NCBI GenBank assembly: GCA_030601755.1
Contig: JAUWBF010000013.1
Span: 1 to 55,505 of the forward strand
DNA length: 55,505 nt
Reading direction: 5' to 3'
DNA from: Verrucomicrobiota bacterium
Lineage (GTDB): Bacteria; Verrucomicrobiota; Verrucomicrobiia; Opitutales; Opitutaceae
This document shows, piece after piece, positions 1 through 55,505 of the stretch; the stretch's first letter is position 1; each line of letters starts with the position of its first letter. The translations under genes and the position numbers were made by a program. Under the pieces are notes generated by a model. That model did no database searches and was not told the DNA's origin. It was given only the letters and a program-made list of their open reading frames with translations.

Positions 1-82
1 CGAACCAACGATCCCCCGCCCTTCCAAACAAAACCACCATCCATCCTCCCGACGACCAACCGCCGGCTCACCGAGCCGACCC

Positions 83-106
83 ACCTCGCGACATGCGAGG
101 TTTTTA
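83..106 (+). terminator. Intrinsic terminator of a gene left of the window
   Basis: A perfect 7-bp stem (ACCTCGC / GCGAGGT, loop GACAT) runs straight into TTTTT. It would end transcription of a plus-strand gene lying before the window and separates it from the iron region. Confidence 0.65.
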
Positions 107-117
107 AAAACACCTTA

Positions 118-134
118 TTGAGACAGAGTCCCAA
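118..134. promoter_or_regulatory. Fur-box-like inverted repeat
   Basis: TTGAGAC and GTCCCAA are 6/7 complementary inverted arms around AGA, 18 bases ahead of the flavodoxin start codon. The TTGAGA core resembles iron-regulator operators, and the genes that follow are of iron-uptake type. That Fur binds here is an inference; no clear -35/-10 pair was identified. Confidence 0.35.
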
Positions 135-152
135 TTTCACCCGCTCATACCT

Positions 153-620
153 ATGGACAATCTAGCCATCTACTTCGCCACCGAGACCGGCAACGCCGAA
201 ACCCTCGCCAACCAGACCCACGAGCGCGCCCTCGCCACCGGCCGCGCCGACGCCACCGTGCAGTCCATCGCCAAGCTCACGCCCGAGGACCTCGCCGCGC
301 ATAAGCTCGCCGTCTTCGTCGTCAGCACCTGGGGCGACGGCGAGCCTCCCAGCGACGCCACCGACTTCTACTACGGCCTCGAGAAGCAGACCGGCCTCGA
401 CCTATCGGGCGTCACCTACGCGGTCTTCGGCCTCGGCGACCGCGACTACGCCGACTTCAACGCCTTCGCCCGCAACCTCGACGAGCAGCTCGCCGCCCGC
501 GGCGCCCGCCGCCTGCTCGACCGCGCCGAGGCCGACCTCGACTTCGACGACACCTACGCAGCCTGGGCCGACCGGCTCTTCGCCGCGCTCGAATCCGCCC
601 CCGCCGTCACCACTTCCTGA
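153..620 (+). CDS. Short-chain flavodoxin (MioC / sulfite-reductase flavodoxin-domain type)
   Basis: A 155-residue cytoplasmic FMN-binding electron carrier. The phosphate-binding loop TETGNAE is at residues 10-16, the second FMN loop STWGDGEPPSDA at 58-69, and the third, VFGLGDRDY, at 91-99, all in flavodoxin order. The length fits a free-standing flavodoxin domain of the MioC/CysJ-N type, with no reductase domain attached. It is the first gene of the iron-uptake series and sits just behind a Fur-box-like repeat. Standing next to PepSY reductase-like membrane proteins, it may supply electrons for releasing iron from siderophores; that role is inference. No Shine-Dalgarno sequence precedes the ATG. 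Confidence 0.9.
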   Translation: MDNLAIYFATETGNAETLANQTHERALATGRADATVQSIAKLTPEDLAAHKLAVFVVSTWGDGEPPSDATDFYYGLEKQTGLDLSGVTYAVFGLGDRDYADFNAFARNLDEQLAARGARRLLDRAEADLDFDDTYAAWADRLFAALESAPAVTTS

Positions 621-627
621 ATACACC

Positions 628-735
628 ATGCGGACGCTCCGGAACGCCGCGCACGACGGCGACCTCAAGTTCATCGCCGGCGTCGTCTGCGCCGTCGCCC
701 TGCTCGTCGCGTTCCTCCTGCTGCTCCACCGCTGA
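628..735 (+). CDS. Small single-pass membrane protein, 35 residues
   Basis: An ATG seven bases after the flavodoxin stop opens a 35-codon frame ending TGA. It has a basic N-terminus (MRTLRNAAHDGDLK) and then one hydrophobic segment (about residues 15-34, FIAGVVCAVALLVAFLLLLH). Position, codon use like the neighbours and the clean transmembrane segment argue for a real small protein co-transcribed with the flavodoxin. No family recognised. Confidence 0.45.
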   Translation: MRTLRNAAHDGDLKFIAGVVCAVALLVAFLLLLHR

Positions 736-751
736 CACCACTCTCCCGATT

Positions 752-773
752 CGTCCGCCCGCGAGGGCGGACG
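752..773 (+). terminator. GC-rich hairpin after the small membrane-protein gene
   Basis: CGTCCGCCC and GGGCGGACG form a perfect 9-bp stem with loop GCGA, 17 bases past the stop. No clear T-run follows (GTGGTT), so it may be a weak terminator or an mRNA-stabilising hairpin. Confidence 0.4.
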
Positions 774-803
774 TGGTTAAGGTCAAAACAAGGTCAACAC
801 AAA

Positions 804-831
804 GGCCGCCGGGTTTGGTCGCCCGGCGGCC
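804..831. other. Perfect 10-bp inverted repeat ahead of the PepSY gene
   Basis: GGCCGCCGGG and CCCGGCGGCC flank an 8-base loop, 84 bases before the PepSY start. It may be an RNA hairpin in the leader. With the 752-773 hairpin it splits the flavodoxin from the receptor operon. Confidence 0.4.
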
Positions 832-915
832 GCTTGACCGACAGACCGCCGACCTTGCCGCCCCGTTGAAGACCTTTCGACCAAACCCGACCTGACCAAC
901 CAAACGACCAAGACC

Positions 916-2028
916 ATGCGCAAACGTATCTGGCAAATCCACTCCTGGCTCGGCCTCGTCGCCGGCCTGGGCCTGATTGTCATCGGCCTCACCGGCAGCC
1001 TGCTCGTCTTTCACGACGACATCGAAAACCTGCTCAACCCCGAGATCGTCCGCGTCGAGCCGACCGCCGCCGGCCGCCTGCCCGCCAACCAGCTGCTCGC
1101 GTCCACCCGCGCGCAGCTCCCCGAACACCGCGTCGCCGGCTGGCTCTACCGGCTCGACGAGCCGACCCAGGCCGACCTGCTCTACGTGCGCGAGCCCGGC
1201 TCGCCCGAGTGGTTCATCGCCACCGTCAACCAATACACCGGCGAGGTCCTCGCCAGCCCGCGCCTCGGCACCGAGACCTTCACCGGCTGGGTGCTCGACC
1301 TGCACTACACGTTCTTTGCCGACGATGTCGGCGTCGTCGCCGCCGGCATCATCGGCCTGCTGCTGGTGCTGCTCGGCGTCAGCGGCGTCTATCTTTACCG
1401 CGATTTCTGGAAAAACCTCCTCACCCTGCGCCTGGGCCGCAGCACGCGCATCCTCTTTTCGGATACGCACAAGTTCATCGGCATCACCACGGTGGCCTTC
1501 AACCTCATCCTCGGCTTCACCGGCGCCTACTGGAACATCACCCACATCATCGGCCACATCGTCGAGGACCACGACGAGGAAAAGCCCGCCTCCGCCGCCA
1601 TCCACTACGCCGAGCCGCTCGACCTCGACGCGCTCATCGCCGACACGGACACGCGCATCCCCGGCTACCTGCCCCGCTTCGTCTCGCTCCCCACCGAGGA
1701 GGGCTGGCCGATCACCTTCTACGGCGAGGCCCCCGGCAACTTCCTCACCGGCCCCTACGGCAGCACCGTCAGCTACGACGCGCAGACCCACGCCTTCACC
1801 GCCGCGCACGACGTGCGCGAGGCCGGCCTGTGGACGCGCATCGCCGACACCTTCACGCCTCTGCACTACGGCACCTTCGGCGGCCTGACCGTGAAGATTC
1901 TCTGGACCCTCGGCGGCCTCACGCCCGGCGCGCTGGCCATCACCGGCTTTGCGATGTGGTGGCTGCGCCGCCGCCGCGCCCCGGCCCGCGCCCGTCCCGC
2001 GACCAACGCCCTCCCCGTTTTCCCATGA
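916..2028 (+). CDS. PepSY-associated transmembrane protein (iron-uptake type)
   Basis: A 370-residue inner-membrane protein of the PepSY-TM family. It opens RKRIWQIHSWLGLVAGLGLIV, the usual first helix with its histidine, and has further hydrophobic segments at about 138-160, 186-208 and 329-350, with a periplasmic domain between them. In siderophore loci such proteins are linked to reductive release of iron, with histidines near the helices as likely haem ligands; the exact reaction here is inference. Its stop overlaps the next ATG in an ATGA, so it is translationally coupled to the TonB receptor. The C-terminus ends in an Arg/Pro-rich tail. Confidence 0.9.
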   Translation: MRKRIWQIHSWLGLVAGLGLIVIGLTGSLLVFHDDIENLLNPEIVRVEPTAAGRLPANQLLASTRAQLPEHRVAGWLYRLDEPTQADLLYVREPGSPEWFIATVNQYTGEVLASPRLGTETFTGWVLDLHYTFFADDVGVVAAGIIGLLLVLLGVSGVYLYRDFWKNLLTLRLGRSTRILFSDTHKFIGITTVAFNLILGFTGAYWNITHIIGHIVEDHDEEKPASAAIHYAEPLDLDALIADTDTRIPGYLPRFVSLPTEEGWPITFYGEAPGNFLTGPYGSTVSYDAQTHAFTAAHDVREAGLWTRIADTFTPLHYGTFGGLTVKILWTLGGLTPGALAITGFAMWWLRRRRAPARARPATNALPVFP

Positions 2029-4235
2029 TACATCCGGCATCATCCAAACATCGCACCATCGCCGGCGCCGCCCTCCTCGCGGGCGCGCTGCTCAACAGCG
2101 CCCTCCACGCCCAGACAACCGAGGCCGACAACGCCGCCTCCACGTCCGCCGCGCAAGAGGAGGTTCTCACCCTCGCCCCCGTCGAGGTCAGCGCCGAGGT
2201 CGCCAAGGCCGCGCCGCCCGCGCTCGCCACCACCCGCCTGGAGCTGAGCGCGCGCGAGACGCCCCAGTCCATCTCCACGATCGACGAGGAGCGCATGCAG
2301 CTGGAGAACTTCTTCAACGTCGACGACGTGCTTCGCAACGTCACCGGCGTGCACGTGTCCTTCTACGACACCGAGCGCCCGCTCTACTACGCCCGCGGCT
2401 TCCAGATCACCGATTTCCAGATCGACGGCATGCCCTCCTACAGCAGCTCCACCAGCCAGGAGTTCGACACCGCCCTCTACGACAACATCACCGTCGTGCG
2501 CGGCGCCAACAGCCTCATCAGCGGCGCCGGCATCCCTTCGGCCACCGTCGACCTGCACCGCAAGAAACCCGGCAGGGAACTCGCCGCCTCGGTCTCCGCC
2601 AGCACCGGCAGTTGGGACCTCTACCGCGGCGTCGTCGACGTCAACGTCCCCCTCACCAAGAGCGGCTCCGTGCGCGGCCGCGTCGTCGGCGTCGCCCAGA
2701 CCGAGGAGAGCTTCCTCGACCGCTACTCCGACGTAACCACCGCCTGGCTCGCGACTTTCGAGGCCGACGTCAGCCCGACCACGACTCTCGGCTTCGGTTA
2801 CCAAACGCAGGAAAACGAGCCCGACAGTCCGATGTGGGGCGTGATCCCGCGCTTCGCCGCCGACGGCTCCCTCGCCAACCTGCCCCGCTCGATCAACTTC
2901 TCCGCCGACTGGACCTACTGGAGCCGTCAGGCCGACACCGCGTTCATCACGCTCAATCAAAAGATCGGCGAAAACTGGGACTTCCGCGCCGCCTACAACC
3001 GCACCACCGGCGAGACCAGCCGCCTCGCGGTGTATGCCAACGGCAATCCCGACACCACCACCGGCTCGGGCCTCTTCCTGCTCTCCGGCGCCAACGAGTC
3101 CGAGGACGTGCGCGACAACCTCGACCTCTACCTCTCCGGCAAGTTCACCCTCTTCGACCGCGAGCACGACCTCGTCGTCGGCTGGAACTACGAGGATCTT
3201 GAGAACAACGCCGCCGTCCTCGGCGGCAACTCCGGCTGGGGCGCCGGCGCCTGGAACTACGTCATCCCCGACTACCGCATCTACAACGGTGTCACCGCCA
3301 CCCGACCGGTCGTCTTCGACACCGGCGCCGACCGCGTGACCAACACCCGCCAGCAGGGCTTCTACGGCACCACCCGCCTGCGCCCGCTCGACCCGCTCGC
3401 CGTCATCCTCGGCGCCCGCGTCAGCAGCTGGGAAACCTACGTCGACAGCTATGCCGCCGGCGGCGCCTACACCGGCCGCACCGGCGCGGCCGAGGTCAGC
3501 TCCGAGGTCACGCCCTACGCCGGCGTTGTCTACGACGTCACCAAGGACATCGCCCTCTACGCCAGCTACACCGAGAGCTTCCGCCCGCAGACCCAGAAGG
3601 ACCGCAACTTCAACACCGTCTCGCCCGCCGTCGGCAGCAACACCGAGCTCGGCGTGAAAACCGAGTTTTTTGACGACCGCCTCGTGCTCAACGTCGCCGT
3701 CTTCGAGACCAAGGTGGACAACTTCGCCATCGTCGACGTCACCCAGCCGCCCAACTCCCTGCCCGACGGCAGCACGCCCTACATCGGCGTCGACGGCACC
3801 GAGAGCCGCGGCGTGGAAATCGACCTCGCCGCCGAGCTCGCCGCCGGTTGGACCGCCAGCATCGGCTACTCCAACGTCAACACCCGCCGCAACCCGGCCG
3901 ACCTCACCTACGCCAACGTCCCCGAGCACCTCCTGCGCTTCAACACCACCTGGCGCCTGCCCGGCGACTGGAACCGCCTGACCATCGGCGCCGGCGTCAA
4001 CTGGCAGGGCGAGCAGACCGGCTCGGTCACCACCCACCCGACCATCGTCCCGATCCGCGTCACCCAGGATCCGTTCGCGCTGGTCAACTTCTTCGCCAAC
4101 TACCGGTTCACGGACAACCTCTCGGCGACCTTCAGCGTGCGCAACGCCTTCGACGAGACCTACTGGGCCACGCTCGACTACCCCAACTACGGCGAGCCCC
4201 GCAGCTTCCAGCTGACCGTGCGCTACACGTTCTGA
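2025..4235 (+). CDS. TonB-dependent siderophore receptor
   Basis: A 736-residue outer-membrane receptor. The ATG at 2025 overlaps the PepSY stop and gives a clean signal peptide (about residues 1-30, ending SALHAQ); the same frame stays open far upstream but without that feature. A plug domain follows (about 60-170, with RETPQSISTID and the YYARGFQI region), then a beta-barrel that closes on PRSFQLTVRYTF with the C-terminal Phe typical of outer-membrane proteins. The RETPQSIS plug motif is common in ferric-siderophore (FhuE/FpvA-like) receptors. The ligand cannot be named. It imports ferric chelates using TonB-ExbBD, which are not in this window. Confidence 0.93.
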   Translation: MIHPASSKHRTIAGAALLAGALLNSALHAQTTEADNAASTSAAQEEVLTLAPVEVSAEVAKAAPPALATTRLELSARETPQSISTIDEERMQLENFFNVDDVLRNVTGVHVSFYDTERPLYYARGFQITDFQIDGMPSYSSSTSQEFDTALYDNITVVRGANSLISGAGIPSATVDLHRKKPGRELAASVSASTGSWDLYRGVVDVNVPLTKSGSVRGRVVGVAQTEESFLDRYSDVTTAWLATFEADVSPTTTLGFGYQTQENEPDSPMWGVIPRFAADGSLANLPRSINFSADWTYWSRQADTAFITLNQKIGENWDFRAAYNRTTGETSRLAVYANGNPDTTTGSGLFLLSGANESEDVRDNLDLYLSGKFTLFDREHDLVVGWNYEDLENNAAVLGGNSGWGAGAWNYVIPDYRIYNGVTATRPVVFDTGADRVTNTRQQGFYGTTRLRPLDPLAVILGARVSSWETYVDSYAAGGAYTGRTGAAEVSSEVTPYAGVVYDVTKDIALYASYTESFRPQTQKDRNFNTVSPAVGSNTELGVKTEFFDDRLVLNVAVFETKVDNFAIVDVTQPPNSLPDGSTPYIGVDGTESRGVEIDLAAELAAGWTASIGYSNVNTRRNPADLTYANVPEHLLRFNTTWRLPGDWNRLTIGAGVNWQGEQTGSVTTHPTIVPIRVTQDPFALVNFFANYRFTDNLSATFSVRNAFDETYWATLDYPNYGEPRSFQLTVRYTF

Positions 4236-4261
4236 TCCGGGACGAACGACTCGACCACCCA

Positions 4262-4299
4262 GCCGCCGCGGACGCCCAACGGACCGCGGCGGCCCTTTT
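4262..4299 (+). terminator. Hairpin terminator between the two TonB receptors
   Basis: GCCGCCGCGG and CCGCGGCGGC form a 10-bp stem with a 12-base loop, followed by CCTTTT. It probably reduces read-through into the second receptor gene, which begins at 4311. Confidence 0.55.
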
Positions 4300-4310
4300 C
4301 CAGCCCCATC

Positions 4311-6461
4311 ATGAAACACGACATCCGCACCTCCCTCGCGCTCCTCCTTGGGGCTGTCCCCCTCTCGCTGGCCGCGCAATCCGCCGCCGCCTCCACCGCC
4401 GCCGCGACCGGCGACGACCAGGCCGTGCAACTCGAGCCCGTCGACGTCACCGCCGGCCGCGTCTCGCCCTACGCTCCCGAGAGCGTCTCCCAGCTCGGCC
4501 CGCTCGGCGCGCGCGACCTGCTCGACACGCCGTTCTCGGTCAACGTCGTCACCGAAGAGTTGATACGCAACACCCAGGCCGTCACGCCCGACGACATCTT
4601 CAAGCTCAACCCCGTCGCGCAGCTCAACAACCCGCACACCCGCTTCTTCACCGGCGTCAACCTCCGCGGGTTCTCCAGCGCCTCCACCAAGCGCATCGAC
4701 GGCGTGCCCAGCACCAGCAGCTACCTGCCCGTCGACGTCGAGGACAAGGAACGCGTCGAGGTCATCACCGGCCTCTCCGGCTTCCTCTACGGGCCCGGCA
4801 ACGTCGGCGGCACCATCAACTACGTGCTCAAGCGCCCCACCGCCGAACGCCTCAATCGCTTCACCGTCGGCAACACCAGCGGCACCAACCTCCACGCCCA
4901 CGCCGACCTCGGCGGCCCCGTCGACTCCGAGGGCAAGCTCGGCTACCGCGTCAACCTGCTCGGTCAGGACGGCGACACCGACACCGATTTCCAGTCCATC
5001 GAGCGCCGCTTCGCCAGCGCCGCCTTCGATTGGAAGGCCACCGACGCCCTGACCCTCAACTTCGACGCCTCCTACAGCTTCAAGCGCATCGACGGCACCG
5101 AGCCCTACTGGACCGCCGCCCCCGGCGTCGCTTATCCCTCGGCACCCGATCCTGATAATTTCTACGGCCAGCCCTTCAGCTTCAGCGAGGCCACCCAGCA
5201 CCACCTCGGCGGCGGCTTCGACCTCGAGCTCACCCCCGACCTCAAGGTCCGCTCCGGCTACGCGCATCGCGAGGGCACCACCGATCTCTCCGCGGTCAAC
5301 AACACCCTCACCGCCGGCGGCACCTACACCGCCGTGTCCAGCACCTGGGAATACCCCGACATCACCACCGACGGCGGCTACCTGCTGTTCGACTGGGATT
5401 TCGCGACCGGCCCGCTCGACCACACCTTGACCGCCGGCTTCTTCGGCGACCGCGACGAGCGCACCAACTTCCGCAGCCCCGCCGGCGGCTGGACCGCCCT
5501 CGCCATCCCCGCCGCCTCGCTCTCCAGCCCCTCCTACGTCTTCACGCCGCCCCCCGGACCGGCCGGCCCCAAATACATCGCCGGCCACAGCATCAACCGC
5601 AACATCGTCGTCGGCGACAGTATCGCCATCGGCGACCGCTGGACCGCCCTCGTCGGCCTCAACCACACCACCATCGCCGACCGCTCCTACAACGCCCTCG
5701 GCGCGAAGACCACCAGCTACAACGAGAGCGAAGTCACCCCGACCGTCACCCTCGTCTTTAAACCCGCCGAAAACCTTTCCCTCTACGCCAACTACATGGA
5801 GAGCCTCGAAAAGGGCGGCACCGCGCCCGCCTTCTTCGGCGGCGTGCCCGTGGTCAACGCCGGCGAGATCTTCGCCCCGCTCATGAGCGAGCAATACGAG
5901 GTCGGCGCCAAGGCCCGCGTCGGCGGCACCCTGCTCACCGCCGCGCTCTTCCAGATCGACAAGGGCCTGCAATACACCGACTCCACCAACCCCGCCGCGC
6001 CCGTCTACGTGCAGGACGGCCGCCAGGTCCACCGCGGCCTCGAGTTCACCGCCACCGGCGCCGTCAACGACGAGCTCACCCTCTTCGGCGGTCTCACCCT
6101 GCTTGATCCCGAGATCAAGGACAACGCCTCCAATCCCGCGCTCGAGGGCAAGACGCCCGTCGACGTGGCCAAGGTCTTCGCCAAGGCCTACGCCGAGTAT
6201 GACGTCGGCCAACCCTCCGGCCTCATCCTCACCGCCGGCGTCTACTACACCGGCTCGCAATACGTGAACGCGCTCAACACCGACGAAATCCCCTCGTTCA
6301 TCACGGCCGACCTCGGCCTGCGCTACGAGACCACCGTTTCCGGCCTGCCGCTCATCACCCGCCTCAACGTCAGCAACATCACCAACGAGGCCTACTGGCT
6401 CAACTCCCACTACGTCGGCGCGCCGCGCACCGTGCGCCTCTCCGCCACCATCGAGTTCTAA
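4311..6461 (+). CDS. TonB-dependent siderophore receptor (second)
   Basis: A 716-residue outer-membrane receptor. The signal peptide is at about residues 1-24 (ending SLAAQS). A plug follows with DLLDTPFSVNVVTEELI, the RGFSS motif and GFLYGPGNVGGTINYVLKRP, then a 22-strand-type barrel ending PRTVRLSATIEF. The plug wording matches ferric-siderophore receptors. It differs enough from the receptor at 2025 to be an independent paralogue rather than a recent copy. It is followed after 18 bases by a DUF4198 gene and then the DUF3649-PepSY-DUF3325 set, a combination known from siderophore loci of proteobacteria. The ligand is unknown. Confidence 0.93.
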   Translation: MKHDIRTSLALLLGAVPLSLAAQSAAASTAAATGDDQAVQLEPVDVTAGRVSPYAPESVSQLGPLGARDLLDTPFSVNVVTEELIRNTQAVTPDDIFKLNPVAQLNNPHTRFFTGVNLRGFSSASTKRIDGVPSTSSYLPVDVEDKERVEVITGLSGFLYGPGNVGGTINYVLKRPTAERLNRFTVGNTSGTNLHAHADLGGPVDSEGKLGYRVNLLGQDGDTDTDFQSIERRFASAAFDWKATDALTLNFDASYSFKRIDGTEPYWTAAPGVAYPSAPDPDNFYGQPFSFSEATQHHLGGGFDLELTPDLKVRSGYAHREGTTDLSAVNNTLTAGGTYTAVSSTWEYPDITTDGGYLLFDWDFATGPLDHTLTAGFFGDRDERTNFRSPAGGWTALAIPAASLSSPSYVFTPPPGPAGPKYIAGHSINRNIVVGDSIAIGDRWTALVGLNHTTIADRSYNALGAKTTSYNESEVTPTVTLVFKPAENLSLYANYMESLEKGGTAPAFFGGVPVVNAGEIFAPLMSEQYEVGAKARVGGTLLTAALFQIDKGLQYTDSTNPAAPVYVQDGRQVHRGLEFTATGAVNDELTLFGGLTLLDPEIKDNASNPALEGKTPVDVAKVFAKAYAEYDVGQPSGLILTAGVYYTGSQYVNALNTDEIPSFITADLGLRYETTVSGLPLITRLNVSNITNEAYWLNSHYVGAPRTVRLSATIEF

Positions 6462-6479
6462 GATCTCTCCGTATCCAAA

Positions 6480-7121
6480 ATGAAAACACACCGCATCCTC
6501 GCCCTCTCCGCCGCCCTACTCGCCCTCGCCGCCACCGCGCGCGCCCACTTCGTGTGGCTTGAGCGCGACGCCGACACCGGCAAGTCCGCCGCCTACTTCG
6601 GCGAATGGGCCGCCGGGCTCCGCGAAACCCAGGACGGCTACCTCAAGCTCATCGCCGCGCCGAAGGCCCTCGCCAGCGACGGCACCGCGCTGCCGGTCGA
6701 CATTCAAAACGACCGCATCGCCATCGACACCGCGAACGCCGCCGCCGGCGATCTGCGCCTGACCAACCTCTACTTCCCCGAGAAGGGCAAGAACCTCGTC
6801 CACTACCAGGCCAAGCTCGGCCGCGCCGACACCGCCGCCAGCCTCGACCTCGAGCTCGTGCCCGCCAACGCCGGCAGCAACACGTTCACGCTACTGCTGC
6901 GCGGCGAGCCCGTGGCCGACGAGGATGTCGTGCTCTTCACCTCCTCCGGCTGGAACCGCACGTTCAAGACGGACGCCAACGGCAAGGTGACGCTCGAGAC
7001 TCCTTGGCCCGGCCAGTGCGTCGTCGAGGTCGGTCACGTCGAACAAAAACCCGGCGAGCACGACGGCCGCGCCTACGAGGCCATCCGCCACGTGCACACC
7101 GTCACCTTCGACGCCAAGTAA
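6480..7121 (+). CDS. DUF4198-type periplasmic protein
   Basis: A 213-residue exported protein. The signal peptide ends at about residue 22 (ATARA), directly followed by HFVWLERDADTG; an N-terminal mature histidine followed by a Phe-Trp motif is the mark of DUF4198 proteins, which sit beside nickel, cobalt or iron uptake genes. A C-terminal beta-sandwich region (about 110-213) contains GEPVADEDVVLF and TDANGKVTLETPWPGQ, resembling a carboxypeptidase-regulatory/transthyretin-like fold. It lies 18 bases after the receptor stop and is probably in the same operon. A periplasmic metal- or chelate-binding role is inference. Confidence 0.85.
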   Translation: MKTHRILALSAALLALAATARAHFVWLERDADTGKSAAYFGEWAAGLRETQDGYLKLIAAPKALASDGTALPVDIQNDRIAIDTANAAAGDLRLTNLYFPEKGKNLVHYQAKLGRADTAASLDLELVPANAGSNTFTLLLRGEPVADEDVVLFTSSGWNRTFKTDANGKVTLETPWPGQCVVEVGHVEQKPGEHDGRAYEAIRHVHTVTFDAK

Positions 7122-7139
7122 ACCGCGACGCCCCCCAAA

Positions 7140-7217
7140 GGAGAACGGACATTCCTGTCCGTTCCCCTAGCAACGCTCCGACCCGACGACGTGAACGGAC
7201 AGGAATGTCCGTTCTCC
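7140..7217. repeat. REPIN-like doublet, family I
   Basis: Two 25-bp units (7140-7164 and 7193-7217) are perfect reverse complements of each other, 28 bp apart. Each unit is itself a hairpin: GAACGGACA, a 4-base loop (TTCC or GGAA), TGTCCGTTC, with GGA ahead of the stem. Palindromic units in inverted pairs, with a short conserved 5' tag, are the layout of REP doublets (REPINs) moved by RAYT (TnpA-REP) transposases. It ends 7 bases before the DUF3649 start codon. Confidence 0.75.
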
Positions 7218-7224
7218 CATCAGA

Positions 7225-7554
7225 ATGCCCACCGCCAGCCCGACACCATCGCCTTACTCCCGCGCGGCTCGCGCACGGCCCGGCTACCGCCGCGCCGTCG
7301 CCTCACGCGCCCTCGCCGCCACGGCCGGAGGCTACGCGCTGGCCGCGCTCTGCGCGGCCGCGGTGGCGTTGCTCTCCGGCGCGCCGCGCGACGAGGCCAT
7401 CGCGCTGGCGGTGCTGCCGGCGCTCGTCGCGCAGATCGCCGCGGCCGTGTGGGCGTTCTGGGCCGCCAGCGCCACGCGCGCCTGGCTCGGCATCGCCGCG
7501 CCGGCGGCGGTGTTCGGCGTCATCATCGTTTGGATACAACATTTCGCCGCATGA
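7225..7554 (+). CDS. DUF3649-type small membrane protein
   Basis: A 109-residue inner-membrane protein with a basic N-terminus and three hydrophobic segments (about 30-50, 60-80 and 88-106). In siderophore loci of Pseudomonas and Bordetella a DUF3649 gene, a PepSY gene and a DUF3325 gene occur together; the same trio, in this order, is found here, which is the main basis for the name. Its stop overlaps the next ATG (ATGA at 7551-7554). The start lies seven bases beyond a REPIN-like doublet and has no Shine-Dalgarno sequence, so the leader may be partly sequestered in the repeat hairpin. Confidence 0.75.
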   Translation: MPTASPTPSPYSRAARARPGYRRAVASRALAATAGGYALAALCAAAVALLSGAPRDEAIALAVLPALVAQIAAAVWAFWAASATRAWLGIAAPAAVFGVIIVWIQHFAA

Positions 7555-9041
7555 AGGACACCGGCTTTCGCAACGCCATGACGTGGCTGCACACCTGGGC
7601 GGGCCTGCTGCCCGGCTGGGTGCTCTTCGCGATCTTCGTCACCGGCACCGCCTCGTATTTCCGCCCCGAGATCACCGCGTGGATGCAGCCCGAGGCTCCG
7701 CGGCGCGTCTCCGCGCTCGTCGCCGGGCAACACGCGCTGGCCCACCTCGCCGAGGTCGCGCCCGACGCGCCGCGCTGGGCGATCAGCCTGCCCGACGCGC
7801 GCACGTCGGAGCTCAAGGTCTTCTGGCAGGAGCCGCCCGCGCGCCGCTTCAAGAGCGCCGAGCTCGATCCGCAGGGCGGCGCGGAGTCGACCGCGCGCAA
7901 GACCTACGGCGGCGAGTTCTTTTACCGGTTTCATTTTCAGCTCATGCTGCCGCACCCGTGGGGACGCTGGATCGCGTGCTTCGCGGCGGCGTTCATGCTG
8001 GTGGCGCTGGTGAGCGGCGTGGCCACGCACCGGCGGTTGTTGGCGGACATGTTTTTGTTTCGTCGCACACGCGACGGTCGCCGCCCGTGGCTCGATTTCC
8101 ACAACGTCACCGCGGTGCTCGCGCTGCCGTTCTACGTGCTGATCGCCTACAGCGCGTTGGTCGTGTTTACGCACATGTATATGCCGTGGGCCGGCAAGGC
8201 GCTCGACGCCCGCGGCGAAAAGCCGGCCAAACCCGCGGTGACTGGCGCGGTCGCCGGTGGCGAAGGTCCGACCGTCGACACCGTGTCCGTGGACGAGATT
8301 TTCACCACCACCGCCAAGCTCTGGGGCGAGGAGCGCTCGGTTCGGCGCATCGACGTCACCGACCGCGGCACGCCCGGCGCGACCATCACGCTTACGCGCG
8401 CCGACGGCGGGGCGGTGTCGTTGCACGCGCGCGAGGTGAGCAAATTTTCCGCCGTCACCGGCGAGCCGATCGAGCAGGCCGAGAAAACGGGACCGGGCCG
8501 CGCCGTGGGCGGCTGGCTTTACGGGTTCCACCTCGCGCGCTTCGCCGATCCGGTGCTGCGCACGCTGTTCTTCGTGATGGGCGCGATGGGCACGGCCATG
8601 ACGGGCACGGGGCTGGCGTTGTGGACGCTCAAGCGTCGCGAGAAGTTGTCCTCGGCCGGACGCGGCGGGCGGTTCGGCTATTGGCTGGTCTCGCGGCTCA
8701 ACATCGCCTTCGTCACCGGTCTGCCCATCGCGTGCGCCGCGTATTTCTGGGCCAACCGTCTCGTGCCCGCCGGGCTCGCCGGTCGCGACCAATGGGAGAT
8801 CAACGCCGTGCTTATCACCTGGGCGGTGACCGCGCTGCACGCGTTCGTCCGCCCCGAGCGGGCCGGCTGGCGCGAGCAGTTCGCGGTGGGCGCGGTGGCG
8901 TTTGGCGGGTTGCCGTTGCTCGACCTCGCCACCGGCGGACGTTTCGACGGACTGCACGCGGGCTTCGCGGCGGTGTTCTTCGCGCTGGCCGCCTTCTGCG
9001 GATTGGGCGCGCGCAAACTTTCAAAAACCTCCGCCGCATGA
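7551..9041 (+). CDS. PepSY-associated transmembrane protein (large, iron-uptake type)
   Basis: A 496-residue inner-membrane PepSY protein with an N-terminal helix RNAMTWLHTWAGLLPGWVLFAIFVTG, a long periplasmic segment, and then helices at about 142-163, 186-206, 340-362 and several more near the C-terminus. Motifs YRFHFQLMLP and WLDFHNVTAVLALPFYV carry the family's histidines, which are probable haem ligands. It is larger than the 370-residue PepSY at 916 because it has extra C-terminal helices, as in the proteobacterial DUF3649/DUF3325-linked members. It overlaps both neighbours by four bases, so the three form one translational unit. A role in reductive iron release is inference. Confidence 0.9.
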   Translation: MKDTGFRNAMTWLHTWAGLLPGWVLFAIFVTGTASYFRPEITAWMQPEAPRRVSALVAGQHALAHLAEVAPDAPRWAISLPDARTSELKVFWQEPPARRFKSAELDPQGGAESTARKTYGGEFFYRFHFQLMLPHPWGRWIACFAAAFMLVALVSGVATHRRLLADMFLFRRTRDGRRPWLDFHNVTAVLALPFYVLIAYSALVVFTHMYMPWAGKALDARGEKPAKPAVTGAVAGGEGPTVDTVSVDEIFTTTAKLWGEERSVRRIDVTDRGTPGATITLTRADGGAVSLHAREVSKFSAVTGEPIEQAEKTGPGRAVGGWLYGFHLARFADPVLRTLFFVMGAMGTAMTGTGLALWTLKRREKLSSAGRGGRFGYWLVSRLNIAFVTGLPIACAAYFWANRLVPAGLAGRDQWEINAVLITWAVTALHAFVRPERAGWREQFAVGAVAFGGLPLLDLATGGRFDGLHAGFAAVFFALAAFCGLGARKLSKTSAA

Positions 9042-9373
9042 CCTGGCTCGCCATCGCACTCGACTACGCCGCGCTGCTGGCCTTTGCGCTCGGCATGGAG
9101 ATTCACCACCGCGCGATCCTGCGGCGCACGCCGTCGGCCGGTCGTCGACTCGCGTGGAAAACCGCCGGTGCCCTGTTGCTCGTGCTGGCGTTGATCGCGG
9201 CCATCGGCACGCAGGGCGTCGCGGTGGGACTCGTGTTGTGGTTCGTCGCGTGGGCCGGCGGCGGCCTCGTGCTCACGCTGCTGCTGGCCTGGAGGCCTCG
9301 GTGGTGCTGGCTGCCGGCGGTGGCGCTGATGCTGAGCGGAGTGGTTGGCGGAGTCTGCGCGGCGGGCGTGTGA
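9038..9373 (+). CDS. DUF3325-type small membrane protein
   Basis: A 111-residue protein with three hydrophobic segments (about 4-18, 42-60 and 63-84) and a last one near residue 100. The ATG overlaps the PepSY stop (ATGA). It matches DUF3325 in size, hydropathy, the HHR motif after the first helix (MEIHHRAILRRTP) and its place directly after PepSY. It closes the iron-uptake operon. Biochemical function unknown. Confidence 0.75.
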   Translation: MTWLAIALDYAALLAFALGMEIHHRAILRRTPSAGRRLAWKTAGALLLVLALIAAIGTQGVAVGLVLWFVAWAGGGLVLTLLLAWRPRWCWLPAVALMLSGVVGGVCAAGV

Positions 9374-9479
9374 CAGTTGCGACTGATTTTCACCCACAAG
9401 AAGCGGCTGATCGCCCGCTGCGCTTGTCGGATGCCCGGTCGGCCGTAGGGTGCGGTCAACCTTCAACCCATCCATCATC

Positions 9480-9680
9480 ATGAGCACCTCCACCATCGCC
9501 ATCGCCGCCAAGTGTGAAACCTGCACCTACTGGGAGGCCAAGTCCGGCAACACCGGCGAATGCCGCCGCCATGCGCCGCAAACCATCGCCTTCACCGTCG
9601 ACGACAACGTGAAGTTCGAGTCGAAGTTCCCCGCCACGCAGGCTTCCGACTGGTGCGGCGATTATGCCGCCAAAGCCTGA
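9480..9680 (+). CDS. Small four-cysteine protein
   Basis: A 66-residue soluble protein. Cysteines are spaced CETC, then GECRRHAP, then DWCGDY, which looks like one small metal site (zinc or iron). Proteins with this CxxC-W-x(n)-GECRR-x(n)-WCG pattern are widespread and uncharacterised. The start at 9480 (MSTSTIA) was preferred over an in-frame ATG ten codons upstream because the family begins close to the first CxxC. A strong terminator follows, so it is a short unit of its own or the end of the iron operon. Confidence 0.75.
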   Translation: MSTSTIAIAAKCETCTYWEAKSGNTGECRRHAPQTIAFTVDDNVKFESKFPATQASDWCGDYAAKA

Positions 9681-9727
9681 TCAAACCGCATTCCCACCGC
9701 GGATCGCCACCTCTGACGACCCGCAAT

Positions 9728-9757
9728 CAACGGAGGCTCAACCGCCTCCGTTTTTTC
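9728..9757 (+). terminator. Strong intrinsic terminator
   Basis: ACGGAGGC and GCCTCCGT form a perfect stem (loop TCAACC), extended by A-T pairs and followed by TTTTTT. It ends the four-cysteine-protein transcript. Confidence 0.85.
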
Positions 9758-9769
9758 ATGGTTTTTAGT

Positions 9770-9790
9770 TGATACTGGTTCTCAGTATCA
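9770..9790. promoter_or_regulatory. Fur-box-like operator ahead of the Fur-family operon
   Basis: TGATACTG and CAGTATCA are perfect 8-bp inverted arms around GTTCT, 21 bp in all. Size and base composition match Fur/Zur-type operators. It ends 12 bases before the GTG at 9803 and would allow the regulator at 10211 to control its own operon (inference). Confidence 0.6.
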
Positions 9791-9802
9791 TATTTCTCGG
9801 GC

Positions 9803-10189
9803 GTGCAAATCACCCACACGTTCGACCCGGTCATCGCGCCCTTGGCGGAGACGTTTCGCCGTCAGGCCGACACCCTGCTCGACCTGCGGGAGTGCGCCAT
9901 GAACAAGACCCGCCCCGGTCACTGCGTCGCGTGCTACTTCGAGTTGCAATCCGCCGCGGCCGAGCGCGCCATCGCCAAGCTTTGCCCGCTGCGCAACTGG
10001 CTGGAGTCGCACATCGAGATCGTCGCCTTTGACGGCGAACGGTGTCACCTCGAGGCGTTTCCGCTCAACCTGTTCGACGCGGGCGATCTCGAGACCTATT
10101 GCCGCCGCACCATGGCGGAGTTTCACGAGAACCGCGCCTACACCTCGCCGCGGATCAACCTCACCTTTCGCTACAAACAGGCGGCCTAA
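9803..10189 (+). CDS. Conserved-looking protein of unknown function
   Basis: A 128-residue soluble protein that I do not recognise. It begins at GTG 9803 (no Shine-Dalgarno sequence), with an alternative ATG at residue 33. A cysteine cluster (C31, then PGHCVAC) sits in the first third, followed by a pattern of alternating helices and strands. It has no signal peptide or membrane segment. It lies directly downstream of a Fur-box-like palindrome and 21 bases before a Fur-family gene, so it is probably iron- or metal-regulated and may bind metal through the cysteines; both points are inference. Confidence 0.65.
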   Translation: MQITHTFDPVIAPLAETFRRQADTLLDLRECAMNKTRPGHCVACYFELQSAAAERAIAKLCPLRNWLESHIEIVAFDGERCHLEAFPLNLFDAGDLETYCRRTMAEFHENRAYTSPRINLTFRYKQAA

Positions 10190-10210
10190 GCCCGTCCGCG
10201 CCGCACGTCC

Positions 10211-10702
10211 ATGGCGACCCGCTCCCCCGAGGCCATCGAGGCGTTCTGCCTGAGCGCGCAACGCCATTGGAGCGCACAGGGCGGCCGCCGCAGCCAGGTG
10301 CGCGACGTGCTCGCCCGCATCATCGCCGCGCAGGAGTTGCCCTTCACCGCCGAACAACTCCTCAGCGAGGCGCGTCGCTCCGACCGCGGCATCTCGCAAG
10401 CCTCCGTCTACCGCACGCTCGGCAGCCTCGTGGAGGCCGGCCTGCTCAACGAGTTCATCGGGCCCGGCCAGCTGCGGTGCTACAACCTCGTCGACACCGC
10501 CCACCCCGGCGTGAGCAACATCGTCTGCACCGACTGCCGACAGGTCGTGCCGTTGCAGGACGACTGCCTGCCGCTGCGAGAGGGCTTTCTGGCCAAGCAA
10601 CTCGGTTTCACGCCCAGCAAGATGAGCCTGCGCATCGAGGCCTCCTGCGAGGAACTCAAGCGCACCGGCACTTGCGGCCGCCGCAAGACCACCCAAGGCT
10701 GA
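10211..10702 (+). CDS. Fur-family metalloregulator with a degenerate sensing site
   Basis: A 163-residue transcription factor. The winged helix is at about residues 25-90 with recognition helix ISQASVYRTLGSLVEAGLL. The structural zinc site is intact: C106-x2-C109 and a second cysteine pair at C146 and C155. The usual HHDH-type regulatory-metal motif just before the first CxxC is missing: N103, S102 and V101 stand where Fur has His, Asp and His, leaving only H98. It may therefore sense another ligand, respond differently or use other residues. It is probably co-transcribed with the unknown gene at 9803. Whether it is Fur, Zur or PerR cannot be decided from sequence. Confidence 0.88.
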   Translation: MATRSPEAIEAFCLSAQRHWSAQGGRRSQVRDVLARIIAAQELPFTAEQLLSEARRSDRGISQASVYRTLGSLVEAGLLNEFIGPGQLRCYNLVDTAHPGVSNIVCTDCRQVVPLQDDCLPLREGFLAKQLGFTPSKMSLRIEASCEELKRTGTCGRRKTTQG

Positions 10703-10754
10703 ACACCGCGCCCACCCGTCCCCGACCTGACCTGCCACTTTCCCGACCACGACC

Positions 10755-11435
10755 ATGATTCTCGACATCCCCGACGTCCTCTCGCCCGACCAGCTCACCA
10801 AGGCCCGCTCGATCCTCGAAGCGGCCGCGTGGGTCGACGGCAAGACCACCGCCGGCCACCAAGCCGTCCACGCCAAGGACAACCTGCAGCTGCCCGTCGA
10901 CTCGCCCGCCGCGCTCGAGGTCGGCGACATGATCCTGCGCGCCCTCAGCGCCAACCCGCTCTTCACCTCGGCCGCCCTGCCCCTGCACATCCTGCCGCCC
11001 ATGTTCAACCGCTACTCCGGCGGACAACAATTCGGCACCCACGTCGACGGCTCCGTGCGCGTGATCCCCGGCACCGGCCACCGCATCCGCACCGACCTTT
11101 CATGCACGCTCTTCTTCGCCGGCCCCGACGAATACGACGGCGGCGAACTCATCATCGAGGACACCTACGGCGCCAAGTCCGTCAAACTGCCCGCCGGCCA
11201 CATGGTGCTCTACCCGTCGACCAGCCTGCACCACGTCAAACCCGTGACCCGCGGCGCGCGCCTCTGCTCGTTCTTCTGGCTGCAAAGCATGATCCGCGAG
11301 GACAGCCGCCGCTCGATCCTCTTCGACATGGACATCGCCATCCAGCGGCTAGCGGCCGAGCAGCCCACCCACGCCTCAGTGGTCCAGCTCACCGGCGTCT
11401 ACCACAACCTCCTCCGCCAGTGGGCGGAGATGTGA
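10755..11435 (+). CDS. PKHD-type Fe(II)/2-oxoglutarate dioxygenase (PiuC/YbiX family)
   Basis: A 226-residue cytoplasmic oxygenase. The iron ligands H96 and D98 (FGTHVDGS) and H159 (TSLHHVKPV) and the 2-oxoglutarate-binding R169 are all present, at the same numbers as in the YbiX/PiuC family, whose length is also about 226. LSPDQL near the start and [11 protein letters not shown] in the core are family motifs. In proteobacteria this gene stands next to siderophore receptors and is Fur-controlled; here too it sits in an iron region behind a Fur-family gene. The substrate is unknown. Confidence 0.93.
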
Positions 11436-11456
11436 AATCCGCATGACGATTTATTG

Positions 11457-11532
11457 AACCACGGATTGCACGGATAACCACGGATTCGTCTTACGTCTCC
11501 CGCATCCGTGAATATCCGTGCAATCCGTGGTT
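11457..11532. repeat. Dispersed inverted repeat (CCACGGATTGCACGGATA type)
   Basis: Arms 11457-11485 and 11504-11532 match at 27 of 29 positions as reverse complements. Each arm also contains CACGGAT several times, so it is a repeat of a repeat. It fills the gap between the PKHD gene and the next PepSY gene. Similar ACCACGGATT sequences are common between genes in Verrucomicrobiota and Planctomycetota, as I recall; a genome count would confirm it. Confidence 0.7.
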
Positions 11533-11587
11533 AAAAGTTGAAACCCAACCGCGGTTGATACGTCCCCTTGGCCTCCAGCGCCATCAC

Positions 11588-12814
11588 ATGAAAAAGATCT
11601 TTCGCTCCGTCCTCTTCTGGATCCATCTCGCCGCCGGTCTCGTCGCCGGCGCGATCATCGCCGTCATGTCGTTCACCGGCGCAGTGCTCGCCTTCGAACA
11701 CGAGATCGTCGAATGGGCCGAGCGCGACGTGCGCCGCGTCGAGGCGCCCGCCGAGGGCGTCGCGCCCAAGCCGCTCGACGAGCTGCTCGCCGCCGTCAAG
11801 GCCTCCGCCCCCGAGGACGCCAAGCCCTCCGGTGTCACCGTCTCGCGCGACCCGCGCGACGCCGTCGCCGTCAGCTACGGCCGCGACGGCACGTATTACG
11901 TCAACCAATACACCGCCGCGGTCGTCCCGCCCTCGCCCACCCGCACCCACGATTTCATGCACCTCATGGAGGACTGGCACCGCCGCCTCGCCCTGAGCGG
12001 CGACCACCGCGAGACCGGTCGCGCCATCACCGGCGCCTGCAACGCCGCCTTCCTCGTGCTCGCGATCACGGGCCTCTACCTGTGGTGGCCGCGCCAATGG
12101 ATCGCCCGCCACCTGCGACCCGCGCTGAAATTCACCGGCGCCCACGGCAAGGCCCGCGATTGGAACTGGCACAACGTCTGGGGCTTTTGGTCGCTCGTGC
12201 CCATCATCGTCATGGCCGCCACCGGCATGGTCTTCTCCTACCCGTGGGCCAACGCCCTTGTTTACCGCGCCTTTGGCGAGGAAGCCCCGCAGCGCGGCGG
12301 CCCGCCCGGCGGCGCCGACGAGGTGCCCGCGTTCGAGCGTCCCGAGGGCGCGACCAAGCTCGGCTACGAAGCCGTCTTCCAACGCATCACCACCGACATC
12401 CCCGGCTGGACCACGATCACCCTGCGCGAGGGTCTGCCCCGCCGCCGTGGTGCCGGTCCCGGAGCCGGCGCCGGCCAGCCGCAAAACGGCCAGACCGAGA
12501 CGCGCCCCCAGCGCCACCAGGCCCAGCCCTACAGCGCAACGGTCAAGGGCGACGGCCTCGGCCCCGCCTTCGCGTCCACCAGCCTCGTCATCAACCCCTT
12601 CACCGGCGACAACCTCACCCGCGCCGACTTCGGCGACCTGAGCACCGGCCGCCAGGCGCGCTTCTGGGTCCGCCACCTGCATACCGGCTACGCCCTCGGC
12701 TGGATCGGCCAGGCCATCGCAGCCCTCGCCTGCATCGGCGGCTGCATCCTTGTTTACACCGGCTTCGCCCTCAGCTGGCGACGCTTCTTCGGCAAAAAAA
12801 CCGCCTCCGCGTAG
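11588..12814 (+). CDS. PepSY-associated transmembrane protein (third copy)
   Basis: A 408-residue inner-membrane PepSY protein. The ATG at 11588 gives the standard KKIFRSVLFWIHLAAGLVAGAIIAVMSFTG first helix. An in-frame TTG 33 bases upstream would add a non-conserved stretch running into the repeat and was rejected. Other helices are at about 148-168, 198-216 and 374-398; histidines HDFMHLMEDWHRRL and NWHNVWGFW are in the family positions. A Pro/Gly/Arg/Gln-rich low-complexity insert (about 290-320) is unusual. It is the third PepSY protein in 12 kb, differing from the others in length and loop sequence. Confidence 0.9.
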   Translation: MKKIFRSVLFWIHLAAGLVAGAIIAVMSFTGAVLAFEHEIVEWAERDVRRVEAPAEGVAPKPLDELLAAVKASAPEDAKPSGVTVSRDPRDAVAVSYGRDGTYYVNQYTAAVVPPSPTRTHDFMHLMEDWHRRLALSGDHRETGRAITGACNAAFLVLAITGLYLWWPRQWIARHLRPALKFTGAHGKARDWNWHNVWGFWSLVPIIVMAATGMVFSYPWANALVYRAFGEEAPQRGGPPGGADEVPAFERPEGATKLGYEAVFQRITTDIPGWTTITLREGLPRRRGAGPGAGAGQPQNGQTETRPQRHQAQPYSATVKGDGLGPAFASTSLVINPFTGDNLTRADFGDLSTGRQARFWVRHLHTGYALGWIGQAIAALACIGGCILVYTGFALSWRRFFGKKTASA

Positions 12815-12869
12815 GCGCGACGTCCGCATCGGACGCCCCTCCAGTCACCTCCGTGACCCGCGCTTCGCG

Positions 12870-12916
12870 GCCTTGGGGAGCCGCGCCCAGAGCGCTTGGA
12901 GCGCTTCTCCCAAGGC
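12870..12916. repeat. Nested inverted repeat after the PepSY gene
   Basis: GCCTTGGG and CCCAAGGC enclose a second inverted pair, AGCGCT-TGG-AGCGCT. It could form a cruciform or a long RNA hairpin. No T-run follows, so it is more likely a dispersed repeat than a classical terminator. Confidence 0.55.
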
Positions 12917-12937
12917 ACGGTGGAAGTCGCCCCCATG

Positions 12938-13022
12938 GCCCAACGCCCCCGTCGTGAATACCGTTGGGCACGCATCAAATCGGATGCGCCGCGCGGGCGG
13001 TTTGTCCGCGCGTTCATCACGA
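12938..13022 (+). ncRNA. Candidate structured 5' leader
   Basis: Several perfect stems crowd this stretch: GCCCAACG/CGTTGGGC (12938-12945 with 12962-12969), CGCATC/GATGCG (12971-12976 with 12983-12988, loop AAATCG), and CGCGCGG/CCGCGCG (12990-12996 with 13006-13012). TCGTGA (12952-12957) in the first loop can pair with TCACGA (13017-13022), which would make a pseudoknot or an alternative fold. It lies directly ahead of the repeat protein. No known riboswitch class is recognised. A 37-codon frame (ATG 12935 to TAA 13046) runs through it. Confidence 0.35.
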
Positions 13023-14220
13023 ACCCCCGAAGAAAACAAACGCCATAAAAACACTCCACCCGCCCAAGCTCATCGCCCTCGCCGGACTGCTCGCCTTCAT
13101 CCCGCCGCTGCACGCCCAGGTCGAGGAAGACGAATGGTATGACCCGACCGACTGGTTCAACGGCAACAACATCGAGTCCGACGACACCTACGACTACACC
13201 GACACCTGGGACTACGATTACGACAACGACTACTGGGACGGCTACACCTGGTATGACAGCGTCTATGATCGCGACTACAACACGACCATGACCCGCGTCT
13301 ATCCCTACTACTGGCAGGCCTACTACTACACCCCGGCCCGTGACAACCAGTGGAACAACGACCGGAACAACACCCGCTCCGATCGCGACAACCGGTCCTC
13401 GTCCGCCGACCGCTCCTCCGATCGCTCGCAGCGCATGACCCTGCGCGGCACCGTGCAAGGCGTGCGCGACATGCAGCTCCGCGACACCTACGGCAACACC
13501 GAGACGTTCACCATCGCCAAAGTGAAGCTCGACAACGGCAACACCTCCGTCGTCAACCTCGGGCGTCAGGCCGAGTTCCGCCGCAACGACCTGCAAAAGG
13601 GCGACCAGATCAAGGCCGTCGGCTCCCGCGGCCGCATCGCCGGACAGGACGTCTTCGTCGCCCGCCAGATCAAGGCCGACGGCCGGACGCTTTACGTCAA
13701 CGACGTGATGGTCACCGGCGACCGCTCCTCCTCGTCGTCCTCCTCGCGCAACGCCACCGGCGGCGACCGTTCGTATCGAAATGACAACTACCGCTCGTCG
13801 GACCGCGACCGCATGGACAACCGCAACCGCACCATCGGCCCCCGCAGCCAGAACCAGCCGAGCGGCAACGACTGGAACAACCGTGACAACGACCACGATC
13901 GTTCCGATTACAACCGCAACGACCGCACCACCGCCTCCAACCGGAGCAACCGCGAGTGGGACCAGACCCTGCGCGGCGAAGTCGCCAGCTTCGAACGCGT
14001 GCGCGCCGGCCAGACCCAGCACACCCTCGTGCGCATCACGCTCGATAACGGTCGTTCGGAGCTCGTCGACCTAGGCGCCAACGCCTCGCTCAGCCGGCTC
14101 GACCTCTCCTCCGGGGACCAGATTTCGGTCCGCGGACGCGACGGTCAGGTCGCCGACCGCAGCGTGCTCGTCGCGAAGCAGATCCGCGTCGACGGTCGCC
14201 TCGTCGACGCCCAGCGATGA
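12964..14220 (+). CDS. Secreted Tyr/Asp-rich protein with two tandem OB-like domains
   Basis: The longest frame (418 codons) begins at TTG 12964, but the first 27 residues (MGTHQIGCAARAV...) look untranslated. A normal signal peptide starts at codon 28 (KTLHPPKLIALAGLLAFIPPLHAQ), whose codon, at 13045, is ATA. Translation may thus begin at a rare ATA start, at the TTG, or an ATG has been lost. The mature protein has a Tyr/Trp/Asp-rich region (13132-13330) and then two homologous domains of about 80 residues: one starting LRGTVQGVRD and ending ARQIKADGRTL, the other starting LRGEVASFER and ending AKQIRVDGRLV, joined by a Ser/Arg/Asp/Asn-rich linker. The domains look like small beta-barrels of OB type (inference). 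Function unknown; probably cell-envelope or matrix. Confidence 0.75.
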   Translation: MGTHQIGCAARAVCPRVHHEPPKKTNAIKTLHPPKLIALAGLLAFIPPLHAQVEEDEWYDPTDWFNGNNIESDDTYDYTDTWDYDYDNDYWDGYTWYDSVYDRDYNTTMTRVYPYYWQAYYYTPARDNQWNNDRNNTRSDRDNRSSSADRSSDRSQRMTLRGTVQGVRDMQLRDTYGNTETFTIAKVKLDNGNTSVVNLGRQAEFRRNDLQKGDQIKAVGSRGRIAGQDVFVARQIKADGRTLYVNDVMVTGDRSSSSSSSRNATGGDRSYRNDNYRSSDRDRMDNRNRTIGPRSQNQPSGNDWNNRDNDHDRSDYNRNDRTTASNRSNREWDQTLRGEVASFERVRAGQTQHTLVRITLDNGRSELVDLGANASLSRLDLSSGDQISVRGRDGQVADRSVLVAKQIRVDGRLVDAQR

Positions 14221-14280
14221 CCGACGATGAACGCCGAGTCCCTCCGGCGCAGCCTGTCAGGCGCGCCGTTCCCTAACCCC

Positions 14281-14310
14281 CAGGCCGCGGAGACCCCGCG
14301 GCCTGTTTGG
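14281..14310 (+). terminator. Terminator-like hairpin after the repeat protein
   Basis: CAGGCCGCGG and CCGCGGCCTG form a perfect 10-bp stem with loop AGACC, followed by TTTGGTTTGG. The interrupted T-run makes it a moderate terminator. Confidence 0.6.
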
Positions 14311-14381
14311 TTTGGCACACGCGCCACTCCGTCGCGCGCCGATGATCGACAAGCCTCCGCAGCAAGGCCACCTTACGGACG

Positions 14382-15461
14382 ATGTTTACCCGACTCCGCC
14401 CCCTGCTCATCTCCGTATTGTTCAGCTCAGCCGCGTCTCTCTGGGCCGGCCTCGTTCCCGCCGACTCGCCGCACATCCGCTACAGCGGACGCATCGACGA
14501 CTCGCAGCCCGAGACCGTCGTCTTCGGCTGGTCGGGCGCGCGCGTTCGCATGGCCTTCGAGGGCGACTCCGTCGGCATGCACATGGACGCCCTGCACAAG
14601 GGCAACTGGGTCAACGTGCTCATCGACGGCCGCCGCGTCGACAAGGTCCTCATCGAGGGCAAGGACGGCCACCAACAACTCGCCACCGGCCTCGGCCCCG
14701 GCCCGCACACCGTCGAGATCGTGAAGGCCACCGAGGGCATGGTCGGCAACGTCGCCTTCAAGGGCTTCACCCTGCCCGACGACGGCAAGAGCTTGCCCTG
14801 GCACGCGACCGAGACCCGCCGCATCGAATTCATCGGCGACTCCATCACCTGCGGCTACGGCATCGAGGCCGACGGCCCGAACAACCCCTTCCTGCCCGAG
14901 ACGGAAAACTTCTCCGACAGCTACGCCGCCCACGCCATCCGCGCGCTCGGCGCGGACTACCTCATCGTCGCCCGCTCCGGCATCGGCATGCTGCGCAACT
15001 ACGGCGGCCCCGCCGAGGGCAACCCGACCGAAAATATGCCCGCCGTCTACGACCGCACGCTGTTCAAGGGCGCGTCGCCCAAGTGGGACTCGACGCGCTT
15101 CACGCCCGACGTCGTCTGCATCAATCTTTGCACCAACGATTTTAGCAAGGACGGCCCCGACCGCGCCCTCTTTGAGGAGAACTACACCACGTTCGTCCGC
15201 CGCATTCAGGCCCAGTATCCCGACGCCCGCATCGTGCTCCTGCTCGGCCCCATGACCACCAAGCCCGAGATCCGCGAAATCCTCGAACGCATCGCCGCCA
15301 ACACCGGCGACAAGATGTCGTTCTTCCAGATGTCCGGCCAAGGCAAGCACGGCTTCGGCGCCCACTACCACCCGTCGAAAAAGCAGGGCGAGATCAACGG
15401 CGCCGAGCTCGCCGCCTACCTCAGCCAGCTGATGGACTGGCCGCTCGTCGCCCGCGAGTAG
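14382..15461 (+). CDS. Secreted SGNH esterase, CE2-like (acetyl-xylan/carbohydrate esterase type)
   Basis: A 359-residue exported esterase. The signal peptide is at about residues 1-22. An N-terminal beta-sandwich (about 28-135, with RYSGRIDDSQPETVVFGWSG) precedes the SGNH hydrolase domain, the arrangement of carbohydrate esterase family 2. The catalytic serine is S154 in FIGDSITCGYG, the block-III Asn-Asp is in NLCTND, and the catalytic histidine is about H330 in HYHPS. CE2 enzymes remove acetyl groups from xylan or other polysaccharides and act in the periplasm or outside. With the nearby GH16 gene it suggests polysaccharide breakdown. The precise substrate is not determinable. Confidence 0.88.
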   Translation: MFTRLRPLLISVLFSSAASLWAGLVPADSPHIRYSGRIDDSQPETVVFGWSGARVRMAFEGDSVGMHMDALHKGNWVNVLIDGRRVDKVLIEGKDGHQQLATGLGPGPHTVEIVKATEGMVGNVAFKGFTLPDDGKSLPWHATETRRIEFIGDSITCGYGIEADGPNNPFLPETENFSDSYAAHAIRALGADYLIVARSGIGMLRNYGGPAEGNPTENMPAVYDRTLFKGASPKWDSTRFTPDVVCINLCTNDFSKDGPDRALFEENYTTFVRRIQAQYPDARIVLLLGPMTTKPEIREILERIAANTGDKMSFFQMSGQGKHGFGAHYHPSKKQGEINGAELAAYLSQLMDWPLVARE

Positions 15462-15471
15462 GCGCGCCGGC

Positions 15472-16365
15472 TCACGTCTTCACCGACTCGTCCAGCAACG
15501 CCAGAAAACGCTCCATCGCCGCCGACACGCGTCCGCCGCGATGCGCGAAGACATGGGTGAGCGGCGGCGTCCTGCCCAACGGGATCACCGCCGCCGCGCC
15601 CTCCACCACGCGCTCCAGGGACACCGGCAGCAGCGCGATGCCCGCGCCCGCCGCCACCATCACCGCCACCGCCTGCGCGCGCGGCGACTCCTGCATCACC
15701 CGCGGGCGGAAACCCGCCTGCCGGCACAGCTCGCGCAAATGCGCCGCGAACGCCGGCGCGGCCTCCGCCGACACCCCCACCAAGCCCTCGCCCGCCAGCT
15801 CCTTCAGCGCCAGCGTGCGCCGCTCCGCCAGCCGGTGCCCGCGCGGCACGAACGCCGCCAGCGGCTCGCGACTCCATGCGTGGAACCGCACTCCCGGGGC
15901 CGCTTCCGCCGGTTTCAACCCGACAAACCCGCCGTCGAGCGACCCGCCCGCCAACGCCGCCAGTTGCTCCGCCGGCGGCGCGTCCCGCATCGACAGCTGC
16001 ACCTCCGGATGCCGCTCGCGGAACACCCGCAGCACCTCCACCAACCGCGGACTCAGCACCGCGCTCACGAAGCCCAGCCGCAACCGCGACGTCTCGCCCG
16101 CCGCGTGCCGGCGCGCCGCCTCGCCCGCCCTCGTCAGGTCCGCCAGCACGTGCCGCGTGCCCTCGTGAAACAGCGCCCCCGCCTCCGTCAACGCCACCCG
16201 CCGCCCCTCGCGCTCGAAGAGCCGCGCGCCCAACTTCTCCTCCAGCTCGCGCACGTGCCGCGACAACGGCGGCTGCGACAACCTCAGCCGCCGCGCCGCC
16301 CGCGTGAACGACAACTCCTCGGCCACCGCCGTGAAACACTCCAGTTCGCGCAATGAATAATCCAT
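15472..16365 (-). CDS. LysR-family transcriptional regulator
   Basis: A 297-residue regulator with an N-terminal winged helix (MDYSLRELECFTAVAEELSFTRAARRLRLSQPPLSRHVRELEEKLG, the classic LysR helix-turn-helix) and a C-terminal substrate-binding domain (about 85-290). The ATG at 16365 was chosen because it starts exactly at the conserved DNA-binding domain; a frame starting 36 bases upstream would run into the operator region. It is divergent from ilvD with 73 bases between, so it is the likely regulator of that gene. The effector is unknown; a branched-chain amino-acid precursor would be a natural guess. Confidence 0.93.
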   Translation of the reverse strand: MDYSLRELECFTAVAEELSFTRAARRLRLSQPPLSRHVRELEEKLGARLFEREGRRVALTEAGALFHEGTRHVLADLTRAGEAARRHAAGETSRLRLGFVSAVLSPRLVEVLRVFRERHPEVQLSMRDAPPAEQLAALAGGSLDGGFVGLKPAEAAPGVRFHAWSREPLAAFVPRGHRLAERRTLALKELAGEGLVGVSAEAAPAFAAHLRELCRQAGFRPRVMQESPRAQAVAVMVAAGAGIALLPVSLERVVEGAAAVIPLGRTPPLTHVFAHRGGRVSAAMERFLALLDESVKT

Positions 16366-16417
16366 ACCGTTTTGATATCGTTTGAACCATAAAACGGTCA
16401 TTTTGTCATGACTGTTT
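16366..16417. promoter_or_regulatory. LysR operator region between the regulator and ilvD
   Basis: Three related half-sites fill the divergent gap. ACCGTTTT (16366-16373) is an exact inverted match to AAAACGGT (16391-16398). AAACGGTCAT (16392-16401) and ATGACTGTTT (16408-16417) form a 9/10 inverted repeat around TTTGTC. LysR proteins usually bind such a recognition site plus an activation site. Binding is inference from layout. Confidence 0.55.
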
Positions 16418-16438
16418 CCGCGCTATTCTCGGGGCCTC

Positions 16439-18127
16439 ATGGCCAACAGCGACACCATCAAGCGCGGCGCCCTCCGCGCCCCCCACCGCAGCCTCCTGCG
16501 CGCCACCGGCGCCATCCGCTCCGAGGCGGACTGGGACAAGCCCTTCATCGCCATCGCCAACTCCTTCGTGCAGATCATCCCCGGCCACGCCCACCTCGAC
16601 GTCGTCGGGCGCAAGGTCCGCGAGGCCGTGCGCGAGGCCGGAGGCGTGCCCTTCGAGTTCAACACCATCGGCGTCGACGACGGCATCGCCATGGGCCACG
16701 GCGGCATGAACTACTCCCTCGCCTCCCGCGAACTCATCGCCGACTCCATCGAGACCATGCTGCGCGCCCACTGCTTCGACGGCGTCGTCTGCATCCCCAA
16801 CTGCGACAAGATCGTCCCCGGCATGATGATGGCCGCCGCCCGCGTGAACATCCCCGCCGTCTTCGTCTCCGGCGGCCCCATGCTCGCCGGCGCCGACCCC
16901 GCCACCGGCAAGGCGCTTGATCTCGCCTCCGTGTTCGAAGCCGTCGGCCAGCTCTCCAACCACACCATCGACGAGCGCCGCCTCGGCGAGATCGAGCGCG
17001 CCGCCTGCCCCACCTGCGGCTCCTGCTCCGGCATGTTCACGGCCAACTCCATGAACTGTCTGTGCGAGGCCCTCGGCCTCGCCCTGCCCGGCAACGGCAC
17101 CATCGCCGCCGTCGACCCCGCGCGCGACGAACTCTTCCGCGCCGCCGGCCGCGCCATCATCGACCTGGTCGCCCGCGACGTGCGCCCCCGCGACCTCATC
17201 ACCCGGCGCTCGTTGGAAAACGCCCTCGCGCTCGACATGGCCATGGGCGGCTCCTCCAACACCATCCTCCACACCCTCGCCATCGCCCGCGAGGCGGAGG
17301 TCCCCTTCACCCTCGCCGAGATCAACGCCATCTCCGACCGCACGCCGCACCTCTGCAAGGTCGCCCCCTCGGGCGTTCACCACATGGAGGACATCGCGCG
17401 CGCCGGCGGCATCTCCGCCATCCTCGCACGTCTCGCGGAGCGGCCGGGATGGCTGCACCTCGACGCCCCGACCGTCACCGGCCGCACGCTCGGCGAGACC
17501 GTCGCCGAAGCCCGCGTGCTCGACCCCGAGGTCATCCGTCCGATCGACAACCCCTACTCCACGCGCGGCGGCCTCGCCGTGCTCTTTGGCAACCTCGCCC
17601 CCGACGGCGCGGTGGTGAAGGCCGCCGGCGTCGCCCCGTCGATGATGACCTTCAACGGCCCCGCCGTCATCTTCGAGTCCGAGGAGGACGCCCGCATCGG
17701 CATCCTCGTCGGCAAGGTCAAGGCCGGCGACGTCGTCGTCATCCGCCATGAAGGTCCGCGCGGCGGCCCCGGCATGCAGGAGATGCTCGCGCCCACCGCC
17801 GCCCTCGCCGGACGCGGCCTCGCCGAGAGCGTCGCGTTGATCACCGACGGCCGCTTCTCCGGCGCGACCCGCGGCGGCGCCATCGGCCACGTCTCGCCCG
17901 AGGCGGCGGCCGGCGGCCCCATCGCGCTGATCGAGCCCGGCGACCGCATCGAGATCGACATACCCGCGCGCCGGCTCTCGCTGCTCGTGGACGACGCCGA
18001 ACTCGAACGACGGCGCGCCGCCTGGCAAAAGCCAAAACGCGAACTCGGCCGCGGCTACCTCGCGCGCTACGCCAGTCTCGTCGGCGGCGCCGAGCACGGC
18101 GCGGTGCTGCGCATCCCGGAGGTGTGA
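16439..18127 (+). CDS. ilvD: Dihydroxy-acid dehydratase
   Basis: A 562-residue IlvD/Edd-family Fe-S dehydratase that converts 2,3-dihydroxy-isovalerate and -methylvalerate to the 2-keto acids of valine and isoleucine synthesis. Signature cysteines: C118 and C122 in VCIPNCDK (with K124, the family's modified magnesium-binding lysine) and C193/C196 in [25 protein letters not shown] resembles the enterobacterial 4Fe-4S branch rather than the PCN form of the 2Fe-2S branch. The C-terminal [10 protein letters not shown] motif is present. Length is slightly short of the 610 residues of E. coli IlvD. The other ilv genes are not nearby; the divergent LysR gene is its likely controller. A sugar-acid dehydratase of the same superfamily is the alternative. 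Confidence 0.9.
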
Positions 18128-18140
18128 GCCGTCGCCGCGC

Positions 18141-19559
18141 TCACTCCGCGCGCCAGACCTTGAGCGAGCGCAGGATCATGTCGCCGGAGCCGTCCTCGTA
18201 GGCGGAGTCGACGTTGGCCTTCACCGCGACGTTGGTCAGCGGATACCACGTCTCGCCCTTGAACGGGTTGGCGTAGCGCATCGTCTCCACGCCGTCGACG
18301 AACATGGTTATCCACTCCGGATCGACGGTAACGCCGAACATGTGGAACTCGCTGTCGAGCGTGTTGGCCAGGCCGAACGTGCTCATCTTCATGCTCATCG
18401 CCGGGCGCGTGAACTTGCGCACGTTCTTGTCGCCGCCGTGCAGGTTGGTCGACAGGTCGGAGTTGAAACGCCAAGAGCCATTGTAACCAAAACCCTCATA
18501 CACGTCGATCTCGGGCGGCCAGCCGCCGGTCGGCAGCAGCCACAGCGCCGGCCAGGAGCCCTTGCGGTTGGGCATTTTCACGACCCATTCGACGCTGCCG
18601 TATTTGAAGTGCGTCTCGGGCGTGCGGTGTCCGGAGAGCATCGTCGCGAGGAAGGGATACAGGATCGGCGGCGAGCCGACCGAGACGGGCTTGTCGAGGC
18701 GGCGGCTCGACAGCACCAGACCGTCGGGACCGGGGATGACGCCGCCCATGTCGACCGTGCCGTAGTAGCCGGTCTCGCCGTTGCCGACCTGTGTGCGACC
18801 GTGGGCGAGCGCGGTCGAAAAGGACCCCGGGCCGCCGCGGTCGTCAAACAGGATGCTGTCACCGGTCGCCGCGTAGGAAAGGGCGCCGACAGGCTCGAAG
18901 GGGAGCGGCGTGCGGCCGGTCTCAGCGACGGGTTCGTTGACCGCGCCGGACCGCGCAGTGATCAGAATGCCCCCGCCCTTACGGTTGCCGCCGTCGGGCA
19001 CGGCCGGTTGCACGGCCCGGACGGTGTTGCCCTCGTTCATGCCGGTGACGTCGAAGCTCACGCTCTGCACCAACGGATCACCGGGGCGGAAAATCACCGC
19101 CTTGGTTTTGTCCGGCTTGGCCCGGCCGCCATCGCCGTCGTAAACCCGCACGTGGGCGATCACGGTGTTGGGGCTCGGTTTGTCCAGCGTCACCGGCACG
19201 TGCACGACCGTGGCGCCGACCGGCACGTCGAAACTCTGGATGGAGACGTTGGCGGCCGGCGGGTATTTGTTGCCGCCATCGTAGGGATCGGCCGGCGCGT
19301 CGAACGTGGCGATGTAGGCGTCGAGCCCTTGATTGACGCGACCGAGGGCGTCGCGGGCCGTGTCGCGATTGACGCGGAAAGCCTCGCCGTCCGAAGTTTG
19401 GTCCAGTTTGCCGACGGCCTCCGCCGCGGCGCGGGCATCGCCGCGCAGCGCCTCTGCCTGCTCACGTGTCAGGGTTTGCGCGAGCAACGGCAACGCCAGG
19501 CCCGCGGAAACAAACACCATATGAGCGGCAAGCCGGCGAAAAACGAGGGGGATGATCAT
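18141..19559 (-). CDS. Secreted glycoside hydrolase family 16 enzyme
   Basis: A 472-residue exported enzyme. The ATG at 19559 begins a signal peptide (IIPLVFRRLAAHMVFVSAGLALPLLAQ); a GTG two codons upstream is possible. A helical stretch (about 28-75) and a beta-rich N-terminal domain (about 85-190) precede the GH16 jelly-roll catalytic domain (about 215-472). The catalytic motif ExDxxE is present as PPEIDVYE (about residues 350-355 in this numbering; nucleophile first Glu, acid/base last Glu), preceded by WPALWLLP. GH16 covers laminarinases, agarases, carrageenases and related endo-beta-galactan/glucan hydrolases; the substrate cannot be fixed here. It ends 13 bases from ilvD, tail to tail. 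Confidence 0.88.
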   Translation of the reverse strand: MIIPLVFRRLAAHMVFVSAGLALPLLAQTLTREQAEALRGDARAAAEAVGKLDQTSDGEAFRVNRDTARDALGRVNQGLDAYIATFDAPADPYDGGNKYPPAANVSIQSFDVPVGATVVHVPVTLDKPSPNTVIAHVRVYDGDGGRAKPDKTKAVIFRPGDPLVQSVSFDVTGMNEGNTVRAVQPAVPDGGNRKGGGILITARSGAVNEPVAETGRTPLPFEPVGALSYAATGDSILFDDRGGPGSFSTALAHGRTQVGNGETGYYGTVDMGGVIPGPDGLVLSSRRLDKPVSVGSPPILYPFLATMLSGHRTPETHFKYGSVEWVVKMPNRKGSWPALWLLPTGGWPPEIDVYEGFGYNGSWRFNSDLSTNLHGGDKNVRKFTRPAMSMKMSTFGLANTLDSEFHMFGVTVDPEWITMFVDGVETMRYANPFKGETWYPLTNVAVKANVDSAYEDGSGDMILRSLKVWRAE

Positions 19560-19731
19560 AAACACGGGAAGGGGAAGGGGGCGCAGAACAGATTAACACA
19601 ATCGCCCCATCAACGTTAGTCCAACGCCGACCCAACGCGTGTGGAACCCCGACTCGCGCCACTCCGTCCCCCCTTCCCGCGTGCCGGTCAATCTCGTCCC
19701 TCGCAGCTAGCGCTTACGCGCGTCGTGCCCA

Positions 19732-19764
19732 AATAAATACTAACATATCTGGTTAGTATTTATT
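19732..19764. promoter_or_regulatory. Perfect 13-bp inverted repeat, AT-rich
   Basis: AATAAATACTAAC and GTTAGTATTTATT are exact reverse complements around ATATCTG, flanked by CCC and GGGG. It lies 173 bases upstream of the GH16 start and 62 bases after the urea amidolyase stop. The AT-rich stem is unlike the GC-rich terminators elsewhere in the window, so an operator for a dimeric repressor or activator of the GH16 gene is more likely. No regulator is assigned. Confidence 0.5.
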
Positions 19765-19826
19765 GGGGCTGTGATGCACGGCACGGCGAAGTGTCGGGTT
19801 GGTCGTGGTCGGCGGGCGGGGTCGAA

Positions 19827-22800
19827 CTAGCCGCGGCTCTTCAGGTAGGCGCGCCAGCCGCCGAAGGACGTGATCTCGGTCGCGCCGTTGAGCGCGGAGG
19901 GTTCGCACACGAAGCCCTTCACCTTCGATCCGTCGGCGAGGATGAGCGTGCCGATGGCGAGCGGTGCCGGCACCTCGGCGGTGAATTGGCCGAAGGCTTC
20001 CTCGGTCAGGCTCCAGAGCTCAACCTCGATGCCGTGGCCGTCCGTCAGCGTCGGGTCGAGCACGAGGCCGGGCTTGGGCGGCGTGGTGTTGGCCAGGGCG
20101 TAGAGCCGGTAGTTGGGCGCGCTGCGGGTGGTCTTGACGAGCGTGGCGGCGCGACTGGTCAGCTGATGGTTGAGCGGTTGTCCGCTCAGGTGCGCGCCGA
20201 CCACCGCGAGTTGCACCGTGGGGACGGCCGTGGGCGTCGGCTCGGGAAGGCCGGCGATGGTGGCGTCGGTGCCGCCGAGCTTGCCGCCGAGCGCGGTATG
20301 GTAGCGCCCACCCAGGACCCAGAGCGCGGCGTCGCGGAAGGCCGGCGCGAGCAGCGTTACGCCAAAGGGCAGGCCGTTGGCGCGAAAGCCCGCCGGCACG
20401 GCCAGGCCGGAGAGGTCCAGGAGGTTCACGAAGTTGGTGTAGTAACCGAGGTTCGTGTTGAGCTGCACCGGCTCCGCGGCGACCTGGGCGTGGCTGTAGA
20501 TGGTGCCACTCGTGGGCAGCAGGAGGACGTCCATCTTGGCCCACTCGGCCTCGGCGACGCGGCGGAGTTCCTCGAGTTTGTAGAAGCTGCGGAAGGTCGC
20601 CACGGCGTCGTAGTTGGCTCCGCCCGAGATGATCTTCTCCGTGGTGGGCCAGAGGGCGTCGGGGTGTTTTTCCCGAAACGCCTGCACGGCCGACAGTCGC
20701 TCGGCGACCCACGGGCCCGAGTAGAGCAGGTCGGCGGTTTCCTTGAACGGCGCGAAGTCGATCTCGACGCGCACGCCTCCGATGGACTCGAGACGGGCGG
20801 CGGCCTGCTCGAACAGCTCGGCGGCGGCGGTGTCGCCAAAGAACTCCAGCTGCGCGGCCGGCGGCACGCCGAAACGGAAACCCGGCGCGAAGTCCGGCGC
20901 GGGCTTCGGTGCGTGGCGGCTGTAGGCGTCGGCCGGGTCGAACTTCGAGACAACCTCGCCGATCGTCTGCGCGTCCGCGCAGGTGAGCGCGAAGACGCTG
21001 ATGCAGTCGAGCGAACGGCACGCGGGCACCAGGCCGGTGGTGCTGAGCAGACCCTTGGTCGGCTTCCAGCCGACGAGGTTGTTAAACGCCGCCGGCACGC
21101 GGCCCGAACCGGCGGTGTCGGTGCCGAGCGCGAAACTCACCAGGCCCGCGGCCACGGCCACCGCCGAGCCCGAGCTGGACCCGCCGGAGATGTAGGCGTC
21201 GTCGAACACGCAGGAGGGCGCGCCGTAGGGCGAGCGCACGCCGACGAGGCCGGTGGCGAACTGGTCGAGGTTGGTCTTGCCGATGCAGACCGCGCCGGCG
21301 GCGATCAGCGCCTCGACGACCGGCGCGTTTTTATCCGGGGTGTATTCAAATTTCGGGCACGCGGCGGTGGTCGGGCAGCCGGCGACGTCGATATTGTCCT
21401 TCACCGCGAAGGGAACGCCGTAGAGAGGCAGCTTTTCGCCGGCCTCGCGGCGGGCGCGCTGGGCGGCGGCGGCGGCGCGGGCCTCGGCGCGCGGGATCAG
21501 GTGAATCCAGACGTGGTCGTCGCCGCGCGCGGCGATGCGGTCGTGCACGAGGTCGACCAGCGACTCGGGATCGAGCCCCTCATCGTAGGCGGCCCGCACG
21601 CTGTGCAGGTCGAGGCTGGGGGAGCCCACGCCGTTCGATGCTGGTTCGGACGGGGTTGGCGCTCCGACCGGCGCGAGCACGACCAGCGGCTGTCCGGCGG
21701 AAACGAGCTTGCCCGGCGGGGCGATGATGCACGCGACAATGCCGGCGACGGGCGCCTCGACCGGCACCTCCATCTTCATGGCCTCGATGATGGCGATCTT
21801 TTGCCCGGCCTCGACGGTCTCGCCGACCTTGACCGGCACCGCCCAGACGTTGCCCGAGATGGACGACGCAACCAGCGCGCCGCCCTCGGGAACAACGACC
21901 TCGCCCTCGTCCGCGCCGGCGGGCGGCTCGGGCGGCGGCGGGATCTCGGCCGAGCCGTCGCGGGCCCAACGCTCGCGCTCCTCGTCGAAGGCGGCCTGCT
22001 GCGCGGTCTTGAAGGCGGTGATCTCGACGGACTCGCGGGCGAGGAAATCACGGTATTTTTGCACGCTGAACGGCTCCTCGGTGATATCGAGCGAAACCTG
22101 GCCGCGGCGGAAGGCCTCGCGAAATTCGTTGAGGTCCTTTTCCGGCATCGGGAAAAAGCGGACTTGGTCGAAGAAGCGCAGCAACCACGGCTGGCCGGGT
22201 TGAAACTCTTTGGTGAGTTTGTAGGTGTTCCAGACGGGCACGGTGCGGCCGACGAGCTGGTAGCCGCCGGGGCTCTCCATGCCGTAGACGCACATGTAGA
22301 CGCCGCCGATGCCGACCTCGCCCTCGGCGGTCCAGGTGCGGGCGGGGTTGTATTTGGTCGTCTGCATCCGGTGACGCGGGTCGACCGGCACGGCGCAGGG
22401 CGCCCCAAGGTAGACGTCGCCAAGGCCGAGCACCAGGTAGCTGGCCTTGAAGATGGTCTCGCGCACGGCGTCGACGGTATCGAGTCCGTTGATACGGCGC
22501 ATGAACTCGATGTTGCTCGGCAGCCAGGGGGCCTCGGCGCGCACGGACTGCTGATACTTGGCGATGGCGGCGCGGGTGGTGTCGGCATCGAAGGCCAGCG
22601 GCATGCGGACCACGCGGGTCGGCACCTCCATGTCGGCGACCGGCGGGAGCTCGGCCTCGGCGCGCACAAGGGTGTCGAGCAGGGTGTCGAGCGCGATGCG
22701 GCGGCTGTCGAAGTTGACCTGCAGCGAGCGCACGCCCGGCGAGAGCTCGATGACGCCGGGGATGGGGTGGGCCTTGCACCACTCCATGAGCGCGTGCACG

Positions 22801-25295
22801 CGGAAGCGAAACTCGAGGTCGAGGACCAGCGGGCCGTATTCGATGAGGATGTATTTGTCGCCAGCCTGGCGGTAGACGACCGCAGGGCGCGTGTCGGTGG
22901 CGGGCAGCGTGCGGATGATCGCGGAAAGGTGGAGCGAGTTGTCCCCAACACGCTCTTCCGAGCCGAACGCGTTGGGGACAACGCGTTCCACCTGTTCGGA
23001 AAGTTCGGCGATGGCGGCGTCGACGCGTTTCTCCGCGATCAGAGCCTCGGCGAAGGTCGTGCGCACGAAGCGAATGGTATCGCCGGGACGCAGCTGTCCG
23101 ATTTTCCACAGGTCCGACTGGATGATGGTCGCAGGACACACGAAGCCTCCGAGCGAGGGGCCGTCCTTGGCGAGGATGACGGGCATGTCGCCGGTGAAGT
23201 TGATGGTGCCGATTGCGTATTCGGTGTCGTGGATGTTCGACGGGTGCAGGCCGGCCTCGCCGCCATCGGGGCGCGTGAAGCTGGGCTTCGGGCCGATCAG
23301 GCGGATGCCGAGGCGGTTGGAGTTGTAGTGCACCTTCCAGTCGGTGGCGAAGAAGGTCTCGATGAACTCCGGCGTAAAGAAGTCGGGCGCGGCGTGCGGT
23401 CCGTAGAGCACGGCGATCTCCCAGCGGGCGCCGTATTCGGGAACCAACGACGCGGGTGCGGCGACGACCGGCGCGAAGGGTTCTTCGACGCGGCCGACCG
23501 GCAGCACGTCGCCATGCCGGAGCACGCGGCCGGCGTGACCGCCGAACTTGCCGAGCGCGAAGGTCGACTTGCTGCCAAGGTAATCAGGCACGTCAAAGCC
23601 GCCGCGCACGGCGAGGGTCGCGCGACAGCCGGCGCCCTTGACCGTGCGAATGCGAAGCGTGGAGCCGGCGCGCACATGCACCGCGGTCCAGAGCGGGCAA
23701 ACGTTTCCATCAAGATCGGCCTCGAAGGCCGCGCCGCAGAGGGCCACCGTGGTGTCGAGGTTGAAGCGCAGGGTCGGACCGGCGAGGGTGATCTCGAGGC
23801 CGGCGGCGTCATCGGGGTTGCCGACGAGGCGGTTGGCCAGGCGAAAGGCGTAATCATCCATCGGACCGGAGGGCGGCACGCCGATGGACCAGTAGCCGAC
23901 GCGTCCCGGGTAGTCCTGCACGCTGGTCTGCGTGCCGGGCTCGATGACGTCGATGGTGGACGGTTTGTAGGGAAAGGTGGCGAGCCACTTGGTGTGCACG
24001 TCGCCGGCGGCGAACTCGGCGCTGGCGGTGATCTGGCGCAGGTAGTCGAGGTTGCACTCGATGCCGGCGACCTTGGTCTTCGCGAGCGCCACCGCGAGCT
24101 TGGCCAGCGCGGCAGGACGGTCGGCGGCGGTGACGATGATCTTGGCGATCATCGGATCGTAGAACGGCGGGATGTCGCTGCCGCGCTCGACCCAGGTCTC
24201 GACGCGCGCGTCGGCCGGGAACTCCGCGGCGGTGAGCACGCCGCTGGAAGGTTGGAAGTCCTTGTTCGGGTCCTCGGCGTAGAGACGGACCTGAATGGAG
24301 GCGCCTTTGACGTTGGGCGCGTAGTCGGAGAGGTCGAGTTCGCCGGCACCGGCGAGGATCATCCACTCGACGAGATCGACGCCGGTCACCTCCTCGGTGA
24401 CGCCGTGTTCGACCTGCAGGCGGGTGTTGACCTCAAGGAAGTAGAAGCGGAGCGAGGCGACATCGAAGACGTATTCGACGGTGCCGGCCGAGCGGTAGCC
24501 GACCGCCGAGGCGAGACGTTGCGCCGACTCAAGCAACTCGGCGCGCAACTCGGGTGACAGACCGGGAGCGGGGGTTTCCTCGACAACCTTTTGGTTGCGA
24601 CGCTGCGCGGAGCAATCGCGCTCTCCCAGGGCGACGACACGGCCTTTGCCATCGCCGAAGATCTGCACCTCGATGTGGCGCGCGGTGGCGACGTATTTTT
24701 CGAGAAACACGCCGCTTTGCTTGAACGCGGACGCGGCCAAACGCTTGACCGACTCGAAGGCGTCGACGAGCGCGGCCTCGTCATTGCAGACGCGCATGCC
24801 GATGCCGCCGCCACCGGCGGTGCTCTTCAGCATGACGGGATAACCGATGCGCGCCGCCTCGGATTTGGCGACGGTCAGGTCGGCGAGCAGCTCGGAACCC
24901 GGGAGCATGGGCACGCCGTTGAGCTGTGCGAGGGCCCGGGCCGTGTGCTTGAGGCCAAAATCGCGCATCTGCTGCGGCGTCGGGCCGATAAACACCAAGC
25001 CGGCGGCAGCGCAGGCCTCGGCGAACTCGGCGTTTTCCGACAGGAAACCATAGCCCGGATGAATCGCCTCGGCGCCGGTCGACTTGGCGGCGGCGATGAT
25101 CTTGTCGACGTTCAGATAACTCTCGGTCGCGGGCGCGGCGCCGATGTTGACGGCTTCATCCGCCTGGGCGACATGCAGCGAATGCGCATCGGCCTCGGAA
25201 TAGACGGCCACGGAGCGGACGCCCATTTTCTTCAGGGTGCGGATGACACGGCAGGCAATGGCGCCGCGGTTGGCGATGAGGACTTTGGTGAACAC
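19827..25295 (-). CDS. Urea carboxylase-allophanate hydrolase fusion (urea amidolyase, reversed order)
   Basis: An 1822-residue cytoplasmic enzyme for ATP-dependent urea breakdown: urea plus bicarbonate to allophanate, then to ammonia and CO2. Domains in order: biotin carboxylase (1 to about 450, beginning KVLIANRGAIACRVIRTLKKMG); carboxyltransferase, AHS2/KipA-like part (about 450-765, TSVQDYPGRVGYWSIGVPPSGPMDD) and AHS1/KipI-like part (about 805-1040); biotin carrier (about 1105-1190, biotinyl-Lys K1174 in EAMKMEVP); a Pro/Ser/Ala linker; then amidase-type allophanate hydrolase (about 1226-1822, catalytic Lys near 1298 in PFAVKDNID and the GGSSSG serine loop near 1370) with its C-terminal domain. 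Fungal Dur1,2 has the hydrolase first. Residues 768-790 are encoded by a REPIN-like repeat. Divergent from hupE. Confidence 0.93.
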   Translation of the reverse strand: MFTKVLIANRGAIACRVIRTLKKMGVRSVAVYSEADAHSLHVAQADEAVNIGAAPATESYLNVDKIIAAAKSTGAEAIHPGYGFLSENAEFAEACAAAGLVFIGPTPQQMRDFGLKHTARALAQLNGVPMLPGSELLADLTVAKSEAARIGYPVMLKSTAGGGGIGMRVCNDEAALVDAFESVKRLAASAFKQSGVFLEKYVATARHIEVQIFGDGKGRVVALGERDCSAQRRNQKVVEETPAPGLSPELRAELLESAQRLASAVGYRSAGTVEYVFDVASLRFYFLEVNTRLQVEHGVTEEVTGVDLVEWMILAGAGELDLSDYAPNVKGASIQVRLYAEDPNKDFQPSSGVLTAAEFPADARVETWVERGSDIPPFYDPMIAKIIVTAADRPAALAKLAVALAKTKVAGIECNLDYLRQITASAEFAAGDVHTKWLATFPYKPSTIDVIEPGTQTSVQDYPGRVGYWSIGVPPSGPMDDYAFRLANRLVGNPDDAAGLEITLAGPTLRFNLDTTVALCGAAFEADLDGNVCPLWTAVHVRAGSTLRIRTVKGAGCRATLAVRGGFDVPDYLGSKSTFALGKFGGHAGRVLRHGDVLPVGRVEEPFAPVVAAPASLVPEYGARWEIAVLYGPHAAPDFFTPEFIETFFATDWKVHYNSNRLGIRLIGPKPSFTRPDGGEAGLHPSNIHDTEYAIGTINFTGDMPVILAKDGPSLGGFVCPATIIQSDLWKIGQLRPGDTIRFVRTTFAEALIAEKRVDAAIAELSEQVERVVPNAFGSEERVGDNSLHLSAIIRTLPATDTRPAVVYRQAGDKYILIEYGPLVLDLEFRFRVHALMEWCKAHPIPGVIELSPGVRSLQVNFDSRRIALDTLLDTLVRAEAELPPVADMEVPTRVVRMPLAFDADTTRAAIAKYQQSVRAEAPWLPSNIEFMRRINGLDTVDAVRETIFKASYLVLGLGDVYLGAPCAVPVDPRHRMQTTKYNPARTWTAEGEVGIGGVYMCVYGMESPGGYQLVGRTVPVWNTYKLTKEFQPGQPWLLRFFDQVRFFPMPEKDLNEFREAFRRGQVSLDITEEPFSVQKYRDFLARESVEITAFKTAQQAAFDEERERWARDGSAEIPPPPEPPAGADEGEVVVPEGGALVASSISGNVWAVPVKVGETVEAGQKIAIIEAMKMEVPVEAPVAGIVACIIAPPGKLVSAGQPLVVLAPVGAPTPSEPASNGVGSPSLDLHSVRAAYDEGLDPESLVDLVHDRIAARGDDHVWIHLIPRAEARAAAAAQRARREAGEKLPLYGVPFAVKDNIDVAGCPTTAACPKFEYTPDKNAPVVEALIAAGAVCIGKTNLDQFATGLVGVRSPYGAPSCVFDDAYISGGSSSGSAVAVAAGLVSFALGTDTAGSGRVPAAFNNLVGWKPTKGLLSTTGLVPACRSLDCISVFALTCADAQTIGEVVSKFDPADAYSRHAPKPAPDFAPGFRFGVPPAAQLEFFGDTAAAELFEQAAARLESIGGVRVEIDFAPFKETADLLYSGPWVAERLSAVQAFREKHPDALWPTTEKIISGGANYDAVATFRSFYKLEELRRVAEAEWAKMDVLLLPTSGTIYSHAQVAAEPVQLNTNLGYYTNFVNLLDLSGLAVPAGFRANGLPFGVTLLAPAFRDAALWVLGGRYHTALGGKLGGTDATIAGLPEPTPTAVPTVQLAVVGAHLSGQPLNHQLTSRAATLVKTTRSAPNYRLYALANTTPPKPGLVLDPTLTDGHGIEVELWSLTEEAFGQFTAEVPAPLAIGTLILADGSKVKGFVCEPSALNGATEITSFGGWRAYLKSRG
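22927..22993. repeat. REPIN-like doublet, family II, inside the urea carboxylase coding sequence
   Basis: Two 29-bp units (22927-22955 and 22965-22993) are inverted with 25/29 matches. The better unit is a hairpin: GAACGCGTTG, loop TCCC, CAACGCGTTC, with AGGTG ahead. On the coding strand the doublet is read as VERVVPNAFGSEERVGDNSL plus HL (residues about 768-790), lying between the AHS2 and AHS1 parts of the carboxyltransferase. The reading frame is kept. Confidence 0.75.
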
Positions 25296-25424
25296 GGTCG
25301 AAGGAACGATTAGTATGACGAAAGTTTAGTTTTTTATTACCATTACCAATCTGCGCATAAGCAGGATCGTTGCCGCGGAAGGTCGCTGAATACGGATAAA
25401 TGCGCTCATTTTGGCCTGACCTGA

Positions 25425-25440
25425 TGGCACATATCTTGCA
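25425..25440 (+). promoter_or_regulatory. Sigma-54 (RpoN) promoter of hupE
   Basis: TGGCACATATCTTGCA matches the sigma-54 consensus TGGCAC-N5-TTGCW at every position, with GG and GC exactly ten bases apart. Transcription would begin near 25451, only about six bases before the hupE ATG, so the mRNA would be nearly leaderless. No clear NtrC site was found upstream. Confidence 0.7.
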
Positions 25441-25456
25441 GCTTATCGCCCCAGTC

Positions 25457-26065
25457 ATGACCAAGCTTCCCTCCTTCTCCCTTGCCCGTGTTTCCGCCCT
25501 TGCTTCCGGTCTCGTGTTGAGCGCCGCCTCGTTGCAAGCCCACCCCGGTCACGACGGTGGCCATGGATTTGAGTGGGACTTCGCGGGCGGTTTTGCCCAC
25601 CCCATCGGCGGTCTGGACCACCTGCTCGCCATGGTGGCGGTCGGTGTGTGGGCCGCCCAGCTCGGCGGTCGCGCCCGCTGGGCCGTGCCGGCGACTTTTG
25701 TCGGCGTGATGGTCGCCGCCGCGGCGCTGGGCATGAACGGCATCGTGCCGGGCGGCGTCGAACAAATGATCGCCGCCTCGCTGCTTGCCTTCGGACTGAT
25801 GATCACGGTGGCCAAGCGCATGCCGCTCTACGCCGGCATCGGCCTGACCGCGCTCTTCGCCGCGTTCCACGGCTTTGCCCACGGCTCCGAGATTCCCGCG
25901 GCGTCCGGCGCATGGTCCTACGGCTTCGGCTTCGTAGTCGCGACCGCCCTGCTCCATGGCGCGGGCTACGGCTTTGGAAAGCTCGTCTCCGCGCAGCGCA
26001 GCTGGCTGGCCGAGACCGCCGGCATGTTCATCGCGGTCATCGGCGCGATCCTGCTGGCCGTTTGA
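25457..26065 (+). CDS. ureJ: HupE/UreJ-family nickel permease
   Basis: A 202-residue inner-membrane protein that probably brings nickel in for urease. A cleavable signal (about residues 1-29, ending SLQA) is followed by a histidine-rich N-terminus (HPGHDGGHGFEWD). The family signature HPIGGLDHLLAMVAVGVWA is at about residues 48-66, with five or six further helices and a second conserved histidine motif, AAFHGFAHGSEIP. The ATG at 25457 was chosen for the signal peptide; the frame is open 57 bases upstream, but that part would lie before the predicted transcription start. It is convergent with the urease operon and divergent from the urea amidolyase. Confidence 0.9.
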   Translation: MTKLPSFSLARVSALASGLVLSAASLQAHPGHDGGHGFEWDFAGGFAHPIGGLDHLLAMVAVGVWAAQLGGRARWAVPATFVGVMVAAAALGMNGIVPGGVEQMIAASLLAFGLMITVAKRMPLYAGIGLTALFAAFHGFAHGSEIPAASGAWSYGFGFVVATALLHGAGYGFGKLVSAQRSWLAETAGMFIAVIGAILLAV

Positions 26066-26091
26066 CACAACAAATCCAGCGATCAACGACG

Positions 26092-26119
26092 AGCGGCACC
26101 CGACGGTGCCGCTTTTTTT
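26092..26119. terminator. Intrinsic terminator between hupE and ureD
   Basis: AGCGGCACC and GGTGCCGCT form a perfect 9-bp stem with loop CGAC followed by TTTTTTT. It ends hupE; the same stem may hinder transcription coming from ureD, which ends eight bases away on the other strand. Confidence 0.85.
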
Positions 26120-26127
26120 GCGCCGGC

Positions 26128-26966
26128 TCATAGCTTGCGGGCATCGCATCGGAGATGAGGTGCCGCGGCCGCCAGCACGTTGCGCACGGCGGCGAGCGTG
26201 CGACGGAGTTTCACACCATCGGCGGCGACGAACTTGATGCTCCAACCGACGGCGCCATGCAGCTGGCTAACACCGATCCAAACACCGTCGCCCTGCAAGC
26301 CATGCAAAGCGGCGCGCCAAGTCGGAGCGCTCTCGGCGACGGCGGGAATAAAGACGGCGTTGCCGAAAGTCGTGCTCTCACCGAAGCCGGCATGCGCGGC
26401 AAGTTTCAGCAGACTCTGCGGTGATTGTTCGAAACGTTCGCGCAACACCAGTCGGCCGTCGACGCGCACCTCCAGCCGCAGCAGGAGTTGCGTCCAGGCC
26501 CAGGCGTCGCCGTGCGCGATCCGACCCGGATAAAGCAGGTCGGCATAGAAAGCACCGCCGCCACTCGCCACGTCGAGCACCGTGGTTTGGTCAAACACGC
26601 TGGCGCGGTGCGGCACGAGTGGCTCGGGCAACACCTCCAGCCAGCCGCCGGCATCAACCTTGAAGGTCTGGCGCGCACTCGCCCTGCCCTCGCGCATGCA
26701 AAACACGCGGCTGGCGCTGGGCGTGGTGAGCAGCAGGGCCGCCTCGGGACCGACCTGCACGGAGGACGTGAGTGTATCGCCCGAGAGGATACCCGCGGTC
26801 GGATTGACCACCTGCACCAGCAGCGTCGAGGTGTCGAAATCCCAGTAAGGCTTGCTCAGATGAAACGGCGCGCGAAAAGCCTGTTTCGACAGAACGGTGC
26901 GACCGTCGGAGCGCCGGGTGGCGCCGAGCGATAGCTGTCCGTGGAACGTGGCCGGCGCGGAGATCA

Positions 26967-26967
<1 letters not shown>
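26128..26967 (-). CDS. ureD: Urease accessory protein UreD (UreH)
   Basis: A 279-residue chaperone that forms the UreD-UreF-UreG complex on apo-urease for nickel delivery. The family motif NPTAGILSGDTLT is at about residues 55-67, LTTPSASRVF follows near 80-89, and LPEPLVPHRASVF near 111-123. Length is normal. Its start overlaps the last base of ureG, so it is the last gene of the operon and translationally coupled. In many bacteria ureD is first in the operon; here it is last. Confidence 0.95.
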
Positions 26968-27587
<620 letters not shown>

Positions 27588-27604
27588 GATAGGGAATTAC
27601 GGGG

Positions 27605-28330
27605 TTAGGAAATAAACAGGCGAAAGTCGGACGTCTCGTGCCGGGCGCAGGCGATATCCAGCCAAGGGTTGAACCAGCCGATCTCGTCGACCGGCACCTC
27701 GGTGGCTGCCGCGACTACCTCCGGAGCCTTGGACAACAACTCGGTGAGCAACGTCTGCGCGGCGTTTTGGCCGATGCGAATCAGCTTCATCGAGGCGGCG
27801 ATCTGACCGGAGAGATTGGCGTAGGTCAGCCCGGACAACACCGCGACAAGCGGCGCCCCGTGCACCCGCCCCTCAAGCGCTGCCGAGACCGCGGTCGAGT
27901 GCGCCCATGCTCCGGCGGATGAACGCTCCAGATAGGCCTTGGCCAGCGGATGACCATGCAAGCCGGACAACAACTCGGCGCGCTGACGCCCGATATTCTC
28001 GGCGGCGAAACGCGGCTCGCGCGCGGACTTGAGCGCATGGGTGAGCGTGCAGAGTTCCGCCACGGCCTCCCAATCGGGTGAAGCCGGCTCGAGCGCCCGC
28101 CAGGCGTGAGCGGCCAGCGGCAACTCGACCTGACGCAACGCAGGCAGGGCCGAGTCGATCATGAACGCCCGCAACGTGTCGCGATCCTCAACCACGCCGA
28201 GCTGCACCATGCCCTCCAACCCATAGGAATGCGCGTAGGCACCGGTCGGGTAATACGAATCCCCGGCCTGCAACAATGCGCAGAGCCAGGCGGCGTCGGC
28301 GACAGACGTTGGTGCGGTGGACGCTATCAT
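27605..28330 (-). CDS. ureF: Urease accessory protein UreF
   Basis: A 241-residue all-helical accessory protein that joins UreD to UreG. The family motifs LLQAGDSYYPTGAYAHSYGLEGMVQ (about residues 20-44; most relatives have FPxGxFxHSxGLE) and the C-terminal stretch EIGWFNPWLDIACARHETSDFRLFIS are present; the C-terminal Arg/His-Glu region contacts UreD. Upstream, between it and ureE, lies an 82-bp REPIN-like doublet that separates the two genes more than is usual in a urease operon. Confidence 0.93.
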   Translation of the reverse strand: MIASTAPTSVADAAWLCALLQAGDSYYPTGAYAHSYGLEGMVQLGVVEDRDTLRAFMIDSALPALRQVELPLAAHAWRALEPASPDWEAVAELCTLTHALKSAREPRFAAENIGRQRAELLSGLHGHPLAKAYLERSSAGAWAHSTAVSAALEGRVHGAPLVAVLSGLTYANLSGQIAASMKLIRIGQNAAQTLLTELLSKAPEVVAAATEVPVDEIGWFNPWLDIACARHETSDFRLFIS

Positions 28331-28345
28331 CGGCAGGCCGGGTGA

Positions 28346-28427
28346 AGGTGGAGCGGCTTGTCCCCAAGACGCTCGGTTCGGGCGATCCCACGTCGCACGA
28401 ACGCGTTGGGGACAACGCGTTCCACCT
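28346..28427. repeat. REPIN-like doublet, family II, between ureE and ureF
   Basis: Units at 28346-28374 and 28399-28427 are inverted copies of the same 29-bp sequence as at 22927 (23/29 between arms). The right unit is identical over 29 bases to the right unit at 22965-22993. It begins at the last bases of the ureE stop codon and ends 15 bases before the ureF start, so it is transcribed within the operon and may shield or cut the mRNA. Confidence 0.75.
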
Positions 28428-28900
28428 CAGTGCTGATGGCTGGGGCCGAGCTCATGGGCGGGTTGCGTGACGGCGAGGCCACGGGAGAAACGACCGGCGC
28501 GAAAGACGGCGACGACCGACGTATAGGTTATCTGGATACGATCAAACAGCTGCCGCGCGGCCGGTTCGTCCGCAGTGAGCAGGCGTCCTGGCTCGGTGCA
28601 GCATTCGAGATGCAGGTTGCCGACCGCCCAGCCGATGGCGGCCGCGGCGGATGGAGCCATGCCCTCCAGATCGACGGACAGCACGGGCTCGGGAGTCTGC
28701 TCGATGACGTAACGCGCGGTCGCGCTCTGATGAATGACCGCCCCATGCTTCAACGGACGCTCAAGCTGACACCCAAACTCAACCCCGTCCTCCGCCCTGC
28801 CCCGCCAGATTCGCTTGGCCAGCCGGCGGCGCTCGATCTTGAGCGGGACCACCGTCAGGGACTGGTCGAAGTCGGCGATCGAGTTATGAATGAGTATCAT
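28427..28900 (-). CDS. ureE: Urease accessory nickel metallochaperone UreE
   Basis: A 157-residue protein that carries nickel to UreG. The N-terminal peptide-binding domain (about 1-70) contains LKIERRRLAKRIWRGRAEDGVEFG. The metal-binding domain has WAVGNLHLECCTEPGRLLT, where the His of GN-x-H is the family's bridging nickel ligand. The C-terminus ends SHQH, a very short version of the His-rich tail. The ATG at 28900 was preferred to a TTG 21 bases upstream. The stop codon lies at the edge of a REPIN-like doublet. Confidence 0.9.
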   Translation of the reverse strand: MILIHNSIADFDQSLTVVPLKIERRRLAKRIWRGRAEDGVEFGCQLERPLKHGAVIHQSATARYVIEQTPEPVLSVDLEGMAPSAAAAIGWAVGNLHLECCTEPGRLLTADEPAARQLFDRIQITYTSVVAVFRAGRFSRGLAVTQPAHELGPSHQH

Positions 28901-28977
28901 TTGATGAATTATGTTCAGCAAGGACGATGCCAGCGCGTCCGCGTAATGATGCTATCGGTGGTCATGTTGAGCTGGGC

Positions 28978-29015
28978 ATCGGACTGATCTGTCGGATCAG
29001 ACTGATCGGACTGAT
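28978..29015. repeat. GATCGG/CTGATC short-repeat tract downstream of the four-helix-bundle gene
   Basis: Overlapping copies of ATCGGACTGATC-like words (28978-28989 and 28994-29015) fill the end of the ureE-side gap. The same words recur inside the four-helix-bundle gene (29390-29422) and just before its start (29791-29831). Confidence 0.6.
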
Positions 29016-29017
29016 TT

Positions 29018-29788
29018 TCAGAGTGCGACGATGCCTTTGCAGTTGGGGTAGTGGGTGCAGCCCCAAAACTGGGAGCCGGGGGTTTTGCCGGCCTTGGCGG
29101 TGCGGAGAACGGTCAGCGCGCCGCACTTGGGACATTTGGGCGGCTTCGGTAGATCGGCCCGCTCCGTCTGGGCTATGGGCGTGCGCCGTTGCCGCAGGCG
29201 CTCGGTAGCGAGCTGTTCGGAGTAGCCTCCTTCGGTGATGAAGGCCTCCTCGAGGGCGGCGATCTGGCGGTCGAGGAGGAAATTGGCCTGATGGATGAGG
29301 CAGATGAGGGCGTTGGCCCGAACGGCGGCGGCGGCGTGGTCGAGCCAGCGGGCGTAGAGCGCGTAGCGCTGCTGATCGGAAAGGGCGGTCAGATCGGACT
29401 GATCCGACCGATCGGTCTGATCTTTCCGGAAACGCGTGGGCACGGCCCGCACCGCGCTGGCCTCAGCTCCGTCGGGTGCCCATTGGGGCAGGCGGCGATG
29501 GCGCAGGTAGTCTTCGTAATCGAGGAGCAGTTCTTCGAGGCTGGCGCGGGCCACGTTCACAAGGCGGAGCTCGGTCTGCGAGGAGGTGGCGGAGGCACGG
29601 CTGCCCTCGGCGATGTTTTGGCGGCCGGAGCGGGCGGCCTGCACCATTTGGTCGGCGGTGCGGGAACGCGGGTCCACAAACTTTTCGCAAAACCAGTAGG
29701 TGGCGTCGTAGATGAGCGTGGCCGTCTGGAAACTGGCGGTGCTCCGGTAGCCGCCGCTGGGACGCAGTTTTTTGCGGGGTTCGGGCAT
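29018..29788 (-). CDS. Four-helix-bundle (S23/IVP-type) protein with C-terminal topoisomerase-type zinc ribbon
   Basis: A 256-residue protein unrelated to urease function. Residues about 1-130 match four-helix-bundle proteins of the 23S-rRNA intervening-sequence type (YRSTASFQTATLIYDATYWFCEKF, then MVQAARSGRQNIAEGSRAS and LRLVNVARASLEELLLDYEDYL). The C-terminus (about 215-256) is a zinc ribbon of topoisomerase-I type: CPKCG, then FWGCTHYPNCKG. A central acidic/Ser/Thr stretch (DQTDRSDQSDLTALSDQ) is encoded by the GATCGG short repeats. It stands between ureC and ureE on the operon strand. S23-like proteins bind nucleic acid or partner RNA elements; the role here is unknown. The ATG at 29788 marks the conserved start; the frame is open further upstream. 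Confidence 0.85.
   Translation of the reverse strand: MPEPRKKLRPSGGYRSTASFQTATLIYDATYWFCEKFVDPRSRTADQMVQAARSGRQNIAEGSRASATSSQTELRLVNVARASLEELLLDYEDYLRHRRLPQWAPDGAEASAVRAVPTRFRKDQTDRSDQSDLTALSDQQRYALYARWLDHAAAAVRANALICLIHQANFLLDRQIAALEEAFITEGGYSEQLATERLRQRRTPIAQTERADLPKPPKCPKCGALTVLRTAKAGKTPGSQFWGCTHYPNCKGIVAL
29390..29422. repeat. GATCGG/CTGATC tract inside the four-helix-bundle gene
   Basis: Three to four overlapping words of the form CAGATCGGACTGATC and GACCGATCGGTCTGATC lie in the coding region, translated as the Asp/Ser/Thr-rich stretch between the helical domain and the zinc ribbon. Confidence 0.6.
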
Positions 29789-29790
29789 GG

Positions 29791-29831
29791 GGATCGGTCG
29801 GATAAGACGGATCAGGCTGATTGGTCCGATC
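29791..29831. repeat. GATCGG/CTGATC tract upstream of the four-helix-bundle gene
   Basis: Words GGATCGGTCGGAT, ACGGATCAGGCTGAT and TGGTCCGATC fill the gap between ureC (stop at 29851) and the ATG at 29788, mirroring the tract on the gene's other side. Confidence 0.6.
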
Positions 29832-29850
29832 TTCGCGGGCGGACGCGCGG

Positions 29851-31617
<1,767 letters not shown>

Positions 31618-31636
31618 CGAAGGAGACGGAGTTTTA

Positions 31637-31732
31637 GCCACAGAGGACACGGAGCTCGGACACAGAGGTCACGGAGTTCGGAATAGATCGGACTCTGTGC
31701 ACTCTGTATCGGCGCTCTGTGAACTCTGTGGC
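31637..31732. repeat. CACAGAG-type inverted repeat between ureB and ureC
   Basis: GCCACAGAG (31637-31645) and CTCTGTGGC (31724-31732) bound a stretch with at least three more CACAGAG/CACGGAG words on the left and three CTCTGTG words on the right, able to fold into one long interrupted hairpin. It lies inside the urease operon transcript. Such CACAGAG clusters are, from memory, frequent in intergenic DNA of Verrucomicrobiota and Planctomycetota. Confidence 0.65.
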
Positions 31733-31746
31733 CAAGGTTCGAAAGT

Positions 31747-32064
31747 TCAGAGTTTGCCGTTGATCTTGGCGTTGAAGCCGTAGACCTCGCGCCGACCGGC
31801 GAGAGCGACGAGCTCGACCTGCTTGGTGTCGCCGGCCTCGAAACGCACGGCGGTGCCGGCGGGGATGTTGAGTCGGAAACCACGCGAAGCGGCCCGGTCG
31901 AACTCGAGGGCCGAGTTGGCTTCGTAAAAATGGAAATGGGACCCGACCTGGACTGGACGATCACCGGTGTTGGCGACGTCCAGCGTGATGGTGTCCAGGT
32001 CAAGATTGGCGGGCAGACCGGTGTTGTCCGGGTCGTCTGCGGGGATGATTTCTCCGGGGATCAT
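31747..32064 (-). CDS. ureB: Urease beta subunit
   Basis: A 105-residue structural subunit. It opens [14 protein letters not shown] (family MIPGEI) and contains [48 protein letters not shown] and [10 protein letters not shown], all close to the consensus. It lies ten bases after ureA. Together with UreA and UreC it builds the (alpha-beta-gamma)3 enzyme. Confidence 0.97.
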
Positions 32065-32074
32065 GGCGGAGGGT

Positions 32075-32377
32075 TCAGCGGATGGGGTTGTGCACAGTCA
32101 CGAGCTTGGTGCCGTCGGGGAACGTGGCCTCGACCTGCACCTCGTGGATCATGTCGGCAATGCCTTCCATGACGTCGTCGAGCTTGAGGATGGTGGTGCC
32201 AAAGCTCATGAGCTCGGCGACGGTGCGGCCGTCGCGGGCACCTTCCATGATTTCGTAGGTGATAATGGCGATGGACTCAGGGTAGTTGAGCTTCAGGCCG
32301 CGGGCCTGGCGGCGGCGGGCGAGGTCGGCGGCGACAACCACCATGAGTTTTTCGCGTTCACGGGGGGTGAGGTGCAT
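32075..32377 (-). CDS. ureA: Urease gamma subunit
   Basis: A 100-residue structural subunit matching the family over its whole length: [34 protein letters not shown] at the start, then [51 protein letters not shown]. Six bases separate it from urtE, so transport and urease genes are one transcription unit. Confidence 0.97.
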
Positions 32378-32383
32378 GCGAGG

Positions 32384-33100
32384 TCAGACTTGCAGGTGTT
32401 CCTTGACGACCTCGTCGGTGAGGTCGGCGATGGGGCCGGAGATGGTGACCGCGCCGCGATCCATGGCGTAGAAGCGGTCGGCGATCTCGCGGCAAAAATC
32501 GACGTATTGCTCGACGAGCAGGATGGAGAGCTCGCCGTCGTTCTTGAGCTTTTTCAGCGTGTCGCCGATGAGGTCGATGATCGACGGCTGAATGCCCTCG
32601 GTGGGCTCGTCGAGGATGAGGAGCTTGGGCTTGGTGAGCAGGGCGCGAGCGATGGCGAGCTGCTGCTGCTGACCGCCGGAGAGCACGCCACCCTTGCGGG
32701 CGAGCATTTCCTTGAGCACGGGGAAGAGCGTGTAGACACGGTCGAGGGCGTCCTTGGCCTCCTTGCCCTTGCGGCCGTGGACGACGAGTCCGATGTGCAG
32801 GTTTTCCTCGACGGTGAGGAGCGGGAAGATGTCGCGGCCCTGCGGCACGTAGGCGATGCCGGACTTGGCGCGGGCCTCGGCGGTCATGCGTTCGATGCGC
32901 TGGCCGTCGAGCGTAATGGAGCCGGCCTTGATGCCGAGCACGCCGGTGATGGTGCGGAGCGTGGTGGTCTTGCCCACGCCGTTGCGGCCCATGAGGGCGA
33001 CGAGCTCGCCGGTGCGGACTTCGAAGTTGACGCCGCGCAGGATGCGGGAGCCGGCGATGTCGGCTTCGACGTTGGAGACGGAAAGAAGGATTTCGGACAT
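32384..33100 (-). CDS. urtE: Urea ABC transporter ATPase UrtE
   Basis: A 238-residue LivF-type ATPase of the urea importer. Walker A GRNGVGKTT at residues 38-46, the Q-loop near PQGRDIFPLLTVEENL, signature LSGGQQQQ at about 140-147, Walker B KLLILDEP at 159-166. PQGRDIFP and the length are typical of UrtE. It pairs with UrtD to energise the UrtBC channel; genes are adjacent with 25 bases between. Confidence 0.95.
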   Translation of the reverse strand: MSEILLSVSNVEADIAGSRILRGVNFEVRTGELVALMGRNGVGKTTTLRTITGVLGIKAGSITLDGQRIERMTAEARAKSGIAYVPQGRDIFPLLTVEENLHIGLVVHGRKGKEAKDALDRVYTLFPVLKEMLARKGGVLSGGQQQQLAIARALLTKPKLLILDEPTEGIQPSIIDLIGDTLKKLKNDGELSILLVEQYVDFCREIADRFYAMDRGAVTISGPIADLTDEVVKEHLQV

Positions 33101-33125
33101 GATGGTGCTTCGCGGGGTCGGCTGG

Positions 33126-33884
33126 TCAGTTGGCTTTGCCGCGGCCGAGGTAGACTTCGCGGACCTTCGGGTTGGCTTGGATGTCGTCGAACTTGCCCTC
33201 GCAGAGCACGCTTCCCTGATGAAGCACGGTGACCTTACCGTTTTGAGCGATTTGTTTCACGAAGGTCATGTCGTGCTCGATGACGATGAGACTGTGCTTG
33301 CCGGCGAGGCTCAGCAGGAGTTCGCCGGTGCGATGGGTCTCCTCGTCGGTCATGCCAGCGGCGGGTTCGTCGACAAGCAGCAGGCGCGGTTCCTGGGCGA
33401 GGAGCATGCCGATCTCGAGCCACTGCTTCTCGCCGTGGGCGAGCAGGCCGGCCTTCCAGTGACGCTTGGCGTCGAGGCGGATGAGCTTGAGGAACTCGTC
33501 GAGCTTGTCGCGGTGGTAGGAGTCGAGTTTTTGGAAGAGCGAGGCGAAAACTCCGCGCGGGCGGTTGAGCGAGAGCACGAGGTTATCGTAAACGGTGTGC
33601 TCGGCGTAGACGCTCGGGGCCTGAAACTTGCGACCGACGCCGAGGCGGTTGATCTGATACTCGTTGAGCTTGGTGAGGTCAGTGTTCTGGCCGAACTCGA
33701 GCTTGCCGGTGTCGGGCTTGGCGCGGCCGGAGATGAGGTCGAAGAAAGTGGACTTGCCGGCGCCGTTGGGACCGATGACCGTGCGCAGCTCGCCCTCGAA
33801 GAGGTAGAAGTTGAGCTCGGTGATGGCCTTGAAGCCGTCGTAGGTCTTGTTGACGCCTTCTACACTGAGAATGGGATGGCTCAT
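33126..33884 (-). CDS. urtD: Urea ABC transporter ATPase UrtD
   Basis: A 252-residue LivG-type ATPase. Walker A IGPNGAGKST at about residues 37-46, Walker B RLLLVDEPAAGMTDEET, and LAHGEKQWLEIGM in place of a canonical LSGGQ signature; this variant is characteristic of UrtD. The ATG at 33884 (SHPILSVEGVNKTYDGF) fits the family start; a longer frame would run into the urtC end. Ten bases separate it from urtC. Confidence 0.95.
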   Translation of the reverse strand: MSHPILSVEGVNKTYDGFKAITELNFYLFEGELRTVIGPNGAGKSTFFDLISGRAKPDTGKLEFGQNTDLTKLNEYQINRLGVGRKFQAPSVYAEHTVYDNLVLSLNRPRGVFASLFQKLDSYHRDKLDEFLKLIRLDAKRHWKAGLLAHGEKQWLEIGMLLAQEPRLLLVDEPAAGMTDEETHRTGELLLSLAGKHSLIVIEHDMTFVKQIAQNGKVTVLHQGSVLCEGKFDDIQANPKVREVYLGRGKAN

Positions 33885-33894
33885 GAGTTTCGTA

Positions 33895-35025
33895 TCAGGC
33901 AACGACGGCCTCAGCGGGGGTCTTGGGACGGCGGAGAATGGCGACGCCATCACGGATCTTGCCCGGGATGCTCACGATGCCGCCGGGCAGGAAGAGCACC
34001 ACCAGGATGAACATGCCGCCCATCATGATGAGCCACAAGTCCGGCGCGGCACGGGTCGCCCAACTCTTGAGCGCGTTGACCGCAATCGCTCCGATGATGG
34101 GGCCGAGCAAAGTGCCGCGACCGCCGACAGCGACCCAGACGACCGCCTCGAGCGATTTCTCGGGAGTCATCTCGCTGGGATTAATGATGCCGACCTGCGG
34201 CGTGTAGAGCGCACCGCCGATCGAGGCGACAATGGCACTGAGAACAAAGATGAAGAGCTTGTAGTGAGCGGTTGCATAGCCGCTGAAGAGAGCGCGGTTC
34301 TCGCCGTCGCGGATCGCCTGCTGCACGAGGCCGAACTTGGTTCCCTTGAGCCAGGCAAAGAGCAGATAGACGGCGGCCAGGGTGATCGCGGTCACCACAA
34401 ACAACCCGCGCATGGTGGCGGCGTCGCGCACGTCGTGGCCAAGGACGAACTTGAAGTCGGTGAAGCCGTTGTTGCCTCCCATCAGCAGGTCGTTGCGGAA
34501 GAAAAGCAACGCCGCGCCGTAGGTCAGCGCCTGCGTGAGGATGGAGAAGTAGACACCCTTGATGCGCGAACGGAAAGCCAGATAGCCGAACACGAAGGCC
34601 ACGATGCCGGGCACCAGCAAGATCATGAAGAACGCGAACTGGAAGCTGTCGAACGGCTCCCAGAACCACGGCAGCTTCGACCAGCCGAGGAACACGAGGA
34701 AATCGGGGATCGGCTGCTTATATTGGCCGAGGTCGCCGATCATGCGCATGAGATACATGCCCATCATGTAGCCGCCGAGGGTGAAGAAGAGAGCCTGACC
34801 GAGGCTGAGCAGACCGGTGCGGCCCCAGAGGATGTCGACCGCGAGCGCCAGCAGGGCGTAGCAAAGGTATTTGCCCCAGAGGTTGATCGTGAAGTTGCTG
34901 ACCATGCCCGCGGCATTGAGCGCCGGGAACAGAATGATCAGAAAAAACGCACCGGCGATAAAGCCCCAGGTGTGACGGGAGCGGAAATCGATGCCGGCGA
35001 TGACGGCGGAGTCGGAAAAGGTCAT
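33895..35025 (-). CDS. urtC: Urea ABC transporter permease UrtC
   Basis: A 376-residue LivM-type permease with about nine or ten transmembrane segments. Family features include [42 protein letters not shown] near residues 54-95 and the cytoplasmic coupling loop [14 protein letters not shown] near 230-243. It forms the membrane channel with UrtB. Ten bases after urtB. Confidence 0.95.
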
Positions 35026-35035
35026 GCTTGTTAAA

Positions 35036-36736
35036 TCAATCGAGGCTGCGGCTGCGGGTGGCGAAGAGACCGGCCGGTCGCCATTGCAGGAAGAGGATGA
35101 TGGCCAACAAAACGAGGATCTTGCCGATCACCGGGTTGAGCAGGATCTGCTGGATGGACTGGTCGACAAGGCCGATGCCAAGCGCGCTGAACACGGTGCC
35201 GGCGATGTTGCCCACACCGCCGACGACGACGGTCATGAAACAATCTACGATGTAGTTTTGACCAAGCGAGGGGCCGACGTTGCCGATCTGACTCAGGAAG
35301 GCCCCGGCGAGACCGGCGAGACCCGAACCAAAGGCGAAGGTCATCATGTTGACCCGCTGGGTGCGCACGCCCATGCAGGCGGCCATCTGCCGGTTTTGCA
35401 TGACGGCGCGCATGAGCAGACCTAGCGGAGTGCGCGTGAGCACCAGCCAGGTGCCGAACACGATCAGGCCGGCGAACCCTATCACGAAGACGCGGTTCCA
35501 GCCGAAAATGATGTCGTTGATCGTCCAGTTGCCGCTCAGATAGGACGGGCTGCCGACCTGCACGTTGTTGGCACCGAAGATCAGACGGAAAAGCTGCTGC
35601 AGAATCAACGAGACGCCCCACGTCGCCAACAGGCTCTCCAGGGGACGGCGATAAAGGAACCGCACGATACCGCGCTCAAGCAGAATGCCCACAAAGGCGG
35701 CGGCAAGGAAGCTGATCGGCAGCGCGAAGAGGAAATAGGACTCACGAAGCCAGCCCTCGGCACCCATGCCCGGCAGCTTGATCGACATGCCGAAGGGCGA
35801 AATCGCCAAGCCGGTGGTGAAGAGGTTTTGCACGATGTAGGTCGCGTAGGCCCCGACCGCGATCATCTCGCCATGCGCCATGTTGATGACGCCCATCAAG
35901 CCGAAGGTGATTGCGAGGCCGAGCGCCACCACCAGCAAAATGCTGCCGAGCGAGACGCCGCGGAAAATGGTGCCGAAGAAATTGACGGTCTTGCGATGCG
36001 ACTCGACGGCCGACATGGCCTTGGCGGCGGCCGCCGCGACCTCTTTGTCGCCGGCCTGCTCGGCATCGCGCAGGGCGTTGCGTAGAAAGTCCGTGCTGGA
36101 AAGGGTGTGCAGCTCGCGCAACTCACCGAGGGCGGCGAGGCGCTCGGCGCGATCTGAAGATTTCAGACGGGTCAGCGCGATACCCTCGCGGAGCGCGACC
36201 TGCGCTTTCGGATCGGTCTCGATCTCGGCGCGGGCGATCAGGGCCGGCAGCTTCTCGGCATCCTGGGAATAGCCGACCGTATTGATGGCCTTGATACGGG
36301 TGGCAAGATCTGGAGAACCGACATCGATCAGGTCCACCACGGCCTTCATGGCGCGGCGAAGACGGGCGTCGTGCTCGGCGGTGTCCCAATCGTCGGCGAC
36401 GACTCGCACGGGCTTGCCGTCCGCTCCCGTCAAAGGCTGGGCGTTGTCCACCCGAACGGCGGACTGGGCGTCGTTTTCATCGGCCTCGCCGGTGAGCGTG
36501 ACCGGCACCACCGTTCCGGCCGCATCGGCGTAGAGAAAGATTTGGTCGCGTCGCCAGGCGTCCATCAGGACGGGCACGTCGGCGTCGCCGCGACCGAGCA
36601 AAGATTGGATGAGCGTCATGCGCTCGGAGGCGTCTTCGGCGGCGGCCGCCTTGGCGATGACTTCGCGGGGCGTGGACTCGGCGCGGGCCAGTCCGCAGAC
36701 GGCGAGAAACAGGATGAGCGCGTGGAATAGCTTCAC
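35036..36736 (-). CDS. urtB: Urea ABC transporter permease UrtB
   Basis: A 566-residue LivH-type permease. An N-terminal signal-like segment ([19 protein letters not shown]) is followed by a periplasmic helical domain of about 240 residues, which is a UrtB feature absent from LivH, and then eight or so membrane helices starting [39 protein letters not shown]. Start: no ATG is available; the GTG at 36736 is chosen because it begins the signal segment and lies after the terminator hairpin at 36764-36801, which an earlier start would include. The gene therefore depends on read-through from urtA or on its own promoter. Confidence 0.92.
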
Positions 36737-36763
36737 AAAAAATCGAATAGCAAAGGTTGGGCC

Positions 36764-36801
36764 AAAAAAAGAGGGGCGGGCCGCGTGATGACCCGCCCCT
36801 C
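36764..36801 (-). terminator. Terminator between urtA and urtB
   Basis: On the minus strand GAGGGGCGGG and CCCGCCCCTC form a perfect 10-bp stem (11-base loop) followed by TTTTTTT. It probably lowers transcription from urtA into urtBCDE-ureABC, giving more binding protein than membrane components. Confidence 0.8.
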
Positions 36802-36858
36802 GAAACCACAAACTAACTAACTTTCTGAAACGGACTCCTTGTAAGGTGACCGTAAGGC

Positions 36859-38115
36859 TTACTTGAACTTACCCTTGAGCCAGGGCTCGCCGTATACGTC
36901 CTTGAACTCCTTGAGGATCTTGAACTGACCGTCGGCCTTGGTCTCGCCGATGAACACGTTCTTGGTCAGGTGCATGTTGGGCTGGGTGGTGACGGTGCCG
37001 CCGGGGCCGTCGAAGGAGATGCCCGACTTGAGGGCCTCGCGCACGGCGTCGACATCGAAGGTGCCGGCCTTCTCGACGGCGGCCTTCCAGAGATAGACGC
37101 CGTTGTAGGAAAGAACCATCGGGGAGCAGGTGACGCGGCCTTCCTTCACGATGCCGGGGACGTCGCTCTTCTTGAGCCAGGATTCGAAGTCCTTCACGAA
37201 CTTCTTGTTCGCGGGGCTCTTGATGGACTGGAAGTAGGTCCAGCAACCGAGCTGGCCGACGAGCTGGTCGGCGGGCAGACCGCGGAACTCATCCTCGGAG
37301 ATCGAGAAGGAGACGACCGGGCAGGTCTCGGCGGAGAGACCGGAGGCGGCGTATTCCTTGAAGAAGGGAACGTTGGTGTCACCGTTCAGGGTGCTGACCA
37401 CGGCGGCGCCACCGCCGGCGGCGAACTGCTTGATCTCGGCGACGATCTGCTGGTAGTCGGTGTGGCCGAAGGGCGTGTATTTGCCGGCGGAGATGATCTT
37501 GCCGGAGTCGTCCTTGCGGTAGCCGCCGCCGATGTTCTCGAGGGGAACGCCCTTGCTGAGCAAATACTCGAGGAGAACGAGGTTGGTGGTCTGCGGGTAG
37601 ACGTAGTCGGTGCCCAGCAGGTAGAACTTCTTGTAGCCTTGCTCGAGGAGATAGTCTACGGCCGGAGTGGCCTGCTGATTCACGGCCTCGGCGGTGTAGA
37701 ACACGTTTTGCGACTCTTCTTCACCCTCGTATTGCACGGGGTAGAACAGGAGACCGTTGTTCTTCTCGTAAACGGGAAGCACGGACTTGCGGGAGACGGA
37801 GGTCCAGCAGCCGAAGGTCACGGCGACCTTGTCCTGCTCGAGGAGCTGCTTGGCCTTCTCGGCGAAGAGCGGCCAGTTGGAGGCACCGTCGACGACGACG
37901 GGTTCGATCTTTTTGCCGAGCACGCCACCCTTGGCGTTGATCTCGTCGAAAGTGAAGAGGAGGACGTCACGCAGCGAGGTTTCGCTGATGGCCATCGTTC
38001 CGGAAAGGGAGTGAAGAACGCCGACTTTGACGGTGTCCTCGGCGCGAAGAGCGCCGGCGGCGGTGCCGAGCGCAAGCGCGCTGAGACCGAGGGTGCGAGT
38101 GATGGATTTGATCAT
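36859..38115 (-). CDS. urtA: Urea ABC transporter substrate-binding protein UrtA
   Basis: A 418-residue periplasmic urea-binding protein. The signal peptide is at about residues 1-25 ([26 protein letters not shown]). Mature features match Urt[24 protein letters not shown], then [63 protein letters not shown] and [14 protein letters not shown]-like [14 protein letters not shown]. The ATG at 38115 marks the signal peptide; the upstream open frame enters the preceding terminator. It lies 95 bases after the porin gene and is followed by a terminator. Confidence 0.97.
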
Positions 38116-38142
38116 GATGGGAGAAGGAAAGTGGAGAGAGCT

Positions 38143-38182
38143 GCAAAAAAGGAAGGCCCGCCGCCGCCTTGGCGGCGGGCCT
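38143..38182 (-). terminator. Terminator between porin and urtA
   Basis: AGGCCCGCCGCC and GGCGGCGGGCCT are perfect 12-bp arms with a 5-base loop; on the minus strand they are followed by a T-run (A-run at 38144-38149 on the plus strand). It ends most porin transcripts, so urtA may rely on read-through or a promoter in the 95-base gap. Confidence 0.8.
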
Positions 38183-38210
38183 GAAGTCAAACTGCGTTCA
38201 AACGTTCAGA

Positions 38211-39185
38211 TCAGAACGTGAAGAGGCCCTGGATACCGTAGAACAGGCCCTTGTAAGCGATCGGAGAAGCCGCGGAGTCGGCATACGAAACCTCGGCGCG
38301 AACGGTGAAGTTGTCGTTGATGACGTAGCCCGGCGAGAGGGTCAGGTAGGTGCCATACTCGTTGGTGGCGTCGACCTCCTGGAAGCTCCAGCGGGCGACG
38401 GTGTAGAACTTCTCGGAGAAGTCATACTTGCCGAAGAGGATGTAGCTGGTGGAAGCGTCGTCGTAGTAGGACACTTCACCGGCGACGGTGAGGGCGTCGC
38501 TGACAGCGTAGGAAGCCCAGATGTCGATGCCGTAGTCGTTAACGGCGGCGTCGTCATCGTCGAGGGTCAGGCCCACGAACACGGTGAGGTTTTCGACACC
38601 GGTGTAGGTCATGACGAACTCGTAGCCGAGGCCGTCGCTCCAGTCGGAGTCACCCTCGTCGGCGAGCGTGGCGCCGGCGCCGGGCATGAGCGAGTCGGTG
38701 ACGGAGACGCCGAACGACAGGGTGTCGGAGGCGGCGTAGTCAGCCTTCACGCCGCTGTGATAGCCGGGGACGCCAGAGGCATAGCCCCAGGTCAGCTGGC
38801 TCATGTAAGCAGGGTGATAGGACTCGTAGCCGATGTAGCTCAGGAACTTGCCACCGGTGAGGGTGACATCGCCCACAGTGTAGGAAACATAAAGGTCGAG
38901 AATCTCGGTCGTGTCGGCGCCACCGCCGGCAGGCACGTAGAACAGGCTGACCTTGCCCGAGAAATCCTTGTAGGATCCGAGGAAACCGACGAACGCGGAG
39001 TCCAGATTCCAAGCGCCGGAGTCGAACAGGGAGGTCGTGGAGGAGGCACCTTCGGGGTCGTTGACCGCGGCGGTGGCGGCGACGTAGCCCTCGACGCCGA
39101 CGTAGTCATTGATCTTAACTTCGGCTTGAGCCGAGGCAGCGACCGCGGCGCAAAGGCCGGCGGCGAGCGTTAGACGTGATTTCAT
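38211..39185 (-). CDS. Outer-membrane beta-barrel porin
   Basis: A 324-residue outer-membrane protein. The signal peptide (MKSRLTLAAGLCAAVAASAQA) is followed by EVKINDYVGVEGYVAATAAV and a run of alternating amphipathic strands rich in Tyr, Gly and Asp, ending YKGLFYGIQGLFTF with a terminal Phe. It resembles the BBP2/OmpL-like porins of Verrucomicrobiota. Directly ahead of urtA on the same strand, it is a good candidate for the outer-membrane entry of urea or short amides (FmdC-like role, inference). ATG 39185 was chosen for the signal peptide. A sigma-54-like promoter lies about 90 bases upstream. Confidence 0.88.
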   Translation of the reverse strand: MKSRLTLAAGLCAAVAASAQAEVKINDYVGVEGYVAATAAVNDPEGASSTTSLFDSGAWNLDSAFVGFLGSYKDFSGKVSLFYVPAGGGADTTEILDLYVSYTVGDVTLTGGKFLSYIGYESYHPAYMSQLTWGYASGVPGYHSGVKADYAASDTLSFGVSVTDSLMPGAGATLADEGDSDWSDGLGYEFVMTYTGVENLTVFVGLTLDDDDAAVNDYGIDIWASYAVSDALTVAGEVSYYDDASTSYILFGKYDFSEKFYTVARWSFQEVDATNEYGTYLTLSPGYVINDNFTVRAEVSYADSAASPIAYKGLFYGIQGLFTF

Positions 39186-39514
39186 AGCTTGCTTGTTGGT
39201 TTGGTTGTTAGTTTTGGCCACCGGCCGAACCGCGTTGTTGGCACGCTACGGTTGTCCGATCGCACCCGCCCCTAAGCCGCCCCCGTGCCACACAGTCGCC
39301 ACAAACCACAAAGCTGCTGATTTCTCGGATCTTAAAATAAATCGGCTATTTTTACCGCCTGCCTCCTGACTCAGACCGCAACAACCAACGCTGTCGCGGA
39401 ACCGCCAACTGTCGCAGATCACGACACCCACTTCTTTCATCCACTCCTCACGCCGTCGATGGCCCGAAACCGTCTTGCCGTGCCCGCTTCCCCGACCGAC
39501 CGTCTCCCACCTTC
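39186..39514. promoter_or_regulatory. Intergenic control region between porin/urea operon and the endonuclease gene
   Basis: A 329-base gap with no gene seen. It contains a sigma-54-like element for the porin at 39275-39290, an AT-rich stretch around 39330-39355 (TCTTAAAATAAATCGGCTATTTTTACC) that is a possible sigma-70 promoter or UP-like region in either direction, and nothing else recognisable. No NtrC-type palindrome stands out. Confidence 0.4.
39275..39290 (-). promoter_or_regulatory. Sigma-54-like promoter of the porin/urt/ure operon
   Basis: On the minus strand TGGCACGGGGGCGGCT has a perfect -24 box (TGGCAC) and the GG-N10-GC spacing, but the -12 box is CGGCT rather than TTGCA. It would give a leader of about 80 bases ahead of the porin ATG at 39185. 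Weaker than the hupE element but in the expected place for nitrogen control. Confidence 0.4.
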
Positions 39515-40528
39515 ATGAGCCGCCGCAAAACCTCCGCCACGTCCACCCGCGCCTCCGGCGGCAAATCCGCCTCCTCCCGCAAGAACGGCTCCCGCGGCCG
39601 ACGCCGCGCCCGTTGGGCGCTCTGGTTCAACCTGCTCATCATCGCCGCGCTGGCCGGCTGGTATGTCACCCAGCCGGCGGCCCGTCGGGACGAGGTCAAC
39701 CGGCTGCTTCGCAACTCCCTCGACCGCGACAAGCGCATCGAGCCGCTCGATGTCGCGTGGGACATCTACCAACTCTACTACAGCCCCGACTTCGTCTCCG
39801 TTCCGCCAGCGCCGGGCGACCACACCCACGTGTATGCCGGCCCTCCCGTCGCCACCGGTGCCAACGCCCGCGACGGCGGCCTCCGGCTGCTCGCCAACCA
39901 AGGCTACCTCGTCGGCTACGACGACACCCTGCCCTCGCCGCGCTGGGCCGCCTATCGCGTGGTCGACCTCACTCCCCTGCCCTCCGCGCCGGAGCGACCC
40001 GAAACCTTCGAGGTGGATGCGCGCACCGCGAGCCGAGTGCGCAGCGACGCCTACACCAACACCGGCTACGACCGCGGCCACCTTGCGCCCAATTACGCCA
40101 TCGCCACCCGCCACGGCGAGCAGGCACAACGCGAGACGTTTCTGCTGAGCAACATCATCCCGCAAAAACACGGGCTCAACGCGGGTCTCTGGAAACAACT
40201 TGAGACACGCATCGCCACCAGCTACCCCGCCCGCTTCGGCGAAGTCTGGGTGCTTGCCGGGCCGGTCTTCTCGCGCCCCACCCCGCCGACGCTCGGCAGC
40301 GACGGACCCGCCGTGCCCGACGCCTGCTACATGATCATCCTGGATGAAAGCGACGGCCGTCTCCGCGCCATGGCCTTCGTATTCCCACAGGACGCCGCCG
40401 GTGAACTCGACCGTTACCTCACCACCATCGACACGATCGAGGCTCGCACCGGACTCGATTTTTTCCCGGCGTTGGCCGACGCCGCCGAAAACCAACTCGA
40501 GGAGCAACGAGCCAGCCGAGTCTGGTGA
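39515..40528 (+). CDS. Membrane-anchored DNA/RNA non-specific endonuclease (NUC1 family)
   Basis: A 337-residue beta-beta-alpha-metal nuclease. A very basic N-terminus (1-33) and one transmembrane segment (about 34-51, WALWFNLLIIAALAGWYV) place the catalytic domain outside the inner membrane. The motif DRGH (residues 186-189, GYDRGHLAPN) supplies the general-base His, and N213 in LLSNIIPQKHGLN the metal-binding Asn. GPVFSRPTPPTLG near 250-262 is also family-typical. It may serve in nutrient scavenging from nucleic acids, competence or defence; neighbours do not decide. The start lies well inside the gap, with no Shine-Dalgarno sequence. Confidence 0.9.
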   Translation: MSRRKTSATSTRASGGKSASSRKNGSRGRRRARWALWFNLLIIAALAGWYVTQPAARRDEVNRLLRNSLDRDKRIEPLDVAWDIYQLYYSPDFVSVPPAPGDHTHVYAGPPVATGANARDGGLRLLANQGYLVGYDDTLPSPRWAAYRVVDLTPLPSAPERPETFEVDARTASRVRSDAYTNTGYDRGHLAPNYAIATRHGEQAQRETFLLSNIIPQKHGLNAGLWKQLETRIATSYPARFGEVWVLAGPVFSRPTPPTLGSDGPAVPDACYMIILDESDGRLRAMAFVFPQDAAGELDRYLTTIDTIEARTGLDFFPALADAAENQLEEQRASRVW

Positions 40529-40569
40529 ATCCGCCCGCTGTTCGTCGTCCCTTTCGCGCCGTCGCGCTG

Positions 40570-41019
40570 TTACGCGGTCAGAATTTTCTCGCCGTGCTGA
40601 CTCCGGCCAACGCCCGTCTCGCGACGACGTAGGAAAATGCGCACGCCGTCGGGGTCCGACAAGCTCCAGAGACCACGCCCCCATCCCGCGTTCTCCCTGA
40701 TCGCCTCCACCTCGCAACCCGCATCCCGCAGCTCGCCGGCGAGCATCGCCGGCTCGGGCACGTCGAGCGTCAGCCACACCCCACGCGGCTCCACCGCGGA
40801 CACCAGCTCGGCGACCGGCGCGTTGGTCTCCTGTTGAAGCAGCAACAACTGCCCGCCCGACGGGTGCACCAAGCGCACCCAGTCGCCGCCTTCGTCCGCC
40901 GTGCGAAACCCCAGCCGCTCCGTGTAGAAAGCCCACGATTCGAAAAACCGCCGCGTGACCAACCCCGTGTGAAAAGACGCCGGAAACACCGGCCACTCCG
41001 TCGAGTCCACCGCGCTCAT
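40570..41019 (-). CDS. Glyoxalase/bleomycin-resistance-fold protein (first)
   Basis: A 149-residue vicinal-oxygen-chelate fold protein: RFFESWAFYTERLGFRT near residues 21-37, then VHPSGGQLLLLQQE, VWLTLDVPEPAMLAGELRDAGCEVE and LWSLSDPDGVRIFLRRRE, the usual two beta-alpha-beta-beta-beta modules. The ATG at 41019 overlaps the previous gene's stop by four bases. The substrate is unknown; metal ligands are not obvious in the first module. Confidence 0.82.
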   Translation of the reverse strand: MSAVDSTEWPVFPASFHTGLVTRRFFESWAFYTERLGFRTADEGGDWVRLVHPSGGQLLLLQQETNAPVAELVSAVEPRGVWLTLDVPEPAMLAGELRDAGCEVEAIRENAGWGRGLWSLSDPDGVRIFLRRRETGVGRSQHGEKILTA

Positions 41020-41453
41020 CGGGCGCCCTCCCCTGCCCCATGACCGGCATGCCCCGCACGACGATGGATCGCGATGCTGTTGCCATCCGGATCCTGAATC
41101 ACCGCCATCCGGCAAGTCGGCTCATCCATCGGTTTGATCACAAACACCACGCCCGCCGCCCGCAACGCCGACACGGCCGCCTCGAAGTCCTCCACCTCGA
41201 GCGCCAACGCCGGGCCATCTCCGCACGGCTTCCACTGCCCCTCGGCCAGATTGGTGATCGCGAGCGCGTGACCGCCCAGCTCGTATTCGATCCACGCCTT
41301 GTCCGGCCCGTGCTCCCAGGTCGTGCCCGAACGCAACCCCAGCAACCCTTCATAAAATGCCCGCGCCCTTTTCAGGTCGGTCACCGGATAGCCGGTGAAG
41401 GCGAATTCAACAACCTTGAACGGATGACCGGATGAAGCGGATGAAGTGTTCAT
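41016..41453 (-). CDS. Glyoxalase/bleomycin-resistance-fold protein (second)
   Basis: A 145-residue protein of the same fold: VEFAFTGYPVTDLKRARAFYEGLLGLRSG near residues 15-43, then GPALALEVEDFEAAVSALRAAGVVF and AVIQDPDGNSIAIHRRAG, where the last Asp-Pro-Asp-Gly-Asn and His are typical. ATG 41453. It overlaps the following gene by four bases, so the pair may act together. Function beyond the fold is unknown. Confidence 0.85.
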   Translation of the reverse strand: MNTSSASSGHPFKVVEFAFTGYPVTDLKRARAFYEGLLGLRSGTTWEHGPDKAWIEYELGGHALAITNLAEGQWKPCGDGPALALEVEDFEAAVSALRAAGVVFVIKPMDEPTCRMAVIQDPDGNSIAIHRRAGHAGHGAGEGAR

Positions 41454-41543
41454 GACCTCCACCGTAGCACGCGCCGGTGACAGCCCTATGTCAGCAGCCG
41501 GACCAGCCCGCAAAAAATCCCGCGGCCACCGCCACCCGCACGC

Positions 41544-42512
41544 TCAAACTCCGACCGCCTCGGCGTGCCGCGCCAACACCCGCCCGGCCTGCTCGCGCAC
41601 CTTGCCGCGCAGCTCCGCCGGCTCCAGCGCCTCGGCCTGGTCCCCGAACGACAACAGCCACCTCGCCAACCAGTCGTAGCACCACGTGAACAGCACGCAC
41701 TCCACACCGCCCTCTCGCCGCTCCCCGAATTCCAGCGTCGCGTAGCTCTCGCGCTGCGCCCGCTCCACGACCCCGTCGGCAAACCACACCCGCGCCGGAA
41801 ACGTCTGCCCGCCCTCCGTGCGCTCCGCCAGATGATCCTCCAGCGAAAAATCCGGTCGCGGCGCGAACACCTCCGCCAGCGTCTCGATATTTTGGATACG
41901 GTCCACGCGGAAGTGACGCAGCTCGTCGCGCAGCCGGCACCACGCGACCAGATACCACGCGTCGCCGTAAAAAACCACGCCCAGCGCCTCCACGTCCCGA
42001 CGGCTGTCCTCGCTCCGCCCCTTGGCGCGGTAGTCCATACGCAGCACCCGCCGTCCCGCCACCGCCTGCTGCACCGGCACGAGAAACGACTGCCGCGCCC
42101 GCGCCGCCTGCGGCGAGTCCGGCGCCGGTCCCTCGACGGCCACCCCGCGCGCCAACCGCTCCAGATGATCGCGCCGCTCCACCGGCATCACCGCGCGCAG
42201 CTTGTCCAGCGCCGCGTCCGACACCGCGCACAACGACGCGTCGGTGAAACGCCGGACCAGTTCGCCCCCCAGGAACAGCGCCCCCGCCTCCTCCGCGGTC
42301 AGCATGACCGGCGGCAGATGATAGCCCCGCACGAGCGTGTAGCCCACCCCCGCCTCGCCCTGGATCGGCACGCCGGCCTCGCCCAGCGCGGCCATGTCGC
42401 GATACACCGTGCGCAGGCTCACCTCGAACTTCGCCGCCAGCTCCTCGGCGCGCACCAATCGCCGCCCCTGCAGATGCATCACGATGGCCACGAGACGGTC
42501 GGTCCGGTTCAT
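41544..42512 (-). CDS. WYL-domain transcriptional regulator (YafY/DeoR-type HTH)
   Basis: A 322-residue regulator: an N-terminal winged helix (NRTDRLVAIVMHLQGRRLVRAEELAAKFEVSLRTVYRDMAALGEAGVPI) and a WYL ligand-sensing domain (about 140-215, with the Trp-Tyr-Leu core in FYGDAWYLVAWCRLRDELRHFRVDRI), then a WCX C-terminal extension. WYL regulators often sense nucleotides or nucleic acid. ATG 42512 starts the conserved domain. Two identical palindromes lie 124-200 bases upstream and are good candidates for its own operators. Ninety bases separate it from the glyoxalase pair on the same strand. Confidence 0.92.
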   Translation of the reverse strand: MNRTDRLVAIVMHLQGRRLVRAEELAAKFEVSLRTVYRDMAALGEAGVPIQGEAGVGYTLVRGYHLPPVMLTAEEAGALFLGGELVRRFTDASLCAVSDAALDKLRAVMPVERRDHLERLARGVAVEGPAPDSPQAARARQSFLVPVQQAVAGRRVLRMDYRAKGRSEDSRRDVEALGVVFYGDAWYLVAWCRLRDELRHFRVDRIQNIETLAEVFAPRPDFSLEDHLAERTEGGQTFPARVWFADGVVERAQRESYATLEFGERREGGVECVLFTWCYDWLARWLLSFGDQAEALEPAELRGKVREQAGRVLARHAEAVGV

Positions 42513-42635
42513 AAGCCGCGCAGTCTGCCTCCCCTCGCCCCCGTCCTTCAAGCCCGCTTCCACGCCTCCGAGCAAGCAGGTCTTTTTGCCCGCCGCCCCC
42601 CACACAACTCCCACGATCCCCTGCCCTCAAAACCC

Positions 42636-42712
42636 ATTTGTCACTTAATAAGTGACAAATAAGAAACGGTAAATTAATAACTTAAGTCGATTGTCACTTA
42701 ATAAGTGACAAT
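42636..42712. promoter_or_regulatory. Twin identical 21-bp palindromes
   Basis: The same 21-bp palindrome (arms TTGTCACTTA, one central A) occurs at 42638-42658 and 42691-42711, extended by further symmetric A/T bases. Centres are 53 bp apart, about five helical turns, and the DNA between is AT-rich (AAATTAATAACTTAAG). It stands out sharply from the GC-rich surroundings. Likely operators on one DNA face; the WYL gene downstream is the natural candidate target. Confidence 0.65.
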
Positions 42713-42803
42713 TTCGGCTGGTGTAAAACGGCTTGGTTTCGGCGAAGATCGTGTAGGGCGTCGGGCGGAGCGACTTGTGATTAAAGCGCGTCGATTAATC
42801 CCA

Positions 42804-44243
42804 TCACTCGGGCCAGAAGGCGCGGGGCGGGCGGTTGGCGCAAGGGCGGCGGTTTGCCGGGGAATAGTCGAGGTCGCCGCGGCCCTCGACGTGCGTTGCC
42901 ATCAAGGCGCGCAGGTCGTTCAACGCAGGGCTTTCGCCGGACAGGTCGCACAGCTCGCGCGGATCGTTTTCCAAGTCGAAAAGCTGCTCCTCGCCGGTGC
43001 GCGGATACCACAGGTATTTCCAACGCGACGTCGTCACCCAGAGGTTGTGATGCCAGCCCTCGCATTGGCCGAACAGGTGATCGCGCGCGTCCGGCGATGC
43101 CGCCGATGCGCCGTCGTCGCCACGCACGAGCGGCGCCAGCGAGCGGCCGTGCATGTGCGGCGGGATGTCGACGCCGGCAAGATCGAGCAGCGTCGGCGCG
43201 ATGTCTTCCCAGCACACGAGTTCGTCGCAGCTCGCACGGTGCAGAGGCACGTTGGCGCCGGTGATGAAGAACGGCACCCGCGACGATGCCTCGTGACCGA
43301 GCGATTTTCTGAACAGCTGATGATCACCAAGCATCTCCCCGTGATCCGAGCTGAAGAGCACGTAATACGGCGCGCCGGCGTCGGACGATCCGTAGCCGGT
43401 CCACTGCTCGATGACGTGCGCGATGCAGTCGTCGATGTGATTGATCAACGCATAATACGCCGCCGTCGCCCGACGGATGATCTCCGGGTCGAACGGGCCG
43501 CTTGGCGCATCCGGAGCGACGACGCGCGGCGGCACGTCCGCGCACCACTCGCCCAGACTCGCCGGCGGCAGATCCTTCGCGAGGTAACGTTACAGATAAT
43601 GATCCAGCGGCACAAACGGCGGATGCGGGTGAAAGAACGACAGGTGCAGGAAAACCGGCGCGCTCGGATCGCGTCGCTCCGTCAGGAAGCGGGCGGCCTC
43701 CTCGGCGAGCCATTTGTTGTGGTGCAGGTGATCGGCATGGCTCCAGGGTCGCACCAACCGGCCGTTGCCGCTGATGCCGTGATCGTGCGGATGACAATCC
43801 ATGCCGCGTTGACGCAACCACGGCACGTAGTCGTTGCGTTTTTGGGTCTCGCAGCGCGGCCTCCAATTGGAGGTCTCGGAAAGGATGATGTTGTCGAAAC
43901 CGTAACGCTTGCCCTGCGGATGCAGGTGCATCTTGCCAATGAGCTGAGTCTGGTAACCCGCGGCCGAGAGCAGGCCGGGCAGGGTCGAGGGCGGGTCGAA
44001 CTCCTGCCCGTCACGATAGCCGCGCAAACCGTGTTCATCGGGGCTCATGCCGGACAGCAGCGTGCGTCTTGCGGGAATGCAGACGGGGCAGGTCGAGTAG
44101 CCGCGTGTGAAGTTGACGCCCCGCGACGCCATGTGGTCGAGGTTCGGAGTCTCGACGAAGCGGTTGCCGTTGATGCCGAGCGCGTCGGCGCGCTGCTGGT
44201 CGGTGGTGATGAGCAGGATGTGGGGACGACGGGGTTGGCTCAT
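42804..44243 (-). pseudogene. Sulfatase interrupted by one in-frame stop
   Basis: A Cys-type sulfatase of about 480 codons read in one frame, with a single TAA at 43590-43592. The upstream part (43593-44243, 217 codons) holds the metal-binding LLITTDQQRAD (D15) and the modification motif CIPAR (C55 to R59), whose Cys becomes formylglycine; it ends FVPLDHYL. After the stop the same frame continues RYLAKDLPPASLGEW and on through LINHIDDCIAHVIEQW, YVLFSSDHGEMLGDHQLF and SSRVPFFITG to the end, all normal sulfatase sequence. A short frame could restart at GTG 43535. One base change would restore the gene, so it is a recent mutation, a read-through stop or a sequencing error. Divergent from an AraC gene. 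Confidence 0.8.
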
Positions 44244-44327
44244 GCCAAAACCCTCTTAAAATCCTCTGGAAAAACCAACACGATTGGATTGCGAAAATGG
44301 GTCATTACATGACAAATACGGTTCATC

Positions 44328-45191
44328 ATGACGTCACCCGAACTTCCGCTCGCCGACTGGGGCAACCTGTGCCGCGACCTGGTCTGGATCCGCCGCGCGG
44401 TGATCGAGGACGCGTATCGGCACCGCCGTTACGACCCCGCGGGACGCATCGTGGCGTGGAGGCTGCTGGCCGGGCGGATCACGTTTCGGCTGTCGTCGGG
44501 CCGCCTCGAGGTGAAGGCCGGCCAATGGGTGCTGCCGGGCACCGGGACCGGCACGCGGGTCTTCGCGGAGGGCACGGAATTTGTCTCCGTGCGTTTCCAT
44601 GCCCACTGGCCCGGCGGCGTCTCGCTCTTCGACCATGCCCGCCCGTTGGTGATCGCCGCGGGAAAGGCGGGGGCTTTGGACGAGGCGGCCTTTGCGCTGG
44701 TCGAGTTCCAAAAGACGCATCTGGACCGTCCGGGACTGCCGATGCAGCGCCAGCCGGTCGACCTGGCCCGGCATATCGGGCTGCGAGCCTTGCATGACCG
44801 CTGGTTCCTCGCCTACGCGGAGTTGATGGCGGCGCAAGGTCGCGAGCAGCATCGCCCCCCGCTGCTGGACGCCCGCATGCAGGAGGCGGTGCGACTGATG
44901 GAATCTCGACTGCGGCTCGGGCAGGTGTTGACCGAACAGGCGGTCGCGGAGGGCGTGGGGCTGAGTCTCAGCCAGTTCAAGCGGCTGTTTGCCCGCGACC
45001 TCGGCGTGACGCCCAAGCGCTGGCTCGACGACCTGCGCTTTGCCATGGCCCGCGACCTCCTGAATGAAGGCGGTCGCACGGTGAAGCAGATTGGCTACGA
45101 GCTGGGCTTCCGTTCGCCCAACCACTTCTCGGCGTGGTTTGCGCGGCGGCGGGGTTGCCCGCCCGGCCTGTCGGTCCGGGGAGCGGGTTGA
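44328..45191 (+). CDS. AraC-family transcriptional regulator
   Basis: A 287-residue regulator with an N-terminal cupin-like sensing domain (about 25-110) and a C-terminal double helix-turn-helix (about 190-283: VLTEQAVAEGVGLSLSQFKRLFARDLGVTPKRWLDDLRF, then RTVKQIGYELGFRSPNHFSAWFARRRGCPPG, the family signature). It is divergent from the sulfatase with 84 bases between, a layout in which AraC proteins often control sugar- or sulfate-ester-degrading genes. The gap includes GTCAT-TAC-ATGAC, a possible half of its binding site. Confidence 0.9.
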   Translation: MTSPELPLADWGNLCRDLVWIRRAVIEDAYRHRRYDPAGRIVAWRLLAGRITFRLSSGRLEVKAGQWVLPGTGTGTRVFAEGTEFVSVRFHAHWPGGVSLFDHARPLVIAAGKAGALDEAAFALVEFQKTHLDRPGLPMQRQPVDLARHIGLRALHDRWFLAYAELMAAQGREQHRPPLLDARMQEAVRLMESRLRLGQVLTEQAVAEGVGLSLSQFKRLFARDLGVTPKRWLDDLRFAMARDLLNEGGRTVKQIGYELGFRSPNHFSAWFARRRGCPPGLSVRGAG

Positions 45192-45215
45192 GCCCGCCCG
45201 TCCCGGAGGAGCAAA

Positions 45216-47048
45216 TCAGGCGCGGGCGACGTCTTCCAGGCTCGCGCCGACCAAGGAGGCGAGTTCGCCGGACGTGTTTTTCAACTCCTGAGACTGGGCG
45301 TTGAGTTCCTCGGCGGCAGAGGCGGTCTCCTCGGCGTTGGCGGCGTTGGTCTGGGTGACCTTGTCCATCTGCGAGATGGCGGTGCCGATCTGCGCGAGTC
45401 CGTCGCTCTGCTCGCGGGAGGCCACGGCGACCTCGGCGACGAGCTGGTCGACCTCGCGGGCGCGTTCGACGATCTTCTGCAACTCGGCCGAGACGCGGCC
45501 GGACAATTCGACGCCCTGCGCGCTGCGGCGGGTCGCGTCGTCGATCTTGTCGGCGGTTTCCTTGGCGGCGACGGCGCAGCGCTGGGCGAGGTTGCGCACC
45601 TCGTCGGCCACGACCGCAAAGCCGGCGCCGGCCTCACCGGCGCGGGCGGCCTCGACGGCGGCGTTGAGCGCGAGGATGTTGGTCTGGAAGGCGATCTCGT
45701 CGATGGTCTTGATGATCTTGGAGACATCGTCGGAGGAGCGCTGAATGGCGTCCATGGCCTCCTGCATGCGCTGCATCTCGCCAGCGCCGGCCTCGGCGGC
45801 GTCACGGGCATGACCGGCGGACACCTTGCCGGCGTCGGCGTTCTCGGCGTTGCGCTTGGTGGTGCTGGAGAGTTCCTCGATGGAGGAGCTGATCTCCTCG
45901 AGCGACGCGGCCTGTTCGCTGGAGCCTTCGGCGAGCGACTGGCTGGCGGAGGACACCTGACCGGAGGCGGCGGCCACCTGCAGGGCGCCGCGGGAAAGCG
46001 AGTCGGCGGCGCGGGTGAGGGCCTTGTTGACGCCACGGATGATGACAAACGCGGCGGCGGCACCGACGAGCACCATCGCGGTGAGACCGGAGAGGATGAG
46101 CCGCGATCCGGCCCCCAGGGAGGTTTCCGACTCGTCGGCGTTGGTCAGCATGCGCTCCACGGAGCGCTGCAGGAGATCGCTCGTGACGGCGTTAAAGCTC
46201 TCGGCGGCGACCGTGCGCGACTGCAGCAGCTTGGCGGCGTCGGCGTAATTGGCGACGAGCGCGAGAACTCCCGAACGGTAGGTTTCGAGCGTCTGCGCGA
46301 CCGTCGCGAGCTGGCGTTTGTTGGCGTCATCGTAGGTCAGCGCGAGCAATCGTCCGTGCAACGTCCCGACCTCGTCAAAGATCGGCAAACTTTGCTCCAC
46401 CAACTCGGGTTTGCGAAAGGCCTGGGACTTGTAGGCTAGAATCCGGATCGCGTCGCCGCGCTCGATGATGTCATTGGCAATCTCGAGTTTCACGCGGCGC
46501 TCGTTGAGCTTTTCCGCGGAGATGCCCTGTTCGATCTCCGAGGCCATCTTGGCCTGCTGGTCATGGATGAAGTCGTTGATTGCCCGGATAAACACGGTCG
46601 CCGCGTCATCCAGACGGCCACGCACGGCGGCGAGCTGCTCCAGGTTGGCGACCGTGGCGTCGGCCGACTGCACATATTGGACGAACGACTGGTTGGCCGC
46701 CTGCAGGCCCTCGGCGAGGGAGGTGAGCTGAGGCTGGGCCTCGCTCAGTGCGCCGGCCTTTTCGAGCGCGGCCTTGACCGCCGCCAGATGTTCGCGGGCT
46801 CGCGCAAGCTCGTCGGTATCGCCGGTGAGCCCGTAGGTGCGGAACGAGCGCTGCGCGAGCGCGGAGGCCTCCGAGATCGCACTGGCCACCGCGGTCTGCG
46901 GCGCCACCGCGTCGGAGAGAAAGCGCGCGCCTTGCGTCGCGAAATACATTTTCCAGACAGCTAGGCCGCCCAGCCCGAGGCCGAACAGGAGGATCAGCAG
47001 GAATCCGAGGGACACACGACGACCGATGGTGAGCTTGGAGAGGTTCAT
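45216..47048 (-). CDS. Methyl-accepting chemotaxis protein
   Basis: A 610-residue chemoreceptor. TM1 is at about residues 15-37; a long helical periplasmic sensor (about 38-315, four-helix or HBM type) follows; TM2 is at about 316-336 ([22 protein letters not shown]). The cytoplasmic tip [41 protein letters not shown] is fully conserved and would bind CheA/CheW. There is no clear HAMP domain: the signalling coiled coil begins almost directly after TM2. No C-terminal CheR pentapeptide is present. ATG 47048 has GAGGGG about nine bases upstream, one of the few good ribosome-binding sites in the window. No other chemotaxis genes are nearby. Confidence 0.93.
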
Positions 47049-47187
47049 GGGTTTACCCCTCTTTCGGTTCAACCGGGGTAAACATAAGCGCCTGATGTGG
47101 CTTCAGGCGAAATAACCGCGACTACACGCCCAAATCAAAGTGGCTAATCAACCGCGCTTTGCGCCATGTGCGCGACTGTAAATGAAA

Positions 47188-47247
47188 CCGGCCGTTGCTC
47201 GTATCACGATACAACGGCCGGAAGGCGAAAACGCACAAGGCGTTTTC
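47188..47247. terminator. Double hairpin after valS
   Basis: CCGGCCGTTG/CAACGGCCGG (47188-47197 with 47212-47221; an inner GTATC-AC-GATAC can extend it) and GAAAACGC/GCGTTTTC (47227-47234 with 47240-47247, loop of five) lie side by side between valS and the chemoreceptor gene. The second precedes CGCC on the minus strand without a long T-run; together they are a likely terminator of valS. Confidence 0.5.
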
Positions 47248-47272
47248 AGTTAATAATTTTTATGACCACCGA

Positions 47273-50131
47273 TCACCCCAAGGCGGAGAGCAGGCGCTCG
47301 AGTTCGGCGCGCTTGGCCTGGAGGTCGGCGAGCTGCTTCTTCGCGCCTTCGAGCACGGCGGGCGGGGCCTTGCTGGTGAAGGCCTCGTTGGACAGGCGGG
47401 CCTCGGTGCCGGCGATGTGCTTGGCCACTTGGGCGATCTCCTTGGTGAGGCGGGCGGACTCGGCGGCCGGATCGACCTTGATGCCGGTGTCGAGATAGAG
47501 CGTGCCGAAGGGCGTGACCGCCGCGGGCAGCGCCGGCTCGGCGGTGGTGCGCTCGATGGCGGACGCGCCGATCAGGCGGGTCAGCTTGGACGAGGCAGAA
47601 TCGATGAACGCCCAGTCGGTGTCGCCAGCGAGGAGCTGGAAGGTGACGTCGCGTTTTTGCCCGACGGACTGGTCGAGCTTGAGCTGGCGGGCGAGCGAGG
47701 TGAAGGCCTTGAGTTGCTCGACGCGGCCCGACGCGGCGGCGTCGATGGCGAAGCCGCGCTGGGCGAGCAGCGCGTTGAACGTATCAACGGTTTCGATACG
47801 GGTGTCCTGCAGGAAGGAACCGCGCTCGGGGTTCGGCGTGGCGTAGCCGAGCAGGTGCCAGAGTTCCTCGGTGATGAACGGCGCGAAGGGCTCGAACAGG
47901 AGGAGGAACTCGCGGATGACGAGGTCCTGCACGGCGAGGCAGTGCTGCTTGGTGGCGGGGTCGGCGACCTTGGCCTTGGAGACCTCGACATACCAGTCGC
48001 AGAAGTCGGTCCAGAAAAAGGAATACAGCTTCTGGGTGGCGGCGGCGAATTCGAACTCGGCGAAGCTCTTCTCGAGCACGGCCATGGTGTCGCGGAGCGC
48101 GGCGAGGATGGCATGGTCGTCCTCGTCGAGGAGCTCCGGTTGGATGCGGCCGAGGATGGCGTCGAGCGACGTGTTGTCGTTCATCTCGCCGTTCATCTGG
48201 CGGAAGCGGCAGGCGTTCCAGAGCTTGTTGCAGAAGTTCTTGCCGCCTTCGATGCGGGTCTCGTCGAACTTCACGTCCTGACCGAGCGGGGCGATCTGGA
48301 GGAGGCCGAAGCGGAGGCCGTCGGCGCCGTAGGCTTTGATGAGGTCGAGCGGGTCGGGCGAGTTGCCGAGGGTCTTCGACATCTTGCGGCCCTGCTTGTC
48401 GCGGACGATGCCGTTGAAGTAGACGTGTTTGAAGGGAATGCGTCGCGCGAGTTCCTCGCGCGAGAGCGGCTCCCGAGTAGCGCAGGCATCCTGCCTGCCG
48501 TCGGATTCGGATGCAGGCTGGAAGCCTGCGCTACTTTGCGAGCCGGTGAACTCCAAGCCGGCCATGATCATGCGGGCGACCCAGAAGAAGATGATGTCCG
48601 CGCCGGTGGCGAGGGTGGTGGTCGGGTAGAAGGCCTTGAAGTCGGCGGCGAGTTGCGCGTCCCCTTCGGGCCAGCCGAGCGTGCCGAAGGGCCAGAGCCA
48701 GGAGGAGGCCCAGGTGTCGAGCACGTCGTCTTCCTGGTCCCAGTTCTCCGGGTCGGACGGACCTTCGAGGGAGACATGGATTTTGGTTGGGTCGGCGAGG
48801 TCGGCGGGCGTGAGGTTTTCGCGGTCGACGCCCTTGGCATACCAGACGGGGATGCGGTGGCCCCACCAGAGCTGGCGGCTGATGCACCAGTCCTGGATGT
48901 TGTCGAGCCAGTTGAGGTAGACCTTGGACCAGCGCTCGGGGTGCATCTGCACGAGTCCGTCGCGCACGACCTGCTTGGCCTCCTCGACGCGCGGGTATTT
49001 GAGCCACCATTGCTGGGTGAGGCGGGGCTCGATGGGCACGCCGGCGCGCTGGGAAAAGCCGACGTTGTTCTCGTAGGGCTTGGCCTCGATGAGGGCACCA
49101 CGCTCGGCGAGGATCTCGGCGGCCTTCTTGCGGGCGGCGAAGCGTTCCATGCCGGCGAGCTCGGGGCCGGCGAACTCATTCATGGTGCCGTCGGCGTTGA
49201 GGCAGTCGATGATCGGGAGGCCGTGGCGCTGGCCGATCTCGAAGTCGACGCGGTCGTGGGCCGGGGTGACCTTGAGCGCACCGCCGCCGAAGCCCATCTC
49301 AACGGCGGTGTCGCCGATAATGGGAATCTGGATACGCTCGCCGAGCGGACGCCAGACGGACTTGCCGACGAGGTGCTTGAAGCGGGGGTCGTCGGGGTGG
49401 ACGGCGACGGCGACGTCAGCCGCGATGGTCTCGGGACGGGTGGTCTCGAGGATGAGGTGGGTGAGCGGGAGGGTGTTGCCCTCTTCGTCGGTGGTGGTGG
49501 ACGGCTCGACGAGTTCGTAGCGGAGGCGGTAGATGTGGCCCTTGGTCGGGCGCATCTCGACCTCTTCGTCGGAGAGGGCGGTGAGCGAGGCGGGGCACCA
49601 GTTGACCATGCGTTTGCCGCGGTAGATCAGGCCCTGTTTGTAGAGGTGGACGAAGGCGGTGAGGACGGAGCGGCTGTAGGCCGGGTCCATGGTGAAGTGG
49701 GTGCGGTCCCAATCGCAGGAGCAGCCGAGCTCGCGGAGTTGTTGGAGGATCTTGTCGCCCTTCTCGTCGCGCCAGGCCCAGACGCGCTTGAGGAACTCGT
49801 CGCGGCCGAGATCGTGGCGGGTCTTGCCCTCGGATTTTTTGAGGTGCTTCTCGACCATGGTCTGGGTCGCGATGCCGGCGTGGTCGGTGCCGGGGATCCA
49901 GCAGGCGGCCTTGCCCTCGAGGCGGGCGCGGCGGATGAGCACGTCCTGGAGGGTGTTGTTGAGCACGTGGCCCATGTGCAGGATGCCGGTGACGTTGGGC
50001 GGCGGGATGACGATCGAGTAGGTTTCCTGGCCGGGCTTGGGCGTGCCGGCGAAGCACTTGGCTTCCTGCCAGGCGGCATACCATTTCTTTTCAACGTCCT
50101 GCGGTTCGTAGCTCTTGGTGATCTCGGCCAT
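47273..50131 (-). CDS. valS: Valyl-tRNA synthetase
   Basis: A 952-residue class I aminoacyl-tRNA synthetase. HIGH motif as HMGH (H52-H55, PPPNVTGILHMGH), KMSKS as KMSKT (583-587, GRKMSKTLGNSPDPLDLI), an editing domain between (CP1), an anticodon-binding domain, and the C-terminal coiled coil (SARLTKEIAQVAKHIAGTEARL to the end). ATG 50131 (MAEITKSYEPQDVEKKWY) matches the family start. Residues about 532-552 (SSAGFQPASESDGRQDACAT region) are encoded by a REPIN-like doublet set in frame, in the loop just before IPFKHVYFNGIVRDKQGRKMSK. The enzyme is essential, so this insertion must be tolerated. Divergent from glnD. Confidence 0.97.
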   Translation of the reverse strand: MAEITKSYEPQDVEKKWYAAWQEAKCFAGTPKPGQETYSIVIPPPNVTGILHMGHVLNNTLQDVLIRRARLEGKAACWIPGTDHAGIATQTMVEKHLKKSEGKTRHDLGRDEFLKRVWAWRDEKGDKILQQLRELGCSCDWDRTHFTMDPAYSRSVLTAFVHLYKQGLIYRGKRMVNWCPASLTALSDEEVEMRPTKGHIYRLRYELVEPSTTTDEEGNTLPLTHLILETTRPETIAADVAVAVHPDDPRFKHLVGKSVWRPLGERIQIPIIGDTAVEMGFGGGALKVTPAHDRVDFEIGQRHGLPIIDCLNADGTMNEFAGPELAGMERFAARKKAAEILAERGALIEAKPYENNVGFSQRAGVPIEPRLTQQWWLKYPRVEEAKQVVRDGLVQMHPERWSKVYLNWLDNIQDWCISRQLWWGHRIPVWYAKGVDRENLTPADLADPTKIHVSLEGPSDPENWDQEDDVLDTWASSWLWPFGTLGWPEGDAQLAADFKAFYPTTTLATGADIIFFWVARMIMAGLEFTGSQSSAGFQPASESDGRQDACATREPLSREELARRIPFKHVYFNGIVRDKQGRKMSKTLGNSPDPLDLIKAYGADGLRFGLLQIAPLGQDVKFDETRIEGGKNFCNKLWNACRFRQMNGEMNDNTSLDAILGRIQPELLDEDDHAILAALRDTMAVLEKSFAEFEFAAATQKLYSFFWTDFCDWYVEVSKAKVADPATKQHCLAVQDLVIREFLLLFEPFAPFITEELWHLLGYATPNPERGSFLQDTRIETVDTFNALLAQRGFAIDAAASGRVEQLKAFTSLARQLKLDQSVGQKRDVTFQLLAGDTDWAFIDSASSKLTRLIGASAIERTTAEPALPAAVTPFGTLYLDTGIKVDPAAESARLTKEIAQVAKHIAGTEARLSNEAFTSKAPPAVLEGAKKQLADLQAKRAELERLLSALG
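48476..48535. repeat. REPIN-like doublet, family III, inside the valS coding sequence
   Basis: Two 23-bp units (48476-48498 and 48513-48535) are inverted with 21/23 matches. Each starts GTAG, the classic REP tag, followed by a hairpin (GCAGGCA, loop TCC, TGCCTGC in the left unit; GCAGGCT, loop GGA, AGCCTGC in the right). The element spans exactly 60 bp, 20 codons, and keeps the valS frame open. Confidence 0.8.
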
Positions 50132-50313
50132 GGGTAAAGTGATAAAGGGTGATCCAACCACGGCGAGGGGCGCTGGCAAGAGGGGAAACCGGGCGGAGAC
50201 CGCGGCATTTTCCCACCGGCGCAGGTCGGCGGGGTTTCGCAATTTAGGAATTGGAACTTGCGGGCGGGTTGGCCGATGTTGGGGCGCCTGCACACGGCCC
50301 AGATCAACCACGC

Positions 50314-53115
50314 ATGAACGGACGCCTCCAGAAACACGCTCGAGAACGCCTCGCCTTCGCCGCGGACACCCCCGCGCCCAAACGCCTGGCCGCCTGCAAG
50401 ACCTTCCTGCGCCTGGAGAACGCCATGATCCGCATGCAGCACGACGCCGGCGCCGACGGCCGCGCCATCGCCAAGGCGCTCGCGGCGATGGTCGACGTGA
50501 TGTTGACGCACCTGTTCAACCACGCGCTGGCCTCCTATCAGACGACGCACGGCAAGCTCCCCTCGCCCGTCGCGTTGCTGGCGTTGGGCGGCTACGGGCG
50601 AGCCGAACTCAGTCCGCTGAGCGACATCGACATCATGTTCCTGTTTCCGTCGAAGGTGCGCCTGTCGGCCATCCAGCCGTTGCAACAGCACCTGATCGAC
50701 GAAGTCCTTTACATCCTCTGGGACTGCGGCCTGAAGGTCGGCCACTCAACCCGCACCGTGGACGACGTCTTCAGCGAGGCGCGCAAGGACATCCAGACCA
50801 AGACCGCCCTGCTCGAGGCCCGCCAGATCTCGGGCGACACCGCCCTCTTCGAGTCGTTCATCGGCGCCTACAAGAGCTTTTACACCACCGATCACCCCAA
50901 GGCCTACATCACCGCCCGCCTCGAGGACCAGGCCACCCGGCGCGGTAAATACGGCGACACCGTCTTTCTCCAGGAACCCGACATCAAGAGCGGCGTCGGC
51001 GGCCTGCGCGATTACCAGAACACCGTCTGGATGGCCCGCGTGAAGCTCGGCATCGACCGCATCGACGACCTGCTCGCCCAAAACTACCTTCGGCGAAACG
51101 AACTGCGCGACTTCAAGCGCGCCTACGACTTTCTCCTGCGCGCCCGCAACGAGCTGCACTTTCAAAGCAAGCGTCCCACCGACCTGCTCGACCTCGAGGC
51201 CCAGCCCCGCATCGCCTACGGCATCGGCTACGTGCACCGCGATCCACTCGGCCGCGTCGAGCAGTTCATGCGCGACTACTACCGCGCCGCCCAGACCATC
51301 TACCGCATATCGCGACTGGTCGAAAACCGCCTCGCGCTCACCCTCGAAACCGACGACGGCGGCAAGATCTCCTTTCGCGAGGCCGTGCGCGCGCACCGGT
51401 ATCAAAAGACCCGTCGCCTCGACGGCTTCATCTTTCGCGGCCGCGAACTCAGCATGGAGCACTCGCAGGTTTTTCGCGACGACCCCGCGCGCCTCATCCG
51501 CGTGTTCCGCCACTGCCAGTTGCTCGGCGCCCAGCCCGACTTCTCGCTGCAAAACCTCATCCGCGAATCGTTGCCCCTCATCACCAAGCACGTCACCCAC
51601 TCCGAGGCGGCCAACATCAGCTTCCGCGCCATCCTCGACGAGGCCGGCTCCGTGCACCCCACCCTCGCGCTCATGCACGAACTCGGCGTGCTCGGCCGCT
51701 TCATCCCCGAGTTCGACGAACTCACCTGCCTCGTGCAGCATGAGTTTTACCATCGTTATACAGCGGACATCCACACGCTGAACGCCATCCGCCAACTCGA
51801 CGCGATCTTCACCCAGACCGAGCCCCTCGCGAAAAAATATCGCGATACCCTGCACGAGACCCCCGCGCCGACACTCCTGTATCTCATTCTTCTGCTGCAT
51901 GATATCGGAAAGGCCCGCGGTATCAAGGGTCACGCCGAGGCCGGCGTCGACATCGCGCTCCCGATTTTGGCGCGCCTCGGCATCGACGCCGAGAGCCAGG
52001 AAACGGTCACCTTCATCATCAAAAATCATCTCATCATGGCACGCTTTTGGCAGAAGCGTGACGTCGATGACCCAGCCTCCGCAGCCGCTTTCGCCGAACT
52101 CGTTTCGGACCCCGATCAACTCCGGTATCTCTACGTTCACACGTTCTGTGATGCCCGCGGCACCGCGTCCGGCCTGTGGAACGGCTACAAGGACACGCTC
52201 CACACCACCCTCTTTCGAGCAACCCTGGAACAGCTGACCCTTGGCGAGGCTTTGGCCACCCGCCACACCCAGCGCATCAAAATGACCTACCAGGAACTCG
52301 TTTCCAAAAACATCCCAGGCATCAGCACGGACGAGATCGCCGCGCACTTCAATCTGCTGCCCGAGCGTTATTTCATCCAGACCGACACCAACGAGATCGC
52401 GTTGCACATCGGCATGGTCAACCGGCTGCTCAAGTCCATCACCGCCGCCGACTCCATCGGCGCGCTCAAGCCCGTGATAGAGTGGCAGGACGACCTCAAC
52501 CGCTCGCTCACCGTCGTCAACGTCGTCACCTGGGACCGCGCCGGCCTCTTCTACAAGCTCGCCGGCGCCTTCGCCGTGGCCGGCCTCTCCATTCTCTCCG
52601 CCAAGGTCATCTCGCGCAGCGACCACATCGCCATCGACACCTTCTACGTCGTCGAGCCCGGCCGCGGCGTAGTGCAGAGCGCCAAGGCCCAGGAACTCTT
52701 CGCCAAGACCGTCGAGGAGGCCCTCATGAATAACCGCGACCTCTACCCCGCCATCGCCGAGCAGGCCAAGCGCAGCCAGGCTCCCCGCTTCGGCGTGGTG
52801 AAGAACAGCGAGCCCCTGCAGGCCTCCTTCCCGCCCACCGTCGAGGTCTACCACGAACTCTCCATGGAGCGCACCATCGTCGAGGTGCAGGCCCGCGACG
52901 AGATCGGCCTGCTCTTCCGCCTCGCCCGCGCGATCAGCGAACACGGTTTCGACATCACCTTCGCCCGCATCGGCACCGAGCGCTCCATCGCCATCGACAG
53001 CTTCTACATCGAGAACGCCCGGCCCGACGCCCCCGCCGACACCAACCGCCTGACCGCCCTGCGCGACGCCCTTTCCGAGGTCATCACGCCCGTCAAGCTG
53101 CCCGCCGCCGGCTGA
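50314..53115 (+). CDS. glnD: Bifunctional PII uridylyltransferase/uridylyl-removing enzyme
   Basis: A 933-residue nitrogen sensor that uridylylates PII when glutamine is low and removes UMP when it is high. Nucleotidyltransferase motif GGYGRAELSPLSDIDIMFLF at about residues 92-111; the GlnD-type helical region with EPDIKSGVGGLRDYQ; HD phosphohydrolase motif LLHDIGKARGIKGHAEAG near 527-544; two ACT domains near 729-800 (LTVVNVVTWDRAGLFYKLAGAFAV) and 850-925 (TIVEVQARDEIGLLFRLARAI), which bind glutamine. ATG 50314 begins the conserved part; an earlier in-frame start would overlap the divergent valS leader. With sigma-54 signals at the urea genes it fits a classical Ntr-type control system. Confidence 0.96.
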   Translation: MNGRLQKHARERLAFAADTPAPKRLAACKTFLRLENAMIRMQHDAGADGRAIAKALAAMVDVMLTHLFNHALASYQTTHGKLPSPVALLALGGYGRAELSPLSDIDIMFLFPSKVRLSAIQPLQQHLIDEVLYILWDCGLKVGHSTRTVDDVFSEARKDIQTKTALLEARQISGDTALFESFIGAYKSFYTTDHPKAYITARLEDQATRRGKYGDTVFLQEPDIKSGVGGLRDYQNTVWMARVKLGIDRIDDLLAQNYLRRNELRDFKRAYDFLLRARNELHFQSKRPTDLLDLEAQPRIAYGIGYVHRDPLGRVEQFMRDYYRAAQTIYRISRLVENRLALTLETDDGGKISFREAVRAHRYQKTRRLDGFIFRGRELSMEHSQVFRDDPARLIRVFRHCQLLGAQPDFSLQNLIRESLPLITKHVTHSEAANISFRAILDEAGSVHPTLALMHELGVLGRFIPEFDELTCLVQHEFYHRYTADIHTLNAIRQLDAIFTQTEPLAKKYRDTLHETPAPTLLYLILLLHDIGKARGIKGHAEAGVDIALPILARLGIDAESQETVTFIIKNHLIMARFWQKRDVDDPASAAAFAELVSDPDQLRYLYVHTFCDARGTASGLWNGYKDTLHTTLFRATLEQLTLGEALATRHTQRIKMTYQELVSKNIPGISTDEIAAHFNLLPERYFIQTDTNEIALHIGMVNRLLKSITAADSIGALKPVIEWQDDLNRSLTVVNVVTWDRAGLFYKLAGAFAVAGLSILSAKVISRSDHIAIDTFYVVEPGRGVVQSAKAQELFAKTVEEALMNNRDLYPAIAEQAKRSQAPRFGVVKNSEPLQASFPPTVEVYHELSMERTIVEVQARDEIGLLFRLARAISEHGFDITFARIGTERSIAIDSFYIENARPDAPADTNRLTALRDALSEVITPVKLPAAG

Positions 53116-53186
53116 GCATTCACGGCTCGTCCGTATTCAAAAACCGGCGACGCGCGCCCGTCGCCGGCCCGACGCGCCGCACGGCC

Positions 53187-53215
53187 AGGTGGAACCGGTT
53201 GTCCCCAACCGGTTC
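53187..53215. repeat. Single REP-like unit, family II
   Basis: AGGTG followed by a hairpin GAACCGGTTG, loop TCCC, CAACCGGTTC. It matches the 22927 and 28346 units except for compensating changes in the stem (CGCG to CCGG), which keeps the palindrome perfect. It lies in the gap between glnD and the histidine kinase; no inverted partner was seen within 60 bases. Confidence 0.7.
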
Positions 53216-53239
53216 GACGGCGGCCTGACCGCCGCCCGT

Positions 53240-53251
53240 CCCCCCCCCCCC
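53240..53251. repeat. Homopolymer of 12 C
   Basis: A run of twelve C bases about 95 bases upstream of the histidine-kinase start. Such tracts slip during replication. It is between genes, so length changes could only alter promoter spacing or leader structure. Confidence 0.8.
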
Positions 53252-53344
53252 TCGCCACGCCCTTCCGCCCCCGCCGCCCGCGATTTGCACATCCGCCCGC
53301 AGCCCTGTTGCCAACCGCCGCGCGCCTCCCCATAACCCCTCCCC

Positions 53345-55054
53345 ATGCTCACGGAGTCCGTCGACCCCCGCCTCACCAACGCCCTCTACCACATCAGCGC
53401 GCTGGCCAGCCGCGCCAAGGATCCGAGCGAGGCCATGGAGTCCATCCTCGCCATCTGCAGCGGCCACTTCGACGCCTCCTCCGGCACCATCTCGCTGCTC
53501 AACCCCGACACCGGCAAACTTGAGATCGAGGTCCACCGCGGCATGCCCGACGACATCGATTCGGTCGCGCTCCGCCTCGGCCAGGGCATCACCGGCTGGG
53601 TCGCCTTTCACGGCAAGCCCCAGCTCGTGCCCGACGTCGGCGCCGACCCCCGCTACATCCCCGTGCGCCCCGAGGTCCGCAGCGAGATGACCTTCCCCCT
53701 CGTGCAGTCCAACGGCCAGGTGCTGGGCGTCATCAACCTCGACAGCGACCGCCTCGCCGCCTTCGACGAGGACCACCTCGCCCAGCTCGGCAAGCTCGCC
53801 GACGAGGCCACCTCCGTCCTCCAGCGCGTCTGGCAACTCCGCCACCTCCAAGGCAAGGCCCGCCAGCTCGAGAACCTCGTCACCGTCGGCCAGGCCCTCG
53901 TCACCAAGCTCGAGCCGCAGGAACTGCACGACACCATCACCCGCGACTCCCGCAAGATCCTCGGCTGCCGCGCCTGCGCGCTCTACCTGCTCGACCCGCG
54001 CCGCGAGACCGCCCGCATGGAGTCCTTCACCGGCGATCCCTCCTGCGCTCCGCTCGGCCAGGACCTGCCCCTCGAGTCCTGCCTCGTCGCGGCCGTCGCC
54101 CACACCCGCCGCGCCGTCGAGTTTCTCAACATCCAGTCGCCAGAATACATCGACGTTGTCGACCTGCCCCGCGACCCACACCTGCGCTCCATGCTCGCCG
54201 TGCCCATGCGCGTCGAGCACGAGATGGTCGGCGTGCTGGTCGCCTTCACCGACCACCCCCACCGCTACAACAACGACGAAAAACGCCTGCTCGCCGCCAT
54301 CGCCAGCCTCGCGGCCGTCACGTTGCAAAACTCCCGGCTCTACTCGCGCGTCTTCCAAAGCGAGGAGTCCCTGCGCAAGAACGAGCAGCTCACCACCCTC
54401 GGCCTGCTCGCCGCCGAGATTGCCCACGAGATCCGCAATCCGCTCACCGTCATCAAACTCCTCTTCGGCTACCTCGACCTCGACTTCCCCGAGGGCGACC
54501 CCCGCCGCACCGACGTGCGCGTGATCGGCGAAAAACTCGACCAGTTGGAGGCCATCGTCTCGCGCGTGCTCAACTTCGCCAAGGCCCCCTCCAGCCTCCA
54601 CTCGCGCTGGAACGTCACCGACATCATCACCGACACCCTCCTGCTCATCCGTCTCAAGCTCGCGCAGGGCAAGATCCACCTGCACTTCACCCCGCCGGCC
54701 CGCCAGATCGTGGTCGACGTGCACAAGGGCCAGCTCCAGCAGGTGCTGCTCAACCTGCTCATCAACGCAACACAGGCCATGCCCGAGGGCGGCGACATCA
54801 CCGTGACCCTCGAGACCATCGAGCACGAGTCGCTCCCCTGCGTGGTGATCGACATCATCGACACCGGCCGCGGCATTCCCGAGGACATGCAGGGCCGCAT
54901 CTTCGACTCCTTCCTCTCCGGCCGTCCCGACGGCACCGGCCTCGGCCTCTCCATCGCCAAGCGCATCCTGCTCAGCCACCACGGCGACATCCTCCTGCAC
55001 GCCAGCGGTCCCGGCGGCACCACCATGCGCCTGCGCCTGCCGCTCGCCGGCTGA
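53345..55054 (+). CDS. Cytoplasmic sensor histidine kinase, GAF-GAF-HisKA-HATPase
   Basis: A 569-residue soluble kinase with no membrane segment. The first GAF domain is at about residues 25-160 (GQGITGWVAFHGKPQLVPDVGADPRY), the second at about 180-330 (PRDPHLRSMLAVPMRVEHEMVGVLVAF). The phosphoacceptor is about H361 in AEIAHEIRNPLTVIK; the ATPase domain has N-box NLLINATQAMPEGG, G1 DTGRGIP and G2 GTGLGLSIAKR. This layout is shared with NtrB-like and GAF-type kinases whose response regulator is encoded elsewhere; none is seen here. The signal sensed is unknown. It lies downstream of glnD across a repeat-bearing gap. Confidence 0.93.
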   Translation: MLTESVDPRLTNALYHISALASRAKDPSEAMESILAICSGHFDASSGTISLLNPDTGKLEIEVHRGMPDDIDSVALRLGQGITGWVAFHGKPQLVPDVGADPRYIPVRPEVRSEMTFPLVQSNGQVLGVINLDSDRLAAFDEDHLAQLGKLADEATSVLQRVWQLRHLQGKARQLENLVTVGQALVTKLEPQELHDTITRDSRKILGCRACALYLLDPRRETARMESFTGDPSCAPLGQDLPLESCLVAAVAHTRRAVEFLNIQSPEYIDVVDLPRDPHLRSMLAVPMRVEHEMVGVLVAFTDHPHRYNNDEKRLLAAIASLAAVTLQNSRLYSRVFQSEESLRKNEQLTTLGLLAAEIAHEIRNPLTVIKLLFGYLDLDFPEGDPRRTDVRVIGEKLDQLEAIVSRVLNFAKAPSSLHSRWNVTDIITDTLLLIRLKLAQGKIHLHFTPPARQIVVDVHKGQLQQVLLNLLINATQAMPEGGDITVTLETIEHESLPCVVIDIIDTGRGIPEDMQGRIFDSFLSGRPDGTGLGLSIAKRILLSHHGDILLHASGPGGTTMRLRLPLAG

Positions 55055-55072
55055 ACCCGCCCCCCTCCCCCC

Positions 55073-55273
55073 ATGCCCACCCCGGAAAACCGGCTCGCGC
55101 GCCAACGCGCCAGCCTCGCCATCGTCACCGTGCTGCTCTTCGCCGGCGGCATCGCCATCCTCGTCCTGCCGCTGCGATTGCCCCTGCCCGTGCGACTGCT
55201 GCTCGCAGCGGGCGACTTCATCGTCGCGCTGGTCCTCTTCGCCCTGCTCAAACAACGCCGCCCCCGCGCATGA
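55073..55273 (+). CDS. Small membrane protein, 66 residues
   Basis: Two hydrophobic segments (about residues 14-34 and 40-58) with a basic N-terminus and a basic C-terminal tail (KQRRPRA). It starts 18 bases after the kinase stop and its stop overlaps the next ATG (ATGA), so it is part of an operon with both neighbours. No family recognised. Confidence 0.7.
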   Translation: MPTPENRLARQRASLAIVTVLLFAGGIAILVLPLRLPLPVRLLLAAGDFIVALVLFALLKQRRPRA

Positions 55274-55505
55274 AAACGTATCTCCACTGGCTCATCGTCG
55301 CGCTGATGATCGCGGGCCTGGCCGGCGGCCTCTGGCAATCCTGGCAACGCGAACAACTCTTCGCCCAACACGGCGTCGCGCAAACCCTCACCGTCTCCGA
55401 GGAGGAACCCTCGCGGCTGGCGTCGCTCTTTCCGCCGCGCATGGCCTACGCCTACTCCGGCCGTATCGGAAATGTGGATGCACGCATCGAGACCGCGCGC
55501 CGCCT
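55270..55505 (+). CDS. Membrane-anchored protein of unknown function, cut by the window edge
   Basis: The first 78 codons of a gene that continues beyond the window. A signal anchor (about residues 7-22, WLIVALMIAGLAGGLW) is followed by an exported part beginning QSWQREQLFAQHGVAQTLTV. The start overlaps the previous stop by four bases. No family can be named from the visible part. Confidence 0.65.
   Translation, partial: MKTYLHWLIVALMIAGLAGGLWQSWQREQLFAQHGVAQTLTVSEEEPSRLASLFPPRMAYAYSGRIGNVDARIETARR

Follow-up and report, generated by a model that had tools for sequence, protein, structure and literature searches.

A carboxylase-first urea amidolyase: a probable in-frame fusion of urea carboxylase and allophanate hydrolase in an Opitutaceae bacterium

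The urea amidolyase of K. lactis (KlUA, or Dur1,2; structure 5i8i) carries allophanate hydrolase and urea carboxylase in one chain of about 1800 amino acids. The hydrolase domains form the core of a dimer, and the carboxylase domains flank it. According to the sections of PMC5770610 available to us, the biotinyl domain is mobile and sits at the ends of this dimer, Ser177 is the nucleophile of the hydrolase, and Lys1605 is a catalytic residue. A bacterial urea amidolyase fusion has been reported from Pantoea ananatis (Strope et al. 2011, PMC3073912). This protein, which we know by its description in part of that article, was likened to the fungal long form and clusters with fungal sequences. 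Fused forms were described as confined to some eukaryotes in the excerpt available from a further study (PMC3199775). A carboxylase and a hydrolase homologous to those discussed below also occur in the guanidine pathway (Gca, CgdAB, AtzF), which includes a carboxyguanidine deiminase step. The methods section of PMC11410670 states that guanidine carboxylases require an aspartate at the position of KlUA residue 1330, and an excerpt from a review (PMC12186494) sets this Asp against the Asn of urea carboxylases.

The window, by which we mean the whole stretch of 55,505 nucleotides that was analyzed, encodes a urea amidolyase that appears to be built the other way around. A single uninterrupted frame of 1822 codons with a GTG start, known from one assembly, runs on the reverse strand from position 25295 to 19827 (19827–25295). 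Residues 1–1207 (21675–25295, reverse strand) make up the urea carboxylase moiety, with biotin carboxylase, carboxyltransferase AB and CD, and biotinyl domains. All of its Pfam matches score above cut-off: Biotin_carb_N (1–110), CPSase_L_D2 (116–319), Biotin_carb_C (335–439), CT_A_B (AHS2, 471–744), CT_C_D (AHS1, 808–1026), and Biotin_lipoyl (PF00364, 1132–1207; 21675–21902). The biotin-carrying lysine is K1174 (codon 21774–21776). The carboxylase is followed by a linker of residues 1208–1225 (21621–21674) and by the allophanate hydrolase moiety of residues 1226–1822 (19830–21620), in which the amidase domain (PF01425, 1250–1658) and the C domain (AH_C, PF21986, 1694–1819) also score above cut-off. 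At the level of whole enzymes, the NCBIfam equivalog for urea carboxylase, TIGR02712, covers residues 2–1207 (1848.5 bits against a cut-off of 1303.85), and that for allophanate hydrolase, TIGR02713, covers residues 1261–1818 (804.8 bits against 511.05). PRK08186 matches residues 1227–1821, and in the match to 4gyr the hydrolase homology begins again at residue 1227, just past the linker. These matches show that both predicted moieties are complete within one chain.

Among solved structures, the sequence matches the urea amidolyase 5i8i, the carboxylase 3va7, and the hydrolases 4gyr, 4cp8, and 4iss. In the alignment with 5i8i, the hydrolase of the fungal protein occupies residues 39–611 and the carboxylase residues 624–1827, whereas the carboxylase of the window occupies residues 2–1207 and the hydrolase residues 1227–1822. 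A first, sequence-only reading of this DNA had described a carboxylase-first fusion in the reverse of the fungal order, and its coordinates, domain order, and biotinyl lysine are all borne out. That reading also knew of no described enzyme with this architecture. We found no description of a single chain with carboxylase followed by hydrolase in the open-access literature, although an unreported UniProt or InterPro entry may exist. It looks as if a carboxylase-first urea amidolyase has so far gone undescribed, yet the protein appears to be assembled from known parts and not to represent a new kind of enzyme.

The catalytic residues of KlUA are retained. Ser1397 of the hydrolase aligns with Ser177 in 5i8i, and Lys1299, Ser1373, Ser1397, and His1702 are conserved and invariant in an alignment of 26 rows. 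We take His1702 to correspond to the catalytic His492 of K. lactis. A text search for H492 in the available portion of PMC5770610 gave no mention of this residue. In the carboxylase, Asp960 aligns with Asp1584 of KlUA. Lys981, in the motif TTKYNP, is the counterpart of Lys1605 by counting from this aspartate pair, as the alignment ends before Lys1605. In a structure prediction for residues 1125–1822, confidence is high for the hydrolase moiety, starting at about residue 1225, and the top fold matches of this model are KlUA (5i8i) and allophanate hydrolase, with 4iss, 4gyr, and 4cp8 also among them. Residues up to about 1223, including the biotinyl domain, were modeled with low confidence because the other rows of the alignment are hydrolases alone and none of them covers the biotinyl domain.

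The surroundings of the gene point to urea. A same-strand series consists of a porin-like gene (PF07642), urtABCDE, ureABC, ureE/F/G/D, and then the fusion. In order of increasing coordinates, and all on the reverse strand, ureD, ureG, ureF, ureE, and ureC lie at 26128–31650, the genes for the beta and gamma (small) urease subunits, ureB and ureA, at 31747–32377, and the urea ABC transporter genes urtE, urtD, urtC, urtB, and urtA at 32384–38190 (TIGR03410, TIGR03411, TIGR03408, TIGR03409, and TIGR03407, all above cut-off). Two routes of urea breakdown, urease and the fusion, thus stand next to each other in the window. Between ureD and the fusion, a gene for a HupE/UreJ protein (PF04955) lies on the opposite strand (25400–26065, forward). 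The urease genes are broken between ureC and ureE by a frame at 29018–30193 (reverse strand) with a topoisomerase-type zinc ribbon (PF01396) above cut-off and a match to a 23S intervening-sequence protein (PF05635) below it. The Rfam family 5_ureB_sRNA (RF02514) gives 88.6 bits at 31122–31453 on the forward strand, antisense to ureC. This match is probably due to the conserved coding sequence of urease and not to a genuine small RNA.

Is the carboxylase nevertheless a guanidine carboxylase that has been joined to an allophanate hydrolase? Most bacterial "urea carboxylases" are thought to act on guanidine; guanidine carboxylases make up about 75% of genes of this kind according to the same review excerpt (PMC12186494), and the relatives of the window agree, in that 117 of 130 motif matches (with loci counted more than once) have Asp at the position of residue 1330. 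The window itself has Asn699 (codon 23199–23201, reverse strand) where guanidine carboxylases must have Asp. This residue aligns with Asn1330 of K. lactis (position 737 in 3va7, with an offset of 593 to the numbering of 5i8i), so that the two fusions share Asn at this site, which distinguishes the window from the guanidine pathway. The 13 motif matches with Asn reduce to five places, namely the window and genomes G259, G133, G256, and G139. In a tree of 70 rows (all nine Asn rows identified before it was built, 60 further rows with the highest scores, and the Asp-type copy from the source genome itself; 76 of 146 rows omitted), the Asn rows fall together on one side of a branch with an SH-aLRT support of 100. 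A guanidine riboswitch, a common although not universal companion of guanidine carboxylases, gave no match in the window at Rfam gathering thresholds. Urea transporter and urease genes adjoin the fusion, and a guanidine-type carboxylase with a TIGR03424 gene sits on a different contig, C7. Given Asn699 and the gene context, we reject the guanidine reading as extremely improbable. Urea is the likely substrate of the fusion because it has Asn699 and neighbors urtABCDE and the urease genes.

The second carboxylase of the source genome bears on how the hydrolase may be used. Contig C7 (L194) ends within this Asp-type gene. The TIGR03424 gene upstream of it scores 334.6 bits, above cut-off; a further TIGR03424 match of 126.8 bits is below it, and all matches to this family lie away from the contig of the window. 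The end of contig C32 (L193) cuts through the C-terminal region of a carboxylase, and the pieces on C7 and C32 may or may not belong to one gene. Of two matches to the allophanate hydrolase family in this genome, the fused protein is the sole one above the family cut-off, and a separate hydrolase accompanying the carboxylase on C7 or C32 was not found among the contigs. If the assembly is complete, allophanate from the guanidine route would therefore have to reach the fused hydrolase through solvent.

We then asked how often the two enzymes are joined elsewhere. The survey was not random and drew on partly overlapping sets. Protein searches covered the family (252 genomes, considered as far as their matches were listed), the phylum (387), two classes with 385 and 369 genomes, two phyla with 279 and 263, and six chosen genomes; no set was devoted to Actinobacteria. 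A pattern search of GTDB contigs contributed the best 80 of at least 565 confirmed stretches. Across 215 loci there are 151 distinct carboxylase C-termini with a visible stop, and just one of them, that of the window, runs on into a hydrolase. The other 150 frames all stop within 15 residues beyond the carboxylase match. This agrees with the earlier view that the two enzymes are mostly separate genes in bacteria, and that the fusion in the window arose independently. The matches listed from the genome searches include no other that spans both halves without a stop. Long-looking frames in nine genomes (G130, G222, G227, G228, G151, G434, G418, G1832, and G786) were discarded, as a stop separates the two genes in every one of them. 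Plasmid records matching the joint region numbered 224, of which we looked at 60 spread across the ranking; seven of these had one tblastn piece covering at least 98% of the query, and all seven proved to have an intergenic stop. The fusion thus appears to be local and lineage-specific, as judged from these sets of genomes. In 125 of the 150 unfused cases, a hydrolase gene comes next on the same strand (with an extrapolated start between −150 and 600 nt from the carboxylase end). The median gap is 21 nt, and 60 of these 125 pairs share one frame. Since these pairs share the order of the window, the order of the fusion is less surprising than a comparison with the fungal enzyme implies.

Two further arrangements were seen in the survey. 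Four loci (L053–L056, in G130, G222, G227, and G228) have hydrolases shortened by about 30 residues at the N-terminus, whose starts lie in frame and within a few codons of the carboxylase stop. On plasmid p1 of Sinorhizobium sp. B11 (L182), the carboxylase is split across two frames and is missing from the gene table, where the hydrolase is present.

A fusion known from one draft assembly (152 contigs, 96.14% complete) raises the question of whether the joint is real. The genomes listed in the contig and family searches include none of the same genus. The linker, APVGAPTPSEPASNGVGS, is rich in Pro, Ala, Ser, and Gly. The sequence-only reading had named a sequencing error hiding a stop and a separate start near position 21620 as the finding that would undo the fusion. 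With respect to an insertion or deletion, the frame map speaks against such an error. The stops nearest to the linker in the other two same-strand frames lie at codons 1173 and 1266 in one and at codons 1082 and 1238 in the other. Since neither frame contains a stop anywhere along the linker, neither would restore a normal gene boundary, and we dismissed a one-base indel as an explanation. With respect to a substitution, the concern stands: the codons GGA1211, GAA1217, and TCG1220 are each a single substitution away from a stop. One of them could be a misread stop between two separate genes, with GTG1223 (21627–21629) as the true start of the hydrolase. In G259, the ATG that opens the separate hydrolase gene stands at the same distance from the SLDLHS motif as this GTG, so that a possible start codon persists at the appropriate place, and an unfused carboxylase would conform to the C-termini of the other 150. 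This explanation requires a substitution error at exactly this spot of an assembled contig and gains nothing from an indel. It would also have the hydrolase begin with GTG, whereas ATG is the start codon nearest to the expected hydrolase start in 72 of 80 relatives. We consider two separate genes unlikely, while granting this alternative some weight.

The region upstream of GTG1223 does not help to decide the matter. No Shine-Dalgarno-like motif precedes this codon in the window, and such a core occurs near the start closest to the expected place in 54 of 80 relatives. Within the same family, only one of 14 hydrolase genes carries the motif. Its absence before GTG1223 is therefore uninformative, and we dropped the corresponding argument for the fusion. 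On balance, we think it probable, with good though not full confidence, that the window contains a genuine, lineage-specific, in-frame fusion of adjacent genes that would encode a bifunctional urea amidolyase in an Opitutaceae bacterium.

If this fusion protein is made and active, urea imported by UrtABCDE would be carboxylated by the N-terminal half at the expense of ATP, with bicarbonate and the biotin on K1174, and the C-terminal half would hydrolyze the resulting allophanate to ammonia and CO2. The linker of Pro, Ala, and Ser residues may let the biotinyl domain swing freely, and the hydrolase halves presumably dimerize as in other systems. In KlUA the biotinyl domain can move freely at the dimer ends, whereas in the window about 18 residues tether the C-terminus of this domain to the hydrolase. 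Because of this connection, the holo-enzyme must differ from that of yeast, provided that the hydrolase halves do dimerize.

The sequence-only reading had proposed that placing the hydrolase beside the biotin carrier may allow channeling of allophanate from the carboxyltransferase to the hydrolase. The two activities would indeed be physically close, and the available part of PMC5770610 describes a positively charged patch between both sites of the yeast enzyme. In the same source, however, Zhao et al. report mixing of K. lactis urea amidolyase mutants, which argues that allophanate passes through solvent and speaks against the proposal. The source genome also encodes a guanidine-type carboxylase, while its sole hydrolase above cut-off is the fused one. 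We regard channeling as very unlikely and expect that allophanate would travel through solvent in the bacterial protein as well. The benefit of the fusion is most likely a matched dosage of both activities. Joining raises the hydrolase activity of the K. lactis enzyme by about 30% (PMC5770610, in the part available), and the fusion perhaps also stabilizes the hydrolase.

A broader reading holds that this protein is a second, independent single-chain urea amidolyase with a swinging biotinyl domain tethered to its hydrolase, a holo-enzyme unlike that of yeast, and a hydrolase that also serves the guanidine pathway; for this combination we see the case as evenly balanced. Such a protein would be a natural comparison for the debate on the yeast enzyme, namely whether joining helps through structure, by docking of the hydrolase onto the carboxylase, or through dosage alone. 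A fusion in the opposite order cannot merely reproduce the yeast arrangement.

Loci in related genomes suggest how the fusion may have formed. The carboxylases of the nearest relatives, G259, G133, and G139, are 76–77% identical to that of the window, and the hydrolases 67–69% (local alignment). As in the window, the gene order is porin, urtABCDE, carboxylase, and hydrolase, but the last two are separate genes: in G259 they overlap by ATGA, and the extrapolated gaps are 68 nt in G133 and 148 nt in G139. Unlike the window, the parts of these contigs that we examined contain no match to urease. The simplest account of the fusion would be the loss of the boundary between two such adjacent, co-oriented genes in frame. 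If this is how the fusion was made, its domain order reflects gene order, and the comparison of loci suggests the same. Both gene orders occur among Asn-type loci, and the order of the fungal fusion equals one of them. In three Asn-type loci (L164, L199, and L200, in G236, G888, and G792), the hydrolase gene lies upstream of the gene for the carboxylase, which is the order of the two enzymes in the fungal protein; in G853, the fourth such locus beyond the close group of the window, the hydrolase follows the carboxylase. With close relatives of the window carboxylase-first and G236, G888, and G792 hydrolase-first, these loci suggest that the order within a fusion would follow that of the genes from which it formed. 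Two further relatives, G134 (L190) and G135 (L191), have a hydrolase 68% identical to that of the window downstream of ureC-E-F-G-D; the gap of about 400 nt before this hydrolase is too short to hold a carboxylase.
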